Shown piece after piece: positions 1-54,976 of a stretch of 54,976 nt of DNA (its first letter is position 1; each line of letters starts with the position of its first letter). Position numbers and translations under genes: made by a program. The stretch spans positions 1 through 54,976 of the forward strand of contig CACLCL010000007.1 in NCBI GenBank assembly GCA_902605445.1, given 5' to 3'. This DNA comes from an uncultured Bacteroidota bacterium. Its GTDB lineage: Bacteria; Bacteroidota; Bacteroidia; Flavobacteriales; Flavobacteriaceae. The notes beneath the pieces were generated by a model. The model did no database searches, was not told the DNA's origin, and was given only the letters and a program-made list of their open reading frames with translations.

Positions 1-613
1 CAACTTCAGCATAATTTTTTAAAATTTGCACCTTATCGACAGCGTTCGAAGGAATATTCTTGGTTGCAATTTTTGAATCACCATCAAAAAAATCTTTACC
101 TTCAACCATAACTTTACTAACAACCTTACCCTCCACCTCAATTTCTCCATCATCATTTACTTCTACACCAGGGAGGTTTTCGAGAATATCTTCCAACTTT
201 CTTTCAGTCCCTGTTGAAAATGAATCTGCGTCATAAACTAGTGTATCACCACTAATAACAACAGGCATTTCATATGTTAACTCAACTGCATCCAACTGAT
301 TATTTGATTTTAATACAAAATCTTTTATTATATCAACTTCATTTGTTTGTAGGGATTGACTAAGGGTGTTCATACCAATGTAACTAACCTGCAATTTATA
401 GGTCTTATTCTTTTTCATTGACATTTTATAATATCCATTTTCATTTGACATTGCAAATGTCTCAAGAGATCCTGATTCAGAATCAATTAATATTATGTTT
501 GCCAGTTCTAGTGGGCTTCCTAAAGTGTCTTTTACAACTCCACTAATATTGATCTGGGCTGTACACAATTGTAAGCCAATGAAATAAAATAAAATATTGA
601 TAAAGATTTTCAT
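1..613 (-). CDS. TonB-dependent receptor-like outer membrane protein, N-terminal part (cut by window edge)
   Basis: Outer membrane receptor of the type with a carboxypeptidase-like regulatory domain followed by a TonB plug. The ATG is at 613 and the frame stays open to the window edge, so only about 204 residues are visible. Residues 1-20 are a signal peptide ending in CTAQ. Residues about 22-102 match the CarboxypepD_reg fold ('SGVVKDTLGSPLELANI', later 'LQVSYIGM'). From about residue 118 a plug-like region reads 'GDTLVYDADSF', 'LEDILENLPGVEV' and 'VMVEGKDFF', typical of the receptor family that travels with GLPGLI proteins. It follows the alkane monooxygenase gene by 10 bp on the same strand, so it is probably the third gene of that operon. 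The substrate cannot be told from this part. Confidence 0.85.
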   Translation of the reverse strand, partial: MKIFINILFYFIGLQLCTAQINISGVVKDTLGSPLELANIILIDSESGSLETFAMSNENGYYKMSMKKNKTYKLQVSYIGMNTLSQSLQTNEVDIIKDFVLKSNNQLDAVELTYEMPVVISGDTLVYDADSFSTGTERKLEDILENLPGVEVNDDGEIEVEGKVVSKVMVEGKDFFDGDSKIATKNIPSNAVDKVQILKNYAEV

Positions 614-623
614 TATATACTAT

Positions 624-1709
624 TTAATTTTTGGAATATATTTCAACCATTTCTTTAGGTATTCTTGGGTTAATCAACCTGAACCAAACCCATGGTAATA
701 AAGCTATCAATATTGAGGTAGGATATCCGTAGGGTAATTGTGGGGCCTCATCATATGATTCTAAATTTTGATACTTTTTACTTGAAATTTTATGATGATC
801 GCTATGTCTGGTTAATTCGTATAAAACTATTCTTCCGAGCGAATGATTTGAATTCCATGAATGTTTTAATTGTACTCTTTCATATCTGCCTGATCTTGTT
901 TTTTTTCTTAGTAATCCATAGTGCTCTATATAGTTAACAGATTCAAATAATAAAATTGAAACAAAAGCAATTAATATTGAGAAAATCAGTGCTATAAAAC
1001 CAAAGAAATTAACAATTAAAATAAGATAGATTGTCTGAATTACCGCATACCACAAGAAATCATTATAAAAAGAAAAAAATGACCTATTCTCAACTAAAAG
1101 TCTTTGTTTTTGAATTTTGATTGCACCTATTAATTCACCCTTTATAGCACTTATCCAAAAGGAATATAGCGGTTCATTATACTTAGCTGTTACAGGATCT
1201 TGTTTTGTTGCAACATTCAAATGATGACCAAAGTTGTGTTCTAAATAAAAGTGCATATATAGAGAGGGTATAAGCATTACTTTTCCTAATGACTTTTCTA
1301 TAAAATTTGTTCTATGACATAATTCATGAGCTACATTAATTCCATTTGAACTGATTACAATTCCAACCGAAAATACTAGACCAATAAATTCATAATTTTT
1401 TAGACCTGATGGAATAATATTTAATGAAAGAAGTATGATTGCAAAAATTAAAGGGAGATTTAAATAGAGCATCAAATCAAATATCCAATGAGCTTTATTT
1501 TTTGTTTCAGACGTTTGCTCAGATGTGTCAAGGCTAAACTTAGTCATAAATATTTCAATAACTGGAATTATAAAAAATACATAGAAAGGGGTAAAGTATA
1601 GAAATATTCCTTTAAATTTCAAACCAACTAATGCTGATATTGGAATCGTATAGGCCATCATGTACTTCAGGTCAGAGAAATTTATATTTTTAGATAATAT
1701 TATATTCAA
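624..1709 (-). CDS. alkB: AlkB-type membrane alkane 1-monooxygenase
   Basis: Integral-membrane di-iron enzyme that hydroxylates the terminal carbon of alkanes or similar hydrophobic chains, using electrons from rubredoxin. The 361-residue protein has several hydrophobic spans (about 20-55, 75-98, 107-125, 220-255). All AlkB histidine boxes are visible: HELCHR (128-133), EHNFGHH (157-163), NYIEHYGLL (259-267, the HYG motif that sets AlkB apart from desaturases) and RHSDHHK (301-307). The family usually has HELxHK; here the last residue is Arg. The longest frame begins with TTG at 1709; an ATG at 1661 (residue 17) is the alternative, but residues 12-20 still look like AlkB N-termini. It lies 6 bp after the GLPGLI gene and 10 bp before the TonB receptor. 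No rubredoxin or rubredoxin reductase gene is in the window. The true substrate is not shown by the sequence. Confidence 0.87.
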   Translation of the reverse strand: MNIILSKNINFSDLKYMMAYTIPISALVGLKFKGIFLYFTPFYVFFIIPVIEIFMTKFSLDTSEQTSETKNKAHWIFDLMLYLNLPLIFAIILLSLNIIPSGLKNYEFIGLVFSVGIVISSNGINVAHELCHRTNFIEKSLGKVMLIPSLYMHFYLEHNFGHHLNVATKQDPVTAKYNEPLYSFWISAIKGELIGAIKIQKQRLLVENRSFFSFYNDFLWYAVIQTIYLILIVNFFGFIALIFSILIAFVSILLFESVNYIEHYGLLRKKTRSGRYERVQLKHSWNSNHSLGRIVLYELTRHSDHHKISSKKYQNLESYDEAPQLPYGYPTSILIALLPWVWFRLINPRIPKEMVEIYSKN

Positions 1710-1715
1710 AATAAT

Positions 1716-2507
1716 TTAATTTTTTCTTCTGTTTCCTCTCCACATATCTTTCATTTCAGCAACCTTATCATCAACAATTATTTCAAAATCTTTTCTGTTT
1801 ACAAATTCTCCTTTTTTAGGTTCTGAAATTTCAATTTTTTTCTCAGGATTTAAAATTACTTTAGTGCAAAGCATTACAGTTTCCCCTGCATTAACCTCAA
1901 GAATAAGTCCTGGCAAACCACCATATTTATCTGGCCCATGACTTACAGGTATTTGAGGTGTATACCATGCAACAACGCTAATAAACTCAATTTCACTGGG
2001 GCCCTCTTCTTTCTCCCAACTACTAGCAACTGTTTTAGGTTTTTCGATTAATGTAGTCGCTTTAAAACACATATAGCTACCAATCATTTTTTGTTCACTA
2101 CCCATAACCCATTTCATGCTATTTAAACTATCATTAATTAAAAACTTTTTACCCATGAATTCAGAGCTTTGAAGTGAAACATTTGTAGAAATATTTTTAT
2201 AAATAGGACCACCTGAACCTGCAATCATTTTACCCCAGCCACGACCACCGCCACCACCAGGTCCATCTAGTCTTTCTTCTTCTTTATATATGGATTGGGA
2301 TTTGTCAAATGTTAAAATATAAACAGGTTCCAAGAACGGCTTCATTCTTTGCATCATCATTTTCTTTTGTTCTGAAGTCATTTTATCACCCCATGAACCA
2401 AAACTCATCGTGGTCTTGGTTTGGTAATAAGCTATACCTTGAAAATCCTGAGCATTTAAATTTAAAAATGCAAAATAAAAAAGTAAAAGACCAAAGATTT
2501 TTTTCAT
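1716..2507 (-). CDS. GLPGLI family secreted protein
   Basis: Exported protein of unknown function in the Bacteroidetes-specific GLPGLI family, whose members are commonly encoded beside TonB-dependent receptors. Residues 1-20 form a signal peptide ending in LNAQ. The family signature GLPGLI is at residues 197-202, preceded by 'WYTPQIPVSHGP' as usual. A glycine-rich loop with five consecutive Gly (around residues 82-90) and Met-rich stretches (48-55) are peculiar to this copy. Length 263 is normal for the family. It is the first gene of a minus-strand operon followed by alkB and a CarboxypepD_reg/TonB receptor, which fits the known partnership with receptors. A periplasmic or surface role is inferred; no enzymatic motif is seen. 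Confidence 0.9.
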   Translation of the reverse strand: MKKIFGLLLFYFAFLNLNAQDFQGIAYYQTKTTMSFGSWGDKMTSEQKKMMMQRMKPFLEPVYILTFDKSQSIYKEEERLDGPGGGGGRGWGKMIAGSGGPIYKNISTNVSLQSSEFMGKKFLINDSLNSMKWVMGSEQKMIGSYMCFKATTLIEKPKTVASSWEKEEGPSEIEFISVVAWYTPQIPVSHGPDKYGGLPGLILEVNAGETVMLCTKVILNPEKKIEISEPKKGEFVNRKDFEIIVDDKVAEMKDMWRGNRRKN

Positions 2508-2557
2508 TATGTAAAGATTAAAAATTATTTTTTTTACTAAATATGAATAAAAATAAT

Positions 2558-2585
2558 CAAAATTATTTTTGTAAATTATTTTTGT
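2558..2585. promoter_or_regulatory. overlapping divergent -7 boxes with a 13-bp tandem repeat
   Basis: Between the GLPGLI gene (minus) and the unknown secreted gene (plus). The plus strand has TATTTTTG at 2564-2571 and again at 2577-2584, because a 13-bp unit (AAATTATTTTTGT) is repeated exactly at 2560-2572 and 2573-2585. On the minus strand TAATTTTG lies at 2565-2558, sharing bases with the first plus-strand box. All match the Bacteroidetes -7 consensus TAnnTTTG. No clear -33 TTG was seen. Use as promoters is inferred. Confidence 0.5.
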
Positions 2586-3357
2586 GAAGCATTTAACTTT
2601 TATTTTCCTTATTTCAAATATTATTTTTACCCAGAATAATTTTTTTTTGAGACAGATTGAAGAAAAGGAAGTAGCAAAATCAAAAAAACTAGTTGCTACA
2701 GATAATTTGGATAACTACTACTTTCTAAATAGATCTGAAATTAGCATAAACGATAAAGTTTTTTATTCCAATTTCTCCTTAGGTGATATTACGAAAATCG
2801 ATGTGTTTAATCCTTTAAAAATTAAATTATGGTATTCTGATTTTAGTACACTAATAGTTCTTGATAATAATTTAAATGAAATTTTAAGAACTGATTTTAC
2901 ATCACTTTATCCAGATTTTGAAATAACAGAAATATCTTCATCAAATGAAAATATTATTTGGATTTTTGATCAAAATAACATGATGGTAAAAAAATATGAT
3001 TTTGTAAAAAATAAATTTGTTAATTCTGTCCAAGTTCAACTAAATGAAAATGTGTTAGATATGAAGAGTGATTATAATTTTTTGTGGCTGATTACAAAAA
3101 ACTGGTTTTATAAAATAAATTACAATGGATCAATATTGATGAAAAAAAGCATTGATAATTTTGAAAAAATACATTTTTATAAAAATGATATTTTATTATA
3201 TGGAAATAAAAATTTATTTTACTTTGACACTGATGACTTATCATTTGAAAAAATTGAATGGATAAAAAATATTTCAAAAGATTTTTTCGTAATCAACGAA
3301 ACCTTGTATATTTATGTTGAGGATAATTTAACTAAATTTTTAATTTCAAATAAATAA
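2584..3357 (+). CDS. secreted protein of unknown function
   Basis: I do not recognise this family. The frame opens with GTG at 2584; the next in-frame Met is far inside, so GTG is the likely start. Residues 1-16 (MKHLTFIFLISNIIFT) look like a signal peptide, so the mature protein is probably periplasmic or surface-exposed. The remaining 240 residues are rich in Asp, Asn, Phe and Trp and show recurring short strands such as 'NENIIWIFDQNN', 'YNFLWLITKNWF' and 'KNDILLYGNKNLF', suggestive of a beta-propeller-like repeat fold, which is a guess from pattern only. It ends 2 bp before the deoxynucleoside kinase gene and is probably co-transcribed with it. There is no visible link between the two functions. 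Confidence 0.75.
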   Translation: MKHLTFIFLISNIIFTQNNFFLRQIEEKEVAKSKKLVATDNLDNYYFLNRSEISINDKVFYSNFSLGDITKIDVFNPLKIKLWYSDFSTLIVLDNNLNEILRTDFTSLYPDFEITEISSSNENIIWIFDQNNMMVKKYDFVKNKFVNSVQVQLNENVLDMKSDYNFLWLITKNWFYKINYNGSILMKKSIDNFEKIHFYKNDILLYGNKNLFYFDTDDLSFEKIEWIKNISKDFFVINETLYIYVEDNLTKFLISNK

Positions 3358-3359
3358 AA

Positions 3360-3965
3360 ATGCACATAGCCATAGCAGGAAATATTGGGGCAGGTAAAAC
3401 AACACTAACTAAATATTTAGCCAAACACTATAAGTTTAAAAAGCATCTTGAAGATGTACTTAAAAATCCCTACCTAGACGATTTTTACAATCAAATGGAA
3501 AGATGGAGTTTTAATCTACAAGTATATTTTCTTAATAGCAGATTTAGACAAGTAAAGGAAATTCATGATAAAGGAAAAAATGTGATACAGGACAGAACAA
3601 TTTATGAAGATGCCAATATTTTTGCACCTAATCTGCATGCAATGGGTTTGATGACTAATAGAGATTTTGAAAATTATAAATCGTTGTTTGAACTAATGGA
3701 GGAAAATGTTGATGCTCCTGACTTATTAATTTATTTAAGAAGTTCTATCCCAAACCTTGTTTCCCAAATTCACAAAAGAGGTAGAGACTATGAGAATTCA
3801 ATAAGTATTGATTACCTAAGTAGATTAAATGAAAGATATGAAGCCTGGATACACAACTATAAAAAAGGACAACTTTTGATAATTGATATTGATAATTTAG
3901 ACTTTGTTGAGAATAAGAACGACTTAGATAAAATAATAAATCTTATAGACGAAAAAATAAATTAA
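3360..3965 (+). CDS. deoxynucleoside kinase
   Basis: Salvage enzyme that phosphorylates deoxynucleosides with ATP to give dNMPs in the cytosol. The 201-residue protein has the P-loop GNIGAGKTT (7-15), the substrate-contacting FYNQMERWSF region (42-51), the DRT motif at 78-80 ('QDRTIYEDANIF', the DRS-type motif of this family) and the Arg-rich lid RGRDYE (140-145). Length and motif order fit the dNK/dAK family; the exact base specificity (deoxyadenosine, deoxyguanosine or others) cannot be read. It starts 2 bp after the unknown secreted gene and converges on the pyrophosphatase gene, 23 bp away. A second kinase domain of the same family is fused to FolK at about 28.5-29.0 kb in this window. 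Confidence 0.92.
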   Translation: MHIAIAGNIGAGKTTLTKYLAKHYKFKKHLEDVLKNPYLDDFYNQMERWSFNLQVYFLNSRFRQVKEIHDKGKNVIQDRTIYEDANIFAPNLHAMGLMTNRDFENYKSLFELMEENVDAPDLLIYLRSSIPNLVSQIHKRGRDYENSISIDYLSRLNERYEAWIHNYKKGQLLIIDIDNLDFVENKNDLDKIINLIDEKIN

Positions 3966-3988
3966 AAGCCCAAAAAACCTTTTTTTAA

Positions 3989-6628
3989 TTAATTCCTTGA
4001 CTTAGAAAATTGATTGATAAAAGATATTTTATCACCATCAAACATAAAAGATTCCATCCAATTTAATGACGAAACATCTCCATTATCCGAAACTACTTTT
4101 CCGTTATCCCATAATAGAACCCATTCATCACCATTATCACCAGTAACAGCAAGATTGACTGCTACATTGTAGTCCTTAATTTCAACCTGAGAATAGCTTT
4201 CTTTTACATGTTTAATTACAGATTCTTTTCCGCTCAATGATGAACCATCCGAAAGGTTAAATACAACATCATCTGCTAAATAATCTGCAAATTTTTCATA
4301 GTCTTTAGCAATTACATCTCTGACCATAGATTGAACAATTACGACTTTATTTTTGTCCCCTATTTCAAAATTATCTAAATATGTAGCATCATAAATATAA
4401 CTTTCAGAAATTTCATTAGTATCATGAGCTCCATGGCCACCTAAAATTGGGGCAATTACTAAGCCGATTAAACATGTTAGTTTAATCAGAATATTCATTG
4501 ATGGTCCTGAGGTATCTTTGAAAGGATCACCAACAGTATCACCGGTAACAGATGCCTTATGGGCTTCAGATCCTTTGTAGGTCATTTCACCGTTTATTTC
4601 AACACCAGCTTCAAAAGATTTTTTTGCATTATCCCATGCTCCTCCAGCGTTATTTTGAAAAATTGCCCATAAAACGCCACTGACTGTTACACCCGCCATA
4701 TAACCACCAAGCATTTCTGCTACTTCTTGATTTTCAATTCCAACTAACATTGGTATTAAAGTAATGAGTACTGGCGTTCCGATTGCTAATATTCCAGGCA
4801 GCATCATTTCTTTTAAAGAAGCTTTTGTTGAAATATCAACGCATTTATCATATTCGGGTTTGGCTTTTCCCTTCATAATTCCTGGAATCTCTTTAAACTG
4901 TCTTCTAACCTCATATACCATTTCCATTGCAGCTTTACCTACTGCATTCATAGCTAAGGCTGAAAAAACAACAGGGACCATACCTCCAATAAATAACATT
5001 GCAAGGACTGGTGCTTTAAATATATTGATTCCCTCAATTCCGGTAAATGTTACATATGCTGCAAATAATGCAAGTGAAGTTAATGCAGCAGATGCAATCG
5101 CAAACCCCTTACCAGTTGCAGCAGTTGTATTACCGACAGAGTCAAGTATATCTGTTCTCTCTCTTACTATTGGTTTTTGCCCACTCATTTCAGCAACTCC
5201 ACCAGCATTGTCAGAAATAGGACCAAAAGCATCTATTGCTAATTGCATTCCGGTTGTTGCCATCATGGCAGAGGCTGATAAAGCTACACCATAAAAGCCA
5301 GCAAATGCATAGGCTGCCCAAATTGCAGCAGCAAATAAAATTACTGAACCAAATGTAGAAATCATTCCCGTAGCCAAACCAGCAATAATATTAGTTGCTG
5401 AACCAGTACTTGATTTCTGAACAATTTCTAAAACTGGCTTTTTTCCTAAACCTGTATAATACTCTGTTATTGCAGAAATTAACCATCCAACGAATAAACC
5501 TACTAATGTTGAATAAAATACTTGCATTGCGGTTATATTTTTAATTTCATTACCACCGCTTTCAAAAAAGCTCATTTGCATAGTCTCTGGAAGCATGTAA
5601 TTAACAAGGAAATAGCATGAAATTGCTACTAATAAAATTGAAATTGTATTTCCTTTATTTAAAGCTCCCATAACCTGGTCTTCTTTTGCATCATTAGATT
5701 TAATTTTTACAAATAGTGTTCCTATCAATGAAATAATTATTCCAATTCCAGCGATAGCCATGGGTAAAAGAATTGGTCCAATTCCACCAAAAGGATCATC
5801 AATAGAACCACCCATATCACTTATGACATAATTTCCAAGGACCATGGCAGCTAAAACTGTTGCTACATATGAACCAAAAAGATCAGCTCCCATACCAGCT
5901 ACATCTCCAACATTATCTCCAACATTATCAGCTATAGTAGCGGGATTTCTTGGGTCATCTTCTGGAATACCAGCTTCAACTTTTCCAACTAAGTCTGCAC
6001 CAACATCAGCGGCCTTAGTGTAAATACCACCACCCACACGTGCAAATAAAGCTATTGACTCAGCACCGAGTGAAAAACCGGCAAGAGTCTCTAGTACAAC
6101 CGTCATGGTATCCGTAGCAGATCCATATGTTGAAGAATCCCACACACCTTGCATAAAATATTGATAAAATACTATAAAGAAAGTTGTCAGTCCTAAAACG
6201 GCAAGACCAGCAACACCTAATCCCATTACTGTTCCACCAGCGAAAGATATCTTTAGGGCATTTGGAAGTGAAGTTTTTGCTGCTTGAGTTGTTCTAACAT
6301 TTGTTTTGGTTGCTATTTTCATTCCAATATTCCCTGCAAATGCAGAAAAGAACGCACCAAAAATAAATGAGACAACGATCAATATATGTGTAGTAGGAAC
6401 AATGAATGAAATTCCTGCAAGAATAATACTTACTAAAAGTACAAAAACGGTCAAAAGTCTGTATTCTGCATTTAAAAAAGCTAGAGCTCCTTCGTATATG
6501 TGGTCAGAAATTTCTTTCATCTTCCCATCTCCTGGGTCTTGTTTCATTACCCAACTTCTTCTTATAAATACATAGGCTAGACCTAGTACTGACATAATTA
6601 TAGGCATATATATCATCATCGAATCCAT
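3989..6628 (-). CDS. hppA: K+-dependent membrane ion-translocating pyrophosphatase with C-terminal NTF2-like domain
   Basis: Hydrolyses cytosolic pyrophosphate and pumps Na+ and/or H+ across the inner membrane. Residues 1-735 are the usual 16-helix M-PPase: substrate-binding segment around 206-248 with '[11 protein letters not shown]' and '[20 protein letters not shown]', and '[15 protein letters not shown]' at 696-710. The [10 protein letters not shown] segment (499-508) carries Ala and Gly where K+-independent enzymes have Lys and Thr, so it belongs to the K+-dependent class, which includes the Na+ pumps; whether this one pumps Na+ or H+ is not settled. After the last helix (about 712-732) and a short linker, residues 758-879 form an extra domain with an NTF2/SnoaL pattern ('[28 protein letters not shown]', here only named by its parts; ends '[14 protein letters not shown]'). 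Family members are usually about 660-760 residues. It follows pdhB and has its own -7 box. Confidence 0.93.
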
Positions 6629-6651
6629 AACAATTTTTTTAAATTTGAGGG

Positions 6652-6659
6652 CAAAAATA
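6652..6659 (-). promoter_or_regulatory. -7 box for hppA
   Basis: On the minus strand the box reads TATTTTTG, a perfect match to TAnnTTTG. It ends 24 bases before the hppA ATG, which would give a leader of about 20 nt. No good -33 TTG at the usual distance was identified. Confidence 0.45.
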
Positions 6660-6692
6660 GTGAAATAGAGTTAATTATGGAAAACTACTCAA

Positions 6693-7670
6693 TTATTTAT
6701 ACATTACCTTCTTTACAGCATTTATAACATCATTGCTGTTTGGCAGCCATTCCTTTAACAAAACAGGAGAGTAAGGGGCAGGGGTATCGGCAGTATTTAT
6801 TTTTTCTATTGGAGCATCTAAAAAATCAAAGACATTAGACTGTACTTGATATGTAATTTCGGTTGCAATATTTCCAAATGGCCAAGCTTCTTCAAGAATA
6901 ACAAGTCTGTTTGTTTTTTTAACTGACTCAAATATTATTTGATGGTCCATTGGTCTAACAGTTCTCAGATCAATTATTTCACATGATATTCCATCTTCTG
7001 CCAGCTTATCAGCTGCTAAAAATGCTTCCTTAATTATCTTACCGAAAGAAACGATGGTTACATCATCTCCCTCACGTTTTATGTCAGCAACACCAATTGG
7101 TATTGTATATTCACCATCTGGCACCTCGCCCTTGTCTCCATACATTTGTTCACTTTCCATAAAGATCACAGGATCATCATCACGGATAGCTGATTTTAAA
7201 AGACCCTTAGCATCATATGGGTTGGATGGTACAATAACTTTCAGTCCCGGAGTATTTGCAAACCAGTTTTCAAATGCTTGGGAATGAGTAGCTGCTAATT
7301 GACCAGCCGATGCTGTTGGGCCCCTGAAAACAATTGGGCATTTAAATTGTCCACCTGACATCTGTCTAATCTTGGCTGCATTATTTATGATTTGATCAAT
7401 TCCAACGAGCGAAAAATTAAAAGTCATATATTCAACAATAGGTCTATTGCCAGTCATTGTTGAGCCAATTGCTATTCCGGCAAAACCTAATTCAGAAATG
7501 GGTGTATCAATAACTCTTTCAGGGCCAAATTCATCTAACATTCCTTTGGAGGCCTTATAGGCACCATTGTATTCGGCGACTTCTTCACCCATTAAGTAAA
7601 TACTATCATCTGATCGCATTTCCTCACTCATAGCTTCACAAATTGCTTCTCTAAATTGAATGGTCCTCAT
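6693..7670 (-). CDS. pdhB: pyruvate dehydrogenase E1 component, beta subunit
   Basis: Beta subunit of the thiamine-diphosphate-dependent E1 of the pyruvate dehydrogenase complex, which decarboxylates pyruvate and hands the acetyl group to lipoyl-E2. The 325-residue protein shows the family's N-terminal 'FREAICEAMSEEM', the ThDP-contacting 'GEEVAEYNGAYK' (Glu), 'MTFNFSLVGIDQIINNAAK', 'FRGPTASAGQLAATHSQAFENWF' region with the conserved TSH-like block, and the C-terminal transketolase_C part starting about residue 200 ('VTIVSFGKI', 'LEEAWPFGNI'). Length is standard. The alpha subunit and E2 are not in this window, a separated arrangement that I believe is common in Flavobacteriia. It is transcribed divergently from etfB and lies upstream of hppA on the same strand with a 64-bp gap. 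Confidence 0.95.
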   Translation of the reverse strand: MRTIQFREAICEAMSEEMRSDDSIYLMGEEVAEYNGAYKASKGMLDEFGPERVIDTPISELGFAGIAIGSTMTGNRPIVEYMTFNFSLVGIDQIINNAAKIRQMSGGQFKCPIVFRGPTASAGQLAATHSQAFENWFANTPGLKVIVPSNPYDAKGLLKSAIRDDDPVIFMESEQMYGDKGEVPDGEYTIPIGVADIKREGDDVTIVSFGKIIKEAFLAADKLAEDGISCEIIDLRTVRPMDHQIIFESVKKTNRLVILEEAWPFGNIATEITYQVQSNVFDFLDAPIEKINTADTPAPYSPVLLKEWLPNSNDVINAVKKVMYK

Positions 7671-7682
7671 AAAGATTTTTTA

Positions 7683-7690
7683 CAAAAATA
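7683..7690 (-). promoter_or_regulatory. -7 box for pdhB
   Basis: Minus-strand TATTTTTG, 12 bases upstream of the pdhB ATG; implies a very short leader of about 8-9 nt. No -33 element was identified. Confidence 0.45.
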
Positions 7691-7763
7691 AGAAAGAGTT
7701 ATGAATAATAATATAATATCTAAAATATTTAAACTTAATGAATATTTTTATTTTTCAAATTAT

Positions 7764-7771
7764 TAATTTTG
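7764..7771 (+). promoter_or_regulatory. -7 box for the etfB operon
   Basis: Plus-strand TAATTTTG matches TAnnTTTG and ends 21 bases before the chosen etfB ATG at 7793. It also argues against the upstream in-frame TTG at 7769, which lies within this box. It would drive the block etfB to waaA, which has no other strong internal promoter match. Confidence 0.5.
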
Positions 7772-7792
7772 CGTCATAAGATATTTGTTTTT

Positions 7793-8539
7793 ATGAAAAT
7801 TTTGGTTTGCATTAGTCATGTCCCGGATACAACTTCAAAAATTAATTTTACTGAAAATAGTTCCAAATTTGACAAAAATAATGTTCAATTTGTCATCAAT
7901 CCAAATGATGAATTTGGATTAACAAGAGCTATATGGTTCAAGGAAAAAGCTGGTGCTATTGTTCATGTCATTAATGTTGGTTTGCACGAAACTGAAGCAA
8001 CACTCAGAAAGACATTAGCAATTGGAGCTGACAAAGCGTTTCGAATTAATATTGAGCCAATGGATGGATATTCGGTTGCAAAATGTATCTCTGATTTTAT
8101 AAATGAGAAGGACTATGATTTGATAATTGCTGGTCGTGAATCGATAGACTATAATGGAGGAATGGTTCCAGGAATGATTAGTGCTCTTAACAATATTAAT
8201 TTTATCGACAAATGTGTAGGCCTTGAAATTGAGGGCAAAAAAGTCCGTGCGTGCAGGGAGTGTGATGGTGGCAAAGAAAATATTTCAACAACACTCCCCT
8301 TAATAATTGGAAGTCAAAAGGGACTCGTTGAAGAAAGCGACTTGAAAATCCCAAATATGAGAGGAATCATGATGGCAAGGCAAAAAGAACTTATTGTTGT
8401 AGAGCCCGGCCAAATTGATATCAAAAGTAAATCAGTGAATTTCGAAAAACCAAAAGAAAAAGCAGAAGTAAAATTAATATCGTCTGATAATCTTGACGAA
8501 TTAATTAATCTACTTCACAAGGAAGCTAAAGTAATTTAA
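7793..8539 (+). CDS. etfB: electron transfer flavoprotein, beta subunit
   Basis: Small subunit of the ETF heterodimer, which takes electrons from acyl-CoA dehydrogenases and related flavoenzymes and passes them to ETF:quinone oxidoreductase; it binds AMP. The 248-residue protein starts at ATG 7793 (MKILVCISHVPDTTSK); the frame is open to a TTG 8 codons earlier, but that TTG sits in the promoter box. Visible family features are 'NPNDEFGLTRAI' near the N-terminus, 'GADKAFRI', 'DLIIAGRESIDYNGGMVP' (the nucleotide-binding ADP moiety region) and the recognition-type loop 'PNMRGIMMARQKEL'. The stop codon is followed directly by the etfA ATG with no gap, so the two are translationally coupled. Confidence 0.95.
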   Translation: MKILVCISHVPDTTSKINFTENSSKFDKNNVQFVINPNDEFGLTRAIWFKEKAGAIVHVINVGLHETEATLRKTLAIGADKAFRINIEPMDGYSVAKCISDFINEKDYDLIIAGRESIDYNGGMVPGMISALNNINFIDKCVGLEIEGKKVRACRECDGGKENISTTLPLIIGSQKGLVEESDLKIPNMRGIMMARQKELIVVEPGQIDIKSKSVNFEKPKEKAEVKLISSDNLDELINLLHKEAKVI

Positions 8540-9502
8540 ATGTCAGTATTAATATTCGCAGAAACTGAAAGAGGAAAATTTAAAAAAGATGCACTTGAAT
8601 TAGCGTCTTATGGCCGTAGTATTTCAGATGAAATTAAATCTAAATTGGTTGCTATATGCATTAATTCTAATAATCCTGAAGAATTGTCAAAATATGGTGT
8701 TGATAAAATAATATGTGTAAATAATAATGATCTTGAAAATTTCAATTCGAAAAATTTTTCTGACTGTATCAGTAATGTTTTTTTAAAAGAAAAATCTCAG
8801 TTTCTAATATTAAGTTCAAGTTCAAATTCTAGATATATTGGTGGTATACTCTCAATATACACCAAAGCTGCTTATGTTTCAAATGTTTTTTCAAAACCAA
8901 CTAAATATAAGCCATTACAGCTTAGAAGAAATTCATTTACAAATAAAGCATATGAGACTGTCGAAGTTATAAGCGATAAAGTGATTATTTCATTATGCAG
9001 AAATTCATATGGTATTATTGAAAATAAAGTAAAATCAGAAGTTGTTTCTGAAACATTTAAAATAGCTAATAATGATATTTTAGTTAGCTCCACAGAAAAG
9101 TTATCAGATAAAGTTTCAATTGCTGATGCTGATATTGTTGTTTCAGGTGGTCGTGGATTGAAAGGACCTGAAAATTGGCACATAATTGAAAACCTGGCAG
9201 ATGTATTAGGGGCGGCGACAGCATGCTCTAAACCAGTTTCAGACTCTGGATGGAGACCCCATAGTGAGCATGTTGGTCAAACAGGCAAACCAGTGGCATC
9301 AAATTTGTACATTGCTATTGGTATTTCAGGTGCAATCCAACATTTAGCCGGTATAAATTCATCTAAAATTAAAGTTGTTATAAATACCGATCCTGATGCT
9401 CCTTTTTTTAAATCTGCAGACTATGGTATTGTAGGAGATGCATTTGAAGTAGTACCTGAACTTATTGAAAAATTAAAAAAATTTAAATCATTGAATAATT
9501 GA
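8540..9502 (+). CDS. etfA: electron transfer flavoprotein, alpha subunit
   Basis: Large, FAD-binding subunit of ETF. At 320 residues it has the expected N-terminal alpha/beta domain (1-185, poorly conserved) and a C-terminal FAD domain starting 'VVSGGRGLKGPENW' and continuing with 'LGAATACSKPVSDSGW', 'EHVGQTGKPVASNLYIA', 'GISGAIQHLAGI' and 'VVINTDPDAPFFKSADYGIVGD', all hallmark segments of EtfA. It starts immediately after etfB. The pairing with etfB and separation from any dehydrogenase is the usual flavobacterial arrangement. A 41-bp gap separates it from the next gene in the same direction. Confidence 0.96.
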   Translation: MSVLIFAETERGKFKKDALELASYGRSISDEIKSKLVAICINSNNPEELSKYGVDKIICVNNNDLENFNSKNFSDCISNVFLKEKSQFLILSSSSNSRYIGGILSIYTKAAYVSNVFSKPTKYKPLQLRRNSFTNKAYETVEVISDKVIISLCRNSYGIIENKVKSEVVSETFKIANNDILVSSTEKLSDKVSIADADIVVSGGRGLKGPENWHIIENLADVLGAATACSKPVSDSGWRPHSEHVGQTGKPVASNLYIAIGISGAIQHLAGINSSKIKVVINTDPDAPFFKSADYGIVGDAFEVVPELIEKLKKFKSLNN

Positions 9503-9543
9503 TTATTATTTTTTTAAGTTATTTTTATATTTAGATTTACAAT

Positions 9544-10137
9544 ATGGATTTGATTGAATTATTAATTAAAGGAATTTCATACAACGATACCCAAAACGGG
9601 GCATATGCCCTCATTTTAGGGGAAGCAGAGGGTGAAAGAAAACTTCCCATAGTGATTGGTAATAGTGAAGCTCAATCAATAGCAATTGCGATCGAAAAAG
9701 AAATACGCCCACCTAGACCCTTAACTCATGACCTCTTTAAAAATTTTTGTAACAGATTTGATATAAAAATTAACAGGGTAATTATTCACAAACTAGTTGA
9801 TGGTGTTTTTTATTCCAGTTTGGTTTGTGAAAAAAATGGTAATGAAGAAATTATTGATTCAAGATCCAGTGATGCAATAGCCCTAGCGATAAGATTTGAA
9901 GCTCCAATATATACACACGAATCAATTTTGAAAGAAGCAGGGATAACTATCAAAATCGAAAAGGAAATAGACGGCAATAACATGCTAAAAGATTTATTCT
10001 TCAATGAAAATTCTAACAAAGATGATCTTCTTATCAAATCAAATCATGAACTAAAAGAACTATTAAAAATTGCGGTTCAGAATGAAAACTATGAGTCTGC
10101 TGCTAAAATAAGGGATGAAATTTCTAAAAGAAAATAA
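9544..10137 (+). CDS. bifunctional nuclease family protein (BFN domain plus UVR motif)
   Basis: Cytosolic protein with a DUF151/bifunctional nuclease domain (about residues 1-135: 'LPIVIGNSEAQSIAIAIE', 'PPRPLTHDLFKNF', 'IDSRSSDAIALAIRFEAPIY') and a C-terminal UvrB/UvrC-type helical hairpin (about 170-197: 'AVQNENYESAAKIRDEISKRK'). BFN-domain proteins have been described as nucleases in plants, but the role of the bacterial members is poorly known. Length 197 is normal for the Bacteroidetes form. It overlaps the nucleoside transporter gene by 23 bp, which suggests coupled expression within the etf-nupC-thyA block. Confidence 0.9.
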   Translation: MDLIELLIKGISYNDTQNGAYALILGEAEGERKLPIVIGNSEAQSIAIAIEKEIRPPRPLTHDLFKNFCNRFDIKINRVIIHKLVDGVFYSSLVCEKNGNEEIIDSRSSDAIALAIRFEAPIYTHESILKEAGITIKIEKEIDGNNMLKDLFFNENSNKDDLLIKSNHELKELLKIAVQNENYESAAKIRDEISKRK

Positions 10138-11527
10138 AAAACTATTTCTTACAATTACCTTTTTGTCGATACCTTTTTTCGGGTACACCCTTTCAAATCA
10201 AATTATTCCAAGTCAAGGCTTTAATTTTACCAGTCTCTTAAGAGGGATAATTGGTATTTTATTTTTGATTTTTATAAGTTACATTTTAAGCAGTAATAAA
10301 AAGTCAATAAATTGGAGAACCGCTACATTTGGTTTAATTCTACAAATAATTTTGGCTATTGGAATTCTCAAGATTTCATACATCAAAGTAATTTTTGAGA
10401 GTGCAGGAAAAGTTTTTATCAAAATTCTTGATTTTACCCAGGAAGGTACAAAGTTTTTATTTGCAGAACTAGGCTCCAATCCTCCACTTATGGACTCGGC
10501 ATACACAAATTTTATTGTTGTGATCTTACCAACGGTAATTTTTTTCTCTGCTTTAACAAGTGTATTATTTTATTTAGGTATAATTCAAAAAGTTGTAAAG
10601 TTTTTAGCAATGCTGCTAAGTAAAATTTTAGGAATTTCTGGACCTGAAAGTCTTAGTGTAGCGGGTAATATTTTTTTAGGTCAAACTGAATCCCCATTAA
10701 TGATTAAGGCATATTTGGAAAAGATGTCTAAATCGGAAATACTATTGGTAATGATTGGTGGAATGGCTACAGTCGCAGGTGGGGTTCTTGCAGCATATAT
10801 AGGGTTTCTTGGTGGGGATAATGCTGAAATGAAAATTTACTATGCAAAACACCTTCTTGCAGCATCTGTTATGGCGGCTCCAGGAGCAATTGTTATTTCA
10901 AAAATATTATTTCCCGAAACTGAAAAGATTGATAAAGATGTAAAAATTTCTAAAGAAAAAATTGGAACTAATCTATTAGACTCAATTTCAATTGGAACAT
11001 CTGAGGGTTTAAAACTAGCAGTGAATATTGCCGCTATGCTATTAGTGTTTATAGCATTTATTGCTATGTTTAATTTTATATTGAGTAGTGTTGGAAGTAT
11101 TTTTAATATTAATGACTGGATAGATAAAAATACTGTCTATAATGAACTTTCAATTGAGTTAATTTTAGGATATATTTTTGCCCCTATAATGTGGCTCATC
11201 GGAGTTGCCAAAGAAGATATAACATTAATGGGACAACTATTGGGTATAAAATTAGTAGCTAGTGAGTTTATTGGATATATTCAATTAGCTAATCTAAAAG
11301 ACGCAGCAAATATTATGCATCTAAGCTACCAAAAGTCTATAATTATAGCAACATATATGTTATGTGGTTTTGCAAATTTTGCTTCTATTGGAATTCAAAT
11401 TGGAGGCATAGGTGCACTTGAGCCAAAACAAAGAAAAAATCTATCTAAATTTGGTTTCAAGGCATTAATTGGTGGGACAATAGCATCTTTACTTTCTGCT
11501 ACAATAGCAGGAATGATTATAGGTTAA
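10115..11527 (+). CDS. concentrative nucleoside transporter, NupC/CNT family
   Basis: Inner-membrane symporter that imports nucleosides with H+ or Na+. The 470-residue protein is longer at the N-terminus than enterobacterial NupC, with an extra hydrophobic segment before the core. Family signatures are visible: 'GQTESPLMIKAYL', 'MIGGMATVAGGVLAAYI', 'AAPGAIVISKI', 'EDITLMGQLLGIKLVASEFI' and 'CGFANFASIGIQIGG'. The start at 10115 lies 23 bp inside the previous gene; no later Met fits the family as well. Its position next to thymidylate synthase, dihydrofolate reductase and two kinases elsewhere in the window fits nucleoside salvage. An A/T-only weak hairpin follows its stop codon. Confidence 0.93.
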   Translation: MKFLKENKKLFLTITFLSIPFFGYTLSNQIIPSQGFNFTSLLRGIIGILFLIFISYILSSNKKSINWRTATFGLILQIILAIGILKISYIKVIFESAGKVFIKILDFTQEGTKFLFAELGSNPPLMDSAYTNFIVVILPTVIFFSALTSVLFYLGIIQKVVKFLAMLLSKILGISGPESLSVAGNIFLGQTESPLMIKAYLEKMSKSEILLVMIGGMATVAGGVLAAYIGFLGGDNAEMKIYYAKHLLAASVMAAPGAIVISKILFPETEKIDKDVKISKEKIGTNLLDSISIGTSEGLKLAVNIAAMLLVFIAFIAMFNFILSSVGSIFNINDWIDKNTVYNELSIELILGYIFAPIMWLIGVAKEDITLMGQLLGIKLVASEFIGYIQLANLKDAANIMHLSYQKSIIIATYMLCGFANFASIGIQIGGIGALEPKQRKNLSKFGFKALIGGTIASLLSATIAGMIIG

Positions 11528-11544
11528 AAAGTTAATAACTTTTT
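11526..11544 (+). terminator. weak A/T-rich hairpin after nupC
   Basis: An 8-bp inverted repeat (AAAAAGTT / AACTTTTT, loop AAT) begins at the nupC stop and ends in five T. It could act as a weak terminator or pause, but in such A+T-rich sequence it may be chance. Confidence 0.3.
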
Positions 11545-11592
11545 CATTTCATTTTTTATCAATAAATACTATTATTTATTTTTACCGACATT

Positions 11593-12417
11593 ATGAAACA
11601 GTACTTAAAACTTGTTGAGCATGTCTTAAATAATGGAGAGTTTAAATCTGATAGGACTGGTACTGGAACAAAAAGTATTTTTGGATACCAAATGAGATTT
11701 AACCTGAAGGATGGTTTTCCTATGGTAACCACAAAAAAACTGCATCTAAAATCTATTATTTATGAATTGCTGTGGTTTTTAAAAGGAGATACTAACATCA
11801 AATATTTAAAAGATAATGGGGTAAATATTTGGAACGAGTGGGCTAATTCGGATGGTAATCTTGGCCCCGTTTATGGATTCCAGTGGAGAAATTGGAATAA
11901 TGACGGAATTGATCAAATATCAAATTTGATAGATAATTTAAAAAGCAACCCTTACAGCAGAAGACATTTAATTTCTGCATGGAATCCGTCGGTACTTCCA
12001 GATACAAAGAAGTCTTTTGAAAAAAATATTTCTGAAGGTAAGGCTGCACTTCCTCCATGCCATGCCTTTTTCCAATTTCATGTAAACAACAATAAAGTAT
12101 CATGTCAATTGTACCAAAGAAGTGCTGATGTTTTTTTAGGTGTCCCCTTCAATATTGCATCATACTCATTACTCACTTTAATGATAGCTCAAGTGTGTAA
12201 TTTGGAACCTGGTGATTTCATTCATACGTTTGGTGACGCCCACATATATAGCAACCACTTTGAACAAATGAAATTACAATTAAGTAGAGAACCAAGAAAT
12301 TTACCATCAATCAAGATTAATAAAAGCATCAAAAATATTTTTGATTTTACCTTTGATGACTTTTCACTCGAAAATTATGATCCACACCCACATATTAAAG
12401 GTAAAGTTGCGATCTAA
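11593..12417 (+). CDS. thyA: thymidylate synthase
   Basis: Converts dUMP to dTMP with 5,10-methylene-tetrahydrofolate, leaving dihydrofolate. The 274-residue protein carries '[12 protein letters not shown]' near the N-terminus, the catalytic Cys in PPCHAFFQF (C156), the phosphate-binding '[15 protein letters not shown]', '[20 protein letters not shown]' and 'GDAHIYSNH'. It is 10 residues longer than the 264-residue E. coli enzyme because of a short insertion just before the catalytic loop (about residues 139-150). Dihydrofolate reductase follows 10 bp later, closing the folate cycle in one operon. Confidence 0.97.
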
Positions 12418-12427
12418 TATTGATTAA

Positions 12428-12931
12428 ATGAGTAATAACAAAAAAATAATCACCATTATCGTAGCTGTGTCAGAAAATAATGTAATTGGAAAAGACAATA
12501 AATTGATATGGCACTTACCGGACGATTTAAAGAGATTTAAAAAATTAACATCAGGACATTCAATTATCATGGGTAGAAAAACCTTTGAATCATTTCCTGG
12601 ATTACTTCCAAATAGAAAACACATAGTTATGTCTAAAAAACTCAATAAAAATTTTCACAAAGATGTTACAGTAGTTGATAGTTTTAAAGAAGCTATTAAT
12701 GCAACAGATGATGATAAAAATCCATTCATTATCGGAGGAGGTGAAATTTATAAAATTGCTTTAAATTTTGCTGACAAAATTGAATTAACCAAAGTTCATC
12801 ATACATTTGAAGGTGATACTTATTTTGAAAAAATAAATGGAAAAAAATGGAAAAAAATATATGAAGAAAAAATCGAGCAAAACATTAATCATAAATATTC
12901 ATTCAGTTATTTAACTTATATAAAAATTTAA
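12428..12931 (+). CDS. folA: dihydrofolate reductase
   Basis: Reduces dihydrofolate to tetrahydrofolate with NADPH, regenerating the cofactor spent by ThyA. The 167-residue protein shows 'IVAVSENNVIGKDNKLIWHLPDDLKRFKKLT' elements in pieces (the acidic active-site Asp lies in LPDDL), 'GHSIIMGRKTFESFPG' and 'PFIIGGGEIYKIAL', the standard NADPH and substrate segments. Size is typical. It sits 10 bp after thyA and 2 bp before fabD, so it is inside a tightly packed operon. Confidence 0.97.
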   Translation: MSNNKKIITIIVAVSENNVIGKDNKLIWHLPDDLKRFKKLTSGHSIIMGRKTFESFPGLLPNRKHIVMSKKLNKNFHKDVTVVDSFKEAINATDDDKNPFIIGGGEIYKIALNFADKIELTKVHHTFEGDTYFEKINGKKWKKIYEEKIEQNINHKYSFSYLTYIKI

Positions 12932-12933
12932 CT

Positions 12934-13827
12934 ATGAAAGCATATATTTTCCCTGGTCAAGGTTCTCAATTTCCTGGAATGGGAAAAGATTTATATTCAT
13001 ACTCCAAAGAATCAAAAAATCTTTTTAATATTGCTAACGAAATCCTAGGATTTAATATTGCAGATATCATGTTTAATGGATCTGCCGATGAGTTAAAGCA
13101 AACAGATGTAACTCAACCAGCTATTTTTCTTCACTCTGTTATATTGGCTCTTTCAAAGTTTTCTGAAATTAATCCGTCAATGGTCGCGGGACACTCACTT
13201 GGTGAGTTTTCTGCACTTGTAATTAATAAATGTATTTCTTTTGAGGATGGTTTGAAACTAGTTTCTATCCGTGCTAATGCAATGCAGAGAGCCTGTAAAA
13301 CTAATCCAGGTACTATGGCAGCAGTACTGGGTCTTGACAATAATGTAGTTGAAAAAGTTTGTGAAGAGATAGATGGTATTGTAACGGCTGCAAATTATAA
13401 TTGTCCAGGCCAACTAGTGATTTCTGGCGAAATAAAAGCAGTTGAAAATGCAAGTGAAAAACTTAGAGAAGCTGGTGCCAGACGGGTACTTATATTACCT
13501 GTTGGAGGAGCTTTTCATTCAAGTTTAATGAACCCGGCAAAAATTGAACTTGAACATGCTATTAATAAAACTAAATTTACAAATCCAATATGTCCAATAT
13601 ATCAAAACGTAAATGGACTACCATTTTCGAATATTAATGAAATTAAACAAAATTTAATATTGCAATTAACACATCCAGTTTGCTGGTCACAGTCAATAAA
13701 TAAAATGATTAATAATGGAGTAAAGGAATTTATTGAGGTAGGTCCTGGAAAAGTTTTACAAGGGCTTTTGAGAAAAATTAATAGTGATTATGAATGTATT
13801 TCTTTAGAAATAAATGATGAAAAATAA
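12934..13827 (+). CDS. fabD: malonyl-CoA:ACP transacylase
   Basis: Transfers malonyl from CoA to acyl carrier protein to supply fatty acid elongation. The 297-residue protein has the N-terminal 'FPGQGSQFPGMGKDL', the nucleophile elbow GHSLGEF with S88, the substrate Arg region 'LVSIRANAMQ', and the catalytic His in 'GGAFHSSLM'. The C-terminal 'FIEVGPGKVLQGLL' is also typical. Its last 14 bases overlap the start of lspA, and it follows folA by 2 bp. Confidence 0.96.
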   Translation: MKAYIFPGQGSQFPGMGKDLYSYSKESKNLFNIANEILGFNIADIMFNGSADELKQTDVTQPAIFLHSVILALSKFSEINPSMVAGHSLGEFSALVINKCISFEDGLKLVSIRANAMQRACKTNPGTMAAVLGLDNNVVEKVCEEIDGIVTAANYNCPGQLVISGEIKAVENASEKLREAGARRVLILPVGGAFHSSLMNPAKIELEHAINKTKFTNPICPIYQNVNGLPFSNINEIKQNLILQLTHPVCWSQSINKMINNGVKEFIEVGPGKVLQGLLRKINSDYECISLEINDEK

Positions 13828-14305
13828 AAGTCAAAGATATTTATTAGTTACGACAATAATTGTTATAAGTTTTGTATTAGACCAATTTTCGAAAATTTGG
13901 ATTAGAAATAACTATAAAGATTATGTTGAACAAAAAATTATTGGAGATTTTTTTTCCTTAATAAAAGTTGAAAATACTGGTGCTTTTTTAGGAATGGGAA
14001 GTGAACTTCCTGAATATGCAAGGATTTTATTACTAATTATTTTACCTATTATAGTTTTAATATTAATAACAATCTACACTTATGTTGAAAAAACCCTTGA
14101 CCATATTTCAATTATTGGATTTTCACTAATAATAGGTGGTGGTATTGCAAATATTTTTGACAGAATATTGTATGGATCAGTTACAGATTTTTTATACATA
14201 AACCTAGGAGGTATATTTAAAACTGGGATTTTCAATATTGCAGACCTATCAGTCACTACAGGAATGATTTTAGTCATACTCTGGAGCTTTAAAAAGAAGC
14301 CTTAA
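13814..14305 (+). CDS. lspA: lipoprotein signal peptidase II
   Basis: Inner-membrane aspartyl protease that removes signal peptides from prolipoproteins. The 163-residue protein has four hydrophobic spans. Conserved blocks are 'VENTGAFLG' (52-60), 'GGGIANIFDRILYGSVTDFLYI' split as N113/D116 and D125, and 'FNIADLSVTTG' with D144. By alignment with known LspA, D125 and D144 are the catalytic pair; their 19-residue spacing is as expected. Two adjacent ATG codons (13814 and 13817) could start it; both overlap the end of fabD. Several lipoproteins in the window (SGNH, GH97, DUF255 proteins) would be its substrates. Confidence 0.95.
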   Translation: MMKNKSQRYLLVTTIIVISFVLDQFSKIWIRNNYKDYVEQKIIGDFFSLIKVENTGAFLGMGSELPEYARILLLIILPIIVLILITIYTYVEKTLDHISIIGFSLIIGGGIANIFDRILYGSVTDFLYINLGGIFKTGIFNIADLSVTTGMILVILWSFKKKP

Positions 14306-14340
14306 TATTTATTAATTATTTTTGAATAAAATATTGAACT

Positions 14341-15555
14341 ATTTATAATTTACTTATTAAAATATCTGAATTTATAATACTATGTATTTCTCCTTTTTCA
14401 AAAAAAATAAATAAGGGAATAATAGGAAGAAGAAATAGTTTTTCATTATTGAAATCATCTTTTTGCAAAGACGATAAAATAATTCATGTTCACTGCTCAT
14501 CATATGGTGAATATTTAATGTCTGAAAACTTAATTAAAAAATTAAAAAACAAATTTGAAGGCCATAAAATTCTTTTATCATTTATTTCTCCATCTGGATT
14601 TGAAAATGTAAAGAAAAACAAATTTGATTGTGTTATATATCTGCCATCTGACACTAGCGACAACTGTAAAAAGTTTTATAAAATAATCTCACCAAACATT
14701 ACTTTATTTATGAAAAATGAAGTTTGGCCAAATTTCATAAAATATGCAAAAAAAAGTGGCTCTAAAATTTATTCAATTGGTGGAAATTTTAAGGCAAATA
14801 AATTAAAAAGATTTTTCGGTATTTATCAATCAATGAAAAAATTTGATAGAATATTTGTTCAGAATAAATCTTCAAAAAAAATATTAAATAAAATCGTTAA
14901 AAAAAAAATAACTGTTATTGGTGATTTAAGATTTGATTCTAATATACCAAGTCTTTCAATAAGCTTCAAAAAAATTATAGAAAGATTTATAAATGGAAAA
15001 CAATGTATTGTTTTTGGGAGCACATGGAAAGAAGATGAAAAGCTTGCAGTAAAATATATAACTGAGTCTAAAAGAAACATTAAATATATTATTGCTCCTC
15101 ACGAAATCTCTAATAACTGTCACCGACTAAAGCAATCTCTTAAAAAAAAAGCAGTTTTATTTTCAGACTTAATGTCAGCCAAAAATTTTAATAATTATTC
15201 TTGCTTAATAGTTGATAATGTTGGAATGCTGTCATCATTATATTCTTTTGCGACAATAGCATATGTTGGGGGTGGTTTAGGAAAAAAAGGGCTTCATAAT
15301 ACTATTGAGCCTGCGCATTTCTCGAAGCCGATTATAATTGGAAATAATTTTGAGAATTTTGATGAAGCTGAAGAAATGATAAAAAATGAAGGTATGTTAA
15401 GTATTTCTAACTATGATGAGTTTTATAATAAAATTGAAAAAATAATAGCTAATAAAAAAATTATTGAAAAAATGTCAAGATTAAATAATGAATATTATTT
15501 AAGTAAAAAGGGTGCTGTTAAAACTGTTCTTGATATCATTAATCAGGATTTCTAA
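14341..15555 (+). CDS. waaA: 3-deoxy-D-manno-octulosonic acid (Kdo) transferase, non-canonical start
   Basis: Attaches Kdo to lipid A precursor at the inner membrane, a key step of LPS core assembly. Catalytic domain features are the 'HCSSYGEY' block with the catalytic Glu, 'GSTWKEDEKL', and 'GGLGKKGLHNTIEPAHFSKP' near the C-terminus. The first in-frame start of the usual kind is TTG at 14449, which would remove the N-terminal membrane anchor. Upstream of that TTG the frame remains open to a TGA at 14335 and encodes YNLLIKISEFIILCISPFS, exactly what WaaA N-termini look like. Only ATT (14341) or other rare codons are available at the expected site, giving about 404 residues, the family's normal size. 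A sequencing error, a frameshift or rare ATT initiation are all possible. It overlaps trpA tail-to-tail by 17 bp. Confidence 0.85.
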   Translation: MYNLLIKISEFIILCISPFSKKINKGIIGRRNSFSLLKSSFCKDDKIIHVHCSSYGEYLMSENLIKKLKNKFEGHKILLSFISPSGFENVKKNKFDCVIYLPSDTSDNCKKFYKIISPNITLFMKNEVWPNFIKYAKKSGSKIYSIGGNFKANKLKRFFGIYQSMKKFDRIFVQNKSSKKILNKIVKKKITVIGDLRFDSNIPSLSISFKKIIERFINGKQCIVFGSTWKEDEKLAVKYITESKRNIKYIIAPHEISNNCHRLKQSLKKKAVLFSDLMSAKNFNNYSCLIVDNVGMLSSLYSFATIAYVGGGLGKKGLHNTIEPAHFSKPIIIGNNFENFDEAEEMIKNEGMLSISNYDEFYNKIEKIIANKKIIEKMSRLNNEYYLSKKGAVKTVLDIINQDF

Positions 15556-16309
15556 TTTCTCTTATAAAATTATTAATACTTTCTAATCCATTTTTTTCGA
15601 TATTCTTGATGAAAGCACTTCCTATAATACAACCTTTTGAATATCTACTCGCAATTGAAAAATTTTCATTATTAGAAATTCCAAATCCTATTATTCTTGG
15701 TGAAGACAAATTCATATTTTTTAATTTATTAAAATAATCTATACTTTCCCTGTCAAATTTTTTTGTTGAACCTGTAATACTTGACGAACTAACAACATAA
15801 ATAAAACCTTCACTGTGTTTGTCAATATATCTTATTCTACTAGTTTTGGTTTGAGGGGTAACTAAAAAATTATTTAACAGATTAAATTTTTGAAAAATCT
15901 TTTTATAATCATTAAGATAAATATCTATAGGAAGATCAGGAATTATTAACCCATCTATTCCTACACTCATACATTTTTCACAAAAAGACTCCAAACCAAA
16001 CTGAAAAATTGGATTAAGATAACCCATTATAATTAGGGGAATATTTACCTCATCCCTAATATCTTTCAGTTGGTCAAAAAGTAAATTTGTATTAATACCA
16101 TTTTCAAGAGCAATCTTTGAGCTCATCTGAATTGTTTTTCCATCAGATAGAGGATCACTAAAGGGAAGACCAATTTCTATCATGTCAACACCACTTTTCT
16201 TAAGAGTTTTAATTATTTTAGATGTACTTTCCAGCTTAGGATAACCGGCAGTAAAATATATTGATAAAATATTATCTTTCTCTTTTAAACATTTTATTAT
16301 TCTGTTCAT
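15539..16309 (-). CDS. trpA: tryptophan synthase alpha chain
   Basis: Cleaves indole-3-glycerol phosphate to indole and glyceraldehyde-3-phosphate and channels indole to TrpB. The 256-residue TIM barrel has the catalytic pair E45 and D56 in 'MIEIGLPFSDPLSDG', the 'YFTAGYP' opening, 'PDLPIDIY', 'YVVSSSSITGS' and the phosphate-binding 'GFGISNNE' and 'GCIIGSAFI'. It is the last gene of the trp operon; its ATG overlaps the end of trpB by 4 bp. Its stop lies 17 bp inside the end of the convergent waaA gene, so no terminator fits between them. Confidence 0.97.
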   Translation of the reverse strand: MNRIIKCLKEKDNILSIYFTAGYPKLESTSKIIKTLKKSGVDMIEIGLPFSDPLSDGKTIQMSSKIALENGINTNLLFDQLKDIRDEVNIPLIIMGYLNPIFQFGLESFCEKCMSVGIDGLIIPDLPIDIYLNDYKKIFQKFNLLNNFLVTPQTKTSRIRYIDKHSEGFIYVVSSSSITGSTKKFDRESIDYFNKLKNMNLSSPRIIGFGISNNENFSIASRYSKGCIIGSAFIKNIEKNGLESINNFIREIRNPD

Positions 16310-17490
16310 TTTATACCAAAATATTTAATATAATTTTCTAGATCTTTATCTCCTCTCCCGGACAGGTTTAAAACAATTATATCATCTTTATTGAATCTTT
16401 TATTTTCAAAAATAGCTAATGCGTGAGATGTTTCAATCGCAGGAATTATACCCTCTAACTGAGATAATTGTAGGCCTGCAGTCATAGCTTCATCATCGTC
16501 TATAGCAATAAATTCTGCTCTTTTTGTCTCGAACAAATTAGCATGAATTGGTCCAATACCAGGGTAATCTAATCCTGCAGAAATGGAATAAGGTTCAGAG
16601 ATTTGACCATCTTCTGTCTGCATAAGAAGAGTTTTACTTCCATGAATAATCCCTATTTTTCCAAGTTTAGTTGTTGCTGCTGATTGACCAGAACTAACTC
16701 CTTTTCCAGATGCCTCAACGCAAATAATATTTACTCTTTCATCATCTAAATATTCATAAAATGTTCCAGCAGCATTGCTCCCTCCACCAACACATGCAAT
16801 AATGTAATCTGGATAATCTCTTCCTTCAATGACCATTAATTGTTTTTTTATTTCTTTTGAAATTATTGATTGAAATCTTGCCACCATATCTGGAAATGGG
16901 TGTGGACCAACAACACTTCCAACAATATAGTGAGTATTAACAGGATTATTAATCCAATCTCTCATAGCCTCATTAGTAGCATCTTTTAAAGTGGAGCTTC
17001 CTGATTTAACAGAGATAACGTCAGCCCCTAACATCTTCATCCTTGCAACATTGGGAGCTTGTCTCTTAATATCCTTTGCACCCATATAAACTATACACTT
17101 CAATCCCATTAAAGCACAAACTGTTGCAGTAGCAACACCATGTTGACCAGCACCAGTTTCTGCAATGATTCTTGATTTTTTTAATTTTTTTGCTAATAAA
17201 ATTTGACCAATTGTATTGTTTATTTTGTGTGATCCAGTATGATTTAAATCTTCTCTTTTCAGATAAATTTTAGTTGAATATTTATCGGATAATTTTCTTG
17301 AAAAATATAACGGTGATGGTCTACCTACATAGTTTTTCAATAGCTCATTAAACTTTAATTGAAAACTTTTTTCATTAATAATTCTTTGATAATTTTCTTT
17401 TAACTCCGTTATATTATGTAATAACATTTCCGGAATGTAAGCACCTCCAAATTTACCGTAATAACCTTTTGTGTCTATATTATAACTCAT
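16306..17490 (-). CDS. trpB: tryptophan synthase beta chain
   Basis: PLP enzyme that condenses indole with serine to give tryptophan. The 394-residue protein has 'GKFGGAYIPEML' at the N-terminus, the PLP lysine K89 in 'HTGSHKINNT', 'AETGAGQHGVATATVCAL', the phosphate-cradling 'CVGGGSNAAGTF', and 'HGSKTLLMQTEDGQI', typical of the TrpB1 type that partners TrpA. It overlaps trpF by 11 bp and trpA by 4 bp. Confidence 0.98.
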   Translation of the reverse strand: MSYNIDTKGYYGKFGGAYIPEMLLHNITELKENYQRIINEKSFQLKFNELLKNYVGRPSPLYFSRKLSDKYSTKIYLKREDLNHTGSHKINNTIGQILLAKKLKKSRIIAETGAGQHGVATATVCALMGLKCIVYMGAKDIKRQAPNVARMKMLGADVISVKSGSSTLKDATNEAMRDWINNPVNTHYIVGSVVGPHPFPDMVARFQSIISKEIKKQLMVIEGRDYPDYIIACVGGGSNAAGTFYEYLDDERVNIICVEASGKGVSSGQSAATTKLGKIGIIHGSKTLLMQTEDGQISEPYSISAGLDYPGIGPIHANLFETKRAEFIAIDDDEAMTAGLQLSQLEGIIPAIETSHALAIFENKRFNKDDIIVLNLSGRGDKDLENYIKYFGIK

Positions 17491-18088
17491 TAATAAATTT
17501 TTTAATTAGTTGAAAATCTTTTATGCCTTTGTCTAATTCAAAATGACTATTGATGTCCAATGCAAAACAATTATCTGAAATTTCTGAATTAAAAAAATTT
17601 TTAATTTTTTTAATATTACTAAATCCTATTCCCCCAGCTAAAAAAAAAGGTTTGTTTAAGCTATATTTTCTTAATATTTTCCAATCAAATGAAATACCAT
17701 TTCCGCCAGGCATTTTACCTTTTGTGTCAAAAAGAAAATAATCACATGAATCAAAAGCTATTAATTTTTGAAAATCAAAATCTTTATCTATTGGAAATGC
17801 CTTAATAATCTTAACACCTTTTATTTTTGAAATATAATCGGGGCACTCATTACCATGTAGTTGAACATAATCAAGTTTATATTTTTTAACCATACTAAAT
17901 ATGTAGTTAATTTCTGCATCTACAAAAACACCTACTTTTTTTATAGATTTATTTATAACGGGGATTTGCTCCTCTGTAAAAAATCTAGATGAATTTTTAT
18001 AAAAAATAAATCCCATAAAGTTAGGTTTTAGTTTAGAAATTAAACATATATTTTCAGCGTATTTCATTCCACAAATCTTAATTCTCAT
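17480..18088 (-). CDS. trpF: phosphoribosylanthranilate isomerase
   Basis: Isomerises phosphoribosylanthranilate to the carboxyphenylamino-deoxyribulose phosphate. The 202-residue TIM barrel opens with 'IKICGMK' (catalytic Cys), and has 'PNFMGFIFYKNSSRFF', 'VGVFVDAE', 'YVQLHGNE', 'FLFDTKG' (catalytic Asp) and 'FFLAGGIGFSNI'. It is a separate gene, not fused to trpC. It overlaps trpC by 11 bp and trpB by 11 bp, indicating translational coupling through the operon. Confidence 0.96.
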   Translation of the reverse strand: MRIKICGMKYAENICLISKLKPNFMGFIFYKNSSRFFTEEQIPVINKSIKKVGVFVDAEINYIFSMVKKYKLDYVQLHGNECPDYISKIKGVKIIKAFPIDKDFDFQKLIAFDSCDYFLFDTKGKMPGGNGISFDWKILRKYSLNKPFFLAGGIGFSNIKKIKNFFNSEISDNCFALDINSHFELDKGIKDFQLIKKFINEL

Positions 18089-18869
18089 CTTTAATATCTT
18101 TTATAATTTGTGTTGCAACCTTAGCAGGATCTTTTGATCTCATAAAATATCCTCCGATCAAAAAACCCTTGTATCCATATTTTCTTAATTGAATTACAGA
18201 TTCATAATTTTCAATGCCACTTTCTGACAGCTTCAAAAAATCTTCAGGAATTTTACTTGCAATAGTCTTTGAAGTGTCAATATTAGTTTGAAATAAGCGA
18301 AGATTTCTATTATTTACCCCAATCATATCTACATTAGGAATTAAAACTTTATCCAATTCATTTTTATTATGAATCTCTGCCAAAACTTCAAGATTTAATT
18401 CTTTTGCAAGTTTTGCGAAGGCATTGATTTTTTCTTTTGATAAAATTGAAGCAATTAATAAAATTACATCAGCCCCTAGTGATTTCGATTCAATAATTTG
18501 ATATTCATCAAGAATAAAATCTTTTCTTAAAATTGGCCCATCAAAAATATTTCTTGACTTTGTCAAATCAATTTGTGAACCACCAAAAAAATTAAAATCA
18601 GTTAAGATTGATATGCCACATGCTCCAGCAATCTCATAGCCCGAGACAATACTTTCCAAATTTGGTTTATATTTCATAAAATTTTTTGACGGAGATTTTC
18701 GCTTAAATTCAGCAATAATCCCAGAGTTGCTTCTGAGTAAAACTTTTTTTAATGAACTGGTTTCCTTATAAAAGTTTTTGCGGGATTCTAAATCAGAAAC
18801 TGCATATTTTATTTTAAGGCTGTTGATTTCCTGAATTTTATACCTAATAATTTTATCAAGAATATTCAT
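18078..18869 (-). CDS. trpC: indole-3-glycerol phosphate synthase
   Basis: Forms indole-3-glycerol phosphate by ring closure and decarboxylation. The 263-residue barrel shows 'IIAEFKRKSPSK' (catalytic Lys), 'ILTDFNFFGGS', 'PILRKDFILDEYQI', 'ADVILLIASIL', 'EIHNKNEL', 'IGVNNRNLRLF' and 'LSESGIENYE', all in the expected order. It overlaps trpD by 4 bp and trpF by 11 bp. Confidence 0.97.
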   Translation of the reverse strand: MNILDKIIRYKIQEINSLKIKYAVSDLESRKNFYKETSSLKKVLLRSNSGIIAEFKRKSPSKNFMKYKPNLESIVSGYEIAGACGISILTDFNFFGGSQIDLTKSRNIFDGPILRKDFILDEYQIIESKSLGADVILLIASILSKEKINAFAKLAKELNLEVLAEIHNKNELDKVLIPNVDMIGVNNRNLRLFQTNIDTSKTIASKIPEDFLKLSESGIENYESVIQLRKYGYKGFLIGGYFMRSKDPAKVATQIIKDIKDEN

Positions 18870-19861
18870 CTACTTAATTCAATTAATTTACTTAATGCTT
18901 GCAATGCGTCTTTATCCTTGAGAGATTTTTTTGCAATTTCATAAGCGTCATTAATATTTATGCCCTTGTATGTTGAAATTGCTAATGCTGAATTAGCTAA
19001 AACCACGTTAACTTGTTCTTTTGTTCCCCTAAGATTTAAAACATCAACAAATATTTTTGCAGCCTCTTTTATAGAATTTCCTCCAAAAATTGACTGTTGT
19101 GAAATCCTATTTAGACCTAAATCGGCAGGCTTGAAAATAAAGTCTTTGTTATTTGTTGAAACTTTCGTTTCAGATGTTAATGAGACTTCATCATATCCAT
19201 CCAATGAATAAATTATTGAATATTTAAATTTACTTTCTTTTTCAAAAACAGATTTGTAAAGCCTCAAAATATCCAATCCGTATACACCTACAAGCTGATT
19301 TTTAGGTCTACATGGATTCACCAATGGACCTAAAATATTAAAGAATGTTTTTAGTTGTAATGCCTTTCTTATTGGTGCCACACTTTTCATCGCCGGATGA
19401 AAAAGTGGTGCATGTAAAATACATATTTTTGCTTGATCTAAACATTTTTTCAAAAATTCATTATGATTAGAGAATTTTACACCCAGGTACTCTAATACAT
19501 TTGAAGAACCACAAATTGATGACACTGAATAATTTCCATGTTTAGTGACGTGCACTCCTGCACCAGCAGTAACAAATGATGCTAATGTAGAAATATTGAA
19601 TGTATTTTTATTATCTCCACCCGTACCACATAAATCTAAAGTTGAATAATCGCTAAAATCAGCCTTAACTGATAGTTCAATTAATGCATCTCGAAAACCC
19701 ATTATTTCATCGCTAGTAATACTTCTGTACATAAAAATTGTCAAGAAGGAAACTACCTGTTCATTATTAAATTTTCCGTTTGAGATATCTAAAAGTATAT
19801 TTTTAGACTCTTGAATTGAAAGTGTCTCATGATTTAATAATCTTTTTATAATTTCTCTCAT
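18866..19861 (-). CDS. trpD: anthranilate phosphoribosyltransferase
   Basis: Transfers phosphoribose from PRPP to anthranilate. The 331-residue protein has the PRPP-binding 'LCGTGGDNKNTFN' (77-89), 'HGNYSVSSICGSSNVLEYLG', 'AKICILHAPLFHPAMKSVAPIRKAL' in pieces and 'FNILGPLVNP'. It is free-standing, not fused to trpG. The ATG follows the trpG stop with 1 bp between, and its end overlaps trpC by 4 bp. Confidence 0.97.
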   Translation of the reverse strand: MREIIKRLLNHETLSIQESKNILLDISNGKFNNEQVVSFLTIFMYRSITSDEIMGFRDALIELSVKADFSDYSTLDLCGTGGDNKNTFNISTLASFVTAGAGVHVTKHGNYSVSSICGSSNVLEYLGVKFSNHNEFLKKCLDQAKICILHAPLFHPAMKSVAPIRKALQLKTFFNILGPLVNPCRPKNQLVGVYGLDILRLYKSVFEKESKFKYSIIYSLDGYDEVSLTSETKVSTNNKDFIFKPADLGLNRISQQSIFGGNSIKEAAKIFVDVLNLRGTKEQVNVVLANSALAISTYKGININDAYEIAKKSLKDKDALQALSKLIELSR

Positions 19862-19862
19862 A

Positions 19863-20426
19863 TTAATTTTTAATCCAATTTTTAATTAAGCTTTTCCCAC
19901 ATGGTGTTAATATTGATTCAGGATGAAACTGGAATCCTTTAACATCAAAATATTTATGTCTTATCGACATAATTTCCCCATTTTCATCAATTGAGGTTAT
20001 TTCAATGTCTTCAGAAATTTTATCAACTACCCATGAATGATACCTTGCTGCAGTAAAATTATTTTGAATACCATCAAAAATTGGTTCATCCTCTTTACAA
20101 ATATTTATTTTGGTTGATACTCCATGGAAAACCTCGTTTAAATTTTTTAGAGTCCCACCATAAACCTCAGCTATTGCCTGCTGCCCCAAACATATTCCTA
20201 AAATACTTTTGTTAGGACCATACTTTTTTATTACTTCTTTTAACAAACCAGCTTCATCAGGGATTCCTGGTCCAGGGGAAAGTAATATTTTATTAAATGT
20301 TGAAATTTCAGAAAGTAAAAACTTATCATTCCTTAATACTGTTACATTACACTCAAGCTCCCTGAGTAGATGCACTAAATTGAATGTGAAACTATCATAG
20401 TTGTCTATTACCAAAACCTTTTTCAT
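19863..20426 (-). CDS. trpG: anthranilate synthase component II (glutamine amidotransferase)
   Basis: Supplies ammonia from glutamine to TrpE. The 187-residue class I amidotransferase has 'VIDNYDSFTFNLVHLL', the oxyanion strand 'LSPGPGIPDEAG', the nucleophile C79 in 'GICLGQQAIAEVYGG', 'ARYHSWVV' and the catalytic His-Glu in 'FQFHPESILTPCG'. In some bacteria such a subunit is shared with p-aminobenzoate synthase; whether that is so here cannot be told. It lies between trpE and trpD with 1-bp gaps on both sides. Confidence 0.96.
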   Translation of the reverse strand: MKKVLVIDNYDSFTFNLVHLLRELECNVTVLRNDKFLLSEISTFNKILLSPGPGIPDEAGLLKEVIKKYGPNKSILGICLGQQAIAEVYGGTLKNLNEVFHGVSTKINICKEDEPIFDGIQNNFTAARYHSWVVDKISEDIEITSIDENGEIMSIRHKYFDVKGFQFHPESILTPCGKSLIKNWIKN

Positions 20427-20427
20427 A

Positions 20428-21825
20428 TTAAATATTATTTGCCATTTCTATAGATTTGGTAAGTGCATTTAATTTATTATACACTTCATTTAATTCATTA
20501 ATATTATTTGACTTGTCTACTATTCCTGCACCAGCTTGCCAATGCAGACAATTATTTTTACTTAAAAAAGTTCTTATCATTATTGCATGATTAAAGTTTC
20601 CTTGAAAATCTAAAAAGCCAATCGCTCCACCATAATATCCTCTGTTAGTTTTTTCATATTTATCAATTAAACTCATTGCCATATGTTTTGGGGCGCCAGA
20701 GAGTGTACCTGCAGGAAAAGTATCTGCAATAATATTTAAATTTTTAGTGTTATCCTCTAACTGCCCAGTGACTTTACTTACCAGATGAATAACATGCGAA
20801 AAAAATTGAATTTCCTTAAATTTATTTACTTTAACATCACGACAGTTTCTGCTTAGATCGTTTCTCGCTAAATCAACCAACATGACATGTTCACTTACCT
20901 CTTTTGGATCATTCATTAGTTTTTCAGCTAATAATTTATCCTTTGTGTCATCACCAGTTCTTTTAAATGTTCCAGCAATTGGATGTATTTCTGCATATTT
21001 ATTTTTAATAACTAATTGTGACTCAGGTGAACTGCCAAATATTTTAAAATTACCATAATCAAAATAAAAAAGATAAGGCGACGGATTTATACTTCTCAGA
21101 GCTCTGTAAACATTAAAATCATCTCCAGAAAATTTTTGACTAAATCTTCTAGATAATACCAACTGAAAAACGTCACCTCTCTTGCAATGTTTTTTTGCCT
21201 TTGTAACATGATTTATAAATTCTTTATCGCTTAAATTTGATTTAACTTTTTCTACTGACCTAAATTTAAAATTGTTAAAATCTGAGAATTTTATAATCTG
21301 ATAAATCTCATCAATATTATTTGTGTTATCGTCAGAGTGACAAAATATATATGCAATATTTTTAAAATGATCTATTGCAATGATATTTTTATAGATGCCA
21401 TAATACATTTCAGGAATAGAAATCGGATTATTTTTTTTTGTGATTTTTATGTCCTCAAAATATTGTACGGCATCATATGCTGTAAAACCGAAAAGACCAT
21501 TATTAATGAATGGTAAGTCATCTTTATTAATTTCAAAAGAATTGATGAAGGTTTCCAGTTCCTTTAAAATATTATCCTTTGTACAAGAATCTCTGACCTC
21601 GATGTTGTCAGGAAACTGTTTTATAATTTCATTATTAAAAACCTCAAATTTTGCAATTTGATTAAAGCATATATATGAAAAACTATTATTATTAGAGTTA
21701 TAATCACTGCTCTCTAATAGTAAACTATTGTGAAATTTATCCCTTATTCTTAAGTACACACTAACCGGTGTTATAGTATCAACTAAGAATTTTTTACTAT
21801 ATGTTTTTAATAAATATTTTTTCAC
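20428..21825 (-). CDS. trpE: anthranilate synthase component I
   Basis: Makes anthranilate from chorismate, the first committed step to tryptophan. The 465-residue protein has the chorismate-binding C-terminal domain with 'GDVFQLVLSRRFSQKF', 'NPSPYLFYFDYG', 'GSSPESQLVI', 'HPIAGTFKRTGD', 'LVDLARNDLSRNC' and 'FPAGTLSGAPKHMAM'. The start is GTG at 21825; no ATG is available upstream in frame before the leader hairpins. It is the first structural gene after an attenuator-like leader (21826-22017). Feedback inhibition by Trp is usual in the family; the N-terminal Trp pocket was not examined in detail. Confidence 0.97.
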   Translation of the reverse strand: MKKYLLKTYSKKFLVDTITPVSVYLRIRDKFHNSLLLESSDYNSNNNSFSYICFNQIAKFEVFNNEIIKQFPDNIEVRDSCTKDNILKELETFINSFEINKDDLPFINNGLFGFTAYDAVQYFEDIKITKKNNPISIPEMYYGIYKNIIAIDHFKNIAYIFCHSDDNTNNIDEIYQIIKFSDFNNFKFRSVEKVKSNLSDKEFINHVTKAKKHCKRGDVFQLVLSRRFSQKFSGDDFNVYRALRSINPSPYLFYFDYGNFKIFGSSPESQLVIKNKYAEIHPIAGTFKRTGDDTKDKLLAEKLMNDPKEVSEHVMLVDLARNDLSRNCRDVKVNKFKEIQFFSHVIHLVSKVTGQLEDNTKNLNIIADTFPAGTLSGAPKHMAMSLIDKYEKTNRGYYGGAIGFLDFQGNFNHAIMIRTFLSKNNCLHWQAGAGIVDKSNNINELNEVYNKLNALTKSIEMANNI

Positions 21826-21839
21826 TTTTTATTGTTATT

Positions 21840-21861
21840 GGAGGGGGAATTACCCCCCCCC
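21840..21861 (-). promoter_or_regulatory. G-run hairpin just before trpE
   Basis: The transcript reads nine G, then UAAUU, then CCCCCUCC. Five G-C pairs (plus two beyond a mismatch) make a strong hairpin between the attenuator and the GTG of trpE, ending 14 nt before that codon. It is not followed by a U-tract, so it is not an intrinsic terminator. A role in translation start or RNA stability is an inference. Confidence 0.5.
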
Positions 21862-21888
21862 TTTTTATAAACAAACTAAAAACTAATC

Positions 21889-21924
21889 AAAAAAAAAAGG
21901 CTTATCGTGATGATAAGCCTTTTT
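21889..21924 (-). terminator. trp operon attenuator (intrinsic terminator)
   Basis: On the transcript strand a perfect 9-bp stem AGGCTTATC / GATAAGCCT with loop ATCAC (arms at 21920-21912 and 21906-21898) is flanked by A and T runs that extend it, and is followed by ten T (21898-21889). It lies after the Trp-rich leader peptide and 63 bp before trpE, the position of an attenuator. The loop and the first bases of the 3' arm (ATCACGA, 21911-21905) are exactly complementary to TCGTGAT at 21953-21947, which spans the leader stop codon. Confidence 0.85.
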
Positions 21925-21947
21925 CAAATTAAATAATAGGGATTAAA

Positions 21948-22004
21948 TCACGAAATTGAAATTTCATGTTTCCACCACCAGTTATTTAATTGTAATTTTT
22001 TCAT
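21948..22004 (-). CDS. trpL: trp leader peptide with three consecutive Trp codons
   Basis: An 18-codon frame upstream of trpE encodes MKKLQLNNWWWKHEISIS, with TGG-TGG-TGG at codons 9-11 (21980-21972) followed by a TGA stop at 21950-21948. Trp is the rarest residue, so three in a row directly before a terminator and the trp operon is strong evidence for a regulatory leader peptide. When Trp-tRNA is scarce a ribosome should stall on these codons; when it is plentiful it should run to the stop codon, which lies inside the putative antiterminator strand. Family knowledge of such leaders comes mainly from enterobacteria; here the sequence is independent of theirs. Confidence 0.88.
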   Translation of the reverse strand: MKKLQLNNWWWKHEISIS

Positions 22005-22009
22005 TTGTA

Positions 22010-22017
22010 CAAATATA
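22010..22017 (-). promoter_or_regulatory. -7 box for the trp operon
   Basis: Minus-strand TATATTTG matches TAnnTTTG. It lies only 5 bases upstream of the trpL ATG, so the transcript would begin nearly at the leader start codon (almost leaderless). A TTTG is found at 22046-22043, about 25 bases upstream, slightly far for a -33 element. No Trp operator was recognised. Confidence 0.45.
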
Positions 22018-22073
22018 AAACTAATTATTTAAATTAGCTACCCAAATTTTTATATTTATTGAATTATTATTTT

Positions 22074-22775
22074 ATGGGAAAAAAGAGTTTTTTAATATTA
22101 ATTTCTTTTGGGATTTTTTTAAATAGTTGTTCAATTGAAAAGAAATATATTAAACACAACAAGTTTTTTGAAAAAGATATTTCCAATCTTGAGCAAAAAA
22201 ATTCAAAAATACAAACTAAAGACTATCTGTTATTTATTGGTAGCTCAAGTATTGTTCGCTGGGAAACAATAAAAAAAGATATGTACCCATATAAAGTTAT
22301 TCGTAATGGATACGGAGGAGCACACTATTATGATTTGATTCATTTTATTGAAAGAATTTGTAAAGGACATGAAAAAGCAAAAGCTATTTTTATTTTTGTA
22401 GCAAATGATATTACAGGTGTAGAGTTTGGAAATCATCGTGATTTAAAGCCCAGAGAAGTTAAGAGGTTATTTAAATCAGTTTATAAAAAAATAAGAAATA
22501 AATTAGGAGATAAAATTCCAATCTATATCATTGAAACAACGCCAACTCCATCAAGATGGGATGTTTGGGAGAAAATTAAATCAACAAATGATTTAATAAT
22601 GTCTTATACAGAAAAAGAGAATGAACTATTTTATATTACGACAAGAGATTATTTCTTGAACGATAATGGCACACCTATTTCAAATTATTTTGTAGATGAC
22701 CAGCTTCATTTAAATGATTTAGGTTATAAAATTTGGTCTAAAATCATTAAAAATAAAATAAAAAACCCGCAATAA
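22074..22775 (+). CDS. SGNH/GDSL hydrolase-like lipoprotein
   Basis: Likely periplasmic or membrane-anchored esterase of the SGNH superfamily. The ATG at 22074 gives 233 residues; a TTG 5 codons earlier is less likely. The N-terminus is a lipoprotein signal with lipobox LNSC (C19). Superfamily blocks are visible: 'LLFIGSSSIVRW' (block I, presumed nucleophile S58), 'NGYGGAHYYD' (block II Gly), 'FVANDI' (block III, N111) and 'DDQLHLNDLGY' (block V, D209 and H212). Known relatives include lipases, carbohydrate esterases and acyl hydrolases, and the substrate cannot be chosen here. The gene is divergent from the trp leader and ends at a bidirectional terminator shared with the tRNA genes. Confidence 0.87.
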   Translation: MGKKSFLILISFGIFLNSCSIEKKYIKHNKFFEKDISNLEQKNSKIQTKDYLLFIGSSSIVRWETIKKDMYPYKVIRNGYGGAHYYDLIHFIERICKGHEKAKAIFIFVANDITGVEFGNHRDLKPREVKRLFKSVYKKIRNKLGDKIPIYIIETTPTPSRWDVWEKIKSTNDLIMSYTEKENELFYITTRDYFLNDNGTPISNYFVDDQLHLNDLGYKIWSKIIKNKIKNPQ

Positions 22776-22790
22776 ACTATTACGGGTTTT
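22761..22790. terminator. bidirectional terminator between SGNH gene and tRNA-Leu
   Basis: Inverted repeat with arms AAAACCCG and CGGGTTTT plus additional AATA/TATT pairing around a short loop. The stem is flanked by A and T runs on both sides, so it can end the SGNH transcript on the plus strand and the tRNA-Gly/tRNA-Leu transcript on the minus strand. It overlaps the last codons of the SGNH gene. Confidence 0.75.
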
Positions 22791-22793
22791 GTG

Positions 22794-22879
22794 TACTGAA
22801 GGCGGGACTTGAACCCGCACGGATATTACTATCCATTGGATTTTAAGTCCAACGTGTCTACCAATTCCACCACTTCAGC
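22794..22879 (-). tRNA. tRNA-Leu (UAA)
   Basis: 86-nt class II tRNA read from 22879 to 22794: acceptor GCTGAAG pairs with CTTCAGT (a G-T pair at the end), D-loop with GGTAGACAC, anticodon loop CTTAAAA giving anticodon UAA, a long variable arm around TGGATAGTAATATCC, and T-arm GCGGG-TTCAAGT-CCCGC. The CCA end is not encoded (CAC follows the discriminator A). It follows tRNA-Gly on the same strand by 14 bp. Confidence 0.96.
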
Positions 22880-22893
22880 ATAAACTTTAATTG

Positions 22894-22968
22894 TGGAGCG
22901 AAAGACGGGATTTGAACCCGCGACCCTCACCTTGGCAAGGTGATGCTCTACCCCTGAGCTACTTTCGC
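22894..22968 (-). tRNA. tRNA-Gly (GCC)
   Basis: Read from 22968: acceptor GCGAAAG / CTTTCGC, D-arm AGCTCAGGGGTAGAGC, anticodon loop TTGCCAA with anticodon GCC, T-arm GCGGG-TTCAAAT-CCCGT, discriminator T. A CCA triplet at 22896-22894 follows directly and may be encoded, unlike in the neighbouring tRNA-Leu. The two are probably one transcript. Confidence 0.97.
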
Positions 22969-23002
22969 ATTATTTTAAAGATCATTGATGCAAGTGCGGT
23001 TG

Positions 23003-23010
23003 CAAATTTA
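23003..23010 (-). promoter_or_regulatory. -7 box for the tRNA-Gly/tRNA-Leu pair
   Basis: Minus-strand TAAATTTG matches TAnnTTTG and would start transcription about 30 nt before mature tRNA-Gly, leaving a normal 5' leader. No convincing -33 element is seen. Confidence 0.5.
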
Positions 23011-23032
23011 TAATAAAAATCTGAAAATAAAA

Positions 23033-27858
<4,826 letters not shown>

Positions 27859-27950
27859 ATCGATTAGTTTAATGCTATTTTTACCACTACTAATTACTAA
27901 AGTAAATATTATTTAGTTTTTTAAAAAGAAATCTGCAAAACTTGAGTAAA

Positions 27951-28493
27951 ATGAGAAAATTAAAAAATGAAGAACTAAACAGAATTTCTGTAGATAAGTT
28001 TAAAAGTACTACCAAAACTCCAATTAAAATCATACTTGATAATATTAGAAGTGCACACAATGTAGGCAGTATTTTCAGAACATCTGATGCTTTTTTAATT
28101 AAAGAAATTATTATATGTGGCATTACTGCTACGCCACCAAGCAAAGAAATTAGAAAAACTGCCTTAGATAGTACAGAATCTGTAAGTTGGAAATATTGTG
28201 ATGATATAATTGAAGAAATAAAAAATTTAAAAAAAGATAAGTATAAAATTATCGCAATTGAGCAAGCTGATGAGTCAGAAAATCTAAACAATTTTATACC
28301 TCAAAAAAATGATAAATATGCCATTGTATTTGGAAATGAAGTTAATGGAGTTGATGATAAAATAATCCAGGTTTCTGATAATGTGATTGAAATTCCTCAA
28401 TTCGGAACCAAACATTCTCTAAATGTTTCAATAAGTGCAGGTATTATTTTATGGGATTTATATATAAAGCTATATCCTAATCTAGACAATTAA
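27951..28493 (+). CDS. TrmH/SpoU-family RNA 2'-O-methyltransferase
   Basis: Knotted SPOUT methyltransferase that uses S-adenosylmethionine to methylate a ribose of tRNA or rRNA. The 180-residue protein (ATG 27951; an in-frame TTG three codons earlier is less likely) contains motif 1 NIRSAHNVGSIFRT (31-44), motif 2 'VFGNEVNGV' (126-134) and motif 3 'IPQFGTKHSLNVSISAGI' (148-165). It lacks the N-terminal substrate-binding extension of RlmB, so it is closer to the short TrmH-like group. The target base is not predictable. The 3' end overlaps the convergent folK fusion by 17 bp. Confidence 0.92.
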   Translation: MRKLKNEELNRISVDKFKSTTKTPIKIILDNIRSAHNVGSIFRTSDAFLIKEIIICGITATPPSKEIRKTALDSTESVSWKYCDDIIEEIKNLKKDKYKIIAIEQADESENLNNFIPQKNDKYAIVFGNEVNGVDDKIIQVSDNVIEIPQFGTKHSLNVSISAGIILWDLYIKLYPNLDN

Positions 28494-29601
28494 GTAATGA
28501 TAAATAGTCTAATCTATTATTTACAAAATCCATTTCTGAAACATCAATAAATTTTACATTTAAATCAGGTCTAGATTTAAAAAAATCAAAATAACTTTCA
28601 TTAATTTTTTTTAGATAATTACCGTCAATTGACATTTCATAATCCCTACCTCTCTTTTTTATATTTTTCTTTAAATTATCAATTGTCTGATTAAGATAAA
28701 TTATTAAATCAGGTTTGGTAATATTACTGTGTAATGAATAAAATAATTTTCGGTAAAGATTAAATTCATCAATACTTAAGTTTACCTTAGAAAATATAAG
28801 GGACTTATGTATATCATAATCAGCTATAATTATTTTTTCAAATATATTTAACTGTGATAAATCTTCTTTGGTTTGCTGATATCTATCAGCTAGAAAAGAC
28901 ATTTCAAGTTTAAAAGCATATTCTTTCGGGTTTTTATAGAAACTAGCTAAAAAGGGGTTATCTAAAAATCTCTCAAGTATTAATTTTGAATCAAAATCAT
29001 TTGAAATTTGGTTTGACAAACTTGTTTTACCTGAACCAATATTACCCTCAACGGCAACATAATTATAATTTAATATTGGTGATTTAGATGATGGGTTTTT
29101 TAAGACAATTTCTTTTTTCTTTACCATTTGTTTTTCAGACAAGTTATCTAATAATTCTCTAAATAAAATTCTACTTAAAGGGTTGATGAGATTTGGGCCG
29201 ATTTCAACTAAAGGCTCAATTACAAACCTACGGTTTGAAATTTCTGGGTGTGGTACAATTAAATCTTTAGTATCAATAAGCATATCATCAATTAAAAGAA
29301 TATCAATGTCTATTATTCTTGATGTATATTTACTCTCTTTTAATCTAATTCTACCGATTATCTGTTCAATTTCTAATAATTCACTCATAACAAAGTGAGG
29401 GTTTTTTTCTGAATTGAAGCATGCACATATATTAAAGAACTCCTCACCCTCAAATCCAATTGGACTTGTCTCATATATCGATGAAATTGATATTAAGTTT
29501 GCTAACCTAGAGTGGATTAAGTCTATTGCGGATTGAATATTTTTCAACTTGTTACCAATATTAGATCCAATCGATAGGTAATATTTTTTTGAGTTCAACA
29601 T
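28477..29601 (-). CDS. folK: FolK-deoxynucleoside kinase fusion protein
   Basis: Two-domain protein of 374 residues from ATG 29601 (a TTG seven codons earlier is possible). Residues 1-155 are HPPK (FolK), which pyrophosphorylates hydroxymethyl-dihydropterin in folate synthesis: 'YYLSIGSNIGNK', 'YETSPIGFEGEEFFN', and 'SRIIDIDILLIDD' with the Mg2+ ligands D98 and D100, and 'VPHPEISNRRFVIEPL'. Residues 178-374 are a deoxynucleoside kinase-like domain with P-loop GNIGSGKTS (186-194), 'FLADRYQQ' and lid RGRDYE (318-323). The DR(S/T) motif of such kinases is replaced by ADYDIHKS (260-267), without the Arg. The fusion itself is, to my knowledge, common in Flavobacteriia. Substrate of the kinase half is unknown. 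Confidence 0.93.
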   Translation of the reverse strand: MLNSKKYYLSIGSNIGNKLKNIQSAIDLIHSRLANLISISSIYETSPIGFEGEEFFNICACFNSEKNPHFVMSELLEIEQIIGRIRLKESKYTSRIIDIDILLIDDMLIDTKDLIVPHPEISNRRFVIEPLVEIGPNLINPLSRILFRELLDNLSEKQMVKKKEIVLKNPSSKSPILNYNYVAVEGNIGSGKTSLSNQISNDFDSKLILERFLDNPFLASFYKNPKEYAFKLEMSFLADRYQQTKEDLSQLNIFEKIIIADYDIHKSLIFSKVNLSIDEFNLYRKLFYSLHSNITKPDLIIYLNQTIDNLKKNIKKRGRDYEMSIDGNYLKKINESYFDFFKSRPDLNVKFIDVSEMDFVNNRLDYLSLLNCLD

Positions 29602-29637
29602 ATAGTTTAACAATGTAATCAAAAGAAATTGATTTAT

Positions 29638-29645
29638 TATATTTG
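29638..29645 (+). promoter_or_regulatory. -7 box for the YhhQ-type transporter gene
   Basis: Plus-strand TATATTTG, matching TAnnTTTG, 15 bases before the ATG at 29661. Confidence 0.4.
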
Positions 29646-29660
29646 ATTAATTACAAATTT

Positions 29661-30365
29661 ATGAACGCAGAGAAAAAAAAATTAGCTCAGAAAATTTATT
29701 TGGTATTGGCATCCCTATTTATCACTTCACTAGTAGTGTCAAATTTAATCTTTCAAAAATTCTTTTATTGGTATCCTGTTAATTTTGAAATATTTGGTGA
29801 AAAGCTTTTTAATCTTTCTGTTGGCATACTTCCATATCCAATAACGTTTTTGATAACAGATTTGATTAGCGAAATTTATGGTAAAAAAAAAGCGAATCAG
29901 GTTGTTACAGTTGGTATTTTTGCTGCAATATTTTCTACATTTATAATTTTTGTAGCGGATGCAGTACCAGCAATTGAAAATTCTCCAATTGATGATATGC
30001 TTTTCAAAAAAGTATTTGGCAGTACAATTATTGCAGTTTTTTCAAGCATGCTAAGCTACCTTTTTGCACAGTATATAGATATACATATTTATCACTTTTG
30101 GAAAAATTTGACAAAAGGGAAAATGCTATGGTTGAGAAATAATTTTTCAACATTTTTTTCCCAATTTGTAGATACATTTACAATAATATTTCTTTTGTGC
30201 GTTTCTAATATATTAGAGTGGAATCAATTTGCAGGACTCTTAATTTCGGGTTTTTTATTTAAAGTTTTAGTAGCACTTGTCGATACTCCATTTTTGTATC
30301 TAGGGGTTTACTTTTTTAGAAAAAAGTTTAAATTAAAAATCAATGAAGAAATTGATATTGACTAA
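29661..30365 (+). CDS. queuosine precursor transporter, YhhQ/VUT family
   Basis: Inner-membrane ECF-like carrier (234 residues, about six hydrophobic segments) of the family known to import 7-deazaguanine precursors of queuosine (preQ0/preQ1). Typical features are 'LVVSNLIFQKFF', 'ILPYPITFLITDLISEIYGKKKAN' in pieces (the signature TDLISEIYG), 'FSSMLSYLFAQYIDIHIYHFWK' and 'LRNNFSTFFSQFVDTFTIIFL'. The start is ATG 29661; a TTG six codons earlier is in frame. No queuosine biosynthesis gene is nearby, so the role rests on family membership. Its stop overlaps the stop of the convergent DUF2797 gene. Confidence 0.9.
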   Translation: MNAEKKKLAQKIYLVLASLFITSLVVSNLIFQKFFYWYPVNFEIFGEKLFNLSVGILPYPITFLITDLISEIYGKKKANQVVTVGIFAAIFSTFIIFVADAVPAIENSPIDDMLFKKVFGSTIIAVFSSMLSYLFAQYIDIHIYHFWKNLTKGKMLWLRNNFSTFFSQFVDTFTIIFLLCVSNILEWNQFAGLLISGFLFKVLVALVDTPFLYLGVYFFRKKFKLKINEEIDID

Positions 30366-31159
30366 TCGTTAAAATTAATTTTAAAAATATGTCCTTCATG
30401 AGATCTGTAATTTAGAACATGGTCATTTTCAAATAATAAATACTGGCCTTTAATCCCTTGTAAAATTCCTGAAAATTTAGTTCCTTTCTTTAGTTTAACC
30501 GTTTTTGGTTTCTCGGGGTATTTTTTCACTGGAAAATTAATTTTAGTTACTTTTGATTTTTTATTGAAATAATGAAGCATATCGCTTGGAACATAGGTTT
30601 TTGACTGTTCCTTTATACTTAACAGATTAACATTGTCTCTTTTATTAGCTAGCATTTTTCTCCAATTAGTCTTATCGCTTAAATATTTTTTTATTGCAAC
30701 TTCTGCTTTACCAGCAAGATATCTGTTTGGGGTCTCAATTATTTCTATTGCCTCATGTGCACCTTGATCAATCCATCTAATAGGTATTTGGGACTTTCTT
30801 GTAATGCCTACTTTTACAGAGCCAGTATTTGATAAATAAACTATATGGGGTTGTAATTGGATTCTTTTTTCGTAATCTAAATCTCTGTCAGCAACATTTA
30901 AGTGTGCTTTACTTAACTCTGGTTTCATAATCCAATCCCCTGCTAAAGGGCTTTCAAAAAAACATGACTTACAAAAACCTTGTCTAAATATTTCATCAGA
31001 TGATGAGCAAGAAAGACAACTATATCCTAGGCATTCAATTGTCATCTTTTGTTCCAAAAATTGATTTAGATGAATAAAATTCTTATCAAATTCTATAAAA
31101 TAATTAACTTCTGGTAAAAGTTCAGATGTCATTTTTTTTGCGATACCATTGAAATACAT
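30362..31159 (-). CDS. DUF2797 protein with cysteine cluster and GIY-YIG-like segment
   Basis: Conserved protein of unknown function, 265 residues. Cysteines at 43, 48, 51, 63 and 66 (C-x4-C-x2-C and FCKSC) look like a zinc site. Residues about 108-180 read 'IVYLSNTGSVKVGITR', 'RWIDQGAHEAIEI', 'AGKAEVAIKKYLSD' and 'TNWRKM'; the order Tyr-strand, KVGIT-R, Glu helix and W resembles GIY-YIG/T5orf172 nuclease folds, which is my own pattern match and not an established assignment. The C-terminus (about 215-265) has a beta-rich tail ('GTKFSGILQGIKGQYLLF'). It is divergent from the GH3 gene (40 bp apart) and converges on the transporter gene with a 4-bp overlap. Confidence 0.85.
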   Translation of the reverse strand: MYFNGIAKKMTSELLPEVNYFIEFDKNFIHLNQFLEQKMTIECLGYSCLSCSSSDEIFRQGFCKSCFFESPLAGDWIMKPELSKAHLNVADRDLDYEKRIQLQPHIVYLSNTGSVKVGITRKSQIPIRWIDQGAHEAIEIIETPNRYLAGKAEVAIKKYLSDKTNWRKMLANKRDNVNLLSIKEQSKTYVPSDMLHYFNKKSKVTKINFPVKKYPEKPKTVKLKKGTKFSGILQGIKGQYLLFENDHVLNYRSHEGHIFKINFND

Positions 31160-31199
31160 AAAATTTTCTAATTTTAAATAAATTAAAATACAAAAAAAG

Positions 31200-32714
31200 A
31201 TGCCAATTCCATTGATTAATTCAATTGCTTCTTGGTTTTTAAAAAAAAGAATGCATCAAATTGAATTATTTATCAAGTATCCGAATGAAGTACAACAAGA
31301 TGTACTAAATGGACTTATTGACTCGGCTAAAGATACTTTTATCGGAAAGAAATTTGATTTTTCATCAATTAATTGTTACAAAGATTTTTCAGAAAAAGTT
31401 CCCGTATTTAGCTATGAGGAGTTTTCTGACAAGATAGAATTAGCTAGAAAAGGTGAAAATAATATTTTTTGGTCCTCTAAAATCAAATGGTTTGCAAAAT
31501 CAAGTGGTACTACAAATGCAAAAAGTAAGTTTATTCCAGTAAGTGATGAATCATTACAAGATTGTCATTACGCAGCTGGGAAAGATTTACTTTGCATGTA
31601 CTTAAATAACAATCCTAATTCGCAGCTTTTCACTGGCAAAAGCCTAAGATTAGGCGGGAGTAAAAGCCCTTATGAGAAAAATGGTACTTTTTATGGTGAT
31701 TTATCTGCAATTTTGATTGACAATATGCCTTTTTGGGCAGAGTTCAGCAGTACACCCAGTAATAGAATTTCTTTAATGGAAAACTGGGATAAAAAAATAG
31801 TTAAAATTATAAGTGAAAGTTTAAATGAGAATGTTACTAGCCTTGCCGGGGTTCCTTCATGGATGTTGGTTTTACTAAATAGAATATTAGAAAAAAGTGA
31901 AGAAAAATATATTTCTGATTTATGGCCAAATTTAGAAGTATATTTTCATGGAGGTGTAAGTTTTAAACCTTATTTAAATCAGTACATGGATATTATTAAT
32001 AAAGAATCTATGCAATTTTATGAGATTTACAACGCATCTGAAGGTTTTTTTGCGATTCAATATGAAAACAATTCAAATGAATTACTATTAATGCTGGATT
32101 ATGGTATTTTTTATGAGTTTATTCCGATGAGAGTATATGGAACAAAAAATGAAAAAATTATTCCATTATATGAAGTTGAAAAGGATGTAAACTATGCAAT
32201 CCTTATAACTACAAATGCTGGACTTTGGAGATATAAAATTGGTGATACTGTAAAATTTACGTCTACAAGCCCATATAAAATTATCATTACAGGCAGGACA
32301 AAACACTACATTAATGTTTTTGGAGAGGAGGTAATCATTGAAAATACAGATAATGTAATAAATAAATTATCATCTAAGTATGATTTGCAAATTATCGACT
32401 ATACTGTTGCTCCTGTCTTTATGAACAAAAATAAAAAAGGTGCTCACCAGTGGTTTATTGAGTTTAAAAAGCCCCCATCAAAAAAAATTAATTTATCAGA
32501 AATTATTGACCACGAACTTAGACAAGAAAATTCTGATTATGACGCAAAGAGATTTAACAGTTTTACATTAAAAAAACCCGAGGTTATAATTTCTAAAAAG
32601 GGTGTATTTTTAAAGTGGCTTGAAATAAATAATAAGCTGGGTGGGCAAAATAAAATTCCAAGGCTTTCTAATGAAAGAAAGTTTATTGAAAGTCTGATGA
32701 AATTAAATGGTTAG
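31200..32714 (+). CDS. GH3-family (auxin-responsive promoter type) acyl-adenylating enzyme
   Basis: Member of the ANL superfamily group known from plant GH3 acyl-amido synthetases, which adenylate carboxylates such as indole-3-acetate and join them to amino acids. The 504-residue protein has the three nucleotide motifs: '[16 protein letters not shown]' (99-114), '[14 protein letters not shown]' and '[14 protein letters not shown]', plus '[14 protein letters not shown]' before the C-terminal domain. The bacterial substrates are unknown; Bacteroidetes often carry one copy. It is not next to any amino-acid or hormone gene, so no function can be assigned from context. It overlaps clpX tail-to-tail by 4 bp. 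Confidence 0.9.
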
Positions 32715-33940
32715 GATGCTGCCTTTAATTTTTCAACACTTATCCTTGAAAGTTGTTGAGTCACATACTTTTTAGAAACTACTAATTTTTTTATGTCACT
32801 TCCAGGAAGATTGAACATCGCATCATTCAAAATTTCTTCACATATAGACCTCAAACCTCTAGCACCTAATTTATAGTCAATGGCCTTATCAACGATATAT
32901 GTTAAAGCATCTTTTTTAAAATCTAACACTATACCGTCCATTAAAAACAGTTTTTCATATTGTTTTATGAGTGCATTTTTTGGTTCAGTTAAAATATTTA
33001 AAAGTGCATTTTTATTTAAAGGATTCATGTAGGTTACAACAGGAAGTCTCCCAATAATTTCAGGAATTAATCCAAACTCTTTTAAGTCTTTTGGATTTAT
33101 ATATTTGAGAATACTTTGCTTTGATACAGAATCCTTGCCAGAACTTTTATAGCCAATAACATTTAAATTTAAACGCCGTGATATATTTCTTTCAATTCCA
33201 TCAAAAGCACCTCCTGCGATAAAAAGGATCTTTTCAGTATTAATTTCAATGAACTTTTGATCCGGATGCTTTCTTCCTCCTTTAGGAGGAACATTAACTG
33301 TAGTTCCCTCTAATAATTTGAGTAGTGCCTGTTGAACACCCTCACCTGAAACATCTCTTGTTATAGATGGATTATCACTCTTTCGTGCAATTTTGTCAAT
33401 CTCATCAATAAAAACTATCCCTTTTTCAGCTTTTTTAACATCATAATTTGCTGACTGTAATAATTTTGTCAGTATACCCTCAACATCCTCTCCAACGTAT
33501 CCGGCTTCAGTCAAAACAGTTGCATCAACAATAGCTAAAGGTACATCCAACATTTTTGCAATTGTTTTTGCAATCAATGTTTTTCCTGTACCGGTCTGAC
33601 CTACCATTATAATATTACTTTTTTCAATTTCAACATCATTTTCGACTTCTTGATTTAATCTTTTGTAATGATTATAAACAGAAACAGATATTACTTTTTT
33701 TGTATAATCTTGTCCAATGATATAATCGTCTAAAAAAAGCTTAATTTGTTGAGGTTTTAAAAGCTCATTATTGGATTTTTTAGAGATACTTTCACTTCTT
33801 GACTGGCTTTCTTGTAGTATTATTCCATTTGCCTGCTCAATGCACATATCACAAATATGAGCATCAATTCCTGCTATAAGTAAACTAGTCTGATTTTTTT
33901 TCTTACCACAAAATGAACATTGCAACTCAGATTTACTCAT
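32711..33940 (-). CDS. clpX: ATP-dependent Clp protease ATPase subunit ClpX
   Basis: Hexameric AAA+ unfoldase that feeds tagged proteins to ClpP. The 409-residue protein starts with the zinc-binding domain (C8, C11, C30, C33), then the AAA+ module with Walker A GQTGTGKT (114-121), '[11 protein letters not shown]', Walker B '[13 protein letters not shown]', and the substrate-gripping loops and sensor regions ('[14 protein letters not shown]', '[11 protein letters not shown]'). Length is standard. It follows clpP by 3 bp in a tig-clpP-clpX order, the common bacterial arrangement. Confidence 0.98.
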
Positions 33941-33943
33941 GTT

Positions 33944-34618
33944 TTAGTTTTTGGCTAGTATTTCATCAATCATACCATATTCTAGCGCTTTTTCAGCTTT
34001 CATCCAATAATCTCTATCACTATCAGCATAGACCTTTTCGTAATCTTGACCAGTGTGTTTGCTAATTATTTTATAGAGCTCTTCTTTTAATGATAATATT
34101 TCTCTGGTAGTAATTTCAATATCACTGGCTTGTCCCTGTGCACCTCCAAGTGGTTGGTGTATCATCACCCTAGAGTGAGTCAATCCACTTCTTTTACCTT
34201 TTTCCCCAGCACATAATAACACTGCGCCCATTGATGCCGCCATTCCAGTACATATTGTTGCCACATCAGGTTTAATTAATTGCATCGTATCATAGATTCC
34301 AAGTCCTGCATAAACACTTCCTCCAGGCGAATTTATATATATTTGAATATCTTTTGAAGAATCGGTGCTTTCCAAAAAAAGTAGTTGGGCTTGTATAATA
34401 TTAGCAACCTGATCATTAATTGCAGTACCCATAAAGATAATTCGGTCCATCATTAATCTAGAAAAGACATCAAAAATTGCAATATTCATTTGTCTTTCCT
34501 CTATTATATTAGGCGTTAAACCAGAAGGGTACATACTGCTAATAATATCATTAAAATAAGTACTGCTAATTCCTTGGTCTTTTATTGCAAACTTTTTAAA
34601 CTCTTTTCCTAGATCCAT
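33944..34618 (-). CDS. clpP: ATP-dependent Clp protease proteolytic subunit ClpP
   Basis: Serine protease subunit of the ClpXP machine. The ATG at 34618 gives 224 residues; the frame is open further upstream into the end of tig, but that would add residues unlike the family. Catalytic triad by alignment: S129 (GMAASMGA), H154 (MIHQPLGG) and D203 (DRDYWM), with the same 25- and 49-residue spacing as E. coli S97/H122/D171. The N-terminus is about 30 residues longer than mature E. coli ClpP, suggesting a propeptide. It lies between tig and clpX. Confidence 0.97.
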   Translation of the reverse strand: MDLGKEFKKFAIKDQGISSTYFNDIISSMYPSGLTPNIIEERQMNIAIFDVFSRLMMDRIIFMGTAINDQVANIIQAQLLFLESTDSSKDIQIYINSPGGSVYAGLGIYDTMQLIKPDVATICTGMAASMGAVLLCAGEKGKRSGLTHSRVMIHQPLGGAQGQASDIEITTREILSLKEELYKIISKHTGQDYEKVYADSDRDYWMKAEKALEYGMIDEILAKN

Positions 34619-34649
34619 GTTATTGATTTTATGATTGTAAATATAAGAA

Positions 34650-35972
34650 TTAAGATGAATAAACCTCCTTGATATATTCATCATAAGTAACTTTTTTGAT
34701 TTTATAATTAAAATTTTCTTTAAAAAAATCTAACATTCTTTTACTTGTTAATTGTTCAGTAAGTCTTTTTATTTCATCTTTGTTGCTCATGACTCTAGCA
34801 ATTATACCATCTAGCTCTTTGTCCTCAGGAATCACTTGACCATATTGTTTCATTTGATTCTTAATTAAGTCAGTTGTAAAGGCTTTTAAATCTTCAAAGT
34901 TAACTTGTAAATTATTATCAATAATTATTTTACTTTCAATTAACTGATACTTCATTCCCTTTTCAGACTTCTCATATTCAATCTTAGCTTCATCAATAGA
35001 TATTTTCTTTTCGGAATTTAATTTCATCCATTTAATCAAGAAATCAGAGGGTAAACTAACTTTAGTGGAATCGATTAAATATTCGATAGTATCATTCATT
35101 AATTTTTGATCTACCTGAGTTTGAAACTGTTTAACAAAATCGTCACCCAATTTTCTCTTCATTTCAGCAATACTCTTAACGCTATTTTTTCCAAAGACTT
35201 TGTCAAATAATTCTTGATTTAAGTCAGCTAACTCTCTTTCATTAATTTCTTCAATAGTTATTACTAAATTGTTTTTGTATTCCTTGGCTTTACTTAATTC
35301 GATTTTTATATTTCTGGATAAATCATGTTCTTCCCTGAAAATTTTGGAAGCATTTTGGCTCACTACATCTCCAACTTTTAGTCCAATCAATTTTTTAGCA
35401 AATGATGGCTTTAAAGTTTCAATTTTAAACATACTTGAATTGTTAATTATATCATCTTCAGACTTAAAAAGTGCTGTAATTTCAGATGTTTTATCAATTT
35501 TGATTTTTGAAACTAGTTTTCCATAACGTGATTGAATATTTTTAAGTTGATTATCAATCATCTTTTTATCGGCTTTTACTTCATATTTAATTATTGGTTT
35601 CTTAGGTTTAAAATTGATTTTAAACTCAGGAGAATATCCTATCTCAAAATCAAAATTAATCAATTCTGAGTCCCAATCAATTTCATTATCAGTTTTGGGA
35701 ATGGGACCTCCTAAAATATCCAACTTGTTTTCATTAATGTATTTTTTTAGACTTGAATCTAGTAATTTATTAATCTCATCAACTTTAACAGCATTTCCAT
35801 ATTGTTTCTTGATTAAACCCATTGGAACAAAGCCTTTTCTAAAACCAGGTATTTTCGCAGTTTTAGAATAGCTCTTTAACACTTCAATTACTTTACCTTC
35901 ATAGTCCTTCTTTTCTATTTGAATTGAGATAATTCCTGAGACCTTATTGAGTTTATTTATAGATATTTTCAT
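34650..35972 (-). CDS. tig: trigger factor
   Basis: Ribosome-bound chaperone that meets nascent chains. The 440-residue protein opens with the ribosome-binding domain, including 'KIPGFRKGFVPMGLIKKQYG', where the GFRxG signature is visible (residues about 41-45), followed by the PPIase-like middle domain and a long helical C-terminal chaperone domain ('LIESKIIIDNNLQVNFEDLKAFT' in parts). Bacteroidetes trigger factors are divergent from those of E. coli, and this one fits that pattern. It is first in the tig-clpP-clpX cluster. Confidence 0.93.
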   Translation of the reverse strand: MKISINKLNKVSGIISIQIEKKDYEGKVIEVLKSYSKTAKIPGFRKGFVPMGLIKKQYGNAVKVDEINKLLDSSLKKYINENKLDILGGPIPKTDNEIDWDSELINFDFEIGYSPEFKINFKPKKPIIKYEVKADKKMIDNQLKNIQSRYGKLVSKIKIDKTSEITALFKSEDDIINNSSMFKIETLKPSFAKKLIGLKVGDVVSQNASKIFREEHDLSRNIKIELSKAKEYKNNLVITIEEINERELADLNQELFDKVFGKNSVKSIAEMKRKLGDDFVKQFQTQVDQKLMNDTIEYLIDSTKVSLPSDFLIKWMKLNSEKKISIDEAKIEYEKSEKGMKYQLIESKIIIDNNLQVNFEDLKAFTTDLIKNQMKQYGQVIPEDKELDGIIARVMSNKDEIKRLTEQLTSKRMLDFFKENFNYKIKKVTYDEYIKEVYSS

Positions 35973-35991
35973 TAATGATAAAATTGGTTTG

Positions 35992-35999
35992 CGAAAATA
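35992..35999 (-). promoter_or_regulatory. possible -7 box for tig-clpP-clpX
   Basis: Minus-strand TATTTTCG, one mismatch to TAnnTTTG, 19 bases before the tig ATG. Weak evidence alone. Confidence 0.3.
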
Positions 36000-36040
36000 G
36001 TATTTTTTTTACAGGTCTCAAAGATATTGAAAACCATTTA

Positions 36041-36805
36041 TCAGATTAATCCTAACAACTTTGAAATAAAAGTAGCCGGGTTATCAGCATGAAGCCAATG
36101 ACCAGCATTTGGTATTGAGATAACCTTAGAATTTGGAAAATATTTTAGTATAATATAATTATCAATATCTGTGATATAATTTGATTTTTCGCCCCTAAAA
36201 AAATATGTTAATTCATTAAATTTGTTTGGGGATTTTATTTCTTCCCCAATAATATTTATGTTGTTTGAAAGAGATTTTAGATTAAACCTAAAAGCTAATA
36301 GTCCTTCTTCTTTCCAATAAATATTTTTCATTATGAATTGTAAAACTCCGTTGTCAGTTATCAACTTTTCTAACTCTGATTTAATTTTTTTTCTGTTATC
36401 TAAAATATTTAAATCGATTTTTTTAATGGCGTTAATTATATACGAATGGTGTGGAGGATAGTATTTTGGAGAAGTATCAATAACAAATAGTTTTGAAACA
36501 TGTTCAGGAAAATTTAAACTAAATTTCATTACTGTTTTACCTCCCATCGAATGGCCAATTAAAATTGGTTTTTTTATTTTGTAATAATTAATATAGTAAT
36601 ACAGATCACTGCACATCAAATCATAATTAAATTCATCTGAGTGAAAACTTCTTCCATGATTTCTTTGGTCAATTAAGTGAATACAAAAATCCTGTTGAGA
36701 TAATTTTTTAGCAACAGACATCCAATTGTCACCAGAACCTAAAAACCCATGTAATATTAATATGTGATTATCTGAATTTCCTAAAATTTTAGAATGAAGT
36801 AACAT
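36041..36805 (-). CDS. alpha/beta hydrolase (YbfF-like esterase)
   Basis: Cytosolic alpha/beta-fold hydrolase of 254 residues. 'ILILHGFLGSGDNWMSVAKKL' carries the oxyanion HG motif (19-20), 'LIDQRNHGRS' (45-53) is typical of the YbfF group, and GHSMGG (84-89) holds the nucleophile S86. 'FVIDTSPKYYPP' and the late 'IPNAGHWLHADNP' supply the usual Asp and His. The YbfF group are short-chain acyl or thioester hydrolases of uncertain natural substrate. It starts 5 bp after pdxJ on the same strand, so the two are likely co-transcribed. Confidence 0.9.
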   Translation of the reverse strand: MLLHSKILGNSDNHILILHGFLGSGDNWMSVAKKLSQQDFCIHLIDQRNHGRSFHSDEFNYDLMCSDLYYYINYYKIKKPILIGHSMGGKTVMKFSLNFPEHVSKLFVIDTSPKYYPPHHSYIINAIKKIDLNILDNRKKIKSELEKLITDNGVLQFIMKNIYWKEEGLLAFRFNLKSLSNNINIIGEEIKSPNKFNELTYFFRGEKSNYITDIDNYIILKYFPNSKVISIPNAGHWLHADNPATFISKLLGLI

Positions 36806-36810
36806 AGCGG

Positions 36811-37524
36811 TTAGGAAAGATGATAAAGATATTTTTTTATAGTTTCTTCTAATCCAAAATATAAACTTTCACCAATAAGTGCATGACCAATTGAAACCTC
36901 AATTAGATTTTCAATTCTATTTTTAAAAAATTTTATGTTGGACAATGACAGGTCATGGCCAGCGTTAATGCCAATTCCGTGTTTACTTATTTCATTTGCG
37001 CAAAGCATATATTTATTGATAACATCATATTTTTTTTTTGCAAAGCCTTTTGCATATTCCTCAGTATATAATTCAACTCTGTCAGGATTAATATTAATCA
37101 CAGACTCCAATAACTCAATTTTTGGATCTAAAAAGATTGAAGTTCTAATTTTATTTGATTTAAATTCATCAACTATTTCCTTTAAATATGCTTCATTTTT
37201 TATAGTATCCCAACCAGCGTTTGAGGTAAGTGCATTTATATCATCAGGAACTAAGGTAACCTGGGTTGGTTTAATCTCAGTAACCATTTTAACAAACTTA
37301 TCTATTGGGTTTCCTTCAATATTAAATTCTTTATATACTATTTCTTTTAATTCATAAACATCATTATATCTAATATGTCTTTCATCTGGCCTTGGGTGAA
37401 CTGTAATACCGTGTGCTCCAAAATGTTGTACATCTTTTGCAACATTGCAAACATTTGGAAAATCTCCCCCTCTTGAATTTCTCAAAGTTGCAATTTTATT
37501 TATGTTTACGCTCAGACAGGTCAT
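36811..37524 (-). CDS. pdxJ: pyridoxine 5'-phosphate synthase
   Basis: Condenses 1-deoxyxylulose 5-phosphate with aminoacetone phosphate in the DXP-dependent vitamin B6 pathway. The 237-residue TIM barrel has 'SVNINKIATLRNSRGG', 'AHGITVHPRPDERHIRYNDV' in parts (the active-site His and Arg), 'QVTLVPDD', 'LFLDP'-like 'SIFLDPKIE', 'VELYTEEYAKGF' and 'GINAGHDLSLSNI' with 'EVSIGHALIGESLYFG' at the end, all expected for PdxJ. It is divergent from nadK. Confidence 0.97.
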   Translation of the reverse strand: MTCLSVNINKIATLRNSRGGDFPNVCNVAKDVQHFGAHGITVHPRPDERHIRYNDVYELKEIVYKEFNIEGNPIDKFVKMVTEIKPTQVTLVPDDINALTSNAGWDTIKNEAYLKEIVDEFKSNKIRTSIFLDPKIELLESVININPDRVELYTEEYAKGFAKKKYDVINKYMLCANEISKHGIGINAGHDLSLSNIKFFKNRIENLIEVSIGHALIGESLYFGLEETIKKYLYHLS

Positions 37525-37549
37525 GAAGACTAAATGTGAAAATTTAAGG

Positions 37550-37557
37550 CAAAACTA
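37550..37557 (-). promoter_or_regulatory. -7 box for pdxJ
   Basis: Minus-strand TAGTTTTG fits TAnnTTTG and lies 25 bases before the pdxJ ATG, in the pdxJ/nadK divergent gap. Confidence 0.45.
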
Positions 37558-37570
37558 ATTTATTTTTAAT

Positions 37571-37578
37571 TAATTTTG
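37571..37578 (+). promoter_or_regulatory. -7 box for nadK
   Basis: Plus-strand TAATTTTG fits TAnnTTTG, 36 bases before the nadK TTG start and 13 bp from the opposite pdxJ box. Confidence 0.45.
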
Positions 37579-37614
37579 AAAATAATTTTTTTCCTCTGTA
37601 AATAAATTTAAATT

Positions 37615-38484
37615 TTGAAAATAGCACTTTTTACAAAGCTCAATCCAAAGGAAAATAATCAACATATATTTTCCGTAATAAGTAGTTTAAGAAAAGCGTC
37701 TTTAAAATTTGAAATTAATGATCATTCTTATGAGATATTAAAGAAAAATAAGTCCATAATTAATGAAGAAAAAATCAAAACCTATACTATAATTGATGAA
37801 ACTTTTGATTTTGTATTAGCAATTGGTGGAGATGGAACTATACTTGAGTCAGCTAAATTAATTGGAAAAATGTCTACTCCTGTTATTGGACTGAATAAAG
37901 GAAGACTTGGCTTTTTAGCAAATTCAAATACAGATGACATTAATCAAATATTGAGTAATATTAAGTTGTCAAAATTTCAAATTTCTGAAAGAACAATAAT
38001 AAAGGGCATAGTAAATGGAATCGAATATAATGCCCTTAATGAAATTTCTGTTTCTAGAAAAAATACTACATCACTAATTACAATTGAGACAAAACTTAAT
38101 CAACAATTTCTAAATACTTATTGGGCAGACGGGTTGATAGTATCAACTCCGACCGGTTCAACAGGGTATTCATTAAGTTGCGGAGGGCCTATAATCATGC
38201 CAGAGAGTAAAAATCTTGTTTTAACTCCGATAGCTCCACATAATTTAAATGCTAGGCCTTTGGTAATCCCCGATGATAAGGAAATCTTAATTTCAATTGA
38301 AAGTAGAGAAGACCAATATTTTATTTCAATAGATTCTGATATAATATCAGCCAGTGTTAATTCAGAAATAGTAATATCAAAAGCTAATCAAAAACTAAAT
38401 ATGGTAGAATTTGATGATAATAGTTTTATTAAATCCCTAAAGGACAAATTAATGTGGGGCAAAGATAAACGCTCAAAACAATAA
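37615..38484 (+). CDS. nadK: NAD kinase
   Basis: Phosphorylates NAD+ to NADP+ with ATP or polyphosphate. The 289-residue protein starts at TTG 37615 (MKIALFTKL), since no ATG is in frame nearby and the first residues already match the family. The catalytic GGDGT is at 71-75, followed by 'GLNKGRLGFLA', 'LNEISVSRKNT', 'YWADGLIVSTPTGSTGYSLSCGGPI' in pieces and 'LTPIAPHNLNARPLVIPD'. It begins a plus-strand run nadK-DUF6089-uppS-bamA-skp-skp-skp-murI. Confidence 0.96.
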   Translation: MKIALFTKLNPKENNQHIFSVISSLRKASLKFEINDHSYEILKKNKSIINEEKIKTYTIIDETFDFVLAIGGDGTILESAKLIGKMSTPVIGLNKGRLGFLANSNTDDINQILSNIKLSKFQISERTIIKGIVNGIEYNALNEISVSRKNTTSLITIETKLNQQFLNTYWADGLIVSTPTGSTGYSLSCGGPIIMPESKNLVLTPIAPHNLNARPLVIPDDKEILISIESREDQYFISIDSDIISASVNSEIVISKANQKLNMVEFDDNSFIKSLKDKLMWGKDKRSKQ

Positions 38485-38521
38485 TTTATAAACATTACAG
38501 TTATTTTAAAAAGTGATTAAG

Positions 38522-39208
38522 ATGAAAAAATTATTCATATTTGTTATTGTATTTCTACAAGTTTTAGTGTCACATTGCCAGATTTATGAAGTTGGACTTA
38601 CTTATGGAAAAACAAACTTTATTGGTGATATTGGAAATACACAATTTATTAATCCCACAAATGACGGTCTAGGTTTTTTGGTTAGATGGAACAGAAGCCC
38701 CAGACACTCGTACAGGTTTTCATTCATAAATTCTTCGTTGTCGGGTGATGATTTAAAATCAAAAGATTCAAGGCGCATTGAAAGAGGATATAATTTTTCC
38801 TCTAATATTAATGAATTCTCATTAGGAATGGAGTTTAATTTTTTAAACTATGATCTTCATACGACATTTGATAAATTTACACATTACTTTTACACTGGGA
38901 TTTCTTATACATCTTTTGACAAACAAATACTTGAAAATGGATATATAAATAATCTAGATAAAGTTGATTCTTCAATTGGTATTCCAATCATAATTGGAGC
39001 TAAATATCGAGTAGAAAATAGTTTTATTCTTTCTTTTGAGATTGGAGCAAGATATAAATTTACTGACAAATTAGATGGAAATATTTTAAATTCAGAGGAA
39101 ATAAGTTATAATTTTGGAAATATTAATAATAACGATTGGTACATGTTCACTGGTTTTAACATCACCTACACATTTGGCAGAAAACCGTGTTATTGCAATA
39201 TAGATTAA
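38522..39208 (+). CDS. DUF6089 family outer-membrane beta-barrel protein
   Basis: Exported protein of 228 residues with a signal peptide (MKKLFIFVIVFLQVLVSHCQ, 20 residues) followed by alternating amphipathic strands ending in aromatic residues ('YEVGLTYGKTNFIGDIGN', 'SYRFSFINSSLSG', 'HYFYTGISYTSF', 'WYMFTGFNITYTFGRK'), which suggests a small outer membrane barrel. This family is regularly found between nadK and uppS in Bacteroidetes. The function is unknown. Its stop codon overlaps the uppS start (TAATG). The ATG at 38522 is preferred over a GTG three codons earlier. Confidence 0.85.
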   Translation: MKKLFIFVIVFLQVLVSHCQIYEVGLTYGKTNFIGDIGNTQFINPTNDGLGFLVRWNRSPRHSYRFSFINSSLSGDDLKSKDSRRIERGYNFSSNINEFSLGMEFNFLNYDLHTTFDKFTHYFYTGISYTSFDKQILENGYINNLDKVDSSIGIPIIIGAKYRVENSFILSFEIGARYKFTDKLDGNILNSEEISYNFGNINNNDWYMFTGFNITYTFGRKPCYCNID

Positions 39209-39942
39209 TGGATATTAAGCAACTTGATAATAAAAAAATACCAAAACATATTGCTGTAATTATGGATGGTAATGGACGTTGGGCAAGAAAAAGAGGGCTT
39301 AAAAGAGAGTTTGGGCATAGAGAGGGAAAAAAAGCAGTAAAAAAAATTGTTGAGGCATGTGCTGAGCTCAAGATTCCGAATTTAACATTATTTGCTTTTT
39401 CAACAGAGAATTGGAAAAGACCAAAACTTGAAATTGATTTTTTGATGAAATTGTTATTTCTTTCCCTTAAAGATGAGTTAAACAATCTTAATAAGAATAA
39501 TATAAAATTTAACACAATTGGTTTTATTGAAAAACTACCTAAAAGCATTTATAATTTTTTAATTAAAGTTAAAAATGACACCAAACACAATACAAGGATG
39601 AACCTTACTCTTGCACTTAACTACGGAGGAAGAAATGAAATTGTGGACGTAGTTAAAAGTATTTCTGATAAAGTTAAAAATAATATAATTTCTTTAAAAA
39701 AAATTGATGAATCGCTAATAAATAGCCATCTTTACACCAGCAATTTACCAGAAGTTGATTTACTGATAAGAACAAGTGGTGAGAAACGAGTCAGTAATTT
39801 TTTACTTTGGCAAATAGCATACTCTGAGCTATATTTTACAAAGATTTTATGGCCAGATTTTAATAAAAAAGATTTATTGAAAGCTATATCAAGTTTTCAG
39901 AAAAGAGAAAGAAGATTTGGAAAAACCAGTGAACAAATTTAA
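39208..39942 (+). CDS. uppS: isoprenyl transferase (undecaprenyl diphosphate synthase)
   Basis: Builds undecaprenyl diphosphate, the lipid carrier for peptidoglycan and O-antigen. ATG 39208 overlaps the preceding stop; 244 residues result. Signatures: 'IPKHIAVIMDGNGRWARKRG' (D20 catalytic, 11-30), 'GHREGKKAVKKIVEAC', 'TLFAFSTENWKRP', 'LALNYGGRNEIVD' and 'DLLIRTSGEKRVSNFLLWQIAYSELYF' in parts. The family normally has GE-RLSNFLLWQ; here it reads EKRVSNFLLWQ, a conservative change. It is next to bamA, as in many Bacteroidetes. Confidence 0.97.
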   Translation: MDIKQLDNKKIPKHIAVIMDGNGRWARKRGLKREFGHREGKKAVKKIVEACAELKIPNLTLFAFSTENWKRPKLEIDFLMKLLFLSLKDELNNLNKNNIKFNTIGFIEKLPKSIYNFLIKVKNDTKHNTRMNLTLALNYGGRNEIVDVVKSISDKVKNNIISLKKIDESLINSHLYTSNLPEVDLLIRTSGEKRVSNFLLWQIAYSELYFTKILWPDFNKKDLLKAISSFQKRERRFGKTSEQI

Positions 39943-39943
39943 A

Positions 39944-42490
39944 ATGAATAAATATTTCTGCTTGCTTTCTTGTTTGTTTTGTTTTTTGCTGAATCAGTCA
40001 ATCACTTCACAAAATAATATTGAAAGATATAATATAGGCGATATAACTGTTACTGGTAATACATCTTTCAGTCCACTAACCATTATTACTTTTTCAGGAT
40101 TAAAAAAAGGAGATGCAATCGATGTCCCTGGAGAAAAACTTAGCAGTGCTGTAAAGAAATTGTGGAAATCTAATTTATTTAGTTCAGTAAATATTTTTAG
40201 GACTAATGTTAATGACGGAGTCATTGATTTAGAAATTGAATTATTTGATCTTCCTGAGCTGAATGAACTAAAAGTTGAGGGTATTAAAAAAAGAAAAATC
40301 GAGGAACTTATTAAAGAAAATAAATTACAAGTAGGTGTAAAAGTTACAGAAAACCTAATAACAACAACAAAAAATTATTTAGAAAATAAATATCGCAAAA
40401 AGGGTTATTTAAATGCAAGTGTTAATATCAAAACCAATAAAATTTCTGATAGTACCAATAAGTCTAAAGTAAATATGTCAATACTAATTGATAAAGGCGA
40501 AAAAATAAAAATCAATAAAATAGAATTTATAGGTGCAGAAAAATTAAAATTAACAGTGCTTGAGAAAGCAATGAAAAATACAAAAAGAAAAAAATTTTAT
40601 AGAATCTTTAAAAGATCTAAATATGTATATGATGATTTTAGAGAAGACCTTTCAAGTTTAATAGATAAATATAAAGAAAACGGATACAGAGATGCTAGAA
40701 TTATTTCAGATACAATTTTAAAAAATGGGAATGACATAAATGTTCAGATTAAGTTGGTGGAGGGATCTAAATATACGTTTGGGCGAATTGAGTATCTTGG
40801 AAACAGTATTTACACTGATAAACAGTTAAATCAAATTTTAAAAATTAGGGAGGGAGATACATACAATGGTATTGAATTAGAAAAAGGTATTGCTGATCGT
40901 TCAGACCCTGATGCTAATGATTTAAGTAACCTATATCAAAATAATGGATATTTGTTTTCATCCATAACTCCTGTTGAGGTAAATGCCGATGGTAATGTTA
41001 TTGACTTAGAAATTAGAATAAATGAAGGTAAACCTGCGTATTTTAATAAAATTTCTGTCGTAGGAAATAACAAGACTAATGATCATGTTATTTACAGAGA
41101 AATCAGGACAAGACCAGGTCAGCTTTACAGCAAAGCAAATGTTTTTAGATCACTTCGTGAATTAGGTCAATTAGGCTTCTTTGATCCTCAATTAATTTCG
41201 CCTGATTTCAAAAATATTAATCCAACAGCCGGCACAGTTGACTTAGAATATTCACTTGTTGAAACTGGCTCAAGTCAAATTGAGCTACAAGGTGGTTATG
41301 GTGGTGGAGGATTTATTGGTACCATTGGACTTTCTTTTAATAATTTTTCAATTAAAGATATTTTTAAAAAAGAAGCATACAAACCAATCCCAATGGGGGA
41401 TGGTCAAAGACTAGCTTTAAGACTTCAAGCAAGTAGATTTTACACTGTAAATAGCTTTAATTTTACTGAACCATGGCTAGGTGGTAAAAGACCTGTTCAA
41501 TTTTCTGTTCAATTGTCCCAAACCAAACAATTTATGTTTAATCCATATAACTATACTGCTGATAAGTCCAGATATTTCAACATTAGTGGTCTTTCAATTG
41601 GATTAGCTAAGAGATTACTGAAGCCTGATGATTATTTTACTCTGTCCCAATTTATTGGATTTCAATATTATGATTTAAATGACTATAATACAGGTCTTTT
41701 CACTTTTGGGAATGGTTCATCAAACAATTTATCATACACAGTTGCCCTAAGTAGAAATAATACATTCACTGACCCAATATATCCAACTGGAGGCTCTAAT
41801 TTCACAATATCAGCTAAATTCACCTTACCATATTCTGCATTTAATAATATTGATTATGAATCTTTGAAAAATGAACGTGAACAATTAGTAGAAGAGTTAG
41901 CATTAAATCCTGCAAATTTAAGTGCGTCAGATAGAATTGCAGAAATTGATCAGCAAAGATATAAGTGGTTAGAGTTTTATAAAATTAAATTTAAAGGAGA
42001 ATGGTATACTGCAATCACCAAGAAACTAGTGCTAAGACCATCATTTGAATTTGGATTTTTAGGTGCATATAATAATGCCCGTGGAATTATTCCGTTTGAA
42101 AGGTTTTTCTTAGGGGGAGATGGAATGGGAATGTATAATTTAGATGGTCGGGAGAATATACCACTCAGAGGTTATCCAAACCAGTCTCTATCAGCTCAGG
42201 ATGGGGGCTCTATCTATAACAAATATTCTCTTGAACTTAGATACCCAATTAGTTTGGGACAGCAAGCTAAGATTTTTGCGTTAACATTTATTGAGGGTGG
42301 GGCATCATATAATAACTTTAGAGATTTTAATCCATTCCTCTTAAAAAGGTCTGCTGGTATAGGTATTAGACTATTTATGCCTCAATTTGGGCTATTAGGA
42401 ATTGATTTTGGTCACGGTTTTGATCCTGTCCCTGGTCAAAGTAATAAACACGGTTGGGAAACACACTTTATTTTTGGACAAAATTTTTAG
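39944..42490 (+). CDS. bamA: outer membrane protein assembly factor BamA
   Basis: Omp85 protein that folds beta-barrel proteins into the outer membrane. ATG 39944 lies 1 bp after the uppS stop; 848 residues. It has a signal peptide (to about residue 23), five POTRA-like modules (about 30-430: 'NIGDITVTGNTSFS', 'LKVEGIKKRK', 'INKIEFIGAEKL', 'FGRIEYLGNSIY', 'FNKISVVGNNKTNDHVIYREI'), and a C-terminal barrel with the lid-loop-like 'RGYPNQSLSAQDGGS' and a final strand ending in 'HFIFGQNF' (terminal Phe). A long POTRA/barrel linker rich in Gly ('GGYGGGGFIG') is typical of Bacteroidetes. Three Skp-like genes follow, its likely chaperones. Confidence 0.95.
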   Translation: MNKYFCLLSCLFCFLLNQSITSQNNIERYNIGDITVTGNTSFSPLTIITFSGLKKGDAIDVPGEKLSSAVKKLWKSNLFSSVNIFRTNVNDGVIDLEIELFDLPELNELKVEGIKKRKIEELIKENKLQVGVKVTENLITTTKNYLENKYRKKGYLNASVNIKTNKISDSTNKSKVNMSILIDKGEKIKINKIEFIGAEKLKLTVLEKAMKNTKRKKFYRIFKRSKYVYDDFREDLSSLIDKYKENGYRDARIISDTILKNGNDINVQIKLVEGSKYTFGRIEYLGNSIYTDKQLNQILKIREGDTYNGIELEKGIADRSDPDANDLSNLYQNNGYLFSSITPVEVNADGNVIDLEIRINEGKPAYFNKISVVGNNKTNDHVIYREIRTRPGQLYSKANVFRSLRELGQLGFFDPQLISPDFKNINPTAGTVDLEYSLVETGSSQIELQGGYGGGGFIGTIGLSFNNFSIKDIFKKEAYKPIPMGDGQRLALRLQASRFYTVNSFNFTEPWLGGKRPVQFSVQLSQTKQFMFNPYNYTADKSRYFNISGLSIGLAKRLLKPDDYFTLSQFIGFQYYDLNDYNTGLFTFGNGSSNNLSYTVALSRNNTFTDPIYPTGGSNFTISAKFTLPYSAFNNIDYESLKNEREQLVEELALNPANLSASDRIAEIDQQRYKWLEFYKIKFKGEWYTAITKKLVLRPSFEFGFLGAYNNARGIIPFERFFLGGDGMGMYNLDGRENIPLRGYPNQSLSAQDGGSIYNKYSLELRYPISLGQQAKIFALTFIEGGASYNNFRDFNPFLLKRSAGIGIRLFMPQFGLLGIDFGHGFDPVPGQSNKHGWETHFIFGQNF

Positions 42491-42501
42491 ATAATATCAA
42501 T

Positions 42502-43038
42502 ATGAAAAAAACATTAATAATTGTACTTTGTCTTTTTGTCAACATATCTTTATCACAAAGGGGGCTAAAGATGGCATATATCGATACCGAATATATACTT
42601 GAAAATATCTCTGAATACAACGATATTTCAAATCAGCTTGAAAAAAAAGCAAATAAATGGAAAAATGAAATTGAAAAAAAATCAAAAGAAATTGAAGCTA
42701 TGAAAAATGCTTTAAACGCTGAAAGAATTCTATTGACTAGTGAATTAATACAAGATTTAGAAGAAGATATAAAATTCGAAGAAGAAGCGCTGATAGAATA
42801 TCAGCAAAAGAGATTTGGATACAATGGTGACTACTATATTCAAAAACAACAACTCATACAACCCCTACAAGATCAAATTTTTAACGCAGTTAGAAAAATT
42901 GCGGAAAACAGAGACTATGATTTTATTTTTGATAAATCTGCTGATTTTGTAATGATATATTTGAACAAAAGATATAACATTAGTGACCTTGTAATTAGGG
43001 AAATAAAAAAAATTAATAAAAAAAATAACTCACAATAA
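42502..43038 (+). CDS. OmpH/Skp family periplasmic chaperone (first of three)
   Basis: Periplasmic chaperone for unfolded outer membrane proteins. ATG 42502 (11 bp after bamA) gives 178 residues; a longer frame into bamA is not needed. Signal peptide 1-19 (ending SLSQ), then 'KMAYIDTEYILENISEYNDIS', a long charged helical hairpin (about 45-125) and a C-terminal strand 'YDFIFDKSADFVMIYL' with 'NKRYNISDLVIREIKKI'. This is the most divergent of the three copies. Confidence 0.92.
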   Translation: MKKTLIIVLCLFVNISLSQRGLKMAYIDTEYILENISEYNDISNQLEKKANKWKNEIEKKSKEIEAMKNALNAERILLTSELIQDLEEDIKFEEEALIEYQQKRFGYNGDYYIQKQQLIQPLQDQIFNAVRKIAENRDYDFIFDKSADFVMIYLNKRYNISDLVIREIKKINKKNNSQ

Positions 43039-43085
43039 ATAATAAAAAATTAAAAGATTATTAACTTTACATAAATAAATAAAAT

Positions 43086-43586
43086 ATGAAAAAACTAATT
43101 ATTGCTTCATTATTACTAACTACTTTAATATCATTTCCAACCCTTGCTCAATCAAAGGTAGCACATGTTAATACGCAAGAAATTTTTGTTCTTATGCCAG
43201 GCGCACAAGCAGCTGAAAAAGAGCTTTCTGAAATGAGAAAAGCTTTTGAAGAAGAATTTGCTGTTTATCAAAAAGAACTTGAAGGTAAACAAACTGCTCT
43301 AATAAAAGCGCAACAAAGTGGTAATAGTGGTACTGTTGAGACATTACAAAAAGATTTGCAACAATTCTTGAATACCGTAAGAGAGAGAGAAGTTGCAATA
43401 CAACAGGAATTACAACAAAAGGAATTTGATTTGCTTCAGCCAGTAAATGAGGAGCTATTAAAAGCAATTGAATCAGTTGCTGAAAGTATGGATTTAGAGT
43501 ATGTCTTTCAAAATCCCACAAATGGATTACTTGTTGCTCGCGGTTCTGATATCACTGAGAATGTTAAAGAGAAACTTGGATTATAG
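43086..43586 (+). CDS. OmpH/Skp family periplasmic chaperone (second of three)
   Basis: 166 residues. Signal peptide 1-21 (ending TLAQ), then 'SKVAHVNTQEIFVLMPGAQAAEKEL', an alternating Gln/Glu/Lys coiled-coil tentacle (about 45-125) and 'LEYVFQNPTNGLLVARGSDIT' closing the core. The start is a clear ATG after a 47-bp gap from the first copy. The third copy follows 6 bp later, so these two share a transcript. Confidence 0.93.
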   Translation: MKKLIIASLLLTTLISFPTLAQSKVAHVNTQEIFVLMPGAQAAEKELSEMRKAFEEEFAVYQKELEGKQTALIKAQQSGNSGTVETLQKDLQQFLNTVREREVAIQQELQQKEFDLLQPVNEELLKAIESVAESMDLEYVFQNPTNGLLVARGSDITENVKEKLGL

Positions 43587-43592
43587 TCAAGT

Positions 43593-44096
43593 ATGAAAAA
43601 AAACTTCTATTTAATTTTATGTTTTTTTCTCATATTAGTTCAGAGCGTTAACTCACAAACTAAAGTTGCACATGTAGATACCTATGAGTTAATAACTAAT
43701 ATGCCTGAGATGTTAGCTGTACAGGAAGAGCTTAACTCCTACTCTAAAGAAAAAGAAGCTGAAATAAGGCTCATGGAAGCCGAAATAAGAAGCATTTCTG
43801 ACAAATATTCAGACGATGCAATAAATGTAAGTCAAGAAGAAAATGAAAAGAGACTTGAGGAAATTCAGGTTATGCAGGAAAATATCAGGTTATTTACAAA
43901 TCAAATAGTCAAAGAACTTCAAGAAAAAGAAAGAAGCTTAACTGAGCCTATTCTTGAAAAGGTTATTACTGTAATAAAAGAAGTAGGAAAAGAGAATGGA
44001 TATGACTATGTACTTGATTCATCTAAAAATCAAGGTGTAATCCTTGCAGATGGCGATGACTTAATGGAAAAAGTAAAAATTAAATTAGGATTTTAA
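43593..44096 (+). CDS. OmpH/Skp family periplasmic chaperone (third of three)
   Basis: 167 residues. Signal peptide 1-21 (ending VNSQ), 'TKVAHVDTYELITNMPEMLAVQEEL', a Glu-rich coiled-coil hairpin, and 'YDYVLDSSKNQGVILADGDDLMEKVKIKLGF'-type core end, read here in two parts. It is most like the second copy in length and motif layout, implying a tandem duplication. murI follows after 37 bp. Confidence 0.93.
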   Translation: MKKNFYLILCFFLILVQSVNSQTKVAHVDTYELITNMPEMLAVQEELNSYSKEKEAEIRLMEAEIRSISDKYSDDAINVSQEENEKRLEEIQVMQENIRLFTNQIVKELQEKERSLTEPILEKVITVIKEVGKENGYDYVLDSSKNQGVILADGDDLMEKVKIKLGF

Positions 44097-44133
44097 AACG
44101 TCCTTGGGTTTACAAAAATTTTAATTTTTAAAA

Positions 44134-44910
44134 ATGTCTCGTTCTATAGGAATTTTTGATTCTGGAGTTGGTGGTTTATCAATTCTTAAAAGTCTTGCCA
44201 GAAAAGCCGTAAATGAAAACTATATTTATTTAGCTGACAATAAAAATTGCCCTTACGGTAATAAATCTGAAATTGAAATTTCAAAATTAAGTATTAAAAA
44301 TTGTGAAAAGCTAATCAAGCTAAATTGTAAAATGATTATTGTTGCATGTAATACAGCTACAACAAACTCAATAAATATTTTAAGAAAGCAATTTGATGTC
44401 CCAATTATTGGTATTGAGCCAGGAATCAAACCTGCAATAAATTATACAAAAACGAAAAATATTGGAGTACTTGCAACAAATAAAACATTGAGTAGCAAAC
44501 TCTTCAATGAAAATCTACTTACCAACAATATGAACAAAATAAATGTTCATGAACAAATTGGCCATGATTTGGTTGAGCTAATCGAAAATGGAATTGAAAA
44601 TGAAGAAAAACTTAATGAATATATAAATAAATACCTGAAAAATATGATTGAGAATAAAATTGACTGTCTTGTTTTAGGTTGTACTCACTATAATTTTATT
44701 GAAAATAATATTAAACATATTTTAGGGCCAAATATTAAAATAATTGACACTGTTTCTCCGGTGGTTAATCACGTAATAAATAAATTAAGCGAATTAAATA
44801 TTCAAAATACTTCCAGAAAATTTGGTTCGACTATAATATATTACAATGGAAATAAACCAAACAAAAAATATTTGAATACTAATTATAAAATTATTTTTGA
44901 TGATTTTTAA
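44134..44910 (+). CDS. murI: glutamate racemase
   Basis: Makes D-glutamate for peptidoglycan. The 258-residue protein has 'IGIFDSGVGGLSIL' (substrate Asp-Ser), 'YLADNKNCPYG', the catalytic cysteines C72 ('VACNTATT') and C183 ('LGCTHY'), and 'IGIEPGIKPA'. Length is standard. It closes the envelope-assembly run that begins with nadK. Its stop is 1 bp from the stop of the convergent porP/sprF gene. Confidence 0.97.
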   Translation: MSRSIGIFDSGVGGLSILKSLARKAVNENYIYLADNKNCPYGNKSEIEISKLSIKNCEKLIKLNCKMIIVACNTATTNSINILRKQFDVPIIGIEPGIKPAINYTKTKNIGVLATNKTLSSKLFNENLLTNNMNKINVHEQIGHDLVELIENGIENEEKLNEYINKYLKNMIENKIDCLVLGCTHYNFIENNIKHILGPNIKIIDTVSPVVNHVINKLSELNIQNTSRKFGSTIIYYNGNKPNKKYLNTNYKIIFDDF

Positions 44911-44911
44911 A

Positions 44912-45925
44912 TCATTTAATCCAAGGACAGTTGCAGTCGTATCTTGTTTTACGGCACCCAAAGTTAAATCCTAGAGTTAGTTGATGGTATCCACCGTTAT
45001 CAAAAACAATTGAATTAGACTGATAGGAATATGTGTAAGCAAAAACAAAACCCTCAAACTCTAAACCAATAAGAGGGGTAATATATTTTAGTTTTTGAGT
45101 TTTTATTTGATCCTGAGAATCTAAAAATTCAGCTCCGTCAAAACTATTTCTGTAAGAAATTCCAGCCCAAAGCCTTCCAAAATCTGTTTCTCTGTATACT
45201 TTTAAATTTGCATCTAAAAAGGTTTCTTTAGTGCCATCTTTGTGAGCAAACATGAAAGAAGGTTCAAAGTTCCACTGATTTGTATTATCAGTAAATAAAT
45301 AACCTGTTGAAAAAAGATATGTTCTAAGATTATTGTAACTAAGACCTTGCTCATTAAAATTTATTCCGTCATTATTTAATAAATTTTTTATTGAGGCATG
45401 AGCGTAAAAGTCTAGATACTGATATGAAAAACCAAAATCAATATTGAAATCTGTAGCACTTTGCTCAACACCTGAAATTAATGGATCAAAACCTGCATTT
45501 AAAAAAGATGATTCATCTAGCTTATACTGAATTAGACCAGCACTAAGCCCAAAAGATAACATATTCAAATCCAACTCACTTCTTGAAAATAAAATATGAT
45601 GTGCATACGTAAAATATGCGCCTGACTGTGAGTGATAACCATTTTCATCATTAAATATTATCGAACCTAAAGCAGATCTACTTTCTCCCAGTCTTCCATT
45701 TATACTTAAAGTTTGTAGATTTGGTGATTTATCTTGGTCCATCCATTGTTTTCTACCTGTAAACCTAAGTTTTGTACAATTTGAAACGCCAGCCATAGAT
45801 GGAAATAATAAATAAAAATTATCGGATAAATAATCAGAATATATTGGAAGACCCTCTTGTGAGGTTGTTTTATTACAAAAAAATACAGTTATTAAAAATG
45901 TAACAATAATTTTATTGATTCTCAT
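44912..45925 (-). CDS. type IX secretion system membrane protein, PorP/SprF family
   Basis: Outer membrane barrel of the PorP/SprF family, involved in the Bacteroidetes type IX secretion system and gliding. The 337-residue protein has a signal peptide (to about residue 22, TSQ), the family opening 'EGLPIYSDYLSDNFYLLFPSMAGVSN' in parts, 'RFTGRKQWMDQDKSPNLQTLSINGRLG', 'SALGSIIFNDENGYHSQSGAYFTYAHHI' and a final 'YHQLTLGFNFGCRKTRYDCNCPW'. Bacterial genomes carry many paralogs, often after a giant adhesin; here no adhesin gene is adjacent, so this is an orphan copy. Partner not identified. Confidence 0.92.
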   Translation of the reverse strand: MRINKIIVTFLITVFFCNKTTSQEGLPIYSDYLSDNFYLLFPSMAGVSNCTKLRFTGRKQWMDQDKSPNLQTLSINGRLGESRSALGSIIFNDENGYHSQSGAYFTYAHHILFSRSELDLNMLSFGLSAGLIQYKLDESSFLNAGFDPLISGVEQSATDFNIDFGFSYQYLDFYAHASIKNLLNNDGINFNEQGLSYNNLRTYLFSTGYLFTDNTNQWNFEPSFMFAHKDGTKETFLDANLKVYRETDFGRLWAGISYRNSFDGAEFLDSQDQIKTQKLKYITPLIGLEFEGFVFAYTYSYQSNSIVFDNGGYHQLTLGFNFGCRKTRYDCNCPWIK

Positions 45926-45962
45926 AACTTAAAATGTTTCGGTTTTATAATAGTAAACCGAC

Positions 45963-45970
45963 CAAATATA
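45963..45970 (-). promoter_or_regulatory. -7 box for the porP/sprF gene
   Basis: Minus-strand TATATTTG fits TAnnTTTG, 37 bases before the ATG. Confidence 0.4.
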
Positions 45971-46004
45971 TAAATTTTAATAGACATAACCTTCTAATAG
46001 TTTC

Positions 46005-46031
46005 TTGAAACAAGCATATTTCCTATTTTTG
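46005..46031 (+). promoter_or_regulatory. promoter for the nfu-DUF255 pair
   Basis: Plus strand: TTG at 46005-46007, a 16-bp spacer and TATTTTTG at 46024-46031, close to the Bacteroidetes TTG / TAnnTTTG promoter layout. The predicted start is about 15 nt before the nfu ATG. Confidence 0.5.
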
Positions 46032-46050
46032 CATAAAAGATTTAAAATAA

Positions 46051-46920
46051 ATGGAATTCAAAGTCAAGATACAAAGGACTCACAATAAGTTTATCAATAA
46101 ATTTGAAATTAATCAATTTATCACTAATCATGTGAGTTATGAATATAATAATATTGATGAGGCAAAAAACTCCAAATTAGTCCAAAAACTTTTTTACCTA
46201 CCTTTTGTCAAAAAAGTGTATCTCACCCCTTCATTTATTTCCATTGAAAGATTTAATATAGTAGAATGGTCTGAGGTTGAAAATGAAGTTAAGGATTTAA
46301 TTGAGGATTACTTAAATGATAAACTAGATGTAATAAGTGAAAATAAAATTACAGGAGTTAATCCAATTTCAATTTACACTGAGAGTACTCCAAATCCATC
46401 TGTTTTAAAATTTGTTTCAAGTAAATTAATCATTGACCAAAATTTAGAATTTAATAATATTGATGAAGCAAAAGAAGTTGACTTTGTAAAAAAATTATTT
46501 GGATTTCCGTTTGTAAAAAGTGTTTACCTAAGTAAAAATTTTATATCAATAACAAAATATGATATTAAAGATTGGGGGGAAATAACATCAGAGCTCAGAA
46601 TATTTATAAAAAACTATCTTGAAAATAATAAAATTGAAATTAATAAAGTTCAAAAAAATCAAACAGAAATTAAACTAGATAGCACCTCCAAAGAGATAAT
46701 TTCTATTTTAGACGAATATATAAAGCCTGCTGTAAGTTCAGACGGGGGTAATATTTTGTTTGAATCATATAACCCCAAGAAGAAGTTGGTTAAAGTTATT
46801 TTACAGGGTGCATGTAGTGGTTGCCCTTCATCAACAATAACTTTAAAAAATGGAATTGAAAATATGCTAAAGGAAATGCTTTCTGGAAAAGTCGAAGTAG
46901 TTGAAGCAATTAATGGTTAA
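46051..46920 (+). CDS. NifU-like Fe-S scaffold/carrier with two Nfu_N domains
   Basis: Carries Fe-S clusters to target apoproteins. The 289-residue protein has a degenerate Nfu_N domain (about 3-95), a second, typical Nfu_N domain (about 106-200) with 'YTESTPNPSVLKF', and a C-terminal NifU domain with the cluster-ligating C255 and C258 in 'GACSGCPSSTITLKNGIE'. The repeat is visible as 'NNIDEAKNSKLVQKLFYLPFVKKVYL' versus 'NNIDEAKEVDFVKKLFGFPFVKSVYL', shown in full-length only by position 34-58 and 135-159. Two-Nfu_N proteins are usual in Bacteroidetes, but the first copy here has lost the ESTPNP motif. It overlaps the next frame slightly if that gene uses an upstream start. Confidence 0.93.
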   Translation: MEFKVKIQRTHNKFINKFEINQFITNHVSYEYNNIDEAKNSKLVQKLFYLPFVKKVYLTPSFISIERFNIVEWSEVENEVKDLIEDYLNDKLDVISENKITGVNPISIYTESTPNPSVLKFVSSKLIIDQNLEFNNIDEAKEVDFVKKLFGFPFVKSVYLSKNFISITKYDIKDWGEITSELRIFIKNYLENNKIEINKVQKNQTEIKLDSTSKEIISILDEYIKPAVSSDGGNILFESYNPKKKLVKVILQGACSGCPSSTITLKNGIENMLKEMLSGKVEVVEAING

Positions 46921-46939
46921 AAATTTACCCTATAATTTC

Positions 46940-49036
46940 ATGAAAAAAAAAGTTTTATTAGTTTTTATTTTTGTATCACTTATATATTCTTGCAACTTTA
47001 CTTCAAATATGAAAAACGGAAATAATTTAATAAATGAAACAAGTCCATATCTATTACAACATGCACAAAACCCTGTAAATTGGAGTCCCTGGAAAAATAA
47101 GTACTTAGAAAAGGCCATTAGTGAGAACAAGTTAATCGTAGTAAGTATTGGATATGCTTCATGCCACTGGTGTCATGTTATGGAGCGAGAAAGTTTTCAA
47201 GATTCATTAGTTGCTAAATTAATGAATGATAAATTTATTTCGATAAAAGTTGATCGCGAAGAAAGGCCAGATATAGATCAAATTTATATGAATGCAATCC
47301 AACTAATGACAGGAAGCGGAGGGTGGCCACTTAACGTTATTACACTTCCAAATGGAAAGCCCATTTGGGGTGGGACATATTTTTCAAAAGAACAATGGCT
47401 CACTGCACTAAATCAAATATCAGATCTCTATGAAAAAGAGCCGAAAAAATTTATCGAATATGCGGATAGGGTTCAGCAGGGGCTAAACAGTTTTAATTTT
47501 ATTGAACCTAATGAAAAAGACTTAGATTCAATTTCTTTAGTTAATTATTCAAATAAACTATTAAGTCAAATGGATTACAAGTTAGGTGGTTTAAAAGGAA
47601 GTCCAAAATTCATGATGCCAAATAACCTCAATTTTTTACTAAGATATTCTGTTCAAGAAAACAATAAAATTGCTGAGGAAGTAGTATTAAAAACTCTGAA
47701 AAATATGGCTTATGGAGGAATTTTTGACCATGTTGACGGAGGATTTTCAAGATACTCTACAGACGAAAAATGGCATATACCTCATTTTGAGAAAATGCTT
47801 TACGATAATGGTCAGTTAATGAGTATTTATTCAAAAGGATACAAGCACAAAAAGGATGAACTATTCAAAAATGTCGTGTATAAAATACATGATTTTATTA
47901 AGCTTGAACTGAAAAATGAAGCAGGTGGTTTCTACTCATCTTTAGATGCTGATAGCAAAGTTGAAAAAAATTTATATGTTGAGGGTGAATATTACACATG
48001 GGATATCAATGAGCTTAAGGGTATAATTTTAGAAAATTTTGATTTATTTTCAGAATATTACAATATTAATGAATATGGTTATTGGGAAAATGAGAATAAA
48101 TATGTTTTAATAAAAAATATATCTGATAAGAGATTTATGAAACTTCATAATTTATCTAAGCTTAACTTCGAAGAAATGAAATCTAATTGGATAAATAATT
48201 TGAAGAAAGCACGAAAAAACAAAATTAAACCTTCGTTAGATTATAAGATAATCACCTCATGGAATGGAATCATGATTAGCGGATATGTTGAGGCATACAA
48301 AGCATTTAATGATAGCTTGTTTAAGAATGAAGCAATTCAGGCTGGTGAGTTTATTTACTCCAAATTAAGAAAAAAAGATGGAGGACTTTTTCATAATTAT
48401 GTGAATGGCAAAAGTAAAATAAACGGTTATCTTGAAGACTATGCTAGTATAATACAAGCAAGTTTAGATATATATGAGATTACACTCGAACAAATTTGGA
48501 TTGAAAGAGCATTAGAGTTGACAGAATATGTTTTAGAAAAGTTTTCAGACTCAAAATCTCCATTGCTTTATTTTACTTCATTAGATGATGATGATTTAAT
48601 TTCTAGATCCTTAGAATTTAGAGATAATGTAATTCCTTCTAGTAATTCAATAATGGCTAAGAATTTATTTAAACTATATCACTACTTTGACCGAAAAGAA
48701 TTTTATGATAAATCAAAAGATATGGCGTTAGCTGTTAGTTTTGAGTTTGATGATTACCCCAGTGGATATTCAAATTGGTTCGATGTTTTATATAACTTTA
48801 AATCAAACTATTATGAAGTAGCTATTTTAGGAAATGAAGCTGTTGAAAAGTCAAATTTAATTAACCTAAAATATCTACCCAATAAACTAATTGTTGGTTC
48901 AAATACAAAAAATGATTTACCTCTTTTAAAAAATAGATTTGTTGAGGGAAAAACACTAATTTATGTTTGTGTAAATAAAACTTGTAAACTTCCAACGGAA
49001 AATACTAGCGAATCAATTACTATGATTAAATATTAA
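46940..49036 (+). CDS. DUF255/YyaL-type thioredoxin-domain lipoprotein
   Basis: Large protein of the thioredoxin-domain (DUF255) plus six-hairpin glycosidase-like family, 698 residues from ATG 46940 (upstream in-frame Met would overlap nfu and place residues before the signal). Lipobox YSC with C18 marks a lipoprotein. 'NETSPYLLQHAQNPVNWSPW' is the family hallmark, the CHWC site is C75/C78 in 'YASCHWCHVMERESF', and 'DREERPDIDQIY', 'GGWPLNV' and 'GGTYF' complete the thioredoxin-like part; the remaining 450 residues resemble an alpha/alpha barrel. The biochemical role is unknown. It follows nfu by 19 bp and meets tsaB tail-to-tail with 4-bp overlap. Confidence 0.92.
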   Translation: MKKKVLLVFIFVSLIYSCNFTSNMKNGNNLINETSPYLLQHAQNPVNWSPWKNKYLEKAISENKLIVVSIGYASCHWCHVMERESFQDSLVAKLMNDKFISIKVDREERPDIDQIYMNAIQLMTGSGGWPLNVITLPNGKPIWGGTYFSKEQWLTALNQISDLYEKEPKKFIEYADRVQQGLNSFNFIEPNEKDLDSISLVNYSNKLLSQMDYKLGGLKGSPKFMMPNNLNFLLRYSVQENNKIAEEVVLKTLKNMAYGGIFDHVDGGFSRYSTDEKWHIPHFEKMLYDNGQLMSIYSKGYKHKKDELFKNVVYKIHDFIKLELKNEAGGFYSSLDADSKVEKNLYVEGEYYTWDINELKGIILENFDLFSEYYNINEYGYWENENKYVLIKNISDKRFMKLHNLSKLNFEEMKSNWINNLKKARKNKIKPSLDYKIITSWNGIMISGYVEAYKAFNDSLFKNEAIQAGEFIYSKLRKKDGGLFHNYVNGKSKINGYLEDYASIIQASLDIYEITLEQIWIERALELTEYVLEKFSDSKSPLLYFTSLDDDDLISRSLEFRDNVIPSSNSIMAKNLFKLYHYFDRKEFYDKSKDMALAVSFEFDDYPSGYSNWFDVLYNFKSNYYEVAILGNEAVEKSNLINLKYLPNKLIVGSNTKNDLPLLKNRFVEGKTLIYVCVNKTCKLPTENTSESITMIKY

Positions 49037-49707
49037 ATCTTTTTTCCAGAAAAATCTTTGATATAATTTGCAGAAAAGTTAGAAATATCAACAAAATTCC
49101 TGTTAATATATTTTTTATAAGATAAAACAGCCATATGTTTAGATGATGGTAGTGTAAGAGGAGAATAAATAGCATTATCGCTTGAAATATATTTTTTTAT
49201 TTTTTCATTACAATTTCCAACGAAGTATGTTTTAGAATTATTTAAGAAATCTGAGAATGAATTAGAATTTAAAATCATGACGTCAGTTTGCTTTATTCTT
49301 GTGATTTCTTTTTTGGATGCCTTAAACACAGAAAAGTAAATTTCATCACGTCGAGCATCCATCGCTGAAATTATATAACAATTTTTATCAGAAACTGATT
49401 CTGCTAATATTCTCATAGTATCTAATGATATCATTGGAATATTTAAAGCGAAGCAAAATCCCTTAGCAGCGGAAATACCTATTCTTAGACCAGTATATGA
49501 GCCTGGACCCTGAGATACTGAAACAGCAGAAAGTTCTGATGCCTTTAAATTTGTCTTTTTAAACAATCTTTCAATATGTACATGCAAAAATTTTGAATGG
49601 GAGTATTCCTCAAATATTTTTTCTACAGTAGATATTATTTTGTCACTAGACGAAATTGATACAGAACAGTTATGACTTGAAGTTTCAATATTAAGAACTA
49701 ATGCCAT
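49033..49707 (-). CDS. tsaB: tRNA threonylcarbamoyladenosine biosynthesis protein TsaB
   Basis: Partner of TsaD and TsaE in forming t6A at tRNA position 37. The 224-residue ASKHA-fold protein has 'LNIETSSHNCSVSIS', 'SVSQGPGSYTGLRIGISAAKGFCFAL' in parts and 'SAMDARRDEIYFSVF', all typical. It is the last gene of a minus-strand run after a TolC gene (4 bp apart), an unusual companion for an efflux operon and probably just read-through packing. Confidence 0.94.
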   Translation of the reverse strand: MALVLNIETSSHNCSVSISSSDKIISTVEKIFEEYSHSKFLHVHIERLFKKTNLKASELSAVSVSQGPGSYTGLRIGISAAKGFCFALNIPMISLDTMRILAESVSDKNCYIISAMDARRDEIYFSVFKASKKEITRIKQTDVMILNSNSFSDFLNNSKTYFVGNCNEKIKKYISSDNAIYSPLTLPSSKHMAVLSYKKYINRNFVDISNFSANYIKDFSGKKI

Positions 49708-49711
49708 TTAA

Positions 49712-51025
49712 TCAATTTTTATCAAGATAAAAATCTAAAACTTTAGTTTTAAAAATAAAGTCATACTTGGAATTTATCAAAGCAGATTTTGAATTTAATA
49801 AGCTAAGTCTTGACTGCTCAAAGTCAAAGGAGTTTAAGGCTCCCAAATTATATCTTTCCATTGCGTTGTTGAAGGCAAGTTCTTGCGCTTCCATTGAAAT
49901 TATCGCTGATTGGTAAGCTTTTAAAGCAGCTTTTGCATCTGTAAATGCTCTAATTATTGTTGACTCTAGATTTAATTTTACTTGAGCCAGGGCAAGATCA
50001 GTAATTTCTTCTTGAAGAATTGATTTATTTACAGAAGATCTGGTTTGATTTCTGTTAAAAATTGGGATTGCTATATTCATATTGACTGAATGACCCTTAT
50101 TATCATTAATTTGATTGAAAAAACTATCATCTTGGCTAAGATTAGAAAAGTTTGCTGAGGCATTGAAGCCATACCCCATTGATATATTTGGCAGATAAAA
50201 ACTCTTTGAAATTTTTGTATTTAATTGAGCTAACTCAATATCACTTTGAGCAATTTTTATCTCATTTCTATTTTGTAATGCATATTCTAAAATCGGAGAC
50301 ACATCATCATATATTAAACTTTCAGATGGTGTATTAACTTCAATTATTTCTATATCAAAATTATTATATGGTACTTGTAAGAGCTGTGACAAGTTTAGTA
50401 GTGAAAGATCATGATTGTTTTCAGCAATTGTAACATTTTGCAAATCTCTACTGTAATTGGCTTTTGCATCTAATAAGCTTGATATTGGTTCTGTTCCAGC
50501 ATCAACTAATAATTTAAATTTATCAACTTGTAACTTTGAAAATTTAAGCTGAGATAAAGCCAAATCTAAATTTTCCTTATTAAATAATACATTTAAATAT
50601 AAATTGGCAATATTTAAAGAAATATCATCTTTAAGCCTCTCTAGCTCATACTGACTTCTTTGAAAATTTATTTTACTTTGATTTAATAAATTTATATTTC
50701 TAAAACCATTAAATATATTTTGTGAAAAACCTACTCCCAATGATGTTGAATAAAACTCCCTATCAACAAACTCTCCAGCATAAAGTTCAATGTTACCATA
50801 GCTTGCACCACCACTAATATTAGAACTAATCGATGGTAAAAAATTTCCTTTAGCACTAATGATATCCTCCTTAGATGATAATAAACTACTTTTGGCTTGA
50901 ACTATTGTAATGTTATTTTCCAGGGCATAATCAATGCACTGTTCAAGATTCCATAATTTACCCTGACTAACCAAAATATTCGTATTGAATACAATTAGGA
51001 CAAATATTTTTAATTTATAACTCAT
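49712..51025 (-). CDS. TolC-family outer membrane efflux protein
   Basis: Outer membrane channel of a tripartite exporter. The 437-residue protein has a signal peptide (about 1-20, ending LVSQ), 'WNLEQCIDYALENNITI' as in the OEP family start, two OEP repeats with long helices (about 75-220 and 240-420) and the second repeat's 'AIPIFNRNQTRSSVNKS'. It follows the membrane-fusion gene by 9 bp, so it is the outer part of that pump. TsaB follows 4 bp later. Confidence 0.95.
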   Translation of the reverse strand: MSYKLKIFVLIVFNTNILVSQGKLWNLEQCIDYALENNITIVQAKSSLLSSKEDIISAKGNFLPSISSNISGGASYGNIELYAGEFVDREFYSTSLGVGFSQNIFNGFRNINLLNQSKINFQRSQYELERLKDDISLNIANLYLNVLFNKENLDLALSQLKFSKLQVDKFKLLVDAGTEPISSLLDAKANYSRDLQNVTIAENNHDLSLLNLSQLLQVPYNNFDIEIIEVNTPSESLIYDDVSPILEYALQNRNEIKIAQSDIELAQLNTKISKSFYLPNISMGYGFNASANFSNLSQDDSFFNQINDNKGHSVNMNIAIPIFNRNQTRSSVNKSILQEEITDLALAQVKLNLESTIIRAFTDAKAALKAYQSAIISMEAQELAFNNAMERYNLGALNSFDFEQSRLSLLNSKSALINSKYDFIFKTKVLDFYLDKN

Positions 51026-51034
51026 ATTTAAAAT

Positions 51035-52186
51035 TTAATCTTCAAATTCCTCAGCATTATCATCCTGGCGTTGCCTAACTTCTTCATCGCTCTCCTCCTC
51101 GATATTATTCCAAACTTTAATTTTGTCATTCACAGAAACTCCAGTAAGTATTTCAACATATATCCCATCTGATAAACCAACTTCAACCTCCCTAACTTTG
51201 AATAATCCATCATCAACTAAAATTTCTACAAATGGCTTCTCAGTTATCCTGTTAAATTGAAGTAATGATTCGTTTATACATAAAACACTGTCTTTTTCTC
51301 CAATATTAATAATAGCATTAGCACTATATCCAGCTCGTATATTAATATCTTTTGGAATTGTTACATCTGCTTTTATTTTAAATTGAACAGCTCCGCCTTG
51401 CTCTGTACCTTTTGGTGCAACAAAAATTAATTTTGCCTCAAACTCTCTTTTCTCTATTGCTCCTAAAATGACTTTAATCATTTCTCCCTCTTTAAGTTTT
51501 GATACTTCAGTCTCATCAACCTGTCCCTCAAAAATCATTTTTGTCATATCTGCCAGAGTCGCAATGGTCACACCTGAATTAAAATTATTACTTTCAATTA
51601 CTTGATCTCCTTCCCTCACCGGGATTTCCAAAATAGTTCCGGAAATTTGAGCAAGAACATTAGTGTTTGCAGAAGACCCACCTGTTAAAGTACCTTTTTT
51701 AATGATTTTGTAGTCATTTTGAGCCTGTTTATAAGTCTCTCTCGCTTGTTCCATTGCAAGTTGACTATTTTCAAATTCCAATTGCGATATAACGCCTTTT
51801 TCAAATAACTTTTTGTTTCTGTCAAAAATTGATTTGGAATTATTGTAGGATAATTTTGCAGAGTTTATTCTACTTTTTGCATTAATAAGAGATTGTTCAT
51901 TGGGAACTACTCTGATATTTGCAATTAAGTCACCTTTATTTACTAAATCACCTTCTTCAACATAAATTTTATCAATAATACCACTTACTTGAGGTTTTAG
52001 TTGAATTTCATCCTCTGGATTTAATTTACCTGTAGCTATAACCTCTTTCTTGATTGATGTGTATAGAGGTAGCTCCGTTTTATAATCAATTATTGAGTTT
52101 GAATTGGCTTTTCTAAAGTAATTAAGTACTGATAATAAAGAAACCACTATAACTATGATTACAATATATTTTAATGCTTTTTTCAT
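51035..52186 (-). CDS. periplasmic membrane-fusion protein (HlyD/MacA type)
   Basis: Adaptor joining the inner-membrane ABC permeases to the TolC channel. The 383-residue protein has one N-terminal transmembrane helix (5-23), the lipoyl-like half motifs 'IQLKPQVSGIIDKIYVEEGDLVNKGDLIANI' and 'SGTILEIPVREGDQVI' in parts around a coiled-coil hairpin (about 100-165), a beta-barrel domain ('IFEGQVDETEVSKLKEG') and a MacA-like tail. The last 20 residues are very acidic (EESDEEVRQRQDDNAEEFED). It lies 11 bp after the second permease gene. Confidence 0.94.
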   Translation of the reverse strand: MKKALKYIVIIVIVVSLLSVLNYFRKANSNSIIDYKTELPLYTSIKKEVIATGKLNPEDEIQLKPQVSGIIDKIYVEEGDLVNKGDLIANIRVVPNEQSLINAKSRINSAKLSYNNSKSIFDRNKKLFEKGVISQLEFENSQLAMEQARETYKQAQNDYKIIKKGTLTGGSSANTNVLAQISGTILEIPVREGDQVIESNNFNSGVTIATLADMTKMIFEGQVDETEVSKLKEGEMIKVILGAIEKREFEAKLIFVAPKGTEQGGAVQFKIKADVTIPKDINIRAGYSANAIINIGEKDSVLCINESLLQFNRITEKPFVEILVDDGLFKVREVEVGLSDGIYVEILTGVSVNDKIKVWNNIEEESDEEVRQRQDDNAEEFED

Positions 52187-52197
52187 ATTAATTTAAT

Positions 52198-53445
52198 TTA
52201 TTCTTCTCTTAATGCATCTATTGGTTTAATACTTGTTGCCCTATTAGCAGGAATTAGACCTATTAGTGATCCAAAAATTACTAAAATAATCACTGCAACA
52301 AAAACAACAAAAATTGGCACTGAAGCATTAATTAAAATTGAGTCAGGACCACTTCCAAACGCTTTATCCATTGCCATCAAAATCCAACCACCAGTAATAA
52401 TTCCAAAAATTCCTGCAATTATAGTTAAAAAAACTGATTCTAATACAATCTGTCTTTTAATTTCGAAGGGTGTGGCTCCAATTGCCCTTCTTATTCCAAT
52501 TTCTTTAGTTCTCTCTTTCACCGTGATTAATAGAATATTACCAATTGCGAATACACCAGCAATTAATGTTGCTATTCCCACAAACCAAGTCAAAAATTGC
52601 ATACCCATTAAAAAACCTTCAAATCTGTCAAATAGTTCACCTAAATTAAAACTTCCAAATGCTCTATCATCATCGGGATGAACAAAATTTAAGTTTTTTA
52701 GTACTAATTTTACATCACTTTCAATTTGCCTGATATTATATCCATCTTCACCGGTAACGGTTATCCATCCTATATTATCGCCCTGATTATATACTTTTTG
52801 AAAAGTAGAAAATGGAATATGAAGCTGTCCTCCAAAATCAAAGTCTCCCTGCTTAAATACACCAATTACCTTGTAGCCAATCTCGTTAATTCTAATAAAT
52901 TCACCAACTGCATCTTGATTGACATCAAATAGCTGTTTGTATACATCATCTGAGATTACTACAACTTTTTTTACTCCATCTATATCTGATTGATTGATAA
53001 ATCGTCCATTTAATAAATTCTTTTTCTGAATTTTATCTAAAAGAGGAAAATCCCCTGAAACAGAAAAGCTTCCATATTGAACACCTTTTAAAACCTGAGC
53101 ATCTCTTGCATTTCTAGGTAACAAAAATTTAATCCCTTTAACCTGATTTTTAATCTTTTCTAAATGAGAAAACTTTAGTCTTGGAAATCTGCCTTCTTGA
53201 TATCCCTTAAATGGCTTACTGGTTGATTGCCCCCATATAAATACACTATTTGTTGCATAATCTCCAAACTGTACACTAAATTTATTTTCAATTCCCTTTG
53301 CCGACCCCAATAAACCAATTAAAAGTAATACCCCCCACCAGACTCCTATCATTGTAATAAATGTTCTAAGCTTATTTTTCGTTAAACTTTCCTTCAGTTC
53401 TTGCCAAGTATCTTTATCAAATAAAAATTTAAAAATATTATTCAT
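52198..53445 (-). CDS. MacB-like ABC transporter permease (second)
   Basis: Inner-membrane permease of the MacB/FtsX superfamily, 415 residues. One N-terminal transmembrane helix (about 29-48), a periplasmic MacB_PCD domain (about 50-270; 'FSVSGDFPLLDKIQKKNLLNGRF' in part) and three C-terminal helices (about 280-400) with the coupling helix sequence 'ERTKEIGIRRAIGATPFEIKRQIVLESVFLT', quoted by its key EIGIRRAIGA. It overlaps the first permease's gene by 8 bp and precedes the adaptor gene. Unlike MacB, it has no fused ATPase domain; that is on the separate gene at the window end. Confidence 0.94.
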   Translation of the reverse strand: MNNIFKFLFDKDTWQELKESLTKNKLRTFITMIGVWWGVLLLIGLLGSAKGIENKFSVQFGDYATNSVFIWGQSTSKPFKGYQEGRFPRLKFSHLEKIKNQVKGIKFLLPRNARDAQVLKGVQYGSFSVSGDFPLLDKIQKKNLLNGRFINQSDIDGVKKVVVISDDVYKQLFDVNQDAVGEFIRINEIGYKVIGVFKQGDFDFGGQLHIPFSTFQKVYNQGDNIGWITVTGEDGYNIRQIESDVKLVLKNLNFVHPDDDRAFGSFNLGELFDRFEGFLMGMQFLTWFVGIATLIAGVFAIGNILLITVKERTKEIGIRRAIGATPFEIKRQIVLESVFLTIIAGIFGIITGGWILMAMDKAFGSGPDSILINASVPIFVVFVAVIILVIFGSLIGLIPANRATSIKPIDALREE

Positions 53446-54670
53446 CTCTAAGGGCTGTTATGGGTTTTATGCTTGCCGCTCTCTTTGCAGGTATATATCC
53501 AGCAAGAGTTCCAGCTATTATCAATGTTATCGTTGCTGAAAAAACAAGAGTTGAACTTACACTAGGATCTGTGATCCAATAATCTTCTAAATTAAAACTA
53601 TTCAATATTAAGCTTCCAAATAAAAGACCTAAATATCCTGCCATAGAAGTAACTAATATTGATTCAAAAATTATTAATGAAATTATAGATTTGGGAGGTG
53701 CTCCCAATGCCTTTCTTATACCAATTTCCTTTGTTCTTTCTTTAACAATAAATATCATAATATTACTAATTCCAACAATACCAGCTACCAAAGTCCCTAG
53801 TCCAATTATCAATACAAGAATTGCTAAAATGCTGTTAAATTGAGTAATCTCTTGATTTTCTCTTGCTCTATTTTGTAATCTTATAGCTGACTGATCATCA
53901 CTTGCAACAAAGAAAACATCTTTAATTTTTTTTACAAGCTTATTACCAAATTTAATTGCCTCATTTTCAGTAAGAGTTTGGTTGTAAGTTAAATTAATTT
54001 GATCAATGTAGTCATTATTACCATATATTTTTTGTGCTGTTGTAATTGGCATATAAATGATTCTTTCTTCATTACTATCTGAACCCTCAGTCCTTTCCAC
54101 AAATACACCCACAACTTTAAATTTGATCTTATTTAAATCGATATACTTTCCAATAGGATTAATATCCCCAAATAAATCTTTTGACACCAAATTTCCTATA
54201 GTAATATTTTTTGTATTATTTTTCAAATCAAGAAGATTAATAAATCTCCCTAACTTAATTTCAGACCTCTCAATAAATTGATGTTCTGGATTAACTGCTC
54301 TTACAGTATAATTATTTTTTTCGGTTCCGTAAGAAGCTGCTACATTTTTGTATATTCTTCCACTAATAAATTCAATTTCATTAGAAAATTCGTCTTTAAT
54401 TATTTCATACAATTTATTGTCGAATTGAATTTTTCTACCAGTTTGGTATCCTTCGACCGCTTTAGATGTTCTACCAGAGTATATAAAAATTGAATTATTA
54501 GCATCACCCCCAAACTCATTTTCAAAAGTATTTTGAAATCCGTTAGCTATACCAAACAAAATTGTAAATAACATTATAGCGAAAGCAACTGTAAAACCAG
54601 AAAGAAGAGTTCTAAGTTTATTCTTATTTAAACTTTGAAATACTTCCCTAAAAAAGCCATAATCAGGCAT
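53438..54670 (-). CDS. MacB-like ABC transporter permease (first)
   Basis: 410-residue FtsX-type permease from ATG 54670 (MPDYGFF); the longer frame to 54718 would overlap the ATPase gene by about 47 bp and adds a Lys-rich stretch, so it is less likely. N-terminal helix about 22-45, MacB_PCD domain about 47-270 ('RTSKAVEGYQTGRKI', 'ERSEIKLGRFI') and three C-terminal helices with 'ERTKEIGIRKALGAPPKSI'. It is paralogous to the second permease; the two probably form a heterodimer. What is exported is unknown. Confidence 0.93.
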   Translation of the reverse strand: MPDYGFFREVFQSLNKNKLRTLLSGFTVAFAIMLFTILFGIANGFQNTFENEFGGDANNSIFIYSGRTSKAVEGYQTGRKIQFDNKLYEIIKDEFSNEIEFISGRIYKNVAASYGTEKNNYTVRAVNPEHQFIERSEIKLGRFINLLDLKNNTKNITIGNLVSKDLFGDINPIGKYIDLNKIKFKVVGVFVERTEGSDSNEERIIYMPITTAQKIYGNNDYIDQINLTYNQTLTENEAIKFGNKLVKKIKDVFFVASDDQSAIRLQNRARENQEITQFNSILAILVLIIGLGTLVAGIVGISNIMIFIVKERTKEIGIRKALGAPPKSIISLIIFESILVTSMAGYLGLLFGSLILNSFNLEDYWITDPSVSSTLVFSATITLIIAGTLAGYIPAKRAASIKPITALRDE

Positions 54671-54671
54671 A

Positions 54672-54976
54672 TTATAATTTATTTTGTTTGATTTTTTTAT
54701 CCTCAGTAATGATACCATCCTTAAGCCTTACTATTCTCTTACACATCAATGAAATATCCTCCTCGTGTGTTACAATTAAAATAGTTTTTCCTTCATCGTT
54801 TAATTTTTGAAGAAACTTCATTATCTCTTGGGATGTGGTTGAGTCCAGAGCACCTGTAGGCTCATCTGCTAATATTAATTTTGGATTTGAAGCTAAAGCT
54901 CTTGCTATGGCCACTCGTTGTTTCTGACCCCCAGACAGTTCATTTGGAAGGTGAGATGACCAGTCAGCAAGCCCTA
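54672..54976 (-). CDS. ABC transporter ATPase (MacB/LolD type), C-terminal part (cut by window edge)
   Basis: The last 101 residues of an ABC ATPase are visible; the frame is open to the window edge (starts GLADWSSHLPNE). It contains the ABC signature LSGGQKQRVAIARAL, Walker B 'LILADEPTGALDS', and the H-loop 'ILIVTHEEDISLMC', which identify the energy-coupling subunit of the MacB/LolD/Lpt-like family. Its stop lies 1 bp upstream of the ATG of the first permease, so it is the first visible gene of the efflux operon. The Walker A part lies outside the window. Confidence 0.95.
   Translation of the reverse strand, partial: GLADWSSHLPNELSGGQKQRVAIARALASNPKLILADEPTGALDSTTSQEIMKFLQKLNDEGKTILIVTHEEDISLMCKRIVRLKDGIITEDKKIKQNKL

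Follow-up and report, generated by a model that had tools for sequence, protein, structure and literature searches.

The trp operon of an uncultured bacterium of the Flavobacteriaceae is preceded by an element which is very probably a ribosome-mediated transcription attenuator and a member of the Bacteroid-trp RNA family. It was found in contig CACLCL010000007.1, of which the stretch analysed here (54,976 nucleotides) is called the window. For the family as a whole we hold a related reading with less assurance, although we lean towards it: the trp attenuators of Flavobacteriaceae would share a stop-codon hook, usually UCGUGA, which catches the terminator loop ahead of stem closure and is gated by the ribosome at two places, and in the genus of the window, as well as in a part of the family, the switch would be carried by a near-leaderless mRNA without Shine-Dalgarno sequence. 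The features of the locus are given below, in the order of transcription apart from the Rfam match and with the source of each assignment.

22010–22017, minus strand: Bacteroidota -7 promoter box TATATTTG (consensus TAnnTTTG), separated from the leader ATG by 5 nt (sequence)
21948–22004, minus strand: leader peptide ORF trpL, MKKLQLNNWWWKHEISIS followed by UGA, 18 codons (sequence)
21972–21980, minus strand: three Trp codons (TGG, codons 9–11), the presumed stall site (sequence)
21961–21968, minus strand: segment 1, CAUGAAAU, pairing with 21956–21949 in the protector hairpin (fold)
21947–21953, minus strand: segment 2, UCGUGAU, which overlaps the stop codon of the leader and would supply the 5' strand of the putative antiterminator (pairing, alignment, mask folding)
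21905–21911, minus strand: segment 3, AUCACGA, consisting of the terminator loop and the two bases that open the descending arm, which would supply the 3' strand of the putative antiterminator (pairing, alignment, mask folding)
21889–21925, minus strand: intrinsic terminator with U10 tract (sequence, fold)
20428–21825, minus strand: trpE, with GTG start at 21825 (sequence, NCBIfam)
15539–20426, minus strand: trpG, trpD, trpC, trpF, trpB and trpA, in that order (sequence, NCBIfam)
21912–22024, minus strand: Rfam RF01692 (Bacteroid-trp), matched with a score of 51.2 bits (scan of the window)

The short leader ORF has WWW at codons 9–11, that is, tandem codons for the product of the pathway, and the intrinsic terminator lies between it and the first structural gene. 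The whole window was scanned for runs of identical residues (14 residue types, ORFs of 8–35 codons with ATG start). The leader was the sole ORF that combines a run of three identical residues with a terminator downstream. Its fold reaches -35.4 kcal/mol, compared with a shuffle mean of -17 kcal/mol (z-score -5.84), and none of 200 shuffles attained this stability. The fold z-score and the unique ORF, together with the passed Rfam cut-off and the retention in relatives described below, place the Trp leader beyond chance.

The terminator core AGGCTTATC/ATCAC/GATAAGCCT at 21920–21898 (minus) has 9 bp and a 5-nt loop, and the T10 tract (21898–21889) shares its first T with the core stem as the last base of the latter. 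In the minimum-energy fold, flanking pairs extend the stem to 14 bp. The first-pass annotation of this DNA had described an 18-codon minus-strand ORF with TGG at codons 9–11, which is indeed present at 22004–21948, followed by a stem of 9 bp with a 5-nt loop and T10. Loop and T tract agree with our data, the 9 bp being the core of the longer stem only; the distance of 23 nt given between ORF and stem fits the extended stem counted from 21924. That trpE and the complete order trpEGDCFBA follow the leader could be confirmed (21825–15539, minus). The proteins of trpG, trpD, trpB and trpA score above the curated cut-off of the expected NCBIfam family; for trpE, trpC and trpF the expected family is the best match but remains below its cut-off. 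The GTG start of trpE aligns by eye with the ATG of the congeners. On the other side of the leader lies a divergent plus-strand ORF (22059–22775) without NCBIfam match at 1e-10, and behind it tRNA-Gly(GCC) and tRNA-Leu(TAA) (22793–22968, minus).

Membership in RF01692 is indicated by a match over the full model (1–131 of 131) with 51.2 bits at a gathering cut-off of 49, a margin of 2 bits only. The match is 86 nt away from trpE, in a Bacteroidota host whose genome (1.02 Mb, 68% complete) yielded no other one; at gathering scores, the scan of the window returned Bacteroid-trp and two tRNAs only. The element thus shares with the family the full-length match, the Trp codons, the position before trpE and the host phylum, and nothing excludes its membership. 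The model stops within the 5' arm side of the terminator (…GGCUUGUC), and its structure line includes neither the terminator pairing nor a UCGUGA/UCACGA antiterminator. The Bacteroid-trp RNA motif was reported in 2010 (Weinberg et al., PMC2864571). It is conserved before the trp operon of Flavobacterium psychrophilum and has been likened to Escherichia coli attenuation (PMC6414381), and strong clues were obtained for leader-peptide attenuation upstream of amino-acid operons in that species (PMC9723704). Novelty is not upheld, as the element is catalogued and attenuation had already been inferred for F. psychrophilum. A literature search of titles and beginnings of abstracts, with most subscription journals and all supplements outside its reach, yielded no description of the UCGUGA/UCACGA antiterminator.

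The leader is widespread in the family. At E ≤ 0.001, RF01692 was detected in at least 141 of the 199 family genomes sampled, 123 of these matches scoring over the cut-off, and in at least 27 of 395 class genomes; the window's genome is counted in both figures, which are lower bounds because the filters used were stricter. We fetched 154 leaders, first 54 (40 of them from family members, the other 14 from class genomes outside the family) and then 100, leaving out six RF01692 matches of the family. WWW is present in 136 of the 140 leaders with an exact promoter box and in-frame ATG, and the first W is codon 9 in 126 of the 140. The ten terminator stem pairs are kept in 99.9% of the cells of 148 aligned leaders, with 42 double-change cells. 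Trp codons and stem thus passed the conservation check across Flavobacteriia which the first-pass annotation had proposed.

A further sample was chosen by protein and consists of the best 80 trpE relatives among the matches listed, some of them from the same genomes. Within 400 nt before trpE, 78 of these have an ORF with a Trp run and a terminator, and WWW occurs in 77 of the 80 loci. Inspection by eye revealed the same leader with a TTG start in one of the two misses (L197) and truncation by the contig end in the other (L233). The nearest trpE relatives among the matches listed, 77–78% identical, are records of uncultured Flavobacteriaceae or Bacteroidetes, which we take to be of marine origin from their isolate names. 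In the window's genus, 18 of 21 genomes have any trpE match. A full-length trpE relative is found in nine, including the window's own; the remaining 12 (56–86% complete) have distant trpE paralogues or nothing. All eight congener loci read contain WWW, terminator and hook.

There are 58 family genomes without an Rfam match, 19 of which were examined. In 14 of the 19 we found a trpE with at least 50% identity, in 13 cases with upstream DNA, and 12 of these 13 loci have an ORF with a Trp run and a terminator, five with only WW. The single exception, L180, has no Trp-run leader before trpE. RF01692 as built misses diverged leaders (L167–L179), including those with only WW or with a replaced hook (L177).

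The candidate antiterminator is formed by UCGUGA, located 3' of the Trp codons at the leader stop codon, and the complementary UCACGA, which spans the terminator loop and the start of the descending arm. Both sequences are nearly invariant. For each leader, the best match of its segment to the loop zone was compared with 100 shuffles at a threshold of 0.05 (n=152, as two of the 154 leaders had no terminator by the finder used). At most 5 of 100 shuffles matched the hook pairing in 137 of the 152 leaders. The family contributes 134 passes among 138 leaders; outside it, elsewhere in the class, only 3 of 14 pass (L012, L018, L023), and several class-only leaders have a shorter or wobble-containing pairing, e.g. 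CGTAAG/CTTGCG. As judged from these sequences, the hook appears to be established for the family and is only hinted at beyond it; since most class-only leaders fail this comparison, the hook reading is restricted to Flavobacteriaceae. The choice of leaders has no bearing on the loop side, as the RF01692 model spans UCGUGA but stops before the loop. Hook pairing was also found in 73 of 78 protein-chosen leaders, in 9 of 12 from the genomes without Rfam match (L168, L171 and L179 miss the threshold) and in all eight congeners. Among the five protein-chosen leaders that miss 0.05 is L191, which was scored against a zone other than that of the hook; L060, from the same genome, passes.

In a MAFFT alignment of 148 leaders, each of the six core hook pairs is kept in 138 to 148 sequences. 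The nine-pair helix has 79.5% of its cells paired, with 25 double-change cells versus 17.5 ± 3.2 in shuffles (7 of 500 shuffles reach 25). Versions of the helix slid along the alignment have 20.8–48.5% of cells paired and at most 10 double-change cells. The covariation score of 0.063 is hardly above that of two slid versions (0.056 and 0.058), so that covariation on this alignment is modest. A stronger sign of the proposed hook than alignment covariation is its two-sided replacement in diverged leaders: GGATTCAG/CTGAATCC in L177, TCGCGA/TCGCGA in L176, GCGAG/CTCGC in L178 and GTCGCAAT/ATTGCGAC in a further one.

A protector hairpin conserved base by base throughout the family is not supported: 44.3% of its cells are paired, versus 59.2% in one slid version. 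The hairpin may occur in forms peculiar to individual lineages. To see whether other operons reuse the hook, six genomes were searched with a pattern of CGTGA, a gap and the 3' half of a trp-type terminator. All five matches are trp leaders, the pattern being so narrow that looser hooks fall outside it. In the same six genomes, His-run leaders (30 of 47 places examined as loci) revealed no clear attenuator with a hook.

The hook is not tied to the reading frame of the leader. Frames were counted in those 138 of the 152 leaders for which an exact box, an in-frame ATG and a terminator were all found; TCGTGA is present in 122 of them. It is in frame within the ORF in 66, with TGA as stop codon, and in the +1 frame within the ORF in 28; in 23 it is in frame past the stop and in five placed otherwise. 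Relative to the first base of the stop codon, its start ranges from 8 nt upstream to 11 nt downstream. As the bases are kept while the frame shifts, it is the RNA that is constrained, not the peptide. If the ribosome is assumed to occupy 16 nt, counted from the first base of the P-site codon, then at the stop codon it hides all six bases in 120 of the 122 leaders and part of them in two.

The response of the fold to ribosome position was computed by mask folding. For the window, placing a ribosome on any one of codons 9–11 gives an antiterminator probability of 0.78–1.0 at nascent lengths of 98–104 nt; the probability is zero without ribosome or with the ribosome at the stop. From 106 nt on, including full length, the terminator wins in all ribosome states. 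An equilibrium switch was rejected for the window on these grounds. Because the terminator wins once its 3' arm is complete, the switch would have to act kinetically, within a short interval: by computation, the antiterminator is exclusive with the terminator and gated by the ribosome kinetically, not at equilibrium.

For the relatives, every pairing in which the loop zone engages bases between Trp run and terminator was counted, and the best of three nascent lengths was taken for one stall position, with a threshold of 0.5. In the stall state, the antiterminator reaches this value in all 130 family leaders, compared with 224 of 520 shuffled controls. With the ribosome at the stop it remains below 0.5 in 126 of 130 and reaches it in four; without ribosome it does so in 45 of 130. 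The complete three-state pattern is found in 83 of 130 family leaders only. Of eight class-only leaders, all reach 0.5 in the stall state (14 of 32 shuffled controls), two without ribosome and two with the ribosome at the stop; four have the complete pattern. The model points to gating at two places, a stall at the Trp codons freeing the hook and a ribosome at the stop codon hiding it.

The proposed course of events is as follows. Transcription would begin roughly one base ahead of the leader AUG, and the 18-codon peptide would be translated by a ribosome. When charged tRNA-Trp is scarce, the ribosome should halt at codons 9–11 and cover segment 1. Segment 2, freed by the stall, could then pair with AUCACGA as it emerges from the polymerase, ahead of terminator closure, and transcription would continue into trpE. 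When Trp is plentiful, the ribosome would reach the stop codon and cover segment 2, allowing the terminator to form. Without translation, segment 2 would be held by the hairpin with segment 1, and the terminator would form too.

The attenuator interpretation, already offered in the first-pass annotation, is supported by Trp codons, terminator, location ahead of trpEGDCFBA and conservation, and also by the candidate antiterminator, which that annotation did not mention. Three other explanations were weighed. The terminator might be constitutive and the ORF decorative, a fixed fraction of transcripts ending regardless of Trp supply. Such behaviour would agree with a terminator that outcompetes everything at full length, but it does not account for WWW in nearly all leaders of both samples, nor for a conserved loop sequence complementary to the end of the ORF, and we regard it as very unlikely. 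The stall might instead depend on the nascent peptide or on free Trp, as in a TnaC-like arrest, rather than on empty tRNA-Trp. The constant place of the Trp run would suit an arrest peptide; however, the residues after WWW vary by lineage, the register of the ORF end relative to TCGTGA differs among leaders, and adjacent codons for the product of the pathway are the classical starvation design, which makes this explanation less credible still. Least probable of all is control of the terminator by a regulatory protein or a T-box style RNA, for which we found nothing in favour; no T-box was detected in the Rfam scan of the window at gathering scores.

Ribosome-mediated attenuation as proposed here resembles that of the E. 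coli trpL attenuator, with which the window shares tandem Trp codons and a terminator and would also share protector hairpin, antiterminator and the deciding role of ribosome position. The window leader has three Trp codons, whereas E. coli trpL has two. Further, the E. coli antiterminator uses the ascending arm of the terminator, while that predicted for the window would use the loop and the top of the descending arm. Flavobacteria are also described, in PMC9723704, as having no Shine-Dalgarno sequences, in contrast to the enterobacterial system.

An exact TAnnTTTG box is present within 50 nt upstream of the ORF in 144 of 154 leaders, versus 4.2% of shuffles. According to PMC9723704, the box lies at -12 to -5. 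With the gap of 5 nt in the window, a 5' untranslated region of about 1 nt and a +1 position near 22005 are therefore predicted, i.e. an almost leaderless mRNA. In all eight congeners, a TAnnTTTR box precedes the ATG by 4–5 nt. Of 132 gaps in the genus-spread family sample, 29 are at most 6 nt, mostly 5, with a second peak at 17–19; in the protein-chosen sample this applies to 2 of 65, with peaks at 8–9 and 14–15 and the TTTA boxes of the congeners uncounted. By these counts, the near-leaderless form would be a minority. The two peaks at about 5 and 17–19 nt (L001–L166) look as if near-leaderless and leadered forms were alternative states. Among the examined mRNAs of F. psychrophilum, 5.5% are leaderless according to PMC9723704. 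A near-leaderless trpL is not without precedent, since trpL of Sinorhizobium meliloti is described, in PMC7298713, as a possible small leaderless mRNA. Both RNAs would start at or adjoining the leader AUG, which for the window is only predicted from the box; the S. meliloti case differs in its alphaproteobacterial host, its 14-aa peptide and its role in trans.

The spacer between terminator and trpE contains a second stable hairpin, G9/CCCCCTCC, at 21861–21840 (minus). The window spacer folds at -18.5, shuffles at -9.2 ± 2.6. A hairpin is also found in the spacers of all eight congeners (-15.6 to -21.0 kcal/mol), in L060 and L063 with unrelated sequence. As all congener spacers fold, two of them with unrelated sequence, this suggests selection for spacer structure in the window's genus; among the 138 spacers of the wider set, no more than 27 reach -6 or below. 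The sequence TAGTTTGT at 21878–21871 (minus), in the same spacer, is kept in the window and all eight congeners. It matches the TAnnTTGY box (SM5) of PMC9723704 and could be a second promoter bypassing the attenuator.

As the element is already catalogued, its occurrence before this trp operon is no surprise. What is added is a switch anatomy, with an antiterminator model, for the flavobacterial members of the family. Its value would lie in a concrete, testable model of trp attenuation, built on a six-base hook and its loop partner, for bacteria that initiate translation without Shine-Dalgarno sequences.
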